The notes under the pieces were generated by a model. The model did not search any database, was not told where the DNA came from, and was given only the letters and a program-made list of their open reading frames with translations. A DNA stretch of 64,000 nucleotides from Tetradesmus obliquus (lineage: Eukaryota > Chlorophyta > Chlorophyceae > Sphaeropleales > Scenedesmaceae): positions 1,972,501-2,036,500 of the forward strand of contig CP126205.1 of NCBI GenBank assembly GCA_030272155.1, written 5' to 3'. Made by a program: the position numbers and the translations under genes. How positions within the stretch are numbered: the stretch's first letter is position 1; each line of letters opens with the position of its first letter. Shown in pieces: positions 1-64,000 of this stretch.

Positions 1-851
1 CAGTTGATGGCCAGCTGCAACAGGTCAGCCCCACCGTTCTTGAAGGCCCAGAAGGTGTCCAACTGATACAGCAGCAGCAGCAGCAGCAGCAGGGTCACAA
101 AACAGTGCTACAATTACAGGGTTGTAGTCTCGCAGCGCTGTCACATGCAAGCATAGTGCAGATGCACATCATGCCTCTCATCCATTTCAGCGCTTGGCTA
201 CCGATGTAACCATAATCAGTGCTGCAAAAACCACCATTGTTAAAAAGCAGAACCGCAGCAAAATTCTACACAGTGAACTTGTCTGTAGGGGAGTTGTGCA
301 CACCTCAGGCTGGTCAAGCACCTGCCATGCAGCCTGCACCAGCAGCCACTTACCCCTCCATCATTGCAGCAGACGGTCACCGCTTCTGCAGGGATGTCTG
401 TCTGTATCCCTAGCTGCTGCTGCGCCTGCACCCACACCTCCACTCCGGCCACCATGTTGCGGGCCGCAGCCAGCAGCTGTGCATAGCTGATACGCGCACC
501 AGCTGCAACCAGCCGGGTAGCCAACTCCGAGGGCACTTCTGGAAGGTTCAGCAGCCGTGTTGCCACATCTGCTGCAGTGGCAGGCGCTCTGCGCAGCAGC
601 AGTGCTGCAACCCACTCTACTGCCTGCATGTTCTTCATCACCTTGCTGCTGCTGCGTGCTGTGTCTATAACAGAGCCCAGCATCACAAGGCCGTAGCGGC
701 AAGCGTTGGCTTCAACTGTTTGCTGTAGGCTCTTGCTGCTTGCTGCCAGGCAAGCCAGGCCCTGCGGGCCTAGCTCTGCGAGCAGAGAGGGCAAATCCAG
801 CACAGAGTCTAAGCCCTCTTGGCCTGAGCTTCGCCCCACAAGACTTTCCAT
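1..851 (-). CDS. Partial helical-repeat family protein (paralogue 1), continues past left edge
   Basis: I do not recognise a named family. Exon 1 runs 851 to 354 from an ATG (166 codons) and ends at a GTAAGT donor. Exon 2 restarts in the same phase at 62 and leaves the window at 1. The N-terminal module contains LAELGPQGLACLAASSKSL, a degenerate F-box-like helix pair, then a block ending in ARISYAQLLAAA and VEVWVQAQQQLG. The same module and the same intron position recur in the gene at 1599-4507 and in the partial gene at 63735, so this is a local paralogous family. The paralogue suggests that exon 2 opens a solenoid of helical repeats. The intron's 3' end is a CTG run followed by TATCAG. An F-box adaptor role is possible but unproven. 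Confidence 0.72.
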
Positions 852-1598
852 TTTAGCCTCGCCCCAAAGAATCGCAAACGCAACGACAGGGCGTGATAGA
901 CTGCACGAACTCTCGCCTCCCGCTTAGAGGTTAATAGCCAGCTGCAACGCCACCAAACAGCACACTAAAGGCAGCTAAAAAGAACGAAGCTGCGCGCAGC
1001 CCGTTAAGGCTATATTTTCGGAAGACCTGCGGCTGCAGCTGCCTCGGCGGCGCCGAAACCTAACAAGAGCAAGATCATGCGTAGATGCGTCCTCATCACA
1101 GGCAGTGCACTGGTTTACGCAGACTACACCGAGACGAGCAGTTATGCTGCAATGGTCCAGCTGGCGTACAGGCTGAATGGGCCGCTTTGGGCTGTGTATT
1201 TGCTCCACGCCGACAGTTGCCTTGACCCGCCATGTTCACCCACGTTGGAGGCCGCTGTGAAGCCACCCATCAAATACTCTTCCTCTTCCAAAAGCGCCGG
1301 CCCAGCAAGCAAGCCTGCTGCTGCTCGGCAATACGAGCCACAGCAGGGACCACATGCTGTACAGCACAGCACCGACAACCTTGGACCCATCAGCAGCCTG
1401 CGCCTGCCACAACTTCTCTGCATGCATCCCTGATGTTGGAACACACCGCCCCCCTGCTGCTTGTGTACACTTGTATGCAGCCAACATAGTGCAACAACTG
1501 CTGTGCTGCTGGCAGGTAGTTTGCTGTATGCATAGCTGTCTTGAACCCTTGGAGGATGAAGCCATCAGCACCAAATATAACAAACATTCCTATGCCTG
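852..1598. other. Intergenic between two minus-strand paralogues
   Basis: This stretch lies upstream of the gene ending its first exon at 851 and downstream of the gene ending at 1599. Short open frames exist on both strands but lack recognisable motifs or matching splice sites. I see no coding gene or clear repeat here. It probably holds the promoter of the first gene and the 3' UTR of the second. Confidence 0.5.
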
Positions 1599-3412
1599 TT
1601 ATGAATCACAAACATATGCTGCCATGTACCGCACATGTACGCCCAACCTGAAACACACGTCACGTACCTTGCAACTTCTACTTTCTGACAGTGGTGACCA
1701 CGCCAGCCGATGGCTGGCAGCTGTTGCACAGCTCTGAGACAAAACACCGGCAGCACTGTATGTAAGGAGCCTTGCAGCCCACACCAGCCACCAGAATGTG
1801 ACACCTCCCATGACCCTTCGAAGCCCTTGCCCAGTGCTGCCAGCATGAGCTGCAGCACTGCCTAGCTGCTGATGCCTGCTGCTGCTGGCAGTCTGCACAA
1901 CTCTGCCGGCACCCTGCCCCTCTGCTCGGTTGCCTGCAGCAGCTGCAGCAGCTGCAGCACTGCTGATGCCCGCTGCTGCTGGCAGCTCACACAACTCCTC
2001 CGCCACGCAGCCCTGCTCCGCGGCCGCCTGCAGCAGCTGCTGCACTACTCCACTGCTGATGCCTGCTGCTGCGGGTAGCGCGCAGAGCTGTTCCATGCAC
2101 CGAGCGCACTCAATGCTGCGCAGCTCCACAGCTGCTGCTAGAAGCTGTGCAATCTGCTCACTGCTGAGCTGCTGGAGCAGCTTTTGCGGGAGGCTCTGCA
2201 ACAATGGTGACATGAACATGCAGCTGTTGGCAGCTACGCTGAGCAGCGCCAACACTGCCTCACTGGTCAGCTGCGCTACTGCTGGCACAGCACACAGTGC
2301 CTGCAAGCTGCCTGAGGCGTCTCTGCTTCCATTGGAGCTCCTGTTCAGGGCTGCCTGCATCAGCTCAAGCACTGCCTCACTGCTGATGCCCGCTGCTGCT
2401 GGCAGCCTGCATAGGGCTGCCGGCACCGTACCCTGATCCACAGCTGCCTGCAGCAGCTGCAGCACTGTGTCACTGCTGAGCTGCTGTGCTGCAGAGAGCT
2501 TGCAAAGCTCTGCAACGCAGTCCTCATCCGCTCTCTGTTTCACAGCTGCTGTTAACATCTGCTGCATCTGCTGACTGCTGAGCTGCTCAAGTAGCGCTGG
2601 CGGCAGGTCCCACAACAACAACGCTATGATCTGGTGACGCCCGCACTGCACAGCTGCTTTGAGCAGCGCAACCACTGCCTCGCTAGTGAGCTGCGCTACC
2701 GTTGGCAGAGAGCACAAAACCTCGATGCTTCTCAAGCAGCCCTTGTCCACTGCTGCCAGCACAAGCTGCAGCAGCGCTTCACTGCTGATGTGCGCTGCTG
2801 CTGGCAGCTTGCCCAGCTGCGCCAACACCTTGTCCCGCTCCTCAAAGCTGCCGCCTTCCAGGGCTGCCTGCAGCAGCTGAGCCACTGCCATGCTGCTGAG
2901 CTGCTGTGCTGCTGGCAGCCTGCACAGCACAGCCATGACCTGCAGGGCATGTTCCTGAACGGACCAGCATGACCAAGCCTCCCATGCGTTCGAATCTGGC
3001 TCTGGCCGATAGGTGGCACTAATGGCTGCCTGTAGAAGTGTTGTTACAGCCGCGCTGCTTAGCAGTGCTGCTGCTGGCAGGGTGCACAGCTGCCGCACGC
3101 AGCGAGTGGTTGGTCTAGAGATGTTGTTCAGCAGCAGCTGCGCAAGCACGGCCTCAAGCGCTGCTGCGTCCACATGCTGCTGCACTACTGGCTGATCCAA
3201 CAGGTACTGCACTGCGTCTTCGTGCTGCCGCGCTGCTGCTGTCAGCAGCAGCTTGCGAGCCACGCCAGGCTCAAGAAGGCCTACGTCTGCAGCTGCAGCT
3301 AGCAGACCATTGATGGCTGCTTTCACAGTCATTGAACTGCGGCAGTTCATTGTCAGTTGCAGCAGGTCGGCATTCGCCTGTCTGATGGTCTGTTTGATGT
3401 CACCCTCATCCT

Positions 3413-3445
<33 letters not shown>

Positions 3446-4507
3446 CCAGCAGCAACGGCACCTCAGTGGCAGCGTCAAACGATCAATCATCATCATCATG
3501 TTACCCATCAACGCCATACGTCAAACGATCAATTAATACGTTGTTGATTGTAGGCATGACATGATTCGCTGCTCACCCAAGCAAGCCTGCACCTCAAGCA
3601 GTGCTGGCAGTAAGGCTTCATATGTTGGCTAAATTGTCAGGCTTCATATGTTGTCTACATTGTGAGCTAAACAGACACGCCCACAGACATGTCAATACAT
3701 AGCCACACATGCACAGACTGCAGGCTGGTCATCCATGAGCCTTCTCAACTGCAAAGACAACAACAGTAATCAGCCACACATGGTACTCACCCAATCACTG
3801 ATGATGGCATGATTGCAGCAGATGCCCACAGCGGCTGCAGGGATGTCGCTTGGTACGCCTAGCTGCCGCTGCACCTGCACCCACACCTCCACTCCTACCA
3901 CCATGCTGTGAGCTGCAGCCAGCAGCTGTGCGTAGCTGATGCGCACGCCAGCCGCTGGCGGCGGCAGTGCTACCAGCTTGACAGCCACTGCGAGGGGCAC
4001 TGCTGGCAGGTTGAGCAGCTGTGTTGTCACTTCTCCTGCAGTGTCAGGTGCCTTGCTCAGCAGCAGTGCTGCCAGCCACCCTACTGCCTGCATGTGTTTC
4101 AGCTCACTGCTGCTGCGTGCTGTGGCGACAGCAGAGTCCAGCAGGACAAGGCCGCGCTTGTCGCTGCAGGCAATGGTGCTGATTTCCTGCTGCCAGATCT
4201 TGCTGCTTGCTGCCAGCCAAAACATGTTTTGCGGGCCCAGCTCTGCCAGCAGCGGGGACTTGTTGAAAGCTTCCAGCATATGAGCTAGGCGCTGTTTGTT
4301 TTGTTCGCATACCACGATCCTCTTCCGCTCTGTGACTGCACTATGGCTGCCTGCAGGGGACCTGCTGCGGGATCTGTCTGTGTTGGCCTGCCTACTGCTG
4401 GTAGCAGCAGGGCTGGAGCCGCGGCCCCCTGCAACTCTCGCACGCCACCCTTCGGGCTTGGATGCCATCCTTCCCCTGCAATTTACATTGGCTGAGTGAG
4501 TGGCCAT
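1599..4507 (-). CDS. Helical-repeat solenoid protein with F-box-like N-terminus (paralogue 2)
   Basis: The model is exon 1 at 4507-3791 (239 codons from ATG, donor GTGAGT) and exon 2 at 3410-1599, joined in phase 0 after an acceptor preceded by a CTG run. The N-terminal module matches paralogue 1 (LAELGPQNMFWLAASSK; VRISYAQLLAAA). Exon 2 encodes about eleven repeats of roughly 31-40 residues, each built as LCxLPAAxxISSEAVLxLLQAA plus a variable loop. This is a pattern of two short helices typical of a protein-binding alpha-solenoid, and it is not a standard ankyrin or LRR motif. Near 1960-1966 the repeat pattern jumps frame, and in the original frame there is a TAG at 1864-1862 followed by more repeat sequence. 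The last ~120 residues of the model are therefore frame-shifted readthrough. Function is unknown; a scaffold or substrate-adaptor role is a guess. Confidence 0.68.
3411..3790 (-). other. Intron of paralogue 2 with CTG run and short tandem repeats
   Basis: This intron follows a GTGAGT donor and ends in CTG triplets just before the TAG acceptor (plus strand CAG triplets at about 3414-3443). It also holds two small direct duplications: GTCAAACGATCAAT at about 3473 and 3522, and AGGCTTCATATGTTG at about 3615 and 3648. Confidence 0.6.
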
Positions 4508-5234
4508 GCCTGATATGTGCAGGTGTCCTTGGCCACACTTTTATGCTGGCTGGCAGCAGGTGCAGCCATGATCACGGTGCCCGTCTGTACCTGCCCAGCT
4601 TTTCCCCCATGCTTGATTGGCAACCTATCTAGCTAGCTGAAGTCGCTGCTGTAAACTGGCAAAGCCAGCGCAAGACTCGAGTGTAGTTCAAACGCTTGTT
4701 TGATTTTTGTGTCAGCGAAGGTGCTGCGCTGGTGCTGCTTACGCTCGATGATACACATGTATCTGTATGTGTACTTCCTGGCGTCTTAAAAAATGCCTTA
4801 TCGCCTGTTCGTCAAGATGTCCTCAGTTTTAAACATCAACCCCAAACCCTTTCATAGTAAGACAGCTAGTCCAGCACTGCTATGAAAGCGTTTGCTCGAA
4901 GCATCATCAGTCCGCTGTCATAACTCATTGAAGTATGCCTGAGGCGCCGAAGCGACGGCTAAATCGAAATGGGGTGTACCATGGCAAGTTGGGGTTCACG
5001 CCAAGACAGCTACCCCTGCAAGCCATGTCTATGCACTGATGCAGCCGCAAGGCACGTCAAGTTCAATCCTCAACTGCGAAATCTGTATTTGGCAAGCCAG
5101 TCTGCTGCTGTAGTACTGCTTCTCGATGAACTGCATGTACAAATATACATGTATCAAGAGTTGCAGTACAAACCAGAGCCTGAGAACCATGGCTTTGCAA
5201 CAACAACTACCCCCACACGGCCATGCTGATTTGC
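4508..5234. other. Intergenic, no gene seen
   Basis: This lies between the 5' end of paralogue 2 and the stop of the large polyQ gene, both on the minus strand. I see no supported exon. It should hold the promoter of paralogue 2 and the 3' UTR of the polyQ gene. I found no TGTAA motif in the minus-strand sense here. Confidence 0.5.
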
Positions 5235-6128
5235 TTATGCAACCCCAATCATTTCCTCCAACTTGACAACCTCCACATCTGTCAAGCGCCGGCCCAGCAA
5301 GCCAGCCTGCTGCTGCTCAGCCATGTGCACCACAGCAGGCAGTAACAGCTGCTGCATCTTTGGGGGCAGCAGCTGCAGCTGCAGCCCTACCCAGCCGAAC
5401 AACTGGCCAGCTGTGACATTGCCATGCACAGCCGAGCAATGCCAGCCAGGAGCTGCGCCTCCTGCAGCAGCATCGGCCGCTGCTTGTGGTTGAATAACCT
5501 TGGACGTAGCTGCTGCCTGCACCTGTCGCGACTCCGATGCGTCATCCACTGCTGTAGCATCTGGCTCCGGCACTGTTTTGCTTCCATAGTCTGCTAGCGC
5601 CCCTGCTACTGCCTCACCAGACACCGCTGCTGCATCTGTCGCTGGTGGCGGCGGCGGCGGTGGCGGTGGTGCTGCAACTGCATCAGCACGAGTGCCAGCA
5701 GCTGCCTGTCTGTCAGCATCAGCACCTCCACTGCCAGCACCTCCCAGCAGCAGCTGCTGCAGCAGCTGCAGCAGCAGCACCTGCAGGGAGCTGCAGTCCA
5801 CACAACAGCCCTGCAGTGCTGCTGCCAGCCGGCACAGCTCCTGCACACACACCTGCAGCAGCTCTAGCGACAGCTGAGCACCCATGGCAGTGCTGCCTGC
5901 AGCTGCAGACCTAGTGCCAGCACCTGACAGCTCCTCTTCACCACCAATCTGTGCAGCAACTGCAGGGGTTGCTTGCTTGTTGCTAGTACTGCTGCTGTTG
6001 CTGCTGCTGCTGCTCCTGCCACTTCGATCTGTTCTCACCAGGCCGTGTCTTGCCTGGCCAGCAATGTGCAGCACCAGCAGCGACAGATGCCTGAAGCACT
6101 GCTCAGCAGCGAGCTGCCTAGCCTGCTC

Positions 6129-6168
<40 letters not shown>

Positions 6169-7030
6169 AGAGCTGCATTTGTTGCTTGTGGCTGCGCCCA
6201 CTTGCCATGATGCAGGAAGAGGAAGACTGCCCTGACTGCTAGCTGCAGTTCGGCACACCACATCGCGGCAACTAGCCTAGCTGAAGGCTGCTGCTGCTGC
6301 TCCTGTTTCCCGTTCTGTGACGCGTTTGCTACGTCCAGCATCTCACCCAACAGAGGGAGGTCCAGCTGCTGCGGCTGCTGCTGCTGCTGCTGCTGAAGGC
6401 GCAAGCCAAGTGTTACTTGCAGCAGTGCCGGCAGCAGGCGCAGTAGCACCCTGGCTGCCTGGTGCTCTACTGCCCACGGCAGGAACTGGCCCAGTGCAAG
6501 AGTTAGCCCCTGCCTCAGCTGCTGCCAGGCCAGCTGCTGCACTGCTGCTGCCAGTGCTGCTGCTGTAGCATGATGCATCGTCTGAAGGGGTGCGGAGGCT
6601 GTTGAGTTTGAAGTACCTGCTGGGTCTTTCGCATGGCTTGCAGAACATGCGCTGCTGTGCCCGCATTGCTGTGCCAGCAGCAGCGCATGTGCATCGCTTG
6701 CAGCTGCAAACTCACAACAGTCCAGCAGCAGCTGTCGCACTTGCGCCAGCGGCATCATCGCTGCGCTACTGCTGCTGCTGCTGCTGGGTGACCAGCCCAC
6801 CAGAGATACTGGCAGCAGCAGCCTACTGAGCTCTGTTACAGAGCTGCCGTTGTGAGCATGCTCGTGTGCAGTACTGCTGCTCTGATGGTGCCCTTGCTGG
6901 CCGCTGTCTGCACCAGCTGCACAGGGTATGTCTGCTGCTGCCACATTGTCCTGCGGTGAGCTGAGCAAGTAGCTCACAAGCAGCCGCTGCTGCCAGGGCA
7001 GCTGCTGCAGCTCCCCGACAGACACGACTG

Positions 7031-7082
<52 letters not shown>

Positions 7083-9560
7083 ATGATGATAATGATGATG
7101 CTGGTGCTTCTCCCCGTTTCCTAGCAGGCCTGCTGCCTCACTGCCTGCTAGCCAGGAAACAAGTGCTTCTAGCAGTGCTGCTGCGTGGCAGCTGCCCTTG
7201 TAGTCTGGTCGGTGGTGCAGCAAAGCAGCTTGCTGCAGCTGCTGCTGAATCTGGCACAGTCCCAGCAGCAGCCACTGCACTGCAGCTGCTGGCTGCTGCT
7301 GCTGCTGCTGCTGCCCAGCATAGTTAGCAGCTGTGGCCGCTGGTGCTTGTTGCAGAGTAGCAAGGGCAGCTGCTGTCTGTGCAGTGCAGGAGAGTGGGCA
7401 ATCACATGCAGCATGAAATGCTGCCCAAGGCTTGTCCCAGCTGGAGCTGCTGCCACTGTGATTGCGACTACGACTGTCAGCTGCTGATGTAGCACCTGCA
7501 GTTTTGGTGGTGGCTTGGACTCCCAGAAGGCTGTCTGTCAGCTGCAGGATCAGCCGCAGTTGGTTGTGGCTGTACCTGCCCTGCTGCTGCTGCTGCCACA
7601 AGAGCTGCAAAGGCTGCAGGCACAGCAGCAGCAGCGCATCCTGCTGCTGCAGCAGCCCTGCAACAAGCAGCTGCTGCAGCAGCGCCACTGCTGACAGCTG
7701 CTGTGCCTCTGTCATCTCAAGCGCCTGCCGCTGCTGCTGCTGATTCAGCTCTGTCGTACGACCAGCAATGGTGGCATGAGCCAATTCAGATGCAGCCAAG
7801 AACTGGTAGCTGGCTGGCACCGGCAGCAGCAGCCGCAGCAGCTGGTCCAGGAGCAGGGGCACTGCAATGCACTGCTGCTCCGGCACCAAACCGTCCTCTG
7901 CTTGACCAGCTGCTGCTGCTGTGGTGTGCTGTGCAGGGATTTCTGCTGCTGCCAGTGCTGGTGCTGCAGCTGCTGGTGCCACTGATGCTGCCAGCATTGT
8001 CACAGCGGCTGTTGTGCTGCAGGCGCGCTGCATGCCCTTGAGCAGCTGCACCACCAGCGGCTGCTGCGACCTGCAGGCAGAGCGGCAGCAGGCAGCACAC
8101 ACGCGGCAGGTCAGTTGTGATTGCTGCAGGGAAGGTGACTGATATGATGCATGCCCTTGAGCAGCTGCACCACCAGCGGCTGCTGGGACCTGCAGGCAGG
8201 GCAGCAGCAGGCAGCACACGCGCGTATGGCATCACGTAGATTATGCGAATATGCTGCAGGCAGTTTAATATTAGGCCTGCAGACAGGGCAGTACAAGGCA
8301 TCGCGTGCATGTGCAATGATGTGTAAGTCAGCTGCGAAAGTGCAGACATACGTTGCATACACATTGCGCAGGCAAGTGAAAAAGATTGCCATGTCAAAGA
8401 CCACTGCCATGTAACAAAATAACATTGTCGCATCCACTCTGCGGTTACCTGTGGTGCACTGCATCCAGCAGCAGTTGCCTGACAGTCAGCTCCGGCCTCA
8501 GCACCTCATACAACAGCAGCATCTCATCAGCCAGCAATAACACCAAATTGACAAAGTAACACTGTTACAACTATGCAGCGCTCACCTGTGGTGTACAGCA
8601 TCCAGCAGCAGCCTCCTGACAGTCAGCTCTGGCCACAGCGCTTCATACAGCAGCAGCACCCGCAACAGCTCAGCCAGCGACAGCATCATGTAACAAAGTA
8701 ACACAATTAAAGCAGTATGTGCCCACCTGTGGTGCACTGCATCCAGCAGCAGCCTCCTGACAGTAAGCTCCAGCCACAGCCCCTCATACAGCAGCAGCAC
8801 CCGCGACAGCTCAGCCAGCAACAGCATCACGTAACAAAGCGACACTTTTCAAAGCAATATGTGCCCACCTGTGGTGTACTGCATCCAGCAGCAGCCTCCG
8901 GACAGTCAGCTCCGGCCACAGCCCCTCATACAGCAGCAGCACCCGCGACAGCTCAGCCAGCAGCAGCGCCTCTTGCCGCTGCTGCGGCAGCACCACTTTG
9001 GTTCTGGTCACAGCTGCACTGCCTGGTGCTGGGTCAGCCGCCGCTGCTGCTGTTATAACACTAGTAAAAGCGTCATCATTGTCACTTTGCTGTACCAGTT
9101 TGTTGCTAGCAGCGACAAGGCCTCTGGCAGCAGCAGCAGCCAGGTGCGGCTGCAGCTCACTTGAAAGCTGCTGCCGCAGCCAAGACCAGGGGTTGTTGGC
9201 AGCCGCAACCCTCACCCCAAAACCCCGCTGCTGGGGCAGCGATGTGGCAGCAGCACCAGTAAACCCATTGCTGGGGTGTAGTGCTGCCAGCAGTGCCTGC
9301 TGTAGCTCTGGCTGTTCCAGCTGCTGTGTTGCTTCTGCTAGCATCGCCAGCAGCAGCTGCACCAAGCCAGGACAGCGCGGCTGCCAGACTGTGCTGCACC
9401 CCTGCTGCTGCTGCTGCTGCTGCTGAAGGGCCACTGCATGCAGCAGCATCTGCACCAGGCAGCAGCACAGCCGCAGATGGCCGTAGGTGCTGGTGCCTGC
9501 TGCTGCTGCCACCTGCGCCAACAGATCTACTGCACTGCCACCACTACCTGTGCTGCTGCT

Positions 9561-9609
<49 letters not shown>

Positions 9610-10270
9610 AGGCCTGCAGGCGGCGTGCTCCTTTGCAGGCCACTGCTGTCACCTCCTGTCGGCGGCTGTAGCAGCGGTCCAAGGCTGTAGCCGGGGGTCA
9701 GCCATGCTGCTGCAAGGCCTGCCAGGTGGCTGGCTGCTGCTTGCACGGCAAGCTGCTGCTGCTGCAATTTGGTGGTGTGCTCTGTAGCTGCTGTGAATAC
9801 TGGTTCTGCTGTGACCGCACTCAGCTGCTGCTGCTCCTGGCAGTAACGGTTGTGCAGAAAGCTGCAAGGTAAGCGGCTGTGCCTTCCCCATGCTGCCACC
9901 AGTCCTTTGCCAGTGCTGGCTGCAGCATAAGCAGGCGTGCTGTGCAGCACAACCGCTGAGCCACCCTCTGGCTGGCTCACTGACAAGAAAGAGAGCCAGT
10001 TGAGCTGTCTGCTGCTGGTACCACTGCTGCTGCTGCTGCTGCTGCTGTATAGCTGTACCTGGCTCGAACCGGCCTGCTCCTGCAGGCCAGTTTGCTGCTG
10101 CTCATCATCGCTGCTTGCGCCAGCTGTGCAGCGCAGCAGCTGCTGCGCTGCCCTGCCAAAGAGGTTTTCACACAGCGTCACCCAGTCAGCTGCGTTGCTG
10201 CTGCTGCTGCTGCCGCTGCTTGCTGCTGCTGCTGCTGCTAGTGCTGCTGGTTGGGTGTGTGAGCCGGTCA

Positions 10271-10319
<49 letters not shown>

Positions 10320-11072
10320 AGGCAGCTGCATCTGCATCATCATCAGTGTGAGTGCGAGCCGGCTGTTGGTGTGCACCAGCAGCTGGTGGGTCAGCGATGC
10401 AGGCAGCAGCTGCTGCAGCGGCGCACTGCCGGCGCTGCTGGGGTCTATGTGCTGCTGCCGCTGCTTGGCTGCCTGTTCAGCTGCTAGGTAGTGCGGCAGC
10501 AGCTGCTGCAGCTGTAGCTGGATGTGCTGCAGCTGCTCCTGCACACTGCTGGCTGTGACACCATGCACAGCGAGCCCTCCCTTGCTGCTGCTGCTGCTGC
10601 TGTACCAGGTGTCTCCCCACTGCAGCAGCAGATCTTGCAGCAGCTGCAGCAGCCCTGCCAGCAGCTGCTGGCGGCTGAATTGCACAACACTAGTGCTAGT
10701 GTGGTGATGAACCCAGATGCTGCTCAACCCTTTCTCCTTGGGCCCTGCTGCTTCTGCATGAGTGTTATCCCAGCTGGCCTGCTGCTGCTGCTGCTGCTGC
10801 TGGTCACCTTGAGCTGCTGCTGGTGCTGCTGCATTGCTCAACAGTTGCAGCACAGCCTCTGTCAGCTCCAGCAGATCGTCTGCAGGTAACAACTGCTGCT
10901 TGCGTTGCTGCTGCTGTTGTGCAGCTGGCAGCAGCAGCTGCACCGCTCTACACAGCACAGCCAGGCAAGCCACCTTGTCATCTGCAGTAGCCAGTGCTGC
11001 TGCTGCAGCAGCAGGGCTGCCTGCAGACGCACACATGCACAGCAGCAGCACAGCAGGCACAGGAGCAAGCCA

Positions 11073-11105
<33 letters not shown>

Positions 11106-11269
11106 GCCATCTTCATGTCCTGCTTTATCAGCTTCACCAACTGCTTGCTGCTGCGGCAGCAGCTGCAGCAGCAGCCGCACAGCCAGCGCAGGCACTGCAC
11201 AGCACACCTCAGCTAGCAGCAGCTGCTGCATCTGGCTCAGCTGTGCAGCAGATGCTGCAAACTGTTGAC

Positions 11270-11302
<33 letters not shown>

Positions 11303-11796
11303 GCATGTCCAAGGCCCCCGGCAGCTGCAGCCACGCAAGCTGGTCAAGTAGCATGCCTGGCGCATCTAGCAGCAGCAGCAGCTGACCATACTGGTAGCTG
11401 CTGAGGGTCCATGCTGCAGAGATGGGGCCCCAAGTACCAGTGGTCCCTGCTGTGTATTTTGCTGATGCTGATGCTGCTGCCGGCAAAGCAGCGACGCCTG
11501 CTGTGCTGCTGCCATTGCAACTGCTGTTGTCTTGCACTGCAGCCTCTGCTGTGCTACTTGAACCAGCCGTAGCTCCTTCTTCCTCTTCTTCTTCTTCTGC
11601 TGCTGCTGCTCCCGCTGCAGCTCCTACTGCTGCCACCGCTCGCACCCAGGCAGCAAACAAATGTGCATGCACACATGCTGCTGCAGCCTCACGCGGTTGC
11701 AGCTGCTGTATCAGGCTGCTGATGTGGCTTGATGCTACATGCAGAGCTTCATCTGCATTCATTTCCAGATCCTCCAGTTTGCTGCCGCTCCTGCTG

Positions 11797-11841
<45 letters not shown>

Positions 11842-12044
11842 CTTGCATTGTGTTGTGTGCGCCCACACCGCTGCAGCAGCAGCAGCACGCGCCGCAGCTC
11901 ATGTGTCACCCTTACTGGCAATGCACTTGCATCTGGTAGGGATGCTGCTGCGTGCTGCAGCTGCACCAGCTGCTGCTTCTGCTGCCAGGCTGCTGCAGTA
12001 TCAATGTGTGTTGGCAGGCGCCCCTTGCCGCGTGTTGTTACCAT
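5235..12044 (-). CDS. Very large polyQ/polyA/polyS low-complexity protein (about 2003 aa)
   Basis: Function not recognised. Exon 1 runs 12044 (ATG) to 8869 and exon 2 runs 8070 to 5235. Phase 2 at the donor (CACAG|GTGGGC) matches the acceptor (CTGCAG|GTCGCAG) and the model closes exactly at a stop, giving about 2003 residues. The protein alternates long homopolymers (about 16 Gln at 10270-10316, polyAla at 9561-9604, a His-then-Gln run near 7030-7110) with Leu-rich amphipathic segments such as LAELSRVLLLYEGLW and QQPLVVQLLKGM. It looks like an alpha-helical scaffold interrupted by expanded triplet repeats. There is no signal peptide, membrane span or catalytic motif that I can identify. The single intron carries four diverged copies of the exon 1 end and one extra copy of the exon 2 start, which leave alternative splice junctions possible. 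Confidence 0.7.
8022..8215 (-). repeat. Tandem duplicate of an exon start plus 3' splice site
   Basis: The start of exon 2 of the polyQ gene, coding SQQPLVVQLLKGM after a CTGCAG acceptor, is present twice, with first exon bases at 8070 and 8189 (119 bp apart). Both copies retain the acceptor and the same phase. The copy at 8070 leads into the long open exon; the copy at 8189 runs into intronic sequence. Confidence 0.85.
8446..8970 (-). repeat. Four tandem copies of an exon end plus 5' splice site
   Basis: The last ~29 codons of exon 1 of the polyQ gene and the donor recur at donor positions near 8866, 8724, 8583 and 8446, spaced 142, 141 and 137 bp. In sense orientation each copy keeps the block ending LLLDAVHHR and a GT donor (GTGGGC, GTGGGC, GTGAGC, GTAACC). 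Copies 2 to 4 lack an obvious acceptor of their own, so they look like intronic relics or alternative 5' splice sites. Confidence 0.85.
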
Positions 12045-13255
12045 GAGACCTGCCTGTGATGGAGATATGCTATTCTGCTATGTATGGTGCCGCTGCTTTT
12101 GATGCCACTGCTGGATGCTTTGAGCTTCCTGCTGTACACACGAGAGTGCTGGATCTGCCCACGCCGGCAGCAGCAGCAGCAGCAGCAGCAGCGGCGGCAG
12201 CACCGTGAAAGGCCCGCGGTTGTGCAGCAAAGCAGCACCTACACTGCATGTTCAGACATGTGCATTGTCAGTCTGGGAATGTCGGGGCCGACACAAACAG
12301 CAGATGTGAATCAATTGCAGCCATGCATGCTGCATCTGCCTTGATGCAGCAGCTGCAGACCATCCTGTACTGCAGAGCGCCGCTGCATGCTCACCTGTTA
12401 CTGATTGTGTGCATGATTTGCACGGCGCAGCATTCTCAATACATGCTTTGGAAGCACCAGCAGCACCACCACCAGCAGCAGCACCAGCAGCACAAAGTCT
12501 GATGCTCCCATGGGCACTACATCTTGCCCTGCTGCGTCAGCAGGTATGCTGCTGCTGCCTGGCATCTCCTCCATGCCTTCCACTGCCTGAGCGATTTGAT
12601 AAATGATACAAAAGGTGATGATGTGCGTCTGGCTGTTGTTGGCGTCCTAGCGGGTGATCTGTGAGGGTTGGTGGGCGCAATACTGTTCAATCAGCCTGAC
12701 GCCAGTGATCAAGTCATTTGAGCGGGGATTACAAGCATTTGTATAAGCTACTAGATCCGTTCAAGGGTGTAGAGGTACATGTTGAGCGAACCACGGCAAG
12801 GCGAAACAATGCCTAGGTGTAACTAGTCCAAGCTTGAGTGTTTTGTGCGCAGATGGATTGACGACCCTCATTGCGACGCTCTCTGACATCGACATATTGA
12901 GAGTACTGCTGCAGGCGGTCTCCTGGCACTCTTGTTATGCGTTTTACCCGTTGATGCTGGAGCCAACTTCATCGATCTTGATTCTCTGAGATTCATTCGT
13001 CAAGTAAACTGGTAGCTACTCCTTTTGTTTCAACAGTTTGTTGATAATCCTGCGGGGTTTCGCACACATGCAGTTAGCTTCCTCAGCTCTCCATTCAGCT
13101 GGCCTATGAGCAGCTTTGTCGCCCTCAACAGTGGGTATTTGTATCAATTATTGTAGCTTGATCATGTGTTGACGAGCCAGCACAATCATCAAGAGCCTTC
13201 AACCAAGCACAGCAAAGCAGGACACCCAAGGGGTAGACAGCCATCAGCATTCAGC
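12045..13255. other. Divergent intergenic region (shared promoter area)
   Basis: This separates the minus-strand polyQ gene from the plus-strand MINDY gene, so both promoters should lie here. It contains CAG-rich microsatellite at about 12168-12190 and 12455-12495. From about 12600 to 13250 the sequence is free of triplet repeats and has no open frame I can support. Confidence 0.5.
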
Positions 13256-16200
13256 ATGGGGGACAGCAGTTACGTGGTGAAAAGGATCGACTTCTTTGGA
13301 AGGTGAGGCATGCAGCAGAAGAGCGCGCAGGCATCAAGCAGTTGCCTGTGCTCACTGGCTGCAGGCCTCAGCAGCAGCTGCATGCAGCTATCATTGCACA
13401 GATGCATGCAGCATACGCGCAACACTCAACATTGCAACAGCAGCTTGCCTTTTCATCAACTGTACAGCCACACACCTCCACCCACCCTCCTGCAAGCTCC
13501 GCATGCCCTCCGCATGCATCGCTCTGCAAGACGTGTGACACGTGCACCCAAATGCTCTCAACTTCAAACCTCGCAGGCAGGTCAAGATATGCATGCAGAA
13601 CAAGAATGGGCCATGCCCGCTGCTGGCAATCGCCAACGTACTGTCTCTGCGCAACGAGTTGAAGCTTCCTGCAGGCGTGCGGGACATCACCCAGGCAAGC
13701 AGCTGTGCCAGCACAGCAGCAGGCGCAGCACCTGTGCTGCAGAAGTCAGAGGCTGCAGCACCAGCCGCAAAGACACATTATATATTACATTGTTTGTTGC
13801 AGCACTTTTTGCGCGCACAGACAGAATTTGTCATCAGCACTCCATGCAAGCCGTTATCGGTAAAAGAAAGCATTGGGAATGTGTTGTGCAGCATGCAGTG
13901 CCAAGACTGTGTTGGCAGTGTCATTGCTGCACCCTGCTGCTCCCTGCCACCATCCCTGACCTGCATCATTCCAGCTGTCACCTAACCTTTTGAACCTTGT
14001 TACATTCCGTCATGTAACAGTCGGACCTCATCACGTCCATCGTGGACCTGCTGCTGGAGCGCAGCAAGGCCTTCGAGGGCAGTGCGCCACATGCAGCCGA
14101 CTACGCGCGCAATGTCAACGACGTTTTCCCAGTGCTGCAGAAACTGACCACAGGTGCGTGGCAGCGTGTTTGTTAGTATTGTGTATGCTTGTATGGTGCA
14201 AGTGTTGCACACCACACGCAGCAGACTATGTGCGCAATGTCAGCGATGTTTTCCCAGTGCTGCAGCAGCTCGCAACATGTGCGGTGCAGCGCAGTTGCTT
14301 CTGTCGAGCATCTTCCGCATGATGCGTATCGTGTGGGCCACACGCAGACCATGCGCGCAACGTCAGCGACGCCCTCCCGGTGCTTTGAATGCTCACAACA
14401 GCTGCGGCGCAGCACAGTTGCTACTGTTGCGCATCAAAGACTTGCTTACGACAACTAGCATTTCACTGCCGCAGGCATTGACGTGAATGTGAAGTTCCAC
14501 AATGCGCACGCGTTTGAGCCGACACCAGAGGTAGCTGTCTTCGACCTGCTGGGCATCCCGCTGCTGCACGGCTGGCTGGTGGACCCGCAGGACGCTCAAA
14601 CAGCAGCAGTCTTCGGCACCAGGTGAGAGCGTTCACTCACATTTGACTTATATTTGATTGCCGTGTGAGGGGTGGTGGGCATGAGGTGTGACCTGCTGGG
14701 CATCCCGGTGCTCCACGGCTGGCTAGTGGACCCGCAGGACGCTCAAACAGCAGCTTTTTTGGCACCAGGTGAGAAGGTTGACCGGTGTTTGACTGATGTT
14801 TGACTGAGCATTATGTTTTGACCGGCCGCACATCCCGCTGCTGCACGGCTGGCTAGTGGACTCGCAGGACACTCCAAATGCACCGGTCTTTTGGCACCAG
14901 GTTGGTTCAGAGGTGTGTAATGTGTAGTAAAGTGCCCGCATGGACCCCTAAACTCCGCACCACGGCCGCGTCAGGTCCCTGATGGAGGTGCTGCTACTGC
15001 TGCTCTTCAATTCACTCAAACATACTTCAATGCTCTAACTTCACCTGCCCACTAATTGTTCAGGTCTACAATGAGCTGATGGAGTTGCTGCTGCGTGGCC
15101 TAGACAAATCAGAAGTGGAAGCGCTGTCAGCAGTCCTGCTGCAACTTGTTAAAAGTCACTATGACTCTTCAACTAAGCAATGAAACATTGATTACACATG
15201 TGCAGGTCCTACAACGAGTTGATGGAGGTGCTGCTGCTGGGCCTGGACGAGTCAGAAGTGGATGCGCTGTCAGCAGGCCCGCTGCAACTTGTCACAAGTC
15301 ACTATGACTCTTCAACTAAGCAATGAAACATTGATTACACGTGTGCAGGCCCTACAACGAGTTGATTGAGGTGCTGCTGCTGGGCCTAGACACATCAGAA
15401 GTGGAGGCGCTGTCAGCAGGCCGCTGCAATATGTCCACGTTCACCATCACAGTTAGTAATTACTCTGACCATGAAATATTGATGAGAAATCTGCAGGTCC
15501 TACAACGAGTTGATGGAGGTGCTGCTGCTGGGCCTAGACGAGGCAGAAGTGGAGGCGCTGTCAGCAGGCCCGCTGCGCAACCTGAGCATCAGCCACGGCT
15601 CATTCTCACAGGCACACCAGCACGCCCTGGAGCAGCAGCAGCAGCAGCAGCAGCATGCCTTGGAGCAGCAGCAGCAAGCTCTTGAGCAGCAGCAGCAGCA
15701 GCACATGCCGCCTGTTGCTGAAGGGGCCGTGGAGTCGCTGATGGACCTGCAGGAGCAGCAGCAGCAGCAGCAAGTTGCAGCAGCAGGGCTCGATCAAGCC
15801 CTGCCGCAGCTGCCACAAATCTCCACAAGCAGCAGCAGCACTAGCAATGGCGTGCATGCCTCATCATCATCATCAGCAGCAGCAGCAGCTGATGTGGCAG
15901 CTGATGCTGCAGCTGGCAGTGCTGAGGATGTCGTTATCGAGGAGCTTGTGGAGGAGATGCTGCTGCATGTCTGCTGCGATGTGGCACCCAGCAGAATAGA
16001 GCTGGGTGACAGCCCCACCCGCAGCACTAGCATGACACGGAAGCTTGCTTTTGAAGGAGCAGGGCCCTCCCGGCTAGGGGTTGGAAGCGGCAACAACAGC
16101 GGCAGCAGCGAGCCGGCTGGGACAGAAACACGTGCAGGGGCTGTTGGGGCGAGTGCGGCAGCTGGCGACCAAAAGCAGCAGCAGCAGCTGGTGGATGCGC

Positions 16201-18402
16201 ATGTGGTGCGGGGTTTCATGGAGTCGCACTGCAGCCAGCTCACGCCGTATGGCCTGGCTACGCTGGCAAGCAGTTTAAAGGAGCACCAGCTGGCAGTCTT
16301 TTTCAGGTGAGCGGCTGTAAATCTTCATATCGACTATGCTTCATGCAGTGTCCGAGAGCACCGTACAGGCTAGCTACCGCGACAAGCGGTTTGAAGGAGC
16401 TCCAGCTGGCGGTCTTCTTTAGGTGAGCGGTGTTGGGGTTGTGGCGGGGCTTCATGGAGGCGCACTGCAGCCAGCTCACACCGTACCGGCTGGCCACCTT
16501 GGCGAGCAGCCTGAAGGAGCATCAGCTGGCTGTGTTTTTCAGGTGAGCAACATCAGCATTGGTTTGTATTGAGGGTGTCTCAGTTGTTCGAATTGCCTTA
16601 TGCCTTACGGGCTAGCCAGAATAGAGGGGCACCTGCTGGCAGTGTTGTTCGAGTTATACTGGTGTTTTTCCAGAGACGACTGGCAATCATGGCACATCCT
16701 CTTACAGCTGGTCCTGCTGCTGCACAAAACCTTGGACGTGTAATGTTCAATCATTGGTCTAGCATGCAGCAACATCCGAGTCGCACTGTTTGGTGTTGAG
16801 GGCGCCATGCCTCCTGCTGCTGCGCTATAAAGCCTCAAACAAGACGAAGTTCAGGTTCAGGTCAGTTTAGGTCGATGCCTGCAGGAACAACCGCTTCTAC
16901 GCGCTGTTCGCCGTTCATGGTGCTGTGTTCATGCTGTTTACGGATATAAATCTTCAACCAACTGGACTACTTTTTCATGCCTGCAGGAACAACCACTTCA
17001 ACACGCTGTTTGCCTTTGAGGCCGCCGTGTTCCTGCTGGTGACTGATGCGGGCTACGAGCGCGAGCCGGACATTGTGTGGGAGCGCCTGGACAGCGTCAA
17101 CGGCGACACCACCTTCTGCACAGGTGCGGCGGAAATACGGGCATATTTATGTGGGTCTGCTTATGGACGAGGGTGAGAGGGCTTGTGAACCTGTTTGAGA
17201 GAGAGTGAGAGCGCCTGGACAGCGTCAATGGTGACACCACCTTCTGCACAGGTGAGAGACAGTGTGAGAGACAGTGTGAGAGAGGAAGTGAGTTGGTGAG
17301 ATGGGGAGTAACGAAGTGTGTGAGAGAGACATCGTGTGGGAGCGCCTGGACAGCGTCAATGGTGACACCACCTTCTGCACGGGTAAGGCACTCACCCATC
17401 GATATCCAAATCTTTACGGGTGGCGTCACTCATCAGCGCGCTTCCAGTGTATCTGAGCAGCAGCAGCAGCAGCAGCAGCACCTCATTCAACATGCAGGCT
17501 CGCTCTGCTGATGTCACCCTTTCCTGACTTCGTGCTGCTGATGCTGCTTCGCTGCTGCAGGTGCTTTCAGCCGCGTTGTGCCGCACAGGAATCCCGACAC
17601 CCTCAGTTACAGCCAGGTTGCAGCAGCAATCTATGCTCACAATGCTGATGCCAACTATCCATAACATGTTGTGCTTCTGCTGCTCTGCTGCTCTGCCGCT
17701 GCAGGTGCATTCAGCCCCTTTGTGCCGCACAGGGATCCCGACACCCTCAGCTATAGCCAGGTGGCAGCAGCAGGCGCAGCAGGCGAGGTACCAGCAGCCA
17801 TGACTGACCTTGATGCAGCGATAGCAGCAAGCCTGGCAGCAGAATCTGGAGGAGGAAGAGGCTACGAGCAGGCCGTGCAGCACCAGCAGCAACAGCATCA
17901 GGAGTTGCTGGGACATGCAGCAGCAGCAGCGGGACATGACAGCCATGAGGATGCAGACTTTGCTTTGGCGCTGCAGCTGCAGCTGCAAGAGGAAGAGGAG
18001 GCTGCGAGGATACAGGCGCAGCGCCAGCAGCAGCAACAGCAGCAGCAGCAACAAGGCAGCGGCAGTGCCCAGCAGCAGCAGCAAGCGGCGGCTGCGCCTG
18101 GCCTAGGGCTGCAGCAGCAGGCCGACTCGCTAGCAGCTAGTGTCAGACAGATGGGGCGTCGGATAGCTAGTGGAGTTGACAGAGCCGCATCAAACCTGCA
18201 GCAGCAGGCAGCGCAGTTTTCAGCACAGCAGGGGTACCAGCAACCGTCGATGGCAGCAGCGGGCGGTGCGCCGCAGCACCAGCAGCATATGCAGCAGCGG
18301 CGGCAGCAGCAGCAGCCCCGGCGGGGTTCAGCGTCCTGTGGAACACACGGCACTGGCAGGCGGCGAGCGCAGCAGCAGGAGGAGAAGTGCAGCATCATGT
18401 GA
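13256..18402 (+). CDS. MINDY-family (FAM63-like) deubiquitinase, about 696 aa
   Basis: This is a cysteine protease of the MINDY family, which trims Lys48-linked ubiquitin chains. Exons: 13256-13302, 13577-13694, 14021-14153, 14475-14622, 15497-16306, 16987-17123, 17705-18402; all phases match. The catalytic motif QNKNGPCPLLAIANVL places Gln23 and Cys29, and FFRNNHF supplies the expected His (about 422). Family landmarks FDLLGIPLLHGWLVDPQ and HVVRGFMESHCSQLTPYGL are present. A Gln/Ala/Ser-rich insertion of roughly 200 residues (exon 5) splits the catalytic domain. The tail has a UIM-like helix near 499-510 (DLDAAIAASLAAES), a second acidic helix (DADFALALQLQLQEEEEAA), and ends in CSIM, a CaaX prenylation box suggesting membrane anchoring. 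Intron 2 has a GC donor (CAG|GCAAGC). Introns 3-6 are packed with copies of neighbouring exon edges. Confidence 0.92.
14088..14440 (+). repeat. Three tandem copies of MINDY exon 3 end
   Basis: The end of exon 3 (start of copy near 14088) is repeated in the following intron near 14213 and 14339, a period of about 126 bp. The copies share the block coding AADYARNVNDVFPVLQ with increasing substitutions. Confidence 0.85.
14543..14930 (+). repeat. Three tandem copies of MINDY exon 4 end with donor
   Basis: The exon 4 end (DLLGIPLLHGWLVDPQDAQ up to GGCACCAG|GT) recurs twice in intron 4, with the shared word CATCCCG at 14554, 14701 and 14831. Each copy retains a GGCACCAGGT junction. Confidence 0.88.
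15040..15600 (+). repeat. Four tandem copies of MINDY exon 5 start with acceptor
   Basis: First exon bases after an AG acceptor occur at 15064, 15206, 15349 and 15497, spaced 142, 143 and 148 bp. Every copy has CAG followed by sequence coding (S)YNEL(M/I)E(V/L)LLLGLD. Only the last copy continues into the long open exon; the others run into a shared intron-like segment containing GACTCTTCAACTAAGCAATG. Confidence 0.9.
16205..16670 (+). repeat. Tandem copies of MINDY exon 5 end with donor
   Basis: The exon 5 end with its GTGAGC donor occurs at donor positions 16307, 16423 and 16542 (116 and 119 bp apart), plus a decayed fourth copy at about 16583-16665 without a donor. The copies share LASSLKEHQLAVFF(R/-). 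Confidence 0.88.
16870..17030 (+). repeat. Two tandem copies of MINDY exon 6 start with acceptor
   Basis: GATGCCTGCAG|GAACAACC and a near-identical CATGCCTGCAG|GAACAACC mark exon-start copies at 16885 and 16987, 102 bp apart. The second is used in the model because it leads into the open exon. Confidence 0.87.
17075..17400 (+). repeat. Three tandem copies of MINDY exon 6 end with donor
   Basis: The block coding ERLDSVNGDTTFCT followed by a GT donor appears with donors at 17124 (GTGCGG), 17252 (GTGAGA) and 17383 (GTAAGG), spaced 128 and 131 bp. The coding letters are almost unchanged between copies. Confidence 0.9.
17545..17790 (+). repeat. Two tandem copies of MINDY exon 7 start with acceptor
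   Basis: Exon-start copies begin at 17561 and 17705, 144 bp apart, both after GCTGCAG. They share the block for FSP-VPHRDPDTLSYSQVAAA. The first copy has a substituted and slightly shortened reading and is not used in the model. Confidence 0.88.
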
Positions 18403-18531
18403 TGATTGGTGCAGCTGTCGTGTTCAGCAATCGTTCATTAAGCAATCCTGATGCATGCTGCAATTGCAAGGGCCTGTGAGTCCTTGATCGTTGTCTAGGT
18501 GATGGTTTTGCTCCAGCGCAGTACGGAGCGC

Positions 18532-18536
18532 TGTAA
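18532..18536 (+). terminator. TGTAA polyadenylation motif, MINDY gene
   Basis: TGTAA, the green-algal poly(A) signal, lies about 130 nt after the MINDY stop codon. Confidence 0.5.
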
Positions 18537-18863
18537 CAATGCTACTACGAACGCAGCAGTCTTCGGGCCGTTCTCAGTGGTCTGAGTCAGATTATGCCCT
18601 GCCACAATGCAGGAAACTCTTTACAGTCGAGGAAACCAGGCTGCGGCAGGATGTCGTGTAGAATGTTGCCAGTAGGCTCGTAGAGCGGTGTGAAACGCAT
18701 GCCTCACCCTCTACGATAAATTTGCGGCTTGTTATCATAGGAGAAGAGGGTATAAACATCGGCAGGCAGCATCACGTGAAGACGGCGAAGGCCGGGGTTC
18801 ACCTTTTGGCGCCAACGCTACCCGTCTCACGCACGCACAGGTAATCGTTGCTGCCATGTCCAC

Positions 18864-19358
18864 ATGTTGGCTTCAATCAAATGTTGCTTAAAGTTTTTTT
18901 GCTACAGCTATCGCCCGTGCCTGCTCATCGCCAGCTGTGTTGTTGGTGCCTGCTGCTGCTGCCGCTCGCAGGAAATTAAACACGCCAATCAGGGCTCCAC
19001 TACCATCATGCCGTCAGCCCAGCAGAACAAAGGCCTATCCGGAACATCAGCAGCAGCAGAGCACGAAGCGGAGTGCTGCAGCAGCAGCAGCAGCAACAAC
19101 AGCAGCTGCGGCGGTTCGCCGCTAGCTGCGCCTGTCGCACAAACCCCAGCACCCTTTGGTTTTGACCCTGTCAGACCCCCTGCTCGCAAATCCTCTACCC
19201 CTGGGTTTATGCTGTGGTCAACAGTCATCCTAGAAGAGCCAACAGATGATGTTCCACCTGATGTGGCTATAGGGCACTTGAGCGACGCGGAGTCAGGCCT
19301 ACTGCAGCTGCTGCTGCACCTGCCGCAGCATTCGCAGCAGGAATGTCAGCACTCCAAT

Positions 19359-19391
<33 letters not shown>

Positions 19392-19673
19392 CAACAGCAG
19401 CAGGGAAAGGAGCAGCTGCAGCAGCGCATGCAGCACCTGACGGTTCAGCTGCCGGCGGTTGTCGCTGCAGAGGCAGAGGTGGAACCCCAAACAGAAGCAG
19501 CACTAGCAGCACCACCAGCAGCAGCAACGGCAGACGCTAGGCCAAATCAGAGTGCTATGGCTGTGCATAGTGGTTTTGCACGGACGTGCAGGGCAGTCAG
19601 CTGCTGTGCGCTGCCGCAGTCGGAGCCTGCTGTGCTTCCCTGCACATCTCCCAGCAGCTGCTGCAGCCCATAG
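18864..19673 (+). CDS. Hypothetical Ser/Gln-rich protein
   Basis: Not recognised. An open frame of 269 codons begins at ATG 18864. A more plausible start is ATG 19009 (MPSAQQNKGL), because a typical acceptor (CCGCTCGCAG) lies just upstream at about 18970, suggesting a 5' UTR intron. The conserved-looking core is PFGFDPVRPPARKSSTPGFM followed by an acidic segment and a polyQ stretch. The C-terminus is Cys/Ser/Pro-rich. No catalytic or targeting motif is visible. A perfect (CAG)21 tract follows the stop. The gene may have further exons that I cannot place. Confidence 0.42.
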
Positions 19674-19685
19674 CTGCCAAAATCC

Positions 19686-19688
<3 letters not shown>

Positions 19689-19751
<63 letters not shown>
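19689..19751 (+). repeat. Perfect (CAG)21 microsatellite
   Basis: Twenty-one uninterrupted CAG units, the longest pure tract in the window, just downstream of the hypothetical gene's stop. It would be highly length-polymorphic between strains. Confidence 0.95.
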
Positions 19752-19752
<1 letters not shown>

Positions 19753-21470
19753 TGGAGATGTGTTCGTTGATCCTGATCCTGCAGCGCGTGACTGCAAGTA
19801 GTTTGACAATATCATGGTACTGCGTCTGCAGCCGTATGTGTGCTGTAAAATGTCTCAGACACAGTCGCTGCTTGCACCAATGCGGCACAGTGTTTACCGT
19901 GTGTTTCAATCTCAACGCATGTGATTCTTGTTTTTAATCACCTCATACAGTGGGGTTGGCTTTCCTGCCGGGTCATCACATGCATCATTGCAGGGTTGAT
20001 CAGCACACATGAGGATGCGCATCCATATGGGTCAATTTCATACGCATGTTCTGACATATTATTAGCCTGGAAGGCGTCAAAGGTGGCCTGCAACAACGAT
20101 GGCCATGACGGCCAAAAACATACAGACATTCCTGGGCCAGGGGTTGCAACAGTGCTGGTGCAGTGTTGGTTGATGATGGCCTTGGCATTTCTGCTGCTGC
20201 AGAAGCTACATGGTTAATCAGCAGCATCAGCACCTGAAATTTGAGCAGCTTGTCACTGCTCTGATGGTGACACTGGGTGGGTGAAGTAGAGGCTCCATCA
20301 GCGGGCACTACCATTGTGCTTGCAGCACTCGGGCTACTACTGGTTTCATCATGTCGTGTTGACTACCATTTCTGCAGTGCCTGGTGGGAGATGGGTGTTG
20401 GGAAAAAAGCTGCAGGCATTGGGGTCTATAGTATGCATACAAAAGGTACACGCTTGGTGCTGGAACCCAGCGTTGCCTCAATGGTGCACCTCATTTGCTC
20501 GATGCAGGTGTGACGGTGCGTATATCTGTGTGTGATTGCATATAAATCTATGATCAGCAGTGGTGCTGTTTTTAAACATACATGAATGGGCGTGTGTGCA
20601 TGCCTTGATGCTGCTACGCTTGGCCTTCCTGCAGCATCATTGTGAACAGCTGCTGACTCATAAGCTGTTTTGCAACAAGCGCACCAATTACCAATGGTCG
20701 ACAGTCCAGTGACAGCATGGTTGGGCATGTAAGGTGCTCTCATGTGTGTTGGATGCTGCTGCTGCTGCTGCTGCTGCTTACGTGCTCGCCCATATTGTTA
20801 ATGTAGCAGGGTCATTTGCTCTGCTGGATTAGGTGCTTGCAGCATGTGCCCTCCGTCCTCCAGCTTCTTGTCTCTGTGCAGCAACGAATGCATCGCCACT
20901 TGGTGGCGGTAGTTGTTACTTGCTAGCATGCTTCTGTGCTGTGCCTGGCGCATGCATAGCCAGCAATGCTTTTAGAAGGCAGGCTGAGGTGACAAAAGTG
21001 CACGACATCAAGTGTGGCTGCTTGCAGCCCGCTCTGTGAGGGGCATTAGTCGCACCAATTGTCCTTGCAAGGCTGGCATATGGACCATGTGGTGCCTCCA
21101 TTGTTGGCAGTTACTACCTGTTTTGATTTTTTGGTGTTGTTTGATGTAGTTTTTGACCGAGAGTTAACAGAGAGTAGCTGTGTTTTGTGCGTACGATCAG
21201 ACAGCTGTCACCGCTGCTCCACATACAGCTTGTCTCTGTTGAGTTGACACACAGCACTGGCAGCCTGCAGCTCCATGCCTGGTTGCTGCTGTTTGAACGG
21301 CTGCTTTGACATGTTGGAGGTTATGGCTACATGTGATGAGCGTTTGAGCATGCAGCAGCAGTGCCGCGTCATCAGGAGGTTGACAGTGCTGTAGTTTTCA
21401 CTGCCACAAGTTGCAGCTGACTCATCCACAACCAACACGTTTGTATACTACAGGTCGCTGTACACGTATG
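19752..21470 (+). other. T/G-rich gene-free tail downstream of plus-strand gene
   Basis: No supported coding sequence. The plus strand is rich in T and G, the bias seen in transcribed non-coding tails elsewhere in this window. Another TGTAA lies at about 20726 and a (CTG) run near 20755-20777. The bias reverses near 21.45 kb. Confidence 0.45.
19844..19848 (+). terminator. TGTAA motif downstream of hypothetical gene
   Basis: Candidate poly(A) signal about 170 nt after the stop of the hypothetical gene. Confidence 0.35.
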
Positions 21471-21471
21471 G

Positions 21472-21476
21472 TTACA
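21472..21476 (-). terminator. TGTAA motif, possible end of bZIP transcript
   Basis: TTACA on the plus strand; the first minus-sense TGTAA found after the bZIP stop, about 4.2 kb downstream, at the boundary where strand composition flips. Confidence 0.35.
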
Positions 21477-24400
21477 ACTCAAGCCACAGCAGCGACGCCA
21501 CATGTTCACCAATCCTCACGACAATACCCTCCTCTACCAACCACCTCGAGCACTGTAGCACCTGACGTCAAGGTCTTACCGACATCCTGCAACACCCTAT
21601 GCCAGGGACAGGCACAGGTGTTTGCCCTGCAATCGCGCCAAAAGGCTGTCAATAGTAATCAAAACCTCAAAGGGTGCGAACATTATTATATGACAGCAAT
21701 CAAAACTCCTGAATGCATCGCATGCTGGTGATCAATCAAGTTGGACTGCTTGGCCCAGATGCAAAAGTGGCGTAAATAAGCTTTGCTGAAGCCATCGTAA
21801 CATATCCAAAGGCATGCAGTCACAACCTTCAGCAGGCAGACAATGCCAAAAGTAGAGGTGCGTGGTCCTGTTTCGCACTATAACGTATGCTGTAGAGGCG
21901 CTACAGCAGCCAAATACCAGCCGTCAACCCAGTGTGCTCTGTGGGCTTGAGGATAGAACGCATCTCCTTCTCCTTTGTTATTGTTGTGCATGCCCAAGCG
22001 TCCTGAAAACAACACCACTGTGTGCATTCAATCTCCAGCTGTCCTGTACCTGTTAGCCAAGGCATGCACCTGTGTGGTCACCACACCCTGAGCTGTACAC
22101 AGTGTGTGGTGACAGCACACAGCACATTTGCACACCTGCAGAGCAAGATCCATGTGTGACAGAACCGCACACTTGCCAACTGAGAAAACCCAACTGCATG
22201 TGGCTGTGTGTTGTGCGAGCTAGCCATAGCCTGCACAAGGTACAACCAAGAAGCTTCGAAGAGGGCACACACGCCCAATGCATGCAGGCACAACACAGCC
22301 GACACACCAGAATATGTATCGTCTGCAAGCTTTCCACAGCGCCAATATCGCAGTGCTGTTGCTGCTCCCAGCCATGAACCGCTGCTGAACACTGAGACGC
22401 CTTTTCTCCAGCAAGCACAGCCGCCACAAACAGCAGTTGTCGAACAATACCACTGCTGTCTTGCGCTGTCAAGAAGCCCCAAACCATACTTAGCAAGTCC
22501 CATGTGTACTTGCAATGCTGAAAGCCAAAAGGGTGCCAAAAAGGGCCAATGCTATGCAAGATGATGCCAAAACACCTGAATGCTGAGACGATACAAACAA
22601 GCAACGAGAAGCCCGGCACAAAACAAGCACCTTCCTTCACTGGTAGTCATCAGCAAGAAGCGGCACAGCACGCACTGTGCATACAGAAACTGCGACACCC
22701 AAATCCCCAACCCCCAAAACCAAAGCTCGTCACATCAACAGCAGTAGCCAAATAAGCAAGCAAACATGCATACTTGGAGCAGGCAAGCAACACCCCAGCT
22801 TGCCAGCTGGTGTTTGATCAATAACCAAAAGCTTATTCACCCTGGTGAACTCTGAACTCAAGCATGCTGCTGCATCCACACCAAGCGACAGATCAAAAGC
22901 TCGATGCCAAGTGTACCAGTGCTGTCCCGTGACGATGCAATGTGACGGGTGATAGCTGCATCCAACAGGCGTGACGCCAAGGCATAGAGCCACACAGTCA
23001 TCTGCCCACTTGCTGTGCTGTGCACCATTCCACAGACTCTGCCCCAAACAGCAGCAGGCCTATCAACGTGCAGATGCAGCTGCCACAGTCAGAAATACCC
23101 CCCACAACCCACACGCTCGGAAACAAACCCAAACTGCGCAAACGTGCCCACACCATGAGCGCCATATGCAGCAGCAAGTCCTCCTTCAAGCGTGCTGCCA
23201 ACAAAACTGCACGCAGTGTGGCGGGAGTTGCATGCTGCAAAAGCATATACACCCCAACGCAATCTACGACACACGACAGAGAAGCACAGTTCCAGCAGCC
23301 GATGAGGGGGCCAGCAGCCGAAATGAAGACCATTGAGGACAATGGAGAGGAGCAGGCCAGCTGGAGCTCGGCATGCAAGCAACAGGTGAGGCAGAATAGA
23401 GACACACAACGCACACGCACAACACATACGTGGACAGAGGCAGCATGAGCCAGCCAGCAGCTGACTGGCCTGCATTGATGGTGCAACACGAAAACAGCAG
23501 CGCACTGCAGGGCATACAACCGCTGCTACTCCAGCTGCTGGGGGTACATGTCACTGCTTCTGCAGCAAGACAGTGCGGCAAGGGATGAAAACACACTAAG
23601 GACAAGGGCAGCACCTGTAAAACAGGTGCTTGCTGCCACAAAGACACGATGCCGTCAACACAAGCAACGCTTTCCACTGCACTCTGCATTGCCCGAACCA
23701 ACCCACAAGCACTTAGCTCCTCCCTTTCCTTTTCTCTTTTCTCCATCTGTTGCTGACAAACACAGCAACACACGCATTCTTCTCAAACTCCAAATCATCA
23801 TCCACACCATTCAATCCTAGACACATCACAGCGTCCACCCACAGCAGTGCCACATTCTCACTGCCTTGCTGCAGGCAGACATAGTGCCGCCGATTCCACA
23901 CAAAACCTCAACACCAGCCTGCTGACGTGCTGCCATTGGGTGGCATAGAACACGGCACACCTTGCTTCAGCACACCGCAACGACTCTAGTTCCAAATCAT
24001 CAGACTACCCATCAAGGTAGCCGTGCAAAACAGCTACTGCTATGGCTAACAGCCAGAGGAATAGAATACAGCACCAGGCACCCGCAAAAGGCGTGTCTGG
24101 CAGCAGTGCACAGGTGCACCATGCTCCACCAAACCGACCCCCAACAGTCTCAATAAATAGTGACATTCCAGCATAGCTCGTACTGCGCTCTGCGCCATAA
24201 GCACATGCAGCAATACCAGCACCTCCCACCAGTGCCGCCAAAGTTAAGTTCACAAATCGGCGTAGCAACCCATCTACAGCACCCGACACAATGCGGCATT
24301 GCTGTCCTTCCGCATGCAAGCCTACAGGAAGCACCCTGCATCCCCACACTGCCAGTGGTGTGTCGAGTGCATGTACTCAGAGCCCCGCAGCTCCACACTA

Positions 24401-25705
24401 CCGGCCACAGCCAGCAACTGCAACGCTACACACTGCACAATCAACTACAGAACACACCGCAGCAGCTGAAGCAGCGGCAGCACATGTCAGCAAGGGCTGC
24501 TGCAACATGCTTCTGATACACAGCTGCTGCAAAAGCTGTCACACGGACTGCAATGAGCAGTAGTACACCGGCCCAGCAGCTAACCAACTCCTCTCGCAGT
24601 GTGAGCCAAAACCGTCCTAGCAGGCCAACGCCAGCGAAGCAGCACAAACGCCATAGGTGCTGCTGCCATGGTTGCAGCAGGACACGCTCATACATTTAAC
24701 CTGCTACCAGCAGACACTGCAACACAGCAGTTGGCGGCAGACAATGCTGACAAGCAACAGAGAGCAACCTCGCGACCAGCAGCAAACGCTCGAACATGCT
24801 GCCCACAAAGTTCTACTGATGAAACACTATACTGCTCTTGTGGCAGCACTAGTGCTGCCACACCACCTCTTCCTTGCTTCTTCACATCACATCCTTCCCT
24901 CTTCACATCGATACTTCCTCCTTTGCCTTAGCAGATGACTCAACACCACAAATTCACCTGACTGGACGATCAAAGCTGGCTCTCCCGCCATCCGTGCCTG
25001 CAGCTGCAAGGCAACAACAAATAGCACTGCTGCACAACTCACAGGTGCAGCAGCCCACCATACAACAGCTGCCTTGAAACTCTTCGCTTCCAGTTAAAAG
25101 ACACACACGCTGCTGCCGGTCTTGCCGCTAGCACGCTGCACAGTAGCACAATTCAGTGCATGCAACACAAGGCTGCAAACACCAACACACAGGTGTACGC
25201 AATGCACGCACACAGACAACAGATCCAGTACCCACCCCACCTGCACAAAACGCAGGCCTTGAAGGCGGCAAATAGCGTCAGTGATGTCCCGACGCAATTC
25301 TGATCAAGAGCGGTCAGCGACTGCACTCTGCAAACAACTGCAACGGCTGTTGCACTCTACATACACCAGCATACCAACCTCGCAGCAGCCGATACGGCTT
25401 CATTCATACTACATCCCATCTCCCTGCGACACCCGCCCCCACTGGCATGCAGTGCCCCAAGCACATCTCCCAAACACAACTCATCAAACATTACCTCTGA
25501 CCAACCACTCGCCTCGCCCAGTGCCGAGTGTTAGCGCCTCTGCTGAGCACCACCCAAAACATAGCACCGACACCGCACATGTCACAGCGCTGCATGCACA
25601 ATCAACAGCGCCCCTACGCAGCACCACCAGATCCGTAGCGCCAAAACCGCACATCTCAAAGCGCTGCTACAACACAGCATGCCTTCCTCTCCCTGTCCTC
25701 TTCAC
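21477..25705 (-). other. C/A-rich (sense T/G-rich) tail, probable long 3' region of the bZIP gene
   Basis: About 4.2 kb with no supported exon. The plus strand is C/A-rich, so the minus strand is T/G-rich. Open frames here on the minus strand lack homology, splice sites and the CAG-rich codon texture of real exons in the window. I found no minus-sense TGTAA until 21476-21472, close to the point where the base bias reverses. This is consistent with one long 3' UTR of the bZIP gene, or with a separate non-coding transcript. Confidence 0.4.
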
Positions 25706-28700
25706 TCACTCCTGCACACCAGTGGTGATGCAGCTGGGTCCAGCAGCAGCAGCAGCAGCCCCAGAGCCTCCAGCACCACCAAGCATGTAACCCTCCAAGC
25801 CAGCAGCATATGCAGCAGCACCTCCCTGCTCTCCCATCTCAGGCAGCCCAGGCATTGCCCCATACCCTCCAGCAGCAGCAGCAGCAGCAGCATCGCCGCC
25901 AGCAGCAGCAGCAGCAGCCGCTAGCTTGCTCATCGCCAGCTGCATCTGCACTGCAGAGCCCTGAGCAGTGGTGAAGCTGGCCTGCATGCCTGCAGGCGAG
26001 TTATTGCTGATGTGGCTGTACTGTGCAGACAGCAGCGCCATTGGCAGTGTCCCCTCAGCATGCTCGCCAGACAGAGGGCTGCCTGCTGCTGCTGTTGTAC
26101 CGCCTGTACCGCCCGCAGCACCACCCATACCAGGCACTACATCTGCAGCTGACCTGTCACCTCCCATGCTGCCACACAGCTCACCCATACCCTCACCCTG
26201 CTGCTGCTGCTGCAGTGCCAGCAGCTGGCTGGCAGCAGCAGCAGCATTAGGTGTAGCTGGCACACCCAGTCCTGCAGCAGCACCGCCTGCCATATGGCTA
26301 GCCATAGCAGCAGCAGCAGCAGCAGTGGGGCTGCCGAGCACCAGGTTTGCTGGTGCTGCCAGGCCGTGCGTGGGGCTGCCGCGGTTGGCGGCGTGCTGTG
26401 CATGCTGTGCGTGGGAAGGGGTGTGGGCGGCAGCTTGGCCTGCCAGCTCCGCTGCTGCTGCTGCTGCTGTGTTGATGGAGAGGCCGGAGTGGGCTGGCGG
26501 GGCATTGAGGTTGGCCAGGGCCCGCACCAGGCTATTCACATCCAGAGTGCCTGTAGAAAGGAGGGAGTGTAACATTAGCAGCCAGCAGTAGCAGATGAGT
26601 GTTGTTGCGACAACTCGCAAGCACCTCACCCTAAATGACCTGCAAGTCCACCTCTAAGCCCATTGGCAAAGACATAATCCTTTTATAGATGCACAAGCAC
26701 CACCAGACAGCCATACCCTGCAAAACAATTAGAAAGGCTGTGGGCACAAGTGAGCTGACCCACAAAATGCTGCTTGCATGCAAGTTGCACCTCCCCCTCC
26801 TGATCGCTCGCAGATTCGTCACATCGAAGCTGCAGGCGACCAAGAAGCAGGAGCAACCCGCGTACGGCATATCACCAGCATAACCCAACACACATCCAAG
26901 CGGGTTATGTAAGCAGCAGCGTGCCACAACATGAACTGCGGACGCATGACTAGGACTCAGAACCTACAGTGTGCAGCAATTTAAGGGCCAGCAACCTTTC
27001 ACATCCTGCAAGTTCAACATCTATATCGACCTGCAAATCCCAGATCACCCCTGAGAAAGGCCGCTGGCAAAACAGCATGCTTTGAAGACGCACCACCACC
27101 ACCGAAAGATGCACAACCACCGCCAAACACCCACATCCTGCAAATGCCAAAGTTACGGGGGTCGCGCATGCCGATCATCAAACTGCTGCTTGCATGCAGC
27201 TTGCAAATCCCTCCTGGTCGCCCGCAGGATCGTCTGTAAAACATACGGCCAGGGGCGACCAAGAAGCAGTTGCAACTGGGGTGCAGCGCATCGCATGCAC
27301 GGCTTGTAGGGCACGCACCAAAAGCAGTGTGATGTGAGCAGCAGCCTGCCGCAACAGGAACAGATGCAACGGTGTAACAGCTGCACTGCATCAGCACAGG
27401 AACCCACACGTGACGTGTCGTAACACATTAAAGGATGAAACCATCATGTCATGTGTGAGCTCCTGCGATGAACTCCTAGCCTACTTAATAGTAGATGCAT
27501 CAGCTCAGTGCCATCAGCCACCCACCTTGCCCAACCAGCAGCAGTCCACCCGCCAGACTAAGTTGCTGCCTTTCAAAGAAATACACCGCAAGATATCTCC
27601 AGCACACATCTTGACGCTGATCAACAGCAAAAACCAGAGCGTTGCCAACTGCAGGCTCATTCGACACATGAACAGACTCAACACAACATGGTGCACGCTG
27701 CGGACTCCAGGCCGATGATGACGTTGCTTTGCGGTGTAGCCGGAGGCAGCAAGCTCCTCGCCACTCTGCCACATGACGATGATGCGCTTTATCGCCTCGT
27801 GCAGAACAACCTGCCTAACTGCCTGGTGCACATGGCACCCCTTTCACCCATGACAGAATTAAGATGTACCCAGCATATCTTCTAAGTTGACAGGCAAACA
27901 CAGTCGATATCATATAACAAAAGTGGCAGGTCAACTTACCTGATTCGAGGCCGATGATGACGTCGTTGGCTGTGTAGCCAGAGGCAGCAGGCGCCACGCC
28001 GCTCTGCCACATGACGGCAATGATGCGCTTCATTGCCTCGCGCAGGCGCACTTCGCGGCTGAACATCTTGTGCCAGGTGATGACCTGTATAATACATAAG
28101 CAGAAGCAGCAGCAGGGGCAGCGGCAGCGTCAGCATCTTGTGCCGTGTGACACGCTTCATTGCCACGAGCAGCCGCGCCTCGCGGCTGAACATTTTGTGC
28201 CAGGTGATGATCTGCAGAGCAGCAGCAGCAGCAGCAGCAGCAATGTCAGTGGCTTCTAAGTCGCGCGCAGGCCCATGTCCCATCAGAACACCGTGTCCAA
28301 GGTGTGTTTCGTAAAAAAACACCGTACAACGCAACAAATGCTTCAACACAGCAGCAAAGCCAACAGCACAACGCTTACCCAACTACAGATGCAGCAGCTG
28401 CAGCCTGTACTCCTGCTGGTTGCACCTGATATCAAAAGTGGCAGGCTTGGTCAAGGTGAAAAGCGCAGTGAACAACGCGTGTCCTGCTTTGTGGGGGAAA
28501 AGCCCGAAACGAGTAGCTCACTGCACTCTTCCCCACACCAGCAAGCACGCTATGTGCACTGCGCAGCAAGACGCTTACAGCCACTCGACATACAAAACGC
28601 ACTACGCACCTGCAGCCTGTACTCCTCGTTCTTGCGCATGAGCTCCCTGAGGGTTTTCTGCAGCTCCACCATGAAGGCCATCTTCTTGGCACGGCACTTA

Positions 28701-29099
28701 AGCCGCACGTGTTCAAGAATAAAAAAAAAAGAAAAAACTCACTCAAAAGGCCAATTCCTTGACGTTGGAAGGCAATCACCTGCTTGGCGCGGCACTTGCG
28801 CGCCGCCACAAAACTCAAAGGAAGGCAACCCAAAATCCATACTTCAAATGACCAACCCTACTAAGAAGGCCAAAACTTGGGCATCACAAAGCAAACAAAA
28901 ACCACAATTCACCTGCAGCCTGTACTCCTCGTTCTTGCGCATCAGCTCGCGCAGCGTCTTCTGCAGCTCCACCATGAACGCCATCTTCTTGGCGCGACAC
29001 TTGCGCGCAGCCACGCGGTTCTTCTCGCGCCGGATGCGGGCGCGCGTGTTCTCATCCATGTCAGGTGTGATGGACAGCGCAGCTACAAATAGCAGCAGC

Positions 29100-29132
<33 letters not shown>

Positions 29133-31830
29133 CAGGCATCAAGACACTGCCAGACAGTGTGTGGCGCGCGTGTCCTCGTCCACGTCGGGCGTGATGGACA
29201 GCACCGCTGCAGATACGAGAGGGGTGAAAACTCAACACAGCAGCAGAAGGATCGTCAGGCTTGGAAGAGCTTGAAACACAGCCGGTGAGCGCAGCACTGC
29301 TGTAAAAAGACGTCACAATCACAGCAAAAGCGCAGCCGACAGTGAACAGAAAGCAGCAGAGTTCGCCACCGTGCTGCTCACAGCAGAGACCAGCACCTAC
29401 GCGTGGCTCCTGGCCACCAAAGTCGCTGCCACCGCCAAAGTCCCACGTCACGGCTCGGCCCCATAGCAGACTACCCATTCACAACCCAAAGATTAATAAG
29501 ATCTGTTTGTGATAGGTAGGCCACACCTGCGCTGCCTCCTGGCCATCAAAGTCGCTGCCATCGCAAAAGCCCTGGGCCAAAGCACATCCCCGTGACACAA
29601 ACACACCAACACCAAACTACCACAAAACACCAAATTACCACAAAACACCAAAATATCACAAAACTAACTAATACCACAAAACTTCATATATAATAATAAA
29701 AATTATCAAGAGCCCACCTGCGCGTGCCTCCTGTCCGTCAAAGTCGCTGTCGTTGCCAAAGTCCTGCGCCACCGCCTGGCCCCGGCTGCCCCTGGAGCGC
29801 TTGCTGGAGCCGCCCGCAGCCGCCGCCTCCTCCATCTCCAGCTGGTGCAGCTGCTCCCCCATTCCTGCAAGCGCAGCAGCGCCCTCACCCAGCAAACTCG
29901 CAAGCCCACTGTCGCAATCCATCATCATCAATGCGGCTCCATCCTGCTCGCCCTTGATGAAGTCGCCCATGCGGGCGCCGCGGCTGCGGCGCTTGCCGCC
30001 CGGCGTGCCGGCGTCGCCGTTTCCTGCAAAGGCCATGTTTCCTGCAAAGTTTCCTGCAAGCGGCGAGTGCGGGTCGCCGGCGCAGTCGGCCGCCAGGGAG
30101 GCGAGGTCGATGCCGGAGATGCCAAAGGGGACTGAGGCGCTGGCTGCGAAGGATGACATGTGGGCGGTGCTGTTGCCGGTGATGGGCATCATGTCGCCGC
30201 CCACGGGCATGGCTGCAGGGGGTGAAAAGAGAGGGTAGCAGCGCAGCAGTGGAGGCAGCAGCAGTGCAAAGCAGCAGCACAGTCAGCAGCAGCGCAAGAA
30301 AAGGCTGTTGTGCGAGGTCCTGCAAGCAGCACACCAATCTGCCATGTGAGAACTCTGCTGAGCAACCACACAGTAGAAAGCTTGCTGCAAGCACCTGATG
30401 TTGCACACGATATGCATAGTCATTGCCCTGCGCATGCAGTGTTTTCCCATGCAGTCATCTGCCATGTACTGCCCGCCATGTGTACTGCCTGCCACGTGCC
30501 GCACCTGCTGCCATGGACATGGCCATGTGCTGCATGCCGCTTGCAGAGCCAGGCACAAAGCCATCTCCGCCTGCTGCTGCAGCCTGACTCATCATGTACT
30601 GATGTGCTGCTGCCAGCTGGCTGGAGTTGAGGTTCAGGTCATAACCACCACCGCCACCTCCTGCTGCTGCAGCGGAGCTTGCAGGACAGTCCTCCATGCC
30701 GCTGCTGCTGTGGTGCTGCTGGTTGGGGTCGCTGCTGATGTTGGTGTAGGAGGCGCTGCCGTGGTGGTGGTGCAGGTGCTGCTGGGGTGGCTGTGCATGG
30801 GGGGTGTCAGGGGAGTGGGAGGTGTGGTGGGAGGCCTGGGCGTCCTGGAAATCATACTGCTGCAGCCGAGGCACGGCTGCTGCCTGCAAGCAGATCAATC
30901 GCGCGAAATGGGGGTAGTAAGTGCATGCATAAGGCAGCTTGTGGTAAACTGAAAGGATCTGGCTCAACAAGAGATGCTGTGGTGTGCAAGCTGGGCTTGC
31001 AGAAACAGCAGGTTGAGCGTTTGACCAGCAGGTGTGACAACTGTTGACAGCAGATGCTGCCGTACACCCAGCCAAGATGCAGCAGCATCCATAGCAAGCG
31101 CGTTGCATATGCATGCAGGGACAACATGTGGTGAATGCGGCGCCAAAAGCGCTTGCTGTGCTGCATGCTGCTGCTGTTGCATGCCCAGGCATGCGGTACA
31201 GCCGCTGTGACAAGCATAGGACGCACTGCCATTACGCGCAAGGCACTGGCCCACAAATGTGCTTGCATGTCAGCACAAGATACTGCAGACTGATTACAGC
31301 TGTTTTCACGATAGGCAGCTGCCGGTGGCTTGACAGTTGCTGCCCCGGCTTTCAAGCTGAACTGATGTGCTGCCTGGGCAGCATCGCAAACACGGAAGGC
31401 TGCATGAATGCCTAAGCATGCAGCACACCTTGCACGGCTTCCAACCATTCTACAAGTGCAAACCGGTCTTCCAAGACGTTGCAAGCTGCAGATAGCAGAC
31501 TATGTGATGCTCCTGCCTGCCCCAAGGTCAACACCTGGCTGCAGGGCAAGTGCAGCAGAGCATGTCGGCAACTCCAACCGTCCGCTTGGGCTATCGCCGC
31601 TGTTTACGCACCTTCTGCTGTCCATTTCTGAGCGACATGAGCCGCTGAAGAGCCAGATCATCGTCAGGCGCCTGCAGCTCGTCCATCACGGGTACTCCAC
31701 CTGCTCCCGCTTCTGCGCCATTGTCCCTGAAGATGTCAAGGAAGCGCGAGTCGAAGCGCTCAAGGGAGGGCAAGCTCTGCAAATCGAGCGAGCCACATTG
31801 GGGATTCACGAGTCCTGCAGCTGATGCCAT
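25706..31830 (-). CDS. bZIP transcription factor, about 750 aa
   Basis: A DNA-binding regulator of the basic leucine zipper class. Exons: 31830-31612, 30883-30505, 30212-29718, 29082-28913, 28084-27940, 26550-25706; phases agree and the frame closes at a stop. The basic region EKNRVAARKCRAKKM (about 384-398) fits N-x7-R-x9-L, with Asn386, Arg394 and Leu404, followed by a short zipper (Leu404, Leu411, Tyr418). After it, exon 5 encodes a predicted helix (SREVRLREAMKRIIAVMWQ) and a motif SGYTANDVIIGLESG. The N-terminal third is His/Gln/Asn/Gly-rich, with KRRSRGARMGDF as a likely nuclear signal. The C-terminal exon is Ala/Gly-rich and may be an activation or repression domain. Introns 3, 4 and 5 contain diverged copies of exon 3 end, exon 4 start and end, and exon 5 edges. 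Target genes cannot be inferred. Confidence 0.88.
26637..27320. repeat. Diverged direct repeat inside bZIP intron 5
   Basis: Two diverged copies of a ~270-bp segment lie about 390-420 bp apart. Paired anchors are GACCTGCAA at 26637 and 27028, TGCTGCTTGCATGCA at 26768 and near 27184, and GACCAAGAAGCAG at 26838 and 27257. Neither copy matches an exon that I recognise. Confidence 0.75.
27695..27850 (-). repeat. Decayed copy of bZIP exon 5
   Basis: Minus-strand reading shows EAIKRIIVMWQSGEELAASGYTA, a diverged version of the exon 5 product (EAMKRIIAVMWQSGVAPAASGYTA), about 235 bp downstream of the real exon end. It is frame-disturbed after TA. Confidence 0.8.
28125..28220 (-). repeat. Partial copies of bZIP exon 5 start
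   Basis: The block coding ITWHKMFSREARL with its CAG acceptor occurs at about 28165-28216, upstream of the real exon 5 start at 28084, and a shorter fragment lies at about 28130-28150. Confidence 0.75.
28385..28805 (-). repeat. Partial copies of bZIP zipper exon end
   Basis: A copy of the exon 4 end (KKMAFMVELQKTLRELMRK through RLQ and a GTGCGT donor) spans about 28610-28700. Shorter fragments of the basic region lie at about 28777-28805 and of the RLQ end at about 28396-28412. Confidence 0.82.
29083..29610 (-). repeat. Copies of bZIP exon 3 end and exon 4 start within intron 3
   Basis: Fragments coding GSDFDGQEA, matching the exon 3 end, recur at about 29525-29590 and 29395-29455. An exon 4 start copy (acceptor CTGCAG, then LSITPDVDEDTRA) begins at 29206, 124 bp upstream of the real one at 29082. 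A CTG-sense run lies between them at about 29100-29131. Confidence 0.82.
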
Positions 31831-32659
31831 GGCGGACTAGGCAGCAAAGGCCCTGCCCAAGAGCGGCCCTGGGGCGAAGCGCTAAGCTGTTGCTGCACGT
31901 TTGCAGGGTTGCTAGCGGCTAGGGTCAAATGCGGTGATCTCAGCGCTGAGCTATGCGCGTGATGCAATGCAATACGCTGAGGATGAGCTGATCGTGATGC
32001 CGACGACGTGTTGCACGCTCAGCTATAATTTGGGCAATGTAAGGTTGCACACTGAATGAACAAGCACAGCAGACACAGCAAACAAAGTACTTGAGTTGCT
32101 GGTTTAGGTGGGTGGCTCACAGCTCTCCTATGAGCTGTAACCTTGGAATGTACCCGCTCCCCCATGCCAAGCAATCGCTCGTTTTCGATGCTTTAAAATA
32201 ATACTAAATAGCTTCACCAAGCTTAAAATGGCGATCGGGGCCGCCTTCAGCAGGTCTGACAAGCCCCTCCTAACTGCTGCTGCAGAGCAGCACAGCCCAT
32301 GGTACTGCATCTGCTCGTGTTACAGGCTTGGTAATCCACAACAAAGCATGAACGATTCGACAGGGCCAACCAGCCCGACAAGGCCAGCCTAGTCAGCAAC
32401 TGCCTACCAGCTCATTCAGTGGGCACACTCGTCGGCTCAACAGCAATGCTACAGCTGCAGTGCCACTGCAGCTGTACAGACGCACATGTAGCTGTAGCTG
32501 AGCAGGTATGTGGATGCTCTTTACCATTGCAGGATGTTCATAGAGCACACTTCTACAGATGCAAGTCCTCACCTGCCATTTGGCAGTTGGTCTTCGCCAG
32601 CACTACCAACCACCCTGTTAAATCTGTGTCCAGCGACATGGCTGCTCCTGCTATCACTG
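31831..32659 (-). other. Intergenic between cysteine desulfhydrase-like gene and bZIP gene
   Basis: This should hold the 3' UTR of the upstream minus-strand gene and the promoter of the bZIP gene. A minus-sense TGTAA is at 32324-32320. No supported open frame. Confidence 0.5.
32320..32324 (-). terminator. TGTAA motif, class V aminotransferase gene
   Basis: Minus-sense TGTAA about 335 nt after the stop codon at 32660. Confidence 0.5.
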
Positions 32660-35600
32660 CTACTCCTGCTGCTGCTGCTGCTGCTGCTGCATCTGCTGCA
32701 CGGCATTCGTCAGCTGCTCATACTCTGCCAGTGTGTTATAGACGTGTGCGCTGATGCGCACGTACAGGCTGCCCTGGATGGTCTTGATGGGCACCTCAAT
32801 GCTGTGCATGCTGTGCAGCAGGTCCTGCAACAGTGGAAGTATGTACAACCAGCAGAAGCAGCAGCAGCAGCAGCAGCAGTGCGACAGCGGTTGTCAGGAG
32901 CATCTGACGTACGACGCATCTGACGTACGAACAGCCGGCGTCATCAGCGCACAGTCCACCCATACAGCTGCACCATTGAGCCTTGCCTGCATCCTGTGCA
33001 GATGTGGCAGCCAAACAGCCAACCCTCGCTGTGCACACAAGCCTTCACCTTGAAACTATGCTGCATCTGCCTGCAGTGTGCAGACACCACCCGCATCAAA
33101 GCAACACACAGCAGCACCCCACCTGCACATGCTTGGCGTCTGTTGAGGTGGCTTGGCCAGGCTGCGGCAGCAGGCCACCAGCCGGCAAGCCCACCAGCAC
33201 CATTGCAGCAGTCATGCTGGGAGGGCCCAGGCAGCCACTGCCCCAACGCTGCATCAGCAGCTCCGCAGCATCATGCAGCAGCCTGTACATGTAGCAGCGC
33301 GCTGCTGCTCCGCCGTCTCCTGGGTGTGCTAGCTGGCTTGGGTCACAGCAGGCTGCTACGTCACTGCCAGTACCTGCTGCCGCTGCTGCGCTATCGCCGC
33401 CTTGTGCTGCAGAGGGTGGTGCAACTGCGTTTGGCGTAGCCGTCTCCTGCTGCTGCTGCTGCTGCTGCTGCATGCCTAGCCCTTTCCACCACTGTATGGC
33501 AGTCGCAATCGCCAGCAGTGGCGCATAGTCCCTGCAGCCGTCCCATATGAAGCTCGACAGGAACCCTGCCTCAGCCCCATGTGAAAGCACCGGCGGCTGC
33601 ACCTGCTGCTGCCACTGCGGCGCCACATACAGCATCGCGCTGCCGCGTGCACCGCAGAGCCACTTGTGGCAGTTGCTGACAAAGAAGTCTGGATCCAGCT
33701 GCTGTAGATCTAGGGGCAACATGCCGAGTGCATGGGCGCCGTCGATCAGCACAGGCACACCCCTGCAGGCACCAAACAGTATCTTGGAGCCTAAGAGTGG
33801 TCTCAGCAGACGTAGGACACTGTGCATTGAACACCTTGTTTTGCACTCACACTGCAGGACGACAGGCATGGGCCTCGTATGCGCCTGGCATACTGAGATG
33901 CATTGGGCAGCCGTGTGCGCTGCTGTGCACATGTCTGCAGCGTACGTGCGGCCCACCTGTCCTTGCACAGCTGCACCAGCTGCTTGATGGGAAGCACCAG
34001 AGCGGTGTTGCTGGTCACTGCAGGGTTGGGCATGCAGCAGCAGGCAAAGTTGCAGCGCATTTCAGTTACATGTCATGACGATCTCCACAGCAGTTTTGTT
34101 GACGCCTGCGTTTGACAATGTAAGCTGTCTTTGTATTACCAGTATCAGAATAGTTTGTCAGGGTGAAGCTCGTTTGCAGCTGCAAGTCAAGCTCCGCCCA
34201 CTGATACCCACCGGCGTCAAACACCGCCAGCTTTGCATTCTGTGGCAAGCTGTCAGTCATAACTTCCAGCAGCTGCTCAGGGCCGCTGAGGGGAAAGGTG
34301 ACTTCCCCCACCACATGGCTGGCCCCAGCAGCATCACACGCAGCCTGCAGCATCTTCTTGACTGAGCCATAGCTGCAGCAGGAGCAGGAGCAGCAGCAGC
34401 AGCAGCAGGTGAGTCAGCGCCCCACTTCAAGCAGGCAGACATCAATTGCAACACCCCAGGACGACGAAATGCACGCGTTGCACACGGCATGCCCGTCCCC
34501 TTGACAGCAGTTGCCTCGTTTGAGCTGCTACTTGCTGTTATCTTTGTGCCGTCAGTGCATGTGCATGTCAGCGGTTGCTGTCAGAAGGACGGATTGTGGA
34601 TGCATGCAAGCAGGATAGTGACACTGCTGAAAAGGGCCGCGCATTGGTTGTTCTATGTGTTTACACTGCGCTCACCCAATGTTGAGGCTGTACACAGTGT
34701 CCCCTGGCTGTAGCTTGCAGCTGCTGATGACAGCGTTGAGGCCAGTTGTGGCATTGGGCAGCAGCACCAAGTCCTGCAAGGCGCCGGACGCACAGTCGAA
34801 CCAATAACATCAGTGAGAAAATGAGCATCTGACCAGCACTTCTGGATCACTACCTGCAGCCACAGCGCTTACAACTGCAAGATAATTAATTACATGCGAG
34901 TGCAGGTTTTGAGCGATGAGAACTAGATGCGCTGTTGCAGATGAGTCGCCTGTGCTGCAGTCTTGCAGTCTGTAAGCCATGTGCACAGTTCGCAACAACT
35001 GCAGCAGCCAGACGGCCAAAGGCCTGCACGTGAGATGTGCGGGTAGGCAGATGTGCTGCCGTTGCTGCTGCTGATGTTGACGGCTGGTGGTGTTGACGGC
35101 TGTGTCTGCTGCTGCTGGCATCACCTGCGGCCTGCAGTTGACAAAGGCAGCCAGCTCCCGGATCACACGCACCAGCTGGGGAAACAGCTCCCTGCAGGAC
35201 ACGTCAGCAGCAGGAGCCAGCAGAGCAGTAATGAGAGGCGGCAATGCTGCAACAGTGAATATATTATTTTTGCGGGCTGGTGCAACCAGGCGAAACTGGC
35301 ACCGCTGCCAGCTGAAGTTTGTGCTGCAGTGAACACATCAGGGGAACAGCTGCCTGCAGGACCACAGTTACAGGAGCAACCAGCAGAAGAAAGAGCACAA
35401 GAGCGGCAGTAGACAGGCAGCATTGCTGTGATGTTGAGCACGACGTCAAGCCAGTGTAACCAGGTCAACTGCCACTGCCGTCATGCGGTCAACTGCCACT
35501 GCCGTCATCCAGCCACAAGCTTTCCTGCAAGGCCTGAGAGCCACTGCTGCACCATGGGTGATTCAAATTTTTGTAATAACAAAAGTACGAACCAAAACCT

Positions 35601-36045
35601 CAGCCCATCACCTGTCTATGAACCGCAGCGGCTGCAGCTCACAGTGCCTCCTCCAAAGCTCCGCGCAGCGGTACACTGGCTCTGCCACACCACCAAAAGC
35701 TCCATGGTTTATAAACGTCCAGCTGCTGAAGTCAATCAGAAACTGCCCCTTTGCAGCATCACCGAAGCAGCTGCTGGACTGCGCTTCACTGCTGCTGTTG
35801 CTGCTGCTTGCTGCGGCGCTGTTTGCGCCAGCGGTGCAGGAGGCATCTGCAGGGAGTGCTGTTGATTGTACTGCAGGAGGCTGCAGTGGGTCTGAGAAAG
35901 GCAGCGCTGGCGGGTTGTATGTAGCAGCATCTTGACGTATTAGCACCTCAACGTCTTCTGAGTGGAAGCTGCCAAAGCCTTGATAGCCTGTTCTGTCTGG
36001 TGCAGTTGCTGCAGAGGCATGCTGCTGTGGCGCCATGCCAGACAT
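32660..36045 (-). CDS. PLP-dependent class V aminotransferase, L-cysteine desulfhydrase/isopenicillin-N epimerase-like (about 541 aa)
   Basis: Fold type I PLP enzyme. The closest families I know are plant L-cysteine desulfhydrases, which release sulfide from cysteine, and isopenicillin N epimerase-like proteins. Exons: 36045-35612, 35191-35125, 34773-34676, 34372-34212, 34017-33957, 33762-33123, 32824-32660; all phases agree. Landmarks in order: FINHGAFGGV near the N-terminus, LLPNATTGLNAVI, VTSNTALVLPIKQLV, VLIDGAHALGMLPLDL with Asp281 expected to contact the pyridine nitrogen, and NCHKWLCGARGSAMLYV with Lys307 as the PLP lysine. A Gln/Ala-rich insertion interrupts the small-domain region. 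The N-terminal ~100 residues are Ser/Ala-rich and could include a targeting sequence. The start at ATG 36045 is the first that fits, but an acceptor-like AG lies close upstream, so an extra 5' exon is possible. The exact substrate is uncertain. Confidence 0.85.
35463..35512. repeat. 24-bp tandem duplication in an intron
   Basis: GTCAACTGCCACTGCCGTCAT occurs twice head to tail within intron 1 of the class V aminotransferase gene. Confidence 0.85.
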
Positions 36046-36364
36046 CTGGTTGCCTGTGCACAGGTTAGTGACAATAACAGACAGGATATATACAGGTTAA
36101 ATTTTGGAATTCTGAAGGGAGCCATGTGTGCACGACACGGAGAGGACACAAGGAAACTCACAGCTGTGCTTGTGACCTGAACAGCTGCTGAGTGGGCGTC
36201 ATTGTCACAGTTGCGGTTGTGCAGTGTCGCGTGACTTGTGAGCAGCCTGTGATCGCCTAAAATACTTGTTGAATTTGCTGCGACCGCGTCTGTGCCTTGC
36301 GGCATCGCCTCTGACAGTTCACCATCATCGTATCGTTGCTCCCTCGCGCTTGCATCATGCGTTG
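36046..36364. promoter_or_regulatory. Divergent promoter region
   Basis: About 320 bp between the start of the minus-strand class V aminotransferase model and the plus-strand OPR gene, so both promoters must share this stretch. I could not identify individual elements with confidence. Confidence 0.5.
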
Positions 36365-36921
36365 ATGCCGAATACAACTCTGCAATACCACCAGACTGCA
36401 ATGCGTCATCATTTTGTCAGCAGTGGCTGCTGCCATCGGCCAGCAGCAGCACTGTCTGCTGCTGCAGGCAGCAGGCTGGCCTGCAGGCCTACATTCAACA
36501 ACAGACACAGCCATGCACCAAGCTCTCGGCACTCAGCACGCATCCCTGGTGCTGTTGCAGGCAGCAGTGAGGCTGTCAAGCAGGATGAGCAACAGCAATT
36601 GGAAGCACCCCTACTGCCTAGACTAGGAGCTGGCAGGGTACCCCGCTCAGAGCAGCTCAAACAGCAGGAGCTAGCCAAAAGCAAAAACGCAGGATTAAAG
36701 CGTCGTGCAGCAGTCAATGTTGCTAAGCTGCTGACCAACCAGATTGCTGCGGCAAGCAGCCTGGAGCAGCTGCATGACATTGTTGCAGCACATGGCAGCT
36801 ACCTTGACCACATACACGTGGCGAAGCTGCTTGCGCGCACTTCACAGCTGGCCAGCTCATCATTTCAGCAGCAGCAGCAGCAGCAGCATTCAACAGTATC
36901 AAGTGCAGCTGAAGGAGCGGC

Positions 36922-36958
<37 letters not shown>

Positions 36959-39900
36959 GCAGATGACCAGCAAGTGCAGCTGCAGCAGCAGAAGCAGCAG
37001 CAGCTGCTGCTCCTGCTGTGCAACTCGCTGACAGCCATGATGCAGCAACGGCTGCGGCACAGCACGCCGCAAAGCTTTGTGCCTGCTGTTGCTGCCCTTG
37101 GGCGGTTGGCTACCCTAAGGCAGCACTCTGGCAGCACAACCAGCAGCAGCAGCAGCAGCAGCAGTGTCGCTAGGCAGTCGCAGCAGCAGCTGGAGCAGCT
37201 GGCAGCTAGGGCAAGTGAGCTGGCACCGGCACTCAGTGTCAGCCAGCTGACTGTTGTGTTGTGGGGCCTGGCAAAAGCAGGCATCAAGCCAAGCAGCAGC
37301 AAAAGCAGCACCTGGCTTGCACCACTGCTGGACGCATTCTTGACCCAGTGTCATGTGGCACACGATTTGCAGCAGAAGCTAAAGCTACAGCAGCAAGAAC
37401 AACAGCAGCAGCAGCAGCAGCAGGAGCAGGTGGCTGATCCCCGCCTGCAGCGTCCAGCGCTTCCTGGCAAGCAGCAGCAGCAGCGCTGGCCGGAGCTGCA
37501 GCAGGTGCAGCAGCAGCTGCAGCAGGAGCCAAACCTGCAGCAGCAGCAGCAGCAGCAGCAGCAGGTGCTGCAGCAGCACAGCCTTGCCACTGACCTGTCA
37601 CTGGTGCTGTATGCTCTGGCTGTGATGGGGCAGCAGCCTGAGGCAGCTTGGCTGGGCCAGTGGCAGGCGGCAGTGCTGCAGCAGCTGCCGCAGGCCAATG
37701 CGCAGGACCTGTCTCAGGTGTGCACTGCTTGCTGATGCTGTTTGAGCTCATTCAGCATGGCGCGGCAGGCATTATATGTTTGTTGGGGTGACTGCTTTTT
37801 GCAGCTGGCCATGCAAGTTTTGTTGGGTGTGTGGTGCATCCGGACCAAATGAATTGCTGAGCAAAATGCACTCAGTTGCTTGCAGCTGCAGCTGCGCTCA
37901 CATTCCTCCAAACCCTACCTGGAATGGACTGCTTCGCTCGAATGCTTACATGCAAAATGCAACCTATCTGTCAACAACACTTTGGTGTTTGTGTCAGCTA
38001 ACCCACGCACAGCCTGAGACAGGCCTTACATCATGCCGCACTGCAGTGCACTGCAGCGCCAGGTACATTTATCCCATGGGTTTGACTCGAACGCGACACG
38101 CTGAGCGCACATGAACCTGCGTGTCATTTCGATTGGGTTATTTCTTCCTGCAGGTGCTGTGGGCGCTAGCCAGCCTGGGCGTACGGCCGCAGGAGGCCTG
38201 GCTGCAGCAGCTGCTGGCTGCCACGCAGCCGCTGCTGGACAGGTAGGGCCGGGTTGTAGTCGCCCTAAACTTGCCATGCAGTATCGCTGAGATGCAGCCG
38301 GCAATCGCAACCGCAAGGACTTTGCAGGTTGTGCCAGCTGTGGTTGAGGCGACGAAGGCGGTGCTTGATGGTACGTTGGCCCTGGCAGTTGAATTGATGT
38401 GCAGCAACGACCAGCAGCTGCTTTTCAAGAGCAGCTCAAACAATAGATCCCTGACCTGCTCAACACGTGTACATGTCGCTCTATGTCTTCAATCTCTCTG
38501 CCTCTGGGTGTTTGCTGTTTATCTGTTGTCCTGCAGTGCCGGCACCCAGTCCCTGAGCGGCATCGCGTGGGCTGTGGCGCGGCTCATCCCGCCGCAGCCG
38601 CCGCAGGTTTGGCTGGAGGCTTTCCTGCAAGCGCTGCAGGAGGATGAGGCTCTGGTGAGGAAGTGGCACCCGCTGCTGCTGCTGGCCTCTTGCTTGATTG
38701 TTTGCTGTCATTTCGTGGGTGGTTCTGATCCTTTGCTTTTGCATGCAACAAGCGACAGCCCTGCACTGGCTTGAGGCGTTCCTGCAAGCCCTGCAGTAGG
38801 GCACGGGTCTGGTGAGCATGCACGTCCTCCTGCTGTTGCTGCTGCCGCCTGTGCTGGCCCGTGTCTTACATGCCAGCTGCAATTGCGCAATTGCATGGGC
38901 TGTCTGGAGTTTCTGCTGTTGCGTGCAATGAAATAGCCTGCAACACTCGCCTTACTGCCCTGGCCAAGCTCAAAGTTCCCCTGGACAGGGCCTGGCACCT
39001 TTGTTTCAAACTGCTCCTGACATTCCCTTGTGTTCTGTTTCTATCTTGCACCTGCAGGCTTCCTCCCCGCAGGCCTTCAGCACCTGCCTGGCTGCCCTAG
39101 CAAAGCTCAAGGCGCCAGTTGACCGGGCCTGGCTCTCCGCTGCCCTCGAGACCAGCACGCAGCAGCTGCCAGCCTACACTGCCTGGCAGCTGACCAACAC
39201 TGCCTGGGCATGTGCCAGTTTGAATGCCAAGCCATCTGCCGCATGGATGCGGGCATTCCTGAAATCCTTTGCACGGCAGGCAGATGCAGGAAGCCTCAAT
39301 GTGCAGCAGCTGGCCAGTGTGCTGTGGTCGCTAGCTGTGTTAGGCCGCAGCAGCGAGCCGATGCCCATGTCACAGCAGCTGCAAGTGCTGGTGGGCTTGC
39401 AGGCGCTGGCGGCTGCAGGACATGGCAGCGGTCTGAAGCAGCTGGGCCCTGCAGGGAGATCTGCGCTGGCATGGTCACTCGCAAGCTTGCGGGTGACACC
39501 CAGCAAGCAGTGGCTGGGTCAATACCTGTCAGCTGCGTTTGACGGCGGGCTCGCGTCGGATCAGCTGCGCTGCGCAAACGTGCTGTTCTGCATCGCGTCG
39601 GTCGACTTTGAGTACCTGGTGGAGTGGCTCGGGGATTTCCTGCAAGGCGCTGACTCAGCAGCTGGTGGGCCGAACGGTGGGCCGAGCGGTGGGCTGGACC
39701 TGTCGCTGCAGAAGTATGCGGCGCTGGCCGGCGTGCTGGGCGCTTTGGGGGAGATGGACAGTCGGCAGCTGCGCGCGGCATGGCTGGATGCGTCAGGGAC
39801 TGAGTGGTGAGTGTTGGCTCACGCTGGTGTTGTGGGATTAGCTGCTGCAGGCGTGATGCATGTCGGCGCCCTAGAGCAGCAGAGAAGCTAACGCTTGAGA

Positions 39901-40431
39901 GTGCTTTTTGAGCAATGGACAGCTGTCAGCTGCGCGGGGCTTGGCTGGATGCCTCAGGCACAGAGTGGTTGGTGGCTCTGGTAATCAGGTGCTGCAGATG
40001 TGTTTCACTTGCACAGTATCTATGCTTTGGCCGGCTGCCAGCTGTACAGAAAAGCAGCAACTCAGCAGGTGCAGCAGACCAGCAACTGTAACTTACCGGA
40101 CAAACAACTGCAGCTTACCAGTGTTGCAGCAAGTGCTCTCTGCATAAGTGAGCAATTTGCATTGCAGGACAGGCTGTGCCCCTGATCCAACGCCATGCTG
40201 CGTGCCTCGGCTGCTGATGCTGCATATGTCCATTCTGATGTGCAGGTCGCCTGAGGCAGCAGCCGGTGATGGAGCCGTGGGTTTGTCACTGCAGCTGCCT
40301 CCTGGCCTGTCTGCCTGGGTGGACAGCATGCTGACAGCACCAGCGGCAGCTGCAGGCAAGCCGGCTGCATCAAGTGCAACAGCAGCCACAGGCAAGGCAA
40401 GTGCATCAGCCGGCGCTGGCAGCGGTGATAG

Positions 40432-40465
<34 letters not shown>

Positions 40466-40477
40466 GCTGAGCAGTAG
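36365..40477 (+). CDS. Octatricopeptide-repeat (OPR) organelle RNA-binding protein, about 846 aa
   Basis: OPR proteins are green-algal helical-repeat factors that bind specific chloroplast or mitochondrial RNAs to stabilise, process or translate them. Exons: 36365-37717, 38154-38242, 38537-38654, 39058-39806, 40246-40477; phases agree. The diagnostic P-x-x-x-W(L) signature recurs with Trp at residues 428, 467, 506 and 545 (exact 39-residue spacing), then 583, within units such as VLWALASLGVRPQEAWLQQLL. The N-terminus is rich in Arg, Ser, His and Ala with few acidic residues, as expected of an organelle transit peptide. Reading upstream of 36365 would need a TTG start, so ATG 36365 or 36401 is preferred. 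The middle and the C-terminal tail carry long Gln runs. The RNA target is unknown. Introns contain copies of exon 3 end, exon 4 start and exon 4 end. Confidence 0.83.
38585..38820 (+). repeat. Duplicate of OPR exon 3 end with donor
   Basis: WLEAFLQAL(Q) followed by CTG|GTGAG occurs at donors 38655 and 38812, 157 bp apart. The second copy has an in-frame TAG. Confidence 0.85.
38930..39150 (+). repeat. Duplicate of OPR exon 4 start region
   Basis: The segment coding TALAKLK(A/V)P(V/L)DRAW recurs 138 bp upstream of its position in exon 4 (AAGCTCAA at 38965 and 39103). Confidence 0.82.
39755..39980 (+). repeat. Duplicate of OPR exon 4 end
   Basis: MDSRQLRAAWLDASGTEW at the exon end recurs as MDSCQLRGAWLDASGTEW 161 bp downstream, in the intron. 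In the second copy the donor has changed from GGTGAG to GGTTGG. Confidence 0.88.
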
Positions 40478-41582
40478 AGGCAGTGGTCGCTCCTTATTGC
40501 TGGATCTGCTGCAGAGGAGGCTGGCCTGATGGGAAAGGTGGGCGCTGCAGCTGCCAGTAACAACTAGGTTTCTGCGGCTGGTATTTGGTGGTTGCTACAG
40601 CCTGTGAGAGCCTGTCATTGGCTCGCTCACGGGCTGTTATCGTCCTGTAACAGATTGTTATATGATGCAAGCGAAATATATTGACTCTCAGAGCCAGACT
40701 GGCTTGTGTCAACTGCACGGCCAGAGATGGCAGCAGCACAACAAACTCGTTCTTATACAATATTGTGCTACACAAGTGTTGCACAGTCACTGTGCAACGG
40801 TTGCACTGCCTGTCAGCCCACTGATGTTACCCAAACAACAACCATTCACGCGTGGTTCCTGTGACGCAGCACGGCAGCCTTGCGGATGGTGTGATAGTTT
40901 GGTAGGTATTGGCATTACACTCCTCCCTTTCCAACCCCTGCTCTACTTGGTTGCTTGTAAAACCAGCAACTTGGGTAAAAAAAGCTTGGAAACGTTGCTC
41001 AGAGGTGGATCAGCCTTGACAGTGAAGGCTACGTACCATTCATGCCTTGAAGAACGGATACAGACAAACACGTTTTGTGGTCAGGCAATTTGAGCGCTTA
41101 TTTGTTAGCGGCACTGCTGCAGCCGGGCTGCAGGCTCAGCAATGTGTCAGGTTGTGCCACGTGGAACGTCAGGTTCAACGTGTTGATAGGCACTGCTGCA
41201 GCCTGCTGGGATGCAGAAAAGTGCTTTAAGCAGCACCAAAACTGTTTGTTTGTTCACTGATACTTCAGGCGGCTCAGTCGCCAGCGAACCCCAACGTTCA
41301 TTCCTGAGTAACCCCCACGCACGGTGAAGCCGGCTTGTTCGCACACCGCGCACCAGTTGACTTTCTAACAGCAATGCATGGGTTGGATCACCGATGAGCT
41401 GGTCACATAAGCCAAACACAGCTGCCCTGCCAGATTTGTTTTGCCCCTTTGCACAGTCGTGCATGCTTACTACGTAAGATCATTGCAGAAATTCAAGTTT
41501 GAGCTGCGGTTTACGGAAGGAAGCTGTGTCTGGCCGTACACGCACTTGCACAGCCTTTTTTTGCATTTGGAGACGAACTGGT
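40478..41582 (+). other. Intergenic between OPR and zipper genes
   Basis: This contains the OPR 3' UTR and upstream sequence of the zipper gene. I see no convincing exon, but a missing 5' exon of the zipper gene (for example a basic region) could lie here. Confidence 0.45.
40646..40650 (+). terminator. TGTAA polyadenylation motif, OPR gene
   Basis: TGTAA about 170 nt after the OPR stop codon. Confidence 0.5.
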
Positions 41583-43873
41583 ATGGACCCGCCCTTTGAA
41601 AGACCTGCAAAAGGCATGCGGAAAGGATTTCCTGTGTATGGCAGCAGGAGCTGCAGGGGCTCAAGGCTCGTGAGGGAACTGCAGCAGCGGGTTGAGCAAA
41701 GAACAGCAGAGCTGCACGACCTCACAGCACAGAGCAACAGCCTCAAGCAACGCCAAGAGCTTCTTATCACCAGCATCGGTCAGCAGGTGCGCGGCCGGCA
41801 ACAACAGGCATCTCTTGAGTAATGACCAGCACAGCAGCAGCAGCGCAGCAGCAGTCACTGCACTCAGCGTGTACCGCTCCTGTCCAGCAGCTGCACAGGC
41901 CCAGCCTGGCCTGCATACGTTCACTGGATGAGGTGTGTAATGCTTTACTACGCTTGCTCATCACATAATCATGCTTGGCTGGCAGCAACTGCTTCCCTGC
42001 GCTTCCTGGGAGCATGCTCATCCTGCTTATTCTTTGTGCATGTCATGTTTGACCACCCGAGCGCCCGCAGCCATTCATCTGCACAATGGATTCTTATGTA
42101 CTGCACCTCCGCAGGCAGACGTGCTGCACTACGCCAGCAAAATCATAGAGCTGCTGCAGCAGACCAGCAGCGCAGACTGCGCACACGCGCAGGCCACAGC
42201 AGCAGCACTGGTCTACGAGCATAAGGCTCAGCAGCTGCTGTCAGAGCTGCAGGCCATGAAAACAAGCAGCAGCAGCGCTGACATCAGCAGCAGCAACAGC
42301 GGCAATGCCGCCTCGCCTAGCAGCAGCGCTGCCAGCGAAGAGGCAAATCCTGCTGCTGATCCGGACGCCGCAGCAGCTGCTGCTGTTCCTGCAAGCCCTC
42401 CTGCAAGCGCTCCTGCAAGCAGTACCCCGCAGGAGCCCTACACCACGCAGCTGCTGCGCGAGGTGTTCACGCCGGACCATGTCCTGCAAGCGCACGCGAT
42501 GGGCTTGCAGGAACTGGTGGCGCTGTTCAAAAGTTTGAGCTTCCGCATGGCCTTCCAGCTGGGCTTGCCTGAGAGCAGAGCGGCGCTGCTGAGTGGATCA
42601 TTGGAATCTACGCTGCATGAGTACGCGTGAGTAGCAAGGGTGCAGCTGTTCTATGCGCTTGATCACACAAGCTACTAGCTTAAATAGTGGTCCTGTGTCA
42701 GCTGCTGGGTGGCTGCAGGCCATGCCGCATGCGTGTGTGTTGGCGTGGGTTCAACAACTATTTGTTTGCAGGCCACACGATGAATATATTCTCGGCTGCT
42801 GCTAGTTGGCTGGATGCCTTGCTGCACGAGTATGCGTGAGTGGCATGGACGCTACTGTTGAACCTCACGGTTACTTTGCCGTCACACGGAAAGATTGGTC
42901 TTTGCTGGCTGCTGTTTGGGTTGAGGCCACGCTGCATGAGTACGTTCAAGTGGCAGCAGTGCACGTGTTGCATCCGCTGCAGCACACTTGAGGTATCTAC
43001 CAGTAATACACACGACACTATTGAGGTGCTGGATTTGGGTAGCGAACAAGTTTCGTTTCTGCTGTCGCTGATGCTTGCTACAGCTGTTTCTGCTGACATG
43101 CATGCCGCTGTACTCGGCACGTTGCTGTTGCCACCAAGCCAACACCCCTGCTGCTGCTCATCTGCTGCTGCTGCTGCTGTACCTGCTCCTGCTGCTGCCC
43201 TGTTGCGTGCTTGCAGCTCCATTAACATGCTGTGCCACATCGTCTGCCCCAAGACACTGTGGCAGGCAGTGACACTCAACATGGAGACAATGGAGCAAGC
43301 GCTGCCGGGGCCTGACCACTGGTGAGATGTGTTGAAGCTGTCATAACAATTGTTATAACCAATGTCATGTCAGTCAACATGGAGACGACGGAGCAATCTC
43401 TGCCGGGGCCAGTGAGCGGTGTTACAAATGGTACTATGGTTGTCATAACAGCAGGGGCTTCTGCTTGATCAACATGTGTTACAATTGAGCGGGGTGGATT
43501 CATGTTGGTCCTGGCACCTTTTCGATGTGTTGAGCCACAACAGGATGAACACAAATGAAGCTGCAACACGACTTATGCAAGCTGTGCCTGACTAACGGAT
43601 CTTCTAGCCTACCAGCTCTATGCTGCGTACATAACTTGTCTGCTACTCTTTTAATGCCAACACCTTGGCTTCTGCTGCGCAATACACATTAGTGCTCTAG
43701 ACACGTCAAATGAAGAGATTGCGAAAAAGATGCCCGCTATGAACTTTTGCATGTGCCATGGCTCTGCAGGGAGAGTGTCAGCAGCAAGATGGATCCTACG
43801 GAGGAGCAGGTCTCTCAGCTGGCACTGGGCTTTGAGGTGTACTCGCGCAAACGCAGTGCGATCATTGCAGGTG

Positions 43874-43906
<33 letters not shown>

Positions 43907-45054
43907 ACGCCAACTGCATGGTGGAAGCGCAACATTGCAAGCCTGGCAGCGTGCCGTGCACATAGCAGAGCACGACAAGCGGTATTGTTGCGTGGCTAGC
44001 ACAGAGCATGCCTGGTTAGTCCATGGTCCACCTTTGCTAATGGTGATGTGTGCAGAACTTGCAAGTGCAGTGAAGTTTAGTAGACTGCGCATCAGTCTTC
44101 GTGTGCTGCTTGTCATGCAGACCTCGCTGGTATGCCTACTAATACTTATGTGTATTGACTGCTTCCCTCATACAGAGCTAGAGCAGATGGTGCAGCAAGT
44201 GCACCTCATGGTATGGCCACAGGCAGGCAAAGAGGCAGCAGCAGCAGCTGCAGCAGCCACTGTAGCGCAAGTAGCAGCTGCAGCAGCACCCACTCCCGCA
44301 GACCTGCAGCAGCTGCCGGCGCCTAGCTTCAGCAGCAACTGCAGCAGCGGCACTGCTGCTAACGCAGATGGTAGCAGCGGCAGCAGCGAGCTCATGGCTG
44401 CGGCGGCTGGCAGCAGCAGCAGCGGCGGCAACGAGTCGTTGGCACGGCAGCAGAGCTTGCAGTCTCTGCTGGTCAATCTAGAAGCATCAGAGCAGCTGCT
44501 GCAGCTGCTGAAGGATGTTGACCAGAGGGTGCAGATGCTGATGACCATCGAGTGAGTGCGCCTGCAGTAGTAGTTAACTGAAGGCTGGATCTCACATGAC
44601 ACTGCGCGTGCTGCTGCTGCTGCTGCTGCTGTAGTTTGGATGCAGCGCTGCGTGGGCAGGAGTTGTGCAGAGGACACGTGTGTCAGGCAGCATGTGATGT
44701 TTAGTTTTCGTGCGCTGTGAGTTGCCGGTGGTGATGACAACTCATAGCAACTGGCAAATCCCTCCTGCCTCATTGCAACACCACCCCGCAGTGTTTTCAA
44801 CAGTTCTAGTGCATGTGAAACTGGTTTCTGCTGCTTCTTTGTTCTGCAGGTGCAACCTCACCTTCAGCTGGATCAACACAATGGACATGCGGCGGATGGC
44901 AATAGCTGTTGTGGAGAGCTACCCTTTTATGGTCATGCCCATCCCCCTGTGTGAGCTGGCAGCGCAGCAGCACGTCCTCATGCAGGAGGAGGCAGCTGCT
45001 GCAACTGCAGCAAAGAAAGGCGCTGCTGCCAAGCGACAGCAGTCTGCAGACTAG
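41583..45054 (+). CDS. Leucine-zipper protein, bZIP-like but without a visible basic region (about 500 aa)
   Basis: Exons: 41583-41786, 42115-42626, 43217-43321, 43770-43870, 44176-44551, 44850-45054; phases agree and the frame closes at TAG. Residues 29-62 form heptads with Leu33, Leu47, Leu54 and Leu61 (Arg at 40), within LVRELQQRVEQRTAEL and KQRQELL, which looks like the zipper half of a bZIP domain. The segment before it (GMRKGFPVYGSRS) lacks the N-x7-R basic signature. Either the true 5' exon is missing from my model, since an AG acceptor is possible just before GSRLV, or the protein binds no DNA itself. The remainder is helical (FTPDHVLQAHAMGLQELVAL; ICHIVCPKTLW-like; FSWINTMDMRRMAIAVVESY) and not assigned to a family. 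Exon 2, 3 and 6 edges are duplicated downstream. Confidence 0.68.
42565..42960 (+). repeat. Three copies of zipper-gene exon 2 end
   Basis: Sequence coding (T/A)LHEY(A/V) at the exon 2 end with donor at 42627 recurs near 42836 (donor GTGAGT kept) and near 42945 (donor changed to GTTCAA). Confidence 0.83.
43280..43420 (+). repeat. Duplicate of zipper-gene exon 3 end
   Basis: GTGACACTCAACATGGAGAC at the exon end has a counterpart about 90 bp downstream (GTCAACATGGAGACGACGGA), followed by GCCA|GTGAGC at 43412. Confidence 0.84.
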
Positions 45055-45530
45055 GTGCACAGCAGCACCAGCAGTTGTCTGTCTGCTGACCAGGCACGCA
45101 GCAGCAGCAGCAAGAGCGGGCATGCCTGCAGCAGCAGTCGCAGCAAACGGTGTGCGGAGGCTTTACTGGCTGCAGTGCACCATTTTTGGAGAGCTATCCG
45201 TTCATGGTCATGCCTATTCCGCTGTGTGAGCAAGCAGCGCAGCAGCAGCATGCCCTCATGCAGGAGGGGGCAGCTGCAGCACGCAGGGGCGCTGCTGCAA
45301 AGCGGCAGCAGTCCTCTGACCAGGCGCGCAGCAATTATGTTGACCGAGCGCGCAGCAGCCGCAAGAGGGGCCCTACATGCAGCAGTCTTCCGACTAGGCG
45401 AAGAGCAGCGCCAGCAGTTGTGCGGGTGACTGCGCACACAGAAGCTGCCCGGGCGGGGATGCCTGCAGCAGCAGTGGCAGCAGCGACCGCTGTGCAGAGG
45501 CCTCTGTTGGCTGCATGCATGGCATCAGCC
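44910..45530 (+). repeat. Tandem copies of zipper-gene last exon and 3' UTR start
   Basis: The last exon from ESYPFMVMPIPLCE onward recurs about 275 bp downstream (GGAGAGCTA at 44913 and 45188), and the following Ala/Gln-rich tail and early 3' UTR recur again near 45340-45520. Copies 2 and 3 lie after the stop codon at 45052-45054. Confidence 0.85.
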
Positions 45531-45803
45531 AGGTTGCAACAGTGCTATGTGCTAGCGCATACCCCAAGCAGCGCTTTGGTTTGCTCTGTTGTTCTGCAGC
45601 ACACGCAGGTGCTGCGCTCACACCAGGGTGTCACTGCAGGAAAATTTCATGCTTGGCGTATATATGGCATGCCGCGCTGCATGTATTCTGGCAGTAGTAC
45701 CTGCCTCATTTCTCAAGCTGGTGGCCGCTCGTGCAGCTTGCCTTGTGGATTGAAGGGCGCTATAGTGTTTCCGTTGCGTGCCGCATGGCACCCTGAGGCA
45801 ATC

Positions 45804-45959
45804 TGCCTGCACCTGCAGGTGCAGGCACGCTGTGGGACAGCACGATCTGCCTGCACCTGCATGTGCAGGCATGCTGCAACACCCCACAAACTGCCTGCAC
45901 CTGCGTGTGCAGGCATGCCTTGAAACTGTGCGATCTGCCTGCACCTGCATGTGCAGGCA
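45804..45959. repeat. Four 24-bp palindromes at exact 44-bp spacing
   Basis: Near-identical palindromes occupy 45804-45827, 45848-45871, 45892-45915 and 45936-45959. Each reads TGCCTGCAC, a central six bases, then GTGCAGGCA. The first is a perfect 24-bp inverted repeat (centre CTGCAG); the others differ only at the two central bases. The three 20-bp intervals differ from one another, although the first and third end alike (GATC). As RNA each unit would form a stable 9-bp or longer hairpin. Confidence 0.95.
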
Positions 45960-46734
45960 TGCTTCACGATTGCACTGCGCAACATCTGTTGGGCAGCAGT
46001 GAATGTCGCTGCCACCGAGCTTGCTGTGCGATGCAGTGCGGGGTTGGTACTGTGTGTTTGGGAGTTGTTATATGGCGGTGGTACGGTTACTTTTGCTGCT
46101 ACGTTCAAGGTGTGTGACAGAGGCGGCATTGGGCTTGGACAGCAGCAGCAGCAGCAGCAGCCAGTGGGTTTGGAGTGCGCATGCCATGTCTGCCGTATTG
46201 CGGAGGCCTGCAGTCGTGAGACATTGTTTCTTAATTGCAGACATGCGTTAAGGGCATGTCATACCCACCACGGCATCTTGATACGTCACATTGTCTGAGA
46301 AACGGAGGCGTGGCACTACATGTGCTTGCGGCAGAGCCAACTTGTGTATCCTGGACTGAACATGAGTTGCTGGCTGGCACTAGGGTTGATGGTTGTGCTA
46401 CTTCAAAATGGTGCGTTGCTGGTTGTTGTGCGTGTGTTTCTACAGGGTGGTTGTTTTGCAACCTGCGATACACAGCAGCACAGCACACTTGAGTTAGGGG
46501 TGAGCATGCGCACACACATTCACGTGTATGGGCATGTGCAGCGGCTTGTCGTGGGCCAATATACGTTGAAAGAGGCCAGTTATGGGTGAGTTGAACTGGC
46601 CACAAAACTGCCACCAATTGCCGGGAATGCTTGCGTGGCGCGCACTGCAGATTTGGCTTGTGGATATGGTGCTGGTGGCATGTGGCGGTTGTTGCCTGCG
46701 GCGCTCGGACTGTGCGGGGCAGGAAGGATCAAAG

Positions 46735-46739
46735 TGTAA
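46735..46739 (+). terminator. TGTAA motif in zipper-gene tail
   Basis: First plus-sense TGTAA found after the zipper gene's stop, about 1.7 kb downstream. Confidence 0.3.
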
Positions 46740-48321
46740 TGGCATCATTGAGTAACCAACTTTCAGAGCTGGTGGCAGCTGCAGGAATGGGCATGCATAG
46801 ACCTGCATGTCAACAGGGATGCAAGTTGAAGTCGAATTGGATCTGTTGGATCTGTTGCAAAAGGCGATCACGGCTTACTGTGGACAAAAAGCTGGGCAGA
46901 TGCTTGCAATGGCACGGCATTTGTGTTTGCTGCATGCTCCCTACCACGCCGCACACACTCCATCCTTCTATTGTGTGAGCGCGATGTGTGTGCGCGCTGT
47001 TGTGATGGCTGCTGTGGGTGACTGGTTGGATCAGGCCGCCTGGCGGTTTTGAGATGTTTGAGTTGACAGTGTGATCACCAGCAGTCTGCCAGCAGGGCAG
47101 TGTGCTGTATGGCTGTTACAAGCAGCTGAGGTTTGGGCGGTGTTGGGTGTGGCACCTGCCAGTAGCGCCTGCCTGCCTTGTTGTCGTGGCCTCTTGGTGT
47201 TGCGATGTGGCTTGGAGGCGGCGTCGGCTGTTGTTTTGCTGCTCACGATAGAGCTGGCAGCCGTATGCGTGCAGATCTTCTGGCAGAATTGTGCTGCATC
47301 TTGTGCGGATGAGACCCAGATTGATGTGGGGGTCAGGCCGTGAGTCCATGAGCTGTTTTGAATCATAACTCAACATGCTGTTTTGCGGCAGCTTGACCAA
47401 TGCAACCAGCAGCAGCACAAGCAGCAGAGGCAGCAGCAGGTGGACGCTGCATGTACCAAGAGATGCTGAGGTACCCCATGTCAGCTCATTAAATGGTGAT
47501 TGATATTACTGTGGCTGCAGCCCATGTGCTTTGCAGACATTCAGGATGATGTGGCGGCAGTCACTGCTGCTGGCTTGAGTAGTTGAGTGCCGAATGTGGT
47601 TGCCCGTACCATCTGGGTTGAGGGGCACAGTGCTCAAAAGGTTTGCGATGCGATCTGTCGTCTGTCACTGTCTGCAGCTCGCTGCCTCTCACCTGCCATG
47701 AGCTGTGTTTCTGGGGTACCGGCTGCTGTCTGCTGCGGCTGTAGCTTCTTACTATTGCTCCTGGAGTGTGTTGGAAGCGACGGAGCCAATGTTATTGCTA
47801 CATGTGAATGGCGTGCATCTCAGGACAGTGCATGCCTGCCGCTGGCTGTTGCCTCCATAGCTGCTGTATGCCACAGTCTTGTGCAGCAATGTTCACCCGG
47901 CCGCATATGGTTGGCACGCAGCACCACTCCTGTCAGCTGTGTCTGCACAACCAAACAAAGAGTTGTTATCCACTGTATGTCTTCCACAGCACCAGTCATG
48001 CCGCGTTTTTCTCCCCAGTGATTGATGTGCTACATTGGAAGATACAGGGTTGCATGCACTCAGGCTGGAGTGGCATGCGGGTGGGTGTCGCATGCAGAAC
48101 TAGCTATGGCACGCAGGCTGTGCTCTTTCCAAGGCAGATTGTTAACACATCAGCCTGAATTTGCACAGCCAGCCTGCACATCATGCACGCATAAAGCAGG
48201 GCAGCACCGCATACCACCAGCAACCCATGATGTCGGTCTGCTGCTGTGTGGGTGCATTGGGATCTTTTGAAAGTGGATGAAAGTGGACTATGCACTGACA
48301 CGCAACCATCATGCTGCTGGA

Positions 48322-48399
48322 ACGGGTCCCGTACTAGTCATGAGTTATCCATGAGCTGGGACGGGTCCCGTACTAGTCATGAATTATCCACGAGCCAGT
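48322..48399. repeat. 39-bp tandem repeat, two copies
   Basis: ACGGGTCCCGTACTAGTCAT begins at 48322 and again at 48361; the rest of the 39-bp unit differs by a few bases. Confidence 0.9.
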
Positions 48400-48895
48400 T
48401 GCCTGCCATCCTTGAGCCTTGGTTGTCGGCTGAGATGGGGAGAAGGTGCAGGTGAAGGTAATATATTCACAGTGTGTGTTGCCATGTGCTGCGGGCCTCT
48501 ATGGTGGCATCATATGCTGGCAGAGCAACAGCTGCCAGCAAGAGGCTGGTGCTCGTGTTGATGCATCATGTGGTTGTTGACTGGTTATCGACTTGCCGTG
48601 TGCATTGCCGGCGTTTCAGCAGAGGCGCTTTGTGCTGGCACCTTTGCTGCGTTCTGGACCGTTGCTCTGCAATGTTGCGGCCGGTACACAAACCTGCTTT
48701 TTGTGCAAACGGCAGTCCAATGTTGGCACCAGCCACAGGCTGGACTTGGTTGCTGTCTGTTTGCGGTTTATGCGGTCAGCCGCAATTCTGGCTGCCTGGG
48801 CCTGATGGGCAGATTAACATTTCCCGCCCTGGTTACTGGTGCGAGGCAAGTGACGTGCTGCAGCAAGCACATGCGTCTGATTCTGATTCACCACC

Positions 48896-48900
48896 TGTAA
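48896..48900 (+). terminator. TGTAA motif near end of T/G-rich tail
   Basis: Plus-sense TGTAA close to where the base bias changes toward C/A. Confidence 0.3.
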
Positions 48901-49803
48901 CCTCTGCTCAGAGTTGCATCCAGTACTGTGATACAGCCGCACAAATACTAATGAGTTACTTGACAGCAAGCGCTCTGTCCTGAGACACAACCAGCTACAC
49001 AGTACTGTGCGCATGGCGCAAGCACAGCAGTAGGTTGAAGAGTACTCATCTTCTTGCGTGGCCGGAGCCCGGCAACATGGCTCACGTTCACACGCTTGCA
49101 GCCACTGCAAAAAAGGGCAGTTGTGGGCTGCATAGCGGCAGCAGTGAAGTTGCAGAATGATGATCATGTCACCCACAACACAACCAGCGTCATCAACAGG
49201 TCGAGTTGTGAGGGCAACAGCACCACAGATTACAAAAGCAGTCAAGGTGAAACACCTATACGCTATCTGCAGCTGACACAGGCAGTCTCAGCGGACTGTT
49301 GAACAGCAACGCTATGCTATCCACCCATCAAACCATATGATGAATTCTGCACATGGTCGCTGTAGGGGCACTCCCCAGACCACACAGGTTCACCTTCAGA
49401 GTGTAACCAGCGGCACCAGCTTTTAGGAATGCCCAAAACCCACTTCACGCTGCAACATGCAGCACGCGTCCATTGCGTGGCCACTGCACCAGAGCAACAC
49501 CCAGCACCTGCAGCCTCCACAACCCTTGCTTCACTGCTGCTGAAGAGCGCTGCGGCAACTGGCGCACTGCAGCCAAACATCTGCCTGCAAAAGCACCTCA
49601 AGCACACACCAGACGCACAACAGCACATGCTGTGCGATGCAGCAAGCACCACTGCCAGCGTCGTCATCAGAACGTGTAGTGCTGCCAGATGGCTGCAGCT
49701 CCGCCTGCCATCAATGATCACAACAGTGCGCCAGCTGCTACCCCTTACTAAGCATAGTACGCTGCTGCAGCAGCACACACCAGTCCGAACACAGCGTATC
49801 AGA
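48901..49803 (-). other. Gene-free region downstream of INCENP
   Basis: The plus strand is C/A-rich, fitting the 3' side of the minus-strand INCENP gene. Minus-sense TGTAA motifs lie at 49808-49804 and 49234-49230. Open frames here show no recognisable protein. Confidence 0.4.
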
Positions 49804-49808
49804 TTACA
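49804..49808 (-). terminator. TGTAA motif, INCENP gene
   Basis: Minus-sense TGTAA about 325 nt after the INCENP stop codon at 50132. Confidence 0.45.
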
Positions 49809-49912
49809 CCGCCGCACAACAAGCTTGTAGGCACCTACATACAACCAGCGCCAGCCCCGACTGTCACCTGCCTGGCGGCTGTGGTATCATCAGCCCCGCA
49901 GCGCAGCCGCTG

Positions 49913-50120
49913 CCTGCTGCAGCAGCCCTCTCAGGTAGCACCTGCACGGGGCTGCAGCAGTCGCACGACAGCTGCTGCCTGCTGCAGCAGGCCTCTCAGG
50001 CACCACCTGCGCGGGGCTGCAGCAGCGGCACGGCAGCTGCTGCCTGCTGCAGCAGGCCTCACAGGCAACCACTATCCAAGGCTGCAGCAGTGGCACGGCA
50101 GCTGGCGCCTGCTGCAGCAA
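49913..50120. repeat. 65-bp tandem repeat in INCENP 3' UTR
   Basis: CCTGCTGCAGCA starts at 49913, 49978, 50043 and 50108, an exact 65-bp period, giving three full units and a partial one directly after the INCENP stop. The period is not a multiple of three, so the array is unlikely to be coding. Confidence 0.9.
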
Positions 50121-50131
50121 CCTGTCTTGGC

Positions 50132-50276
50132 TCACAGGTAGCCGCACTGCTTCTTGTAGTTGATCTCCTCCTGCCACGTCAGCCTGTCTTGGCTCCAGTC
50201 GGCGCTGCTGGTGCGCTGGCCCAGCTTGCGCACCTTGTGCCGCTGCTGCGGCTGCGGGCCGGCGCCAGGCACGTCT

Positions 50277-50307
<31 letters not shown>

Positions 50308-53300
50308 GCCAGGCTGATGTCAGACTCGCAGTTTGATACGATCGCCTCCGCCATATCAGCTGTTCACAAGGCAAGGGTGAGGCGAAATTCCATCGAGCTG
50401 GCTGCCTGGCAGCGCCCACGCAGCAGTTAGATCACATTTACACACAAATAACGCATCATTAGCGCCCTCGATCCTAAGAATGCGCACCTGCAAACATGTC
50501 TCCCAGGTCGCAGGTGGTCTGGCGTGCGCCAAAGATGCTGTCGGGGTCTGTGGCCTGCTGCTGCTTCAGCGCCTCAAACAGCACCTGGGTGCGCGCCCAC
50601 TCGGGGATGGGCTTGTGGCTGCGGTCCGGCGTCTCCGCATCATCGTCCCTGCAGGAAGATGCCGGGATGCAGGCAGTTGCAGAATGAGGCAAAGAGACAG
50701 CAGTAGGGCGCTGCGACGGTGTGATGCTCGCATGCGTGTGGCTGCCTGAGAGTCCGACCAAGGAAGGGTCTGAAAGGGTGTTATGATGTGCAGCGCAACG
50801 CTGCACCTTGCGCTGGCTGGCACCAGCTGCGCAGCCTGGTGCAGACTGTGCGCAGGCGTCAATACCCACACACTGTAAGAAGACAGCATATGGCGGACGG
50901 CAGCGCTGCAGTAACAGCTGTGCTCGCACCTGTATGGCGAGATGATGTAGCTGGCGGCTGCTGCCTGCTGCTGCGCATATGGTGTGCGCTTGGAGCCTGG
51001 GTTGACGTAAGGGGAGCTCTTGAGCGCCTCCACGTTGCGCTTCTCCTGCAAGTGGTGCAAGGCCACAAATCACATGCAGCGGTCAGGTCGGAATGTGTTG
51101 TAGCAGTTCATGTTATGCTTCAGATATTAAAGAATGGCACAGTGTTCATGTTGAGGCTGCAGCTACTTCGCGTCTCATTCATGTACATCCACAAACACAG
51201 TGCATTCCAACCCTTACAACATGATAGCAGTGACAGCTGTGAGCTGCAACGCAGCTCGCAGCGGCAGCTGCCAGGCTGGAGTTGCACAGCTGCTTGACTG
51301 CTGGCAAGAACAGGCTCAACCCACCTGCTCAGACACTGCCGGTGCAGGCGTCTTGAACGCTGCTGGTGTCTTGCTGCCAATAGGCGCTGGCGGCCCCATC
51401 ACCCCACCCACAGAGGCCAAGCCAGCAGCAGCATGGCCATGTCCAGGGTGCTGTGCTGCTGCCTTGCCACCTGTGCTGACAGGATCCAGCAGCTTGATTG
51501 TTAAAGATGGGCTGTCGCTGCCTGCTGCTGCTGCCTGGCCTGCTTCAGGTGCTGCAGCACGTGCTACAGCCTTAGGAGCTGCAGGTGTCTTGAAGCCACT
51601 GGGGTCTGACGCTGCTGCTGCTGGTGGTGCTGCTGCTGGTGGTGCTGCTGTGGTGGTGTGTGGCTTGGTCTTGGCATCTGCCACCTACAGTTTACCAACA
51701 CACACGCATGTCAGCAAGGTACATGCACTGCAGGACACTTCTGCAAGCTGGCAAACACCCAACAACAGCGCACAGGGCGCAGCGTGATGTCAGCATACCA
51801 GCTGTTGCCTCGCACCTTTGCTACGCCGCCAGCACGCATGCCGCCAGCAGCGGCAGGCTTGCCAGCCTTCAGCGCTGCTGCTGCAGCTGCCCTCTCCTCC
51901 CTGAGCCGCTGCTTCTCAGCCAGCTCCGCCCTGCAGGCAGGCACAGCACACAACAGCACACAGCAATACTTGAAGTGCGGACACTCCAGGAACAGCCCAA
52001 CAGTGCACACCACATACACATTGACAGCGTGACAACGGGGTGCTACAGAAGGCGGGTGATGCTGGACGTGACCTGGTGTCACAGCTGTGAAGTACACAGG
52101 TACTTTTTATGCTGGCTGGTCAACACAGCCGCGGACCTGCGATGGTAGAAGCTGTGTGGCCTCGCCGAGCAGCTGCGCACCTGCGTTTGTTCTCCTCGTC
52201 CTTGCGCTTCTGCTCCGCGCGCTTCATGCGGTCCTCCTTCTCAACCTTGTCCATGGCCCTGCACAATTGATGTGGCCACCAGCAGCAGCAGCAGCAACAG
52301 CAGCAGCACTGTCAGCATCTTTTTGGCATGCTGGCATCAGCTGACTGCGACCAGCAGCCCACATCCATCAGCCACCGCTGCTACTGCAAGTGCACATGCT
52401 GGCACTGAAGAAGCAGCACTGCTCGCCCAATGCAGCACCAGACCCATCAACTGCCTCGAAAGCAGCATGCACTCTGCCGTACAGCACAGCCGCAGTCAGC
52501 TCACCTCTTTGCTGCCTCTGCCTCCTTTTCAGCCTTCTTCTGCGCAGCCTCTCTGTCAGCAGGCCGCAGCGGCTGCTCCTGCTCCCCCGGCTGCTTGCCA
52601 GCTGGCACCCGCACAGCACCACCGGAGCCTGACAGGCCAGTCGCTGCACGCTCCACAGCTGCAACCTTAAATTGCGCAACTGCACCGGAAGGCGTGCCTG
52701 CAGTGGGGCACAGCAGCAGATGCCACAGGCCAAAGTCACTTCACCTTTTGGGCACTTTGTTCTGCAGCTATCGCCTGCACTTGAAAACTAAACCCCATAC
52801 ATGCTGCAAAGTGATGGTAAACCGCTAGTGCTGGACATGCGCGGTGCTGCTGCAGCTGAGCAAACACAGCAATTGAGAAAGTGAGCGCACCTTGCGGCTT
52901 CAGTGCTGCTGACTTTGGCTTAGCCTGCTGTTGCTGCTGCTGCTCCTTGGCCTGCTGCCGTGCCAGCCGCTCCTGCTGCTTGGCCTCCTCTGCTTGCCTT
53001 GCCGCCTGCGCAGCCTCAATGGCCTTCACCTGCAGCAGCAGCGGCGGCAGCAGCAGTTGTTTAAGGTACACAAACAACCACACAAGCCTTATCTTGGCAG
53101 GAGCCCTCAGCAGTATCCAATTGCGTGCCGGGCACCATTACAACCGTCTCAATGAAGCTGCACCCCTGCTGTCAACTTGCGGCTCTGATGCATTGGCTGC
53201 AGGTGCTGCAAGCATAAAGCTTTATTCCTGGAATGCCTGTCGCAACTACAACATTGTAGTTCTGTCCACCGTGACACCTTTTCAACGACTCACCTTCACT

Positions 53301-54854
53301 TTCACCTTGCCAGCTGCTGGCGGCGCCGCCTCCTTCACCACAGCCGGCACAAATGACCTGATGCTTGACACCAGGTTGGCACGAGGTGCAGGTGCCTTGT
53401 CCTTTACTGCCTCAAGCTGCTGCTTCGCCTTGTCACCTGCACCAGCCTGAGCCGCAGCAGTGGCCGCCAGCCATGCCGAGAGCGCACCTCCCGGCGTGCC
53501 TGCAGCAGCTGCAGCAGCCGATGCTGCAGCACTAGGTGTGCCTGGCGGCTGCTGCGTGGGAGCTGCTGCTGCGATGTTAGTTGCTGCCTCTGTTGGCTCT
53601 GCCTGCTCGTCGTCACTGCCGGCTTGCTCCTCTTCCTGAGCATCTTCATATTCTGTGACAACTGCTGCTGCTGCTGCCTCCTCATCTTCCTGTGCTTCCT
53701 GCATCTCTGCTGCCTGCTGCTCCTGTGCTGCAGCTTCCTCATCAGCCCCTGCATCCTGCATGTCAGCATCCCCAGCATCGTCTGCTGCTGCTGCTGCCTC
53801 ATCTGCAGCAGGCACCATCTCCTCGTCAGCAGTATCAGCTGCTGCTGCTGCCGCCGCATCCTGCTGCAGTGCTGCCTGCTGCAGCTGCTCCTCCAGCTCT
53901 GGCTCCTCATCTACTACCGCAAACGCTGCCGGTGAACGTGCTGCGGCTGCACTCTTCGTAGCAGAGCGAGGAGGGGTAACCCTGCGGCCCTCGCAAGCCT
54001 CCTCATCAGCTGCCAGCTCGGCTCCAAACAGCTGCTCACCTGACCGCACAGCTTGCAGGACAGGGCTGGCCTGCTGCTGCGCAGAGCGGTGCGTCATCCT
54101 GCCCCCTGAGCGCTGCACAGCACCATCACCATCTACACCCGTGTCTGCTGCAGGTGAAGGGGAAGGGAAGGCAAGCGCGCTGCTGACGCGCCTGCTGTGA
54201 GCCCTGCTGCTGCGTGCGCCTGCAGCAGCTGCAGACGCTGGCTCACCAGCAGCCGCAATTGCAGCACTCCTGCCGCAGGAGAGCTGCTGCTGCTGCTGCT
54301 GCGCTGATGTGCCCGAGTGAGAGCGCAGCCGGCTGCGGCCGTGCGCAGGTGTGGGTGCATCGGTGGCATGCATTGAGCTGAGCAAAGCCTTCCACCCTGA
54401 GCCGCCATCAGCAGCAGCCGCTGCTGCAGCTGGGTCAACGCTGGGGGTGCCGTTTGCTGCTGCTGCTGGAGCAGCAACAGGTGCCGCTGTCTCTGCTGCA
54501 GCACCAGCTGCTGCCGCTGCTGCTGCTGGCGATTCTGCTGCTGTGACCCCATCTGCAAACAAAGGGCCATGCAGGGGCTGGCCAAAGGACAGGGAGTGCC
54601 CGTTGTAACCAGAGCCAGCCTGCCTGCGCGTGCCAGATGTGCCAGGCACACAGCGCTGGATGGAAGCCTCGCCTGCTGCAGCCCCGTCAGCACTGAGCTG
54701 GCCAGCTGCAGCCCTCACAACAGACTGCTGCTGCTGCTGCCGGGAGGTGCGTCTGCCAGTCTGCGCGCTGCGGCCCAAGCAGGGCGTTTCTGACTCCTGC
54801 TCCTGTGCACCAGCGCTTGGGCCAAGCCGGAAGCCAGGCGTTTTTGGTGGAGGA

Positions 54855-54891
<37 letters not shown>

Positions 54892-56409
54892 AGCTCAAGT
54901 CAAGCTCCTGCACCTGCAGCTGCTGCTCTGTCTCGTCTGCAGCAGCAGCGCCAACGCGGTCCTCAGCCTCTGCTGCTGCTTCACTGCGCTGCTGGCTGCT
55001 GGGCGCATCACGCGCAGCATCAAGAGCTGCTGGCTGCTGCTGATCAAGTGCATCAGAAGGAGCGGCAGCAGCAGCACCACTCAGGTCAGCCGCATCTGCT
55101 GCAGCTGCTGGTTCCTCTGCTGGTCGATCTTCAACTTGTCCCTTTGCCAGCTGATCGTCTTGCTGCTGCTGTATTGGTTCAGCAGCAGCTGACGCAGCTG
55201 CATCAGTCATGACAGCATCCTGCTCATGACTAGGAGGCTCTGGCACAACCTGCTGCTGCTGCTGCTGCTCTGCTACCTGCTCATCATCATCTTCTTCTAT
55301 TACTTCCAGCTGCTGCAGCTCTGGAGCAGCAGCTGCTGCAGCACCACGCCTGCTGCGTGTGCTGCGGCTGCTGGCAGGTGCAGGTGCAGGAGCAGCAGCG
55401 CCACGCTTGGCCCTGGTGCTCCTGCCTGAGTTGGCCGCAGCCTCACTTGGCTGCTCGCCGGCCGTTGCTGCTGCCCGCGTGCTCCTACCCCTTGCAGCTC
55501 TACCCTTGGCAGGCACTGCTGTTTCTGCTGCTTCATCTTCTTCCGCTGCTGCTGCAGCAGCAGTTGGTGGCTGTTCGTCTGCTGCTTCTGCTGCTGCCGG
55601 TAAGCTAATGCTGGCTGTTTGCTCTGGCTGTCGAATCTGCTCCTCCTCTTCGTTTGCCTCTTCAATAACAGGCTGCACTGGCTGCTTCTTGGGTGGCCTG
55701 CCACGGCCGCGCTTGGCAGGCTGTGCGGCCTCTGCTGCTGCAGATTCAGGTGCAGCTGCCGCAGGCTGCTTGCGCTTGCCTCTGACCGGGGCATGAGCTG
55801 CGGCAGGCTCATCTGCAGCATAGAACAACGCGCAAACATTAAGCTAGAAAGGCAGTGCCATCCAACTGTTACTGCAAGCAGCCAGCGCACAACTGCCCCT
55901 TGATGTCTAACCACAGCAAAGCTTGAGCAGTGCATTTTGCCTGTCCTGGTTGTCAAGCACTACAATCAAGCCAGGGAATGGCAGGTCAACGGAATTATGG
56001 TTGCGATTTGCAATACCACAACGACAACAGCATCTCCTTGCCTGGTGCAGCTGTCTCAGGCGCTTCAGCGTGTTCACCAGCACCCTGCAGCACACACTTG
56101 TGTAGGTGAGGGCAGCAGACGCTGGCGGCAGGAGCTGCGCTGCACTGCAGTATTAATTAGTTGAACAATTCCCTGCAAGCATCTGGTGCATCACCTGGAC
56201 CAAAGCTGCAAGTGCTGAGCAACCATGCTGTGCCACCCACCCACCTGCTGGTCCTGCTGCTGTTGTGAGGATGCTAGGACAGCAGCCAACTCGGCCTCCG
56301 TCTCCTCAATCAAGCACCGCAGGAAATCCCTGTGGTCCTTGACAGCGTCATTGATCTCTCGCAGGCTCTGGTGGGCAAGCTCAGAGAGGTATCTGCTGGC
56401 TTCGTCCAT
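50132..56409 (-). CDS. INCENP: Inner centromere protein (INCENP), chromosomal passenger complex scaffold, about 1330 aa
   Basis: INCENP anchors and activates Aurora kinase at centromeres and the division plane. Exons: 56409-56241, 55812-53294, 53029-52891, 52697-52505, 52258-52181, 51930-51816, 51684-51325, 51045-50930, 50648-50488, 50274-50132; all phases agree. The C-terminal IN-box is clear: KPIPEWARTQVLFEALK (Trp about 1247), DPDSIFG, CDLGDMFA, then KLGQRTSSADW, whose TSS (about 1305-1307) is the Aurora phosphorylation motif needed for full activation. Highly charged helices in exons 3-6 (KEDRMKRAEQKRKDEENK) fit the single-alpha-helix segment. The N-terminal exon (HQSLREINDAVKDHRDFLR) is a plausible CEN-type survivin/borealin-binding helix, but its junction depends on choosing the second of two overlapping GTGGGT donors. 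Residues 92-99 (GRGRPPKK) form an AT-hook-like motif. Exon 2 is an Ala/Gln/Glu-rich low-complexity region. Confidence 0.9.
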
Positions 56410-56483
56410 CTGATATGTCTGGTACGTTTGGCTAGGACTAGAAAGACCGGTTCAAACTTTAACTACCATTATAAAGATTCACC

Positions 56484-56491
56484 TTTCGCGC
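56484..56491. promoter_or_regulatory. E2F/DP-like site TTTCGCGC
   Basis: TTTCGCGC fits the E2F consensus TTTSSCGC and lies 75 bp upstream of the INCENP start codon, in the divergent region shared with the GT32 gene. This is inferred from the consensus alone. Confidence 0.4.
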
Positions 56492-56746
56492 AATCACAGC
56501 AAAGTACCGACGCAATGCAAACGACCACAGTCTTGTCTGTTTGCGGCGAGTCCCTGCTACCTCAAAACTTTGCAGACATCTTCAGCGTAAGTTAACCTTT
56601 TTCTGCAACATCTGGCTGCTCCATCTGACACTGTTTTGTTTGAAACCATGTTATGCTAGACACCCTAAACCGTGGAGCAAGCAGCAGAGATGATCTAATG
56701 CTGTCTAAATGCATCGTAAGGTAGCATAGTACTCTACCAAAAAAAT

Positions 56747-59009
56747 ATGCGTTGGTTTGGGCGTGTCTATTGGTCGAGGCACAACCCGACATTTGCATTG
56801 GCATGTCTGCTCACGGCCTTGGTGCTGCTGTTTCAACTGCAACTGCACTGGGATACGGATAGTAACTGCCCTGAGCAGCATAGCTCTGTCGCCACCGCAA
56901 CTGCCAATCCTGGGAAGCTTGGACGGACCGTAGTGCTCTCTCAAGTCGTGGCAGCTCCTTCTTCGCCGGATTCCTTGCATTCTAATCGTACCAGGTGCTT
57001 AGCAGCCGCATAATGACAGATGACTGCCGTTTAGTTTGTCCAAGGAAACCTTTGTGTAGGACTCCGCTGAGGCCTGACAGATCTGTGCAGACTATGGTTG
57101 GCAACATTGGCACAATGGTCATCCGATTTGAAGCAGATGTAGTCAGAAATGCTTCTGCTGATCCGCCACAGCTTATGGCCCCGACGTTGGCCTGTGTTGG
57201 CAATCAAACAGTGGAGTTGTTTGCAACTATCTCTGGCAGTGCTGAATTACTGCATTGCTGCTGCAGGTTCCCCAAGCTCATCCATCAGACAGTCCAAAAC
57301 AAGACATGGCTGTCATGCCAGCAGAGAAAGGTCATAGCCAGCTGGCGCAAACTCAACCCGGGCTACAGCCACCGGCTCTGGGATGATGCTGGTGAGCAGC
57401 AGCCGCTTGCAGTCCTGGCGCACCTGCAGCGGCGCAGCCGTCCTAGTATGCACGCGCAGCTGCGGCAAAACGCGCGGTTGTTCTGGCGCGCTGCAGTCAA
57501 GGAGCTGCATTTGCCGATGCTGTGCATTGCTTGCTCAGCAAGCAGCCAGGCCCTGTGCGCTGCAGCTGCCCTGAGCTGCTCCCTGCTGTTTATGTCATGC
57601 CTGCAGACATCCAGCGCTTCATGCAGCAGTTCTACCCAGAGCTGCTGCCCACTCCCTTCAATGATTTTGTCAGCGGTGCAGAGCGCAGCGACCTCTGGCG
57701 GGTGCTGGTGCTGCACAAGGTGCGTGCACAGCGGCAACCTACTGCGATGCGCAGGCGGTGCAGGCTGCACACATTCAGGTCATGCGCCCAGGCAGGATGG
57801 CAGCAGGCACAACCTCTGCAGGTGGTAATCGCAAGGGCATGGCACCACCAGAGTATTTGATGCGCAGCTGCCTCTGGGGATTTGGCGTCAGCACAAGTCC
57901 AGCGCTGCCTTGTCTGATATGTGTCTCACTTCAGCGCCTGCCATGTACCAAAGCAGCTCTACACACAGCTGCCAGACATGTCTCAATCACACAAGCTGAG
58001 GCCTCGCTGCCTGTTTCCACACTGCGCTTCCTCACACCTGCTGCAACAGCTGGGTGGCGTATACGCAGACATGGACGTGCAGTGCCTCAAGCCCATAGAC
58101 CAGTGGCACGCAGACCACAGCCACGGTGCGGCAGTGCTGCTGGGAGTTGAAAACTACAATGCAGGCAGGCAGCACCCGCTGCATGTGGTGAACTGGGTGC
58201 TGGCAGCAGCACCAGGGCACCCGCTGCTGGGCAGTATGCCTGGTGTAGTGGCGCGAGCAGTGCAGCGGCAGTTCTTTGAGCTGGCGAGAAGTGTGGGGGC
58301 TGTACTGCATGGGCCAGCCTATACCAATGGCATTATAGATAGGTGAGCTGCAGGAGCGAAGTGATGCCAGCAGGCTACAGCACATGCTGCTTACATAGGG
58401 TGATTTGCGCAGCAACAGCAGCGTTGTTGTGATGGAAAAAAGCTGTGCGCTGCTGCGTACGCGTACATATGAGGGTTGCACACAGCAGCAAGATTGGCAG
58501 GATAAGGCTGCATGCAGATGGTGCTTTCCTGCAAGGTGTGCTGCTGCTGAGCACAACATTGTCATGAGCAGTGCGAAGCAGAGGAAGCAGCTGTACCACC
58601 TTGAGGTGTACTTGAGCCCTGCAGCATGCAGGACACAGTGAAGCTGCTTACTGGCAGCGCCTGATGTACACTTTGCTGCACCCTGTGTTCTTGCAGGACT
58701 GGACCTGCTGCACTGTCAACAGCAGCATACGAGTACCTCAGCAATGCTGCAGGCGTCAACATGAGCACTATCACATACAGCAATGTGACGAGCCCTGCAG
58801 GGCTGCTTGCAGGAGGCGTGCGCCTGCTGCCTGTAGATCTGATGGCCTCAGGCTGGGAAGTAGCAGAGGCGAGGAAGCAGGGTAGGAATTATACGTGTGA
58901 TGACCTGGCAAGGGAGAAGCCAGATGCCCTGGTGTGCCACATGTTCTGGGGGTCATGGAGGGACAGCTGGAGCTTTGGGCAGGAGCAGACATACAATGAA
59001 GAGTGCTGA
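56747..59009 (+). CDS. GT32-family (OCH1-like) Golgi glycosyltransferase, about 363 aa
   Basis: A type II membrane glycosyltransferase of the DXD-containing GT32 family, whose known members transfer mannose or other sugars in the Golgi. Exons: 56747-56994, 57267-57391, 57607-57719, 58050-58342, 58697-59009; phases agree and the frame ends at TGA. A short basic N-terminus is followed by one hydrophobic anchor (PTFALACLLTALVLLFQL, about 14-31) and a lumenal stem. The catalytic region begins FPKLIHQTVQNKTW and WRKLNPGYSHRLWDD, continues with SDLWRVLVLHKLGGVYADMD, in which Asp169-x-Asp171 is the metal/nucleotide-sugar-binding DXD, and includes GPAALSTAAYEYL near the C-terminus. Two N-glycosylation sequons (NMST, NVTS) occur late in the protein. 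The sugar and acceptor specificity cannot be told from sequence alone. Introns here show no exon-edge copies that I can see. Confidence 0.88.
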
Positions 59010-59281
59010 GGTGTGGGTGTGCGCAAGCCAGCGCACGCCTCAGTAGCAGTTGGCATGCCATTGCAAACAAGCGGGCGAATTGGGGAAATGATGTGCCGAA
59101 ACGATGAGCGCCAGAGCGTGTTTTATTATACAATACTTTATGATGTTTTTGCAGGCAGTTGTGGACCCCACAGTGGATCCCTGCAGCTGAGATGCTGCGT
59201 TTCTGCAGGATGACTTGCAATAACTGGATAACATATGAGCTTTCAGTTGTGAGCAGTTTGTTGTTGTTCCTATGACGTATG

Positions 59282-59283
<2 letters not shown>

Positions 59284-59325
<42 letters not shown>
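59284..59325 (+). repeat. (CAG)14 microsatellite
   Basis: Fourteen uninterrupted CAG units in the likely 3' UTR of the GT32 gene. Confidence 0.93.
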
Positions 59326-59326
<1 letters not shown>

Positions 59327-59576
59327 GGCAGCACAAGCAGGCTGTTTTTAAGGCAGGGAGGATATGTGCAGGGGTGTACAGGGTGCGGCAGACAGCTAGC
59401 GGCTGGAATCATTGAGGTTGGTACACGTGGCTGGCATTGTTCTTACTTGACAGCGTTGGTGCCTGTGAACGCATGAGCCGCAGCAGCGGGAACGGGCCTC
59501 TGAAGTCACAATACGTGAAGTCCATTGTTTGCACGCCAGGCAGGGGGTCGCGATCGCTGGCTGCATCCATTGATCA

Positions 59577-59581
59577 TGTAA
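59577..59581 (+). terminator. TGTAA motif, GT32 gene
   Basis: Plus-sense TGTAA about 570 nt after the GT32 stop codon. Confidence 0.4.
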
Positions 59582-59999
59582 AGTTACTGCTATGACGTTC
59601 TTGATCGCGCCTTGCATGACAAGCGAGCTCTACTTGATCCTTCAAGGACCCAATGGGTCTTGAGCCCTGGGGAAGCTCTGTTGTCACATGTCACATTTAA
59701 AATCCAGGTGTACCTGAACAGCTGTAGGTTTGATAATGTGGGAACATAAATCACCTTGCTGTGGATAAGCTTTTTTCAATCTAGTTGAACGCATTGGCGT
59801 GCTTGCGAAGTAGCTTTAAGGTGATCGCCATATTCTGAAGCTGCGTGTCGACTCCTATTTTTGGCCGCAACGAAGGTGGCAGCAGATGCGTGACCGACTT
59901 TACAATGCTTTGAAGTGCTGATCGGTGATTGGGCTCGCTGGTGTCCGTCCTGCCAAGGTCCCGCCATCAGCCCAGCAGCACTACAAGAGGCAGGACAGG

Positions 60000-62900
60000 A
60001 TGCTGCGCATAGGCAGCAAGCGCAAGAAGCCGCAACTTGAGCCAACCCAGCCAACCCTGGGCACCACTACAGGTCGGTGTCACGTTGCCAACGCATCAAG
60101 CCATGGCCATCGTGTAGCTTCAGATGGTGCAAACATGCCAAGCCCAACATCCTGCGCTGTTTTGCGTTACTTGCACAACACATGTCAGCGGCAACATTGA
60201 CCTTTGGCCTACCTTCCTATCTTGCAGGAAGGGATTATATACAAGGCGCAACCAGCAATCAAGCAGCCAGCAGGCAAGCCAACGGCAGTAGCGTACTTGG
60301 AGCAGCACCAGCTGCTCCTGCGCACTGCAGCAATGGTGTGCTGCCACCCAAGCACAACACCTCAGCGCCATCAGCGCTGCCAGCACCAGGCATCATGCTG
60401 GTGCCCCGTCTGCCATCCTGCAAGGACGAGAATGCCAGCAGCAGCTGCTTGCAGGACAGCATTCAGCAGACAGGGTGCAGCAAGCCATCCATCAACCGCC
60501 AGCTCTTGCAGGACACAGCCCCAGCTGCTCCTGCAAACACAACCTACAGCACAAAGGCCTTCTGGGACCTAACAGCAGCGATGGAAGAAGATGACCAGGG
60601 CTGTGCAGCAGCAGCATGCCTGACTGCCTCTGCAGGAAAGCAGCTACAGCAGTGCAGCCAGCGCACTGCCCCTGCAGCGCAGCAGCAAGTCCTGCAGCAG
60701 CAGCCAGTTGTGTGGCGTCAACTTCACCCACAGCAGCAACAGCAGCAGCAGCAGCGCCTGCTGACCAGCCCCTCTGCTCAGCACAAACAGCACTCCCTCA
60801 AGGCAGGCAGTGGCTTCAGGCGCCTGCAGACCACACCAGGCACTGCTATGTTCAGCAGTGTGCTAAACGGCATGCCTGCTGACCTGGCAGACAGGGATGA
60901 CTGCAGTGACGATGACCAGGGGCAGCAGTCAGGTGCAGACGGTCTCACGCGCGGCTTCACGGCAGTGCTGCAGCAAGAGCTGCAGGAGCAGCTGGCCGCT
61001 GCCAAAGGGCTTGTGCATGTGCCTGCAGGAGTGGCAGCAGCACCAGCCAACATCAGCAGCCTAGGCAGCAGCTGCAGCGGCCTGCAGGATGTATCACCAA
61101 CAAGAGCAGCACTAGCACCATCAGCAGCTGCTGCTGCTGCAGCCACAGCAAAGGCCAGCAGCCACCAGAACAGCCTTGCAGGACAAGCCCTTGGGAGCAG
61201 CGCAGCAGCCTGTGTCGGCTCACAAGCACAGGACGCAGCAGGCAGTCCAGGCACCTTCACTACCCTCGTGGAGGGTGACACAGAGCGTTTTCTGGTGGCG
61301 TGCCTGCAGCCCGGCGTAGTGCAGGCGCTTGCAGTACTGCTGCACGCAGACATCCTGCCCCTATGCAGTGAAGATGGCACAGGTGAGCCATGTGTGGACA
61401 GCTGGGCGCAGCCATGCCGTACATACTTGGCTGTGGTGCCTGAACTAGCATCTCACAGACAGCAGTGTGTAGCCCACTTCTAGTGCTGAGCTGTTGCTGG
61501 GCAGAAGCACTCCCACTGCATGGTGTACACAATTGAGGGCGGCGATTGCTTCTCTGCTCCTTGCTGCTGCAGGATCCTTGCTGGCTACTCTGGCATACAT
61601 GCTGATCCTAGCCACACGCTCCAGCATCCTGCAAAACCCCGCACACACTGCAAGCTCCAGCACCGCGGCGCAAGCAGCCAGCAGCGCTTCCGACACGCAC
61701 AAGCTGCTGACACTGGTAAGCTGCTTGATGTGCCGCCTCTGGGCAGCAGGCAGACATCGGCTGCAACCATGTTCTTGCACCCTGTGGCTGCTCTGCTCAA
61801 AGCTGGCGTTGATCACTTGAGCCAGCATCCACTGTCCAACACATTGCCGCCGCCTGCGCTGCTGTTTGTGGTGTGTAGCTATGGATGGCGGAGAGCTTCA
61901 GTAGCCAGTACAGGGACTCCTGCAAGCTGGTGCTGTTTGACTACATGTTCTACCCTGCATGTGAGAAGTGTGAACAGCCTCTTATCCCCAGAGCAGCCTG
62001 CAGCGCAGTGTCCCACCACAATTGTTGGGGCCTGCAGAGATTAGAAAGGGCCCTGCAGCTCATGCAGAAAGAGCCAAGCAGACTGCTCAGCCGCAGCCAT
62101 AGTGACTTGTGCTTGAGCTTTTCCAGGTAGCTTGCACACCTTCAGCAGGCGTGCTCTCCACGGCGTGCTTTGCTGGAGTGTTAAACTGCGGCAGGTTGAC
62201 CACTGTTATGTTTTACCAATTTGCAGGTGTTTCCATGGAAGACCCAGAGGTGACCAGCATATTGAAGGAGCACACGCTGGTGTGCGTGCAGCTGCAGGCA
62301 GCTGTCCTAGGCAGCAGCAGCTTCAGGCTTTGGGTGCAGCCAGAAGAGCTCGCAGCTGCCTGTCAAGTGCTTGCTGCAGCCAAGTGCGGCAGCCTGCTAG
62401 TGTTCCTGCAAGCGGCAGTGCAAGCACACGTATGCCAGCTGCACCAGAAGGTGCAGCAGCAGCTGGTACTGCTGCAGCAGCAGCTCAAGATGACGCAGCC
62501 GGCAGCAGCTGGTGACCTGGCACTGGATCAGCACCCTGGGGTGGTTGAAGCACAGCAGCTGCAGCATGGAGGCGTTCCTGCAAGACAGAGTCATGCAGAG
62601 CAGAAGCAGGCTAGTGAGGACTCAGCAGGGCTGTTCCAGCAGCCCAAGCAGCAGAGCACACACCCAGCTGGGCTGGTGCCACAGGATGGCCTGACAGGTC
62701 AGCAGCCGTCAGATTGCAGCAGGGCTGCTAAGAAGCCGCGCATGGCTTGCATGCTGCCCCCACCACCACAGCAGCAGCAGCAGCGGAGGCACTCGCAGCG
62801 CCGCTCTGCCAAGGGTACCGCAGCAGCAAAAGTGGAGCTGCAGCAGAACCTGATTGGTCGCCAGACAAGAAGCAGCAGCAGGATGATGGCCGCAGCTGGA

Positions 62901-63116
62901 TCCAATGGTGGCAAGCAGGAGCGTGATGGCAGCTCTGTTAGTGGTGCTGCACGCACAGGCATGCTGCCTGCAGCCTCTGCAGCAGCAGGCAAGGCTGCTG
63001 CAATGCTGCAGAGCACAATGCGGTCCGCCAAGCAGCAGCTGCTGCAGATTGCCTCCAGCCTGGGCAAGCGCACACACCAGCAGATGCAGACTGGCTGCAA
63101 GCGTGGCAGCAAGTAG
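60000..63116 (+). CDS. Unrecognised nuclear-type low-complexity protein, about 780 aa
   Basis: I do not recognise a family. Exons: 60000-60072, 60228-61382, 61573-61715, 61879-61960, 62227-63116; every junction keeps phase and the model ends at TAG. The start is the least certain part, because the frame stays open back to 59925 without an ATG. A conserved-looking helical core spans exons 2 to 5: GDTERFLVACLQPGVVQAL, SLLATLAYMLILATRSSIL, LLWMAESFSSQYRDSCKLVL and SMEDPEVTSILKEHTLVCVQL. This core resembles a folded globular domain, while the flanks are Ser/Gln/Ala-rich. Basic patches SKRKKPQ at the start, AAKKPRMA, and the Arg/Lys-rich C-terminus suggest nuclear localisation and possibly nucleic-acid binding. 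A profile search with the core would be the way to name it. Confidence 0.68.
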
Positions 63117-63306
63117 CTACGGTGTGTGGGGCACATGCAACTCATGATGATGGCGCAGTGCTAGCAGCCAGATGACTGGTTGTTGCAACGTTGGCAAGGC
63201 CAGCAACGTGTACCAACTGTACCAGCTACCAGTTTACAATCTGATCAGGATGAAACAACATGTCTTTGTCCTTGTGTGTCGACTATGAGCTTGTTTCACA
63301 TAGTGG

Positions 63307-63352
63307 TGTGTACGCGCCTGGCGATGTGCTGTGTACACGCCTGGCGATGTTA
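63307..63352. repeat. Short tandem duplication, 23-bp unit
   Basis: GTGTACGCGCCTGGCGATG is followed directly by GTGTACACGCCTGGCGATG in the intergenic region after the 780-aa gene. Confidence 0.85.
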
Positions 63353-63674
63353 GGTCACAGCGGTTGTGAAAATCCAGTGAAGGTGAGCTGCATCGCACTA
63401 CACACATGGTAGAGATACCATTGGGAGACGTATGCTCGAATAGCAAAGTTCTGCGCATTGTCAGTACCATGGTAGGCACCACAGACAGTGGGGTTTACCC
63501 AGCCACTAAGCCCTTGTGGTCAACACTGGTCAAACCCGTTTACATCCGTTATCAACAGAGCACTCAAGATTGCGTGTGTTTAAAAAGAGACAAACATACG
63601 TATATGGTGGTCATATTTTTGTTGCCCCTGAGGCAGGACGAGCCCAGCTGCAGGCCTGTAGCCGCTTGTCTCGC

Positions 63675-63679
63675 TGTAA
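63675..63679 (+). terminator. TGTAA motif between last two genes
   Basis: Plus-sense TGTAA about 560 nt after the stop of the 780-aa gene and 56 nt before the next ATG. Confidence 0.35.
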
Positions 63680-63734
63680 GGGGAACACACACTATCCCGA
63701 GCGCCAGTGCAGCGCACAAGCTCATAGCTTAAAG

Positions 63735-64000
63735 ATGAGAATCATGGCCAAAATGCTTTACTCAGACAAGACGAGGATAGCCAATGTACTGCATGATTGT
63801 CCCGGGCTGAGCTCGTGCATCGGCGTGCAGGGCTTGGCCTGCCTTGCGACAACCAGCAATGGCCTTGCACATGACGTGAATGATGTAATAAGCAAGGAGC
63901 CCGTCTACTTTCTGGATGCAGCGATAGACATAGCACGTGGTGACAGACAGCACAAGCAGTACCAGGCGGTGGGATGGCTTGCATCACTGCTGCTGCGCAA
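63735..64000 (+). CDS. Partial helical-repeat family protein (paralogue 3), continues past right edge
   Basis: An open frame from ATG 63735 (in-frame ATGs also at 63744 and 63753) runs to the window end without a stop. It contains GVQGLACLATTSNGL, then LDAAIDIARG and QYQAVGWLASLLLR. These align with the N-terminal modules of the genes at 1-851 (GPQGLACLAASSKSL; MQAVEWVAALLLR) and 1599-4507 (MQAVGWLAALLLS), but on the opposite strand and about 60 kb away. It is the diverged third copy of the same family, truncated by the window. Function is unknown. Confidence 0.75.
   Translation, partial: MRIMAKMLYSDKTRIANVLHDCPGLSSCIGVQGLACLATTSNGLAHDVNDVISKEPVYFLDAAIDIARGDRQHKQYQAVGWLASLLLR

Follow-up and report, generated by a model that had tools for sequence, protein, structure and literature searches.

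Tandem copies of exon edges in the introns of the green alga Tetradesmus obliquus

Internal gene duplication spanning an exon–intron boundary was described by Gao and Lynch 2009 (as cited in the excerpted texts of PMC3443670 and PMC4974935), and in the potato RdRp gene a single boundary-spanning duplication produced a new intron (excerpt of PMC4974935). The exon-edge arrays of Tetradesmus obliquus resemble internal gene duplication in that the tandem duplicate crosses one boundary and brings splice signals with it; unlike the potato event as excerpted, they comprise up to five extra copies per boundary, affect several edges of one gene, recur at many loci of the sampled genome, and lengthen an existing intron. 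The model of tandem duplication of AGGT-containing exon segments (Rogers; Hellsten 2011), described in the same excerpts of PMC3443670 and PMC4974935, is likewise similar, since splice sites are supplied by tandem duplication and the protein is unchanged, but it places a new intron within an exon, whereas the unit found here includes part of an existing intron. This AGGT route to a new intron, raised in the initial annotation of the locus, does not describe the MINDY gene, where the copies extend introns already present at those junctions. Introner elements, as outlined in the excerpt of PMC9860276, have similarly changed intron content en masse in one genome; unlike these elements, which spread by inserting their own copies in many genes, the arrays here each copy their own exon edge. 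That excerpt makes no mention of Tetradesmus, Scenedesmus, Sphaeropleales, tandem or Chlorophyta, and titles and abstract openings yielded no account of such exon-edge arrays in a green alga. A genome search with 401 bp of the MINDY exon 5 array (one array; common words skipped, best candidates scored) gave no matches beyond itself and its own neighbouring copies. Exon sequence is also repeated within a gene in the case of tandem, mutually exclusive exons. There the whole exon is repeated with acceptor and donor, whereas the MINDY copies carry one edge each, and most copies elsewhere likewise consist of a single edge with its splice site. In a small number of apparent whole-exon duplications, a short exon seems to be duplicated with both splice sites (L019:7908-8112, 126 bp; L021:6582-6878, 197 bp); these are possible alternative exons.

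The window, by which we mean the whole stretch of 64,000 bp that was analysed (G000:C15:1972501-2036500), is part of a 104.7-Mb genome of 17 contigs and has a GC content of 56.8%; both figures are consistent with excerpted published values for T. obliquus, 57% GC (PMC5966456) and 108.7 Mb (PMC5255914). CAG/CTG trinucleotide runs are very dense across the window, in exons and introns alike. The MINDY gene, at 13256-18402 on the plus strand, has seven exons (13256-13302, 13577-13694, 14021-14153, 14475-14622, 15497-16306, 16987-17123, and 17705-18402) in a single open frame of 696 residues, with four matches to Pfam MINDY_DUB above the curated cut-off, in exons 2, 4, 5, and 6. The profile search gave no MINDY_DUB gene elsewhere in the genome among the matches listed. 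The donor of exon 2 is GC, not GT (CCCAG/GCAAGC at 13694-13695; slashes mark junctions here and below).

Comparison of the MINDY gene with itself, on the plus strand and with simple repeats masked, yielded 13 repeat pairs (E from 4e-6 to 8e-116), all direct and in tandem, and each involving an exon edge of introns 3-6, with nearest-neighbour offsets of 102, 116, 125, 128, 142, 146, and 147 bp. Seven of the eight edges at these introns, namely the ends of exons 3-6 and the starts of exons 5-7, are copied, with one to three extra copies each; the same comparison gave no copy of the exon 4 start and none in introns 1 and 2. The initial annotation had thus described the seven copied edges correctly, and a separate origin of the duplications at each edge is supported, while its wording that essentially every later junction is duplicated overlooked the start of exon 4. 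Its statement that the copies fill most of four introns is borne out by the coverage of tandem pairs, 1721 of 2456 bases (282/321, 720/874, 323/680, and 396/581 in introns 3, 4, 5, and 6, respectively), against 0/274 and 0/326 in introns 1 and 2. In each array the outermost copy is taken as the used edge because it is the sole copy running on into the remaining exon.

The end of exon 3 (used edge at 14087-14153, donor after 14153) is followed by copy 2 at 14212-14278 (AACAT/GTGCGG) and copy 3 at 14333-14401, in which the donor is lost (CAG/CTGCGG), and the end of exon 4 (14543-14622) by copies at 14690-14768 (CCAG/GTGAGA) and 14817-14900 (CCAG/GTTGGT). The start of exon 5 (15497-15576) is preceded by three copies at 15064-15142, 15206-15285, and 15349-15427, with acceptors TTGTTCAG/, ATGTGCAG/, and GTGTGCAG/, respectively. 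The end of exon 5 (16208-16306) is followed by a decayed copy 2 at 16361-16422 (TTTAG/GTGAGC) and by copy 3 at 16444-16542, which over 29 codons differs from the used edge by 11 synonymous and two nonsynonymous changes; a further decayed copy, outside the scored set, was recognised by eye near 16597-16650. A single copy at 16885-16945 (acceptor GCCTGCAG/) precedes the start of exon 6 (16987-17047), two copies at 17205-17251 (CACAG/GTGAGA) and 17328-17382 (CACGG/GTAAGG) follow its end (17069-17123), and one at 17561-17628 (acceptor TGCTGCAG/) precedes the start of exon 7 (17705-17772). Within these units, the exon–intron junction seemed to sit near the middle. The splice dinucleotide is retained in 12 of the 13 copies, in line with the early claim that nearly all keep AG or GT: AG at all five acceptor copies (15064, 15206, 15349, 16885, and 17561), and GT at the donor copies ending at 14278, 14768, 14900 (weak context), 16422, 16542, 17251, and 17382, with CT at 14401. 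Among the donors listed previously, 16423, 17252, and 17383 denote the first intron base and 16542 the last exon base.

The spread of such arrays was assessed in a genome sample of 264 kb, consisting of the window and 20 stretches, 10 kb each, taken from set positions (labelled L with a number). Outside MINDY and the D1 protease described below, gene models come from a home-made gene finder, the second of two (the first over-predicted and was dropped), trained partly on MINDY and used at its first iteration because later iterations overfit. At that iteration it finds MINDY exons 3, 4, and 6 together with the exon 5 end and the exon 7 start, places the exon 5 start wrongly, and lacks exons 1 and 2; for the edge survey the MINDY exons were entered by hand. 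The sample contains 80 non-overlapping arrays with periods of 60-260 bp (median, 128.5), 52 of them at 100-150 bp. Tandem pairs are absent from seven of the 20 10-kb stretches (L007, L008, L009, L013, L023, L024, and L025) and numerous in some others, an uneven spread that counts against the genome-wide process proposed below. Satellite-like long arrays were also seen at L022:1-5670 and L010:1-1130, with periods near 274, 350, and 191 bp, outside predicted genes or excluded from the gene-model tests. In the window, a neighbouring predicted gene on the minus strand (8029-8967) shows the same pattern in arrays (119 and 137 bp) that contain a predicted acceptor and a predicted donor, as does another minus-strand gene at 27703-29783: its pairs lie 127, 124, and 130 bp apart (239 and 303 bp occur too, among other distances), one acceptor is predicted within them, and the remaining edges were read by eye. 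More arrays were noted in predicted genes of the window at 38610-39978, 44909-45519, and 49903-50119; several of these and the two preceding regions hold exon edges.

The association with splice junctions was apparent without any gene model, as a strict donor motif was present in 21 of the 73 non-MINDY arrays (28.8%) and in 8.7% of 7972 control windows (3.3-fold; p=6e-7). With the gene models, 39 of the 80 arrays span a junction, including the seven of MINDY, a training gene, whereas placing them at random gives 20.0 ± 3.5 and reaches 39 in 0 of 1000 trials. Observed and expected numbers of the other classes are 6 and 13.9 (exon-only), 9 and 10.0 (intron-only), 18 and 27.9 (intergenic), and 8 and 8.3 (mixed). 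An edge survey of 19 sources (244 kb; L022 and L023 excluded), in which an intron-side copy was sought within 700 bp, identified copies at 68 of 314 predicted edges at a score of at least 44 and at 58 after a low-complexity filter (36/164 donors and 22/150 acceptors, MINDY's seven included), with no copies when the target was reversed and 0/314 inverted copies. With 58 of 314 edges copied in the pooled sample, MINDY is not the striking case it had been thought to be. Profile matches point the same way: for three Pfam families (the kinase table left out of this count), 13 of 75 neighbouring match pairs overlap by at least 15 profile positions (6/28, 6/39, and 1/8), and copies were found at 8 of 24 edges near the best Pfam matches (null, 0). 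In 44 pairs retained after our own pruning, homology extends into the flank at p≤0.01 in 27 (hand count), and p exceeds 0.05 in 12.

That arrays span junctions twice as often as under random placement, and that 52 of 80 periods lie at 100-150 bp, could be taken to indicate a duplication mechanism aimed at splice junctions, for instance one linked to splicing, R-loops, or exon-positioned nucleosomes. We regard such targeting as highly improbable, since one-sided copy rates are 58/314 (18.5%) for exon edges and 34/158 (21.5%) for intron interiors, so that introns are copied within as often as at their edges, and only exon interiors stand apart at 27/456 (5.9%). The similar edge and intron-interior rates, both above that of exon interiors, fit ordinary tandem duplication tolerated where only an intron is lengthened, and part of the junction-spanning excess is attributable to purging of exonic events and to slower loss of exon homology. 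An enrichment of exon edges over random intragenic duplication, implied by the initial annotation, therefore holds against random placement and not against the intron interior, and a targeting of junctions is not upheld. The junction itself is probably not special; duplications appear to be generic and not aimed at junctions, arising anywhere, with those that damage exons being lost.

We consider it probable that the arrays reflect a genome-wide process of boundary-straddling tandem duplication, tolerated on the intron side, whose copies may stay recombinationally linked to the real edge. In this process, segments of mostly 100-150 bp lying across an exon–intron boundary would duplicate in tandem, repeatedly, independently, and throughout the genome. 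The intron-side duplicate would be harmless if splicing stays with the outermost edge (among donors the first, among acceptors the last), and intron-side events would survive because they are harmless while that edge stays in use, each lengthening the intron by one unit; duplications within exons would mostly be purged. The copies may further remain connected with the real edge by recombination, a guess that would account for the coding sense kept in many of them. The suggestion of intron growth in the initial annotation gains support from predicted intron lengths, the median (MINDY excluded) being 468 bp with an edge copy (n=31) and 282 bp without (n=106), although a longer intron also offers more room for a copy. 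With MINDY excluded, 17% of the intron sequence predicted in the sample falls within tandem pairs. The mean intron of T. obliquus is 462 bp long, and those of three other Sphaeropleales measure 230, 302, and 284 bp (excerpt of PMC5966456), and the arrays may be a cause of this difference. They would represent a concrete route of intron growth, visible at many junctions of one genome, that might explain the long introns of T. obliquus.

Use of the outermost edge is documented at the protein level for one array in one gene. A Peptidase_S41 profile search led to a D1-protease locus (L029), whose last exon, from its start, is identical to the photosystem II D1 protease (PDB entries 1fc6/1fc7) over residues 300-388, and whose preceding exon (L029:895-1052) agrees with 1fc6 at 51 of 52 residues; the exception is a GTG read as M by the tool. 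The start of this preceding exon, at L029:895, is duplicated at L029:804, and of the two versions it is the outer one that the PDB sequence shows; the crystallised protein thus carries the outermost copy. The protein of 1fc6/1fc7 is from Scenedesmus (Tetradesmus) obliquus, and the match points to this species as the source of the genome. Elsewhere the outermost edge is likewise presumed to be used. What selects it is probably not local strength alone, since with a home-made matrix the score of the copy site equals or exceeds that of the real one in 21 of 38 cases, with mean scores for copy and real sites of 4.03 and 5.20 (donors) and 3.74 and 4.26 (acceptors). A preference for the shortest exon would fit the choice of the outer edge. 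The arrays thus offer a natural test of splice-site choice, with similar sites 100-150 bp apart and the outermost seemingly used.

The copies may instead be functional, as with the alternative splice sites or decoys suggested in the initial annotation, their inner sites serving alternative transcripts by regulated or unproductive splicing, which would preserve them. The splice dinucleotide is kept in 43 of 58 survey pairs and in 32 of the 38 in which the alignment extends to the junction, and this retention, the site scores just given, and the small number of nonsynonymous changes in the exon parts would all be expected of functional copies. On the other hand, use of any single inner site in MINDY leads to a premature stop for 11 of the 12 intact copy sites, the exception being acceptor 16885, whose use adds 102 nt in frame; in the pruned set, 16 of 19 indels break the frame, and offsets are divisible by three in 10 of 44 pairs, below one third. 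In the few arrays inspected by hand, no splice route translating the copies in frame was seen. We accordingly give this functional reading little credence and retain tolerated duplication as the better account of why the copies are present.

The manner in which the copies diverge, passed over in the initial annotation, bears on what happens to them after duplication. Identity to the real edge is 90% in the exon parts and 65% in the adjoining 50 bp of intron, as compared with 52% for random pairs. Pairs found by exon similarity give 0.875 for exon and 0.644 for flank (n=43), whereas those found by intron similarity show no contrast (0.787 and 0.798; n=13), indicating that ascertainment adds to the difference. 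Among copies found by exon similarity, copy-to-copy identity is 0.877 in exon parts and 0.661 in flanks (58 pairs, 28 arrays), and in pairs found in the same way gaps per 45 bp number 0.21 and 2.44, respectively. Codon changes over all 58 pairs are 186 synonymous (S) and 133 nonsynonymous (N). For the 44 pruned pairs the counts by site are S 167 and N 103 (synonymous share, 0.619; p=8e-9), or 97:60 with CpG sites removed; changes near a copy's inner end escape these counts because local alignment trims the ends. A copy evolving neutrally next to an exon under full constraint can reach a share of 0.446 at most, or 0.417 without CpG. The MINDY pairs alone give 34:20 (p=0.004).

Counting on minimum spanning trees gave S:N of 189:124 for 37 sample arrays, 55:47 for the seven MINDY arrays (p=0.04), and 77:30 for nine arrays of the domain-anchored genes, to which the D1 protease contributes 3:4. 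Copy-to-copy tree edges exceed the neutral ceiling in the domain-anchored set (22:10, p=0.005) and only there (sample, 17:17; MINDY, 8:10). In a three-way comparison of 23 arrays, in which unresolved branching can lift a neutral copy to 0.446, changes unique to copies are S 70 and N 77, and those unique to the real edge are S 27 and N 15. The clearest array is at a chaperonin exon end (L035, minus strand), where 23 residues are common to the real edge and four copies, all differences among them being synonymous; a fifth copy shares the last 21 residues, with two replacements just before them, beyond the counted part. The proline codons across the real edge and five copies read CCA, CCT, CCG, CCG, CCC, and CCT, and the tree count is 17:0. 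Many of the intronic copies, judged from their sequence, look as if selection still guards the encoded protein, and the synonymous excess together with the few gaps makes duplication followed by neutral decay an incomplete account.

Pairs with these identities (exon, 0.90; flank, 0.65) resemble diverged homologues, and diverged haplotypes or strains set side by side by the assembly would yield synonymous-rich exons and diverged introns; moreover, a related Scenedesmus strain is reported to be likely diploid with haplotypes in separate contigs (excerpt of PMC7955037). Such an assembly artefact is nevertheless highly improbable, as the 264 kb contain no N and the 17 contigs measure 3.1-11.1 Mb, arrays reach four to six copies with near-identical spacers in some, seven arrays lie within 3.7 kb in MINDY, and one chaperonin array carries, by eye, private changes in every copy, which is impossible from two haplotypes. 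A two-haplotype origin was also set aside because array ages differ within one gene and one array appears star-like by eye.

Diverged alleles could have entered the arrays by another way, through unequal exchange between homologous chromosomes of a very diverse population followed by neutral decay. The synonymous-rich differences at many arrays are as this origin predicts, and signs of mosaic arrays would also fit, in that flanks are near-identical yet exon parts differ by 8-16% in 13 of 126 pairs, a biased count because the pairs were picked for similar flanks; in other pairs picked in this way, exon part and flank are equally similar. This origin would, on the other hand, require each locus to have had four to six diverged alleles, together with high within-species synonymous divergence, and we judge it unlikely. 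In a chaperonin acceptor array of four copies (L037:1081-1560), the spacers after copies 1 and 3 look near-identical while the exon parts differ, which suggests a two-unit duplication or exchange. Mosaic arrays such as this one make some form of exchange plausible, without deciding between the accounts.

For the coding-like evolution, recombination with the real edge stands beside diverged-allele origin and unrecognised use of the copies as a candidate cause. Gene conversion from the real edge was considered as the source of the synonymous excess and rejected, as on paper it cannot exceed 0.446, and exact replacement via internal AGGT sites fails in general (few arrays, by eye). More tentatively, the skipped intronic copies might themselves be under purifying selection at the protein level, either as interchangeable exon ends swapped in by recombination in a very large population or as sequence translated via an unrecognised splice route; we hold this somewhat less probable than its contrary. 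If the coding-like evolution holds, selection can act on sequence outside the usual mRNA, and either splicing by a new route or selection exerted through recombination would be needed. A protease exon start present three times at L028:1363-2118 (minus strand) is separated by CTG-rich spacers that give poly-leucine when read in the same frame.
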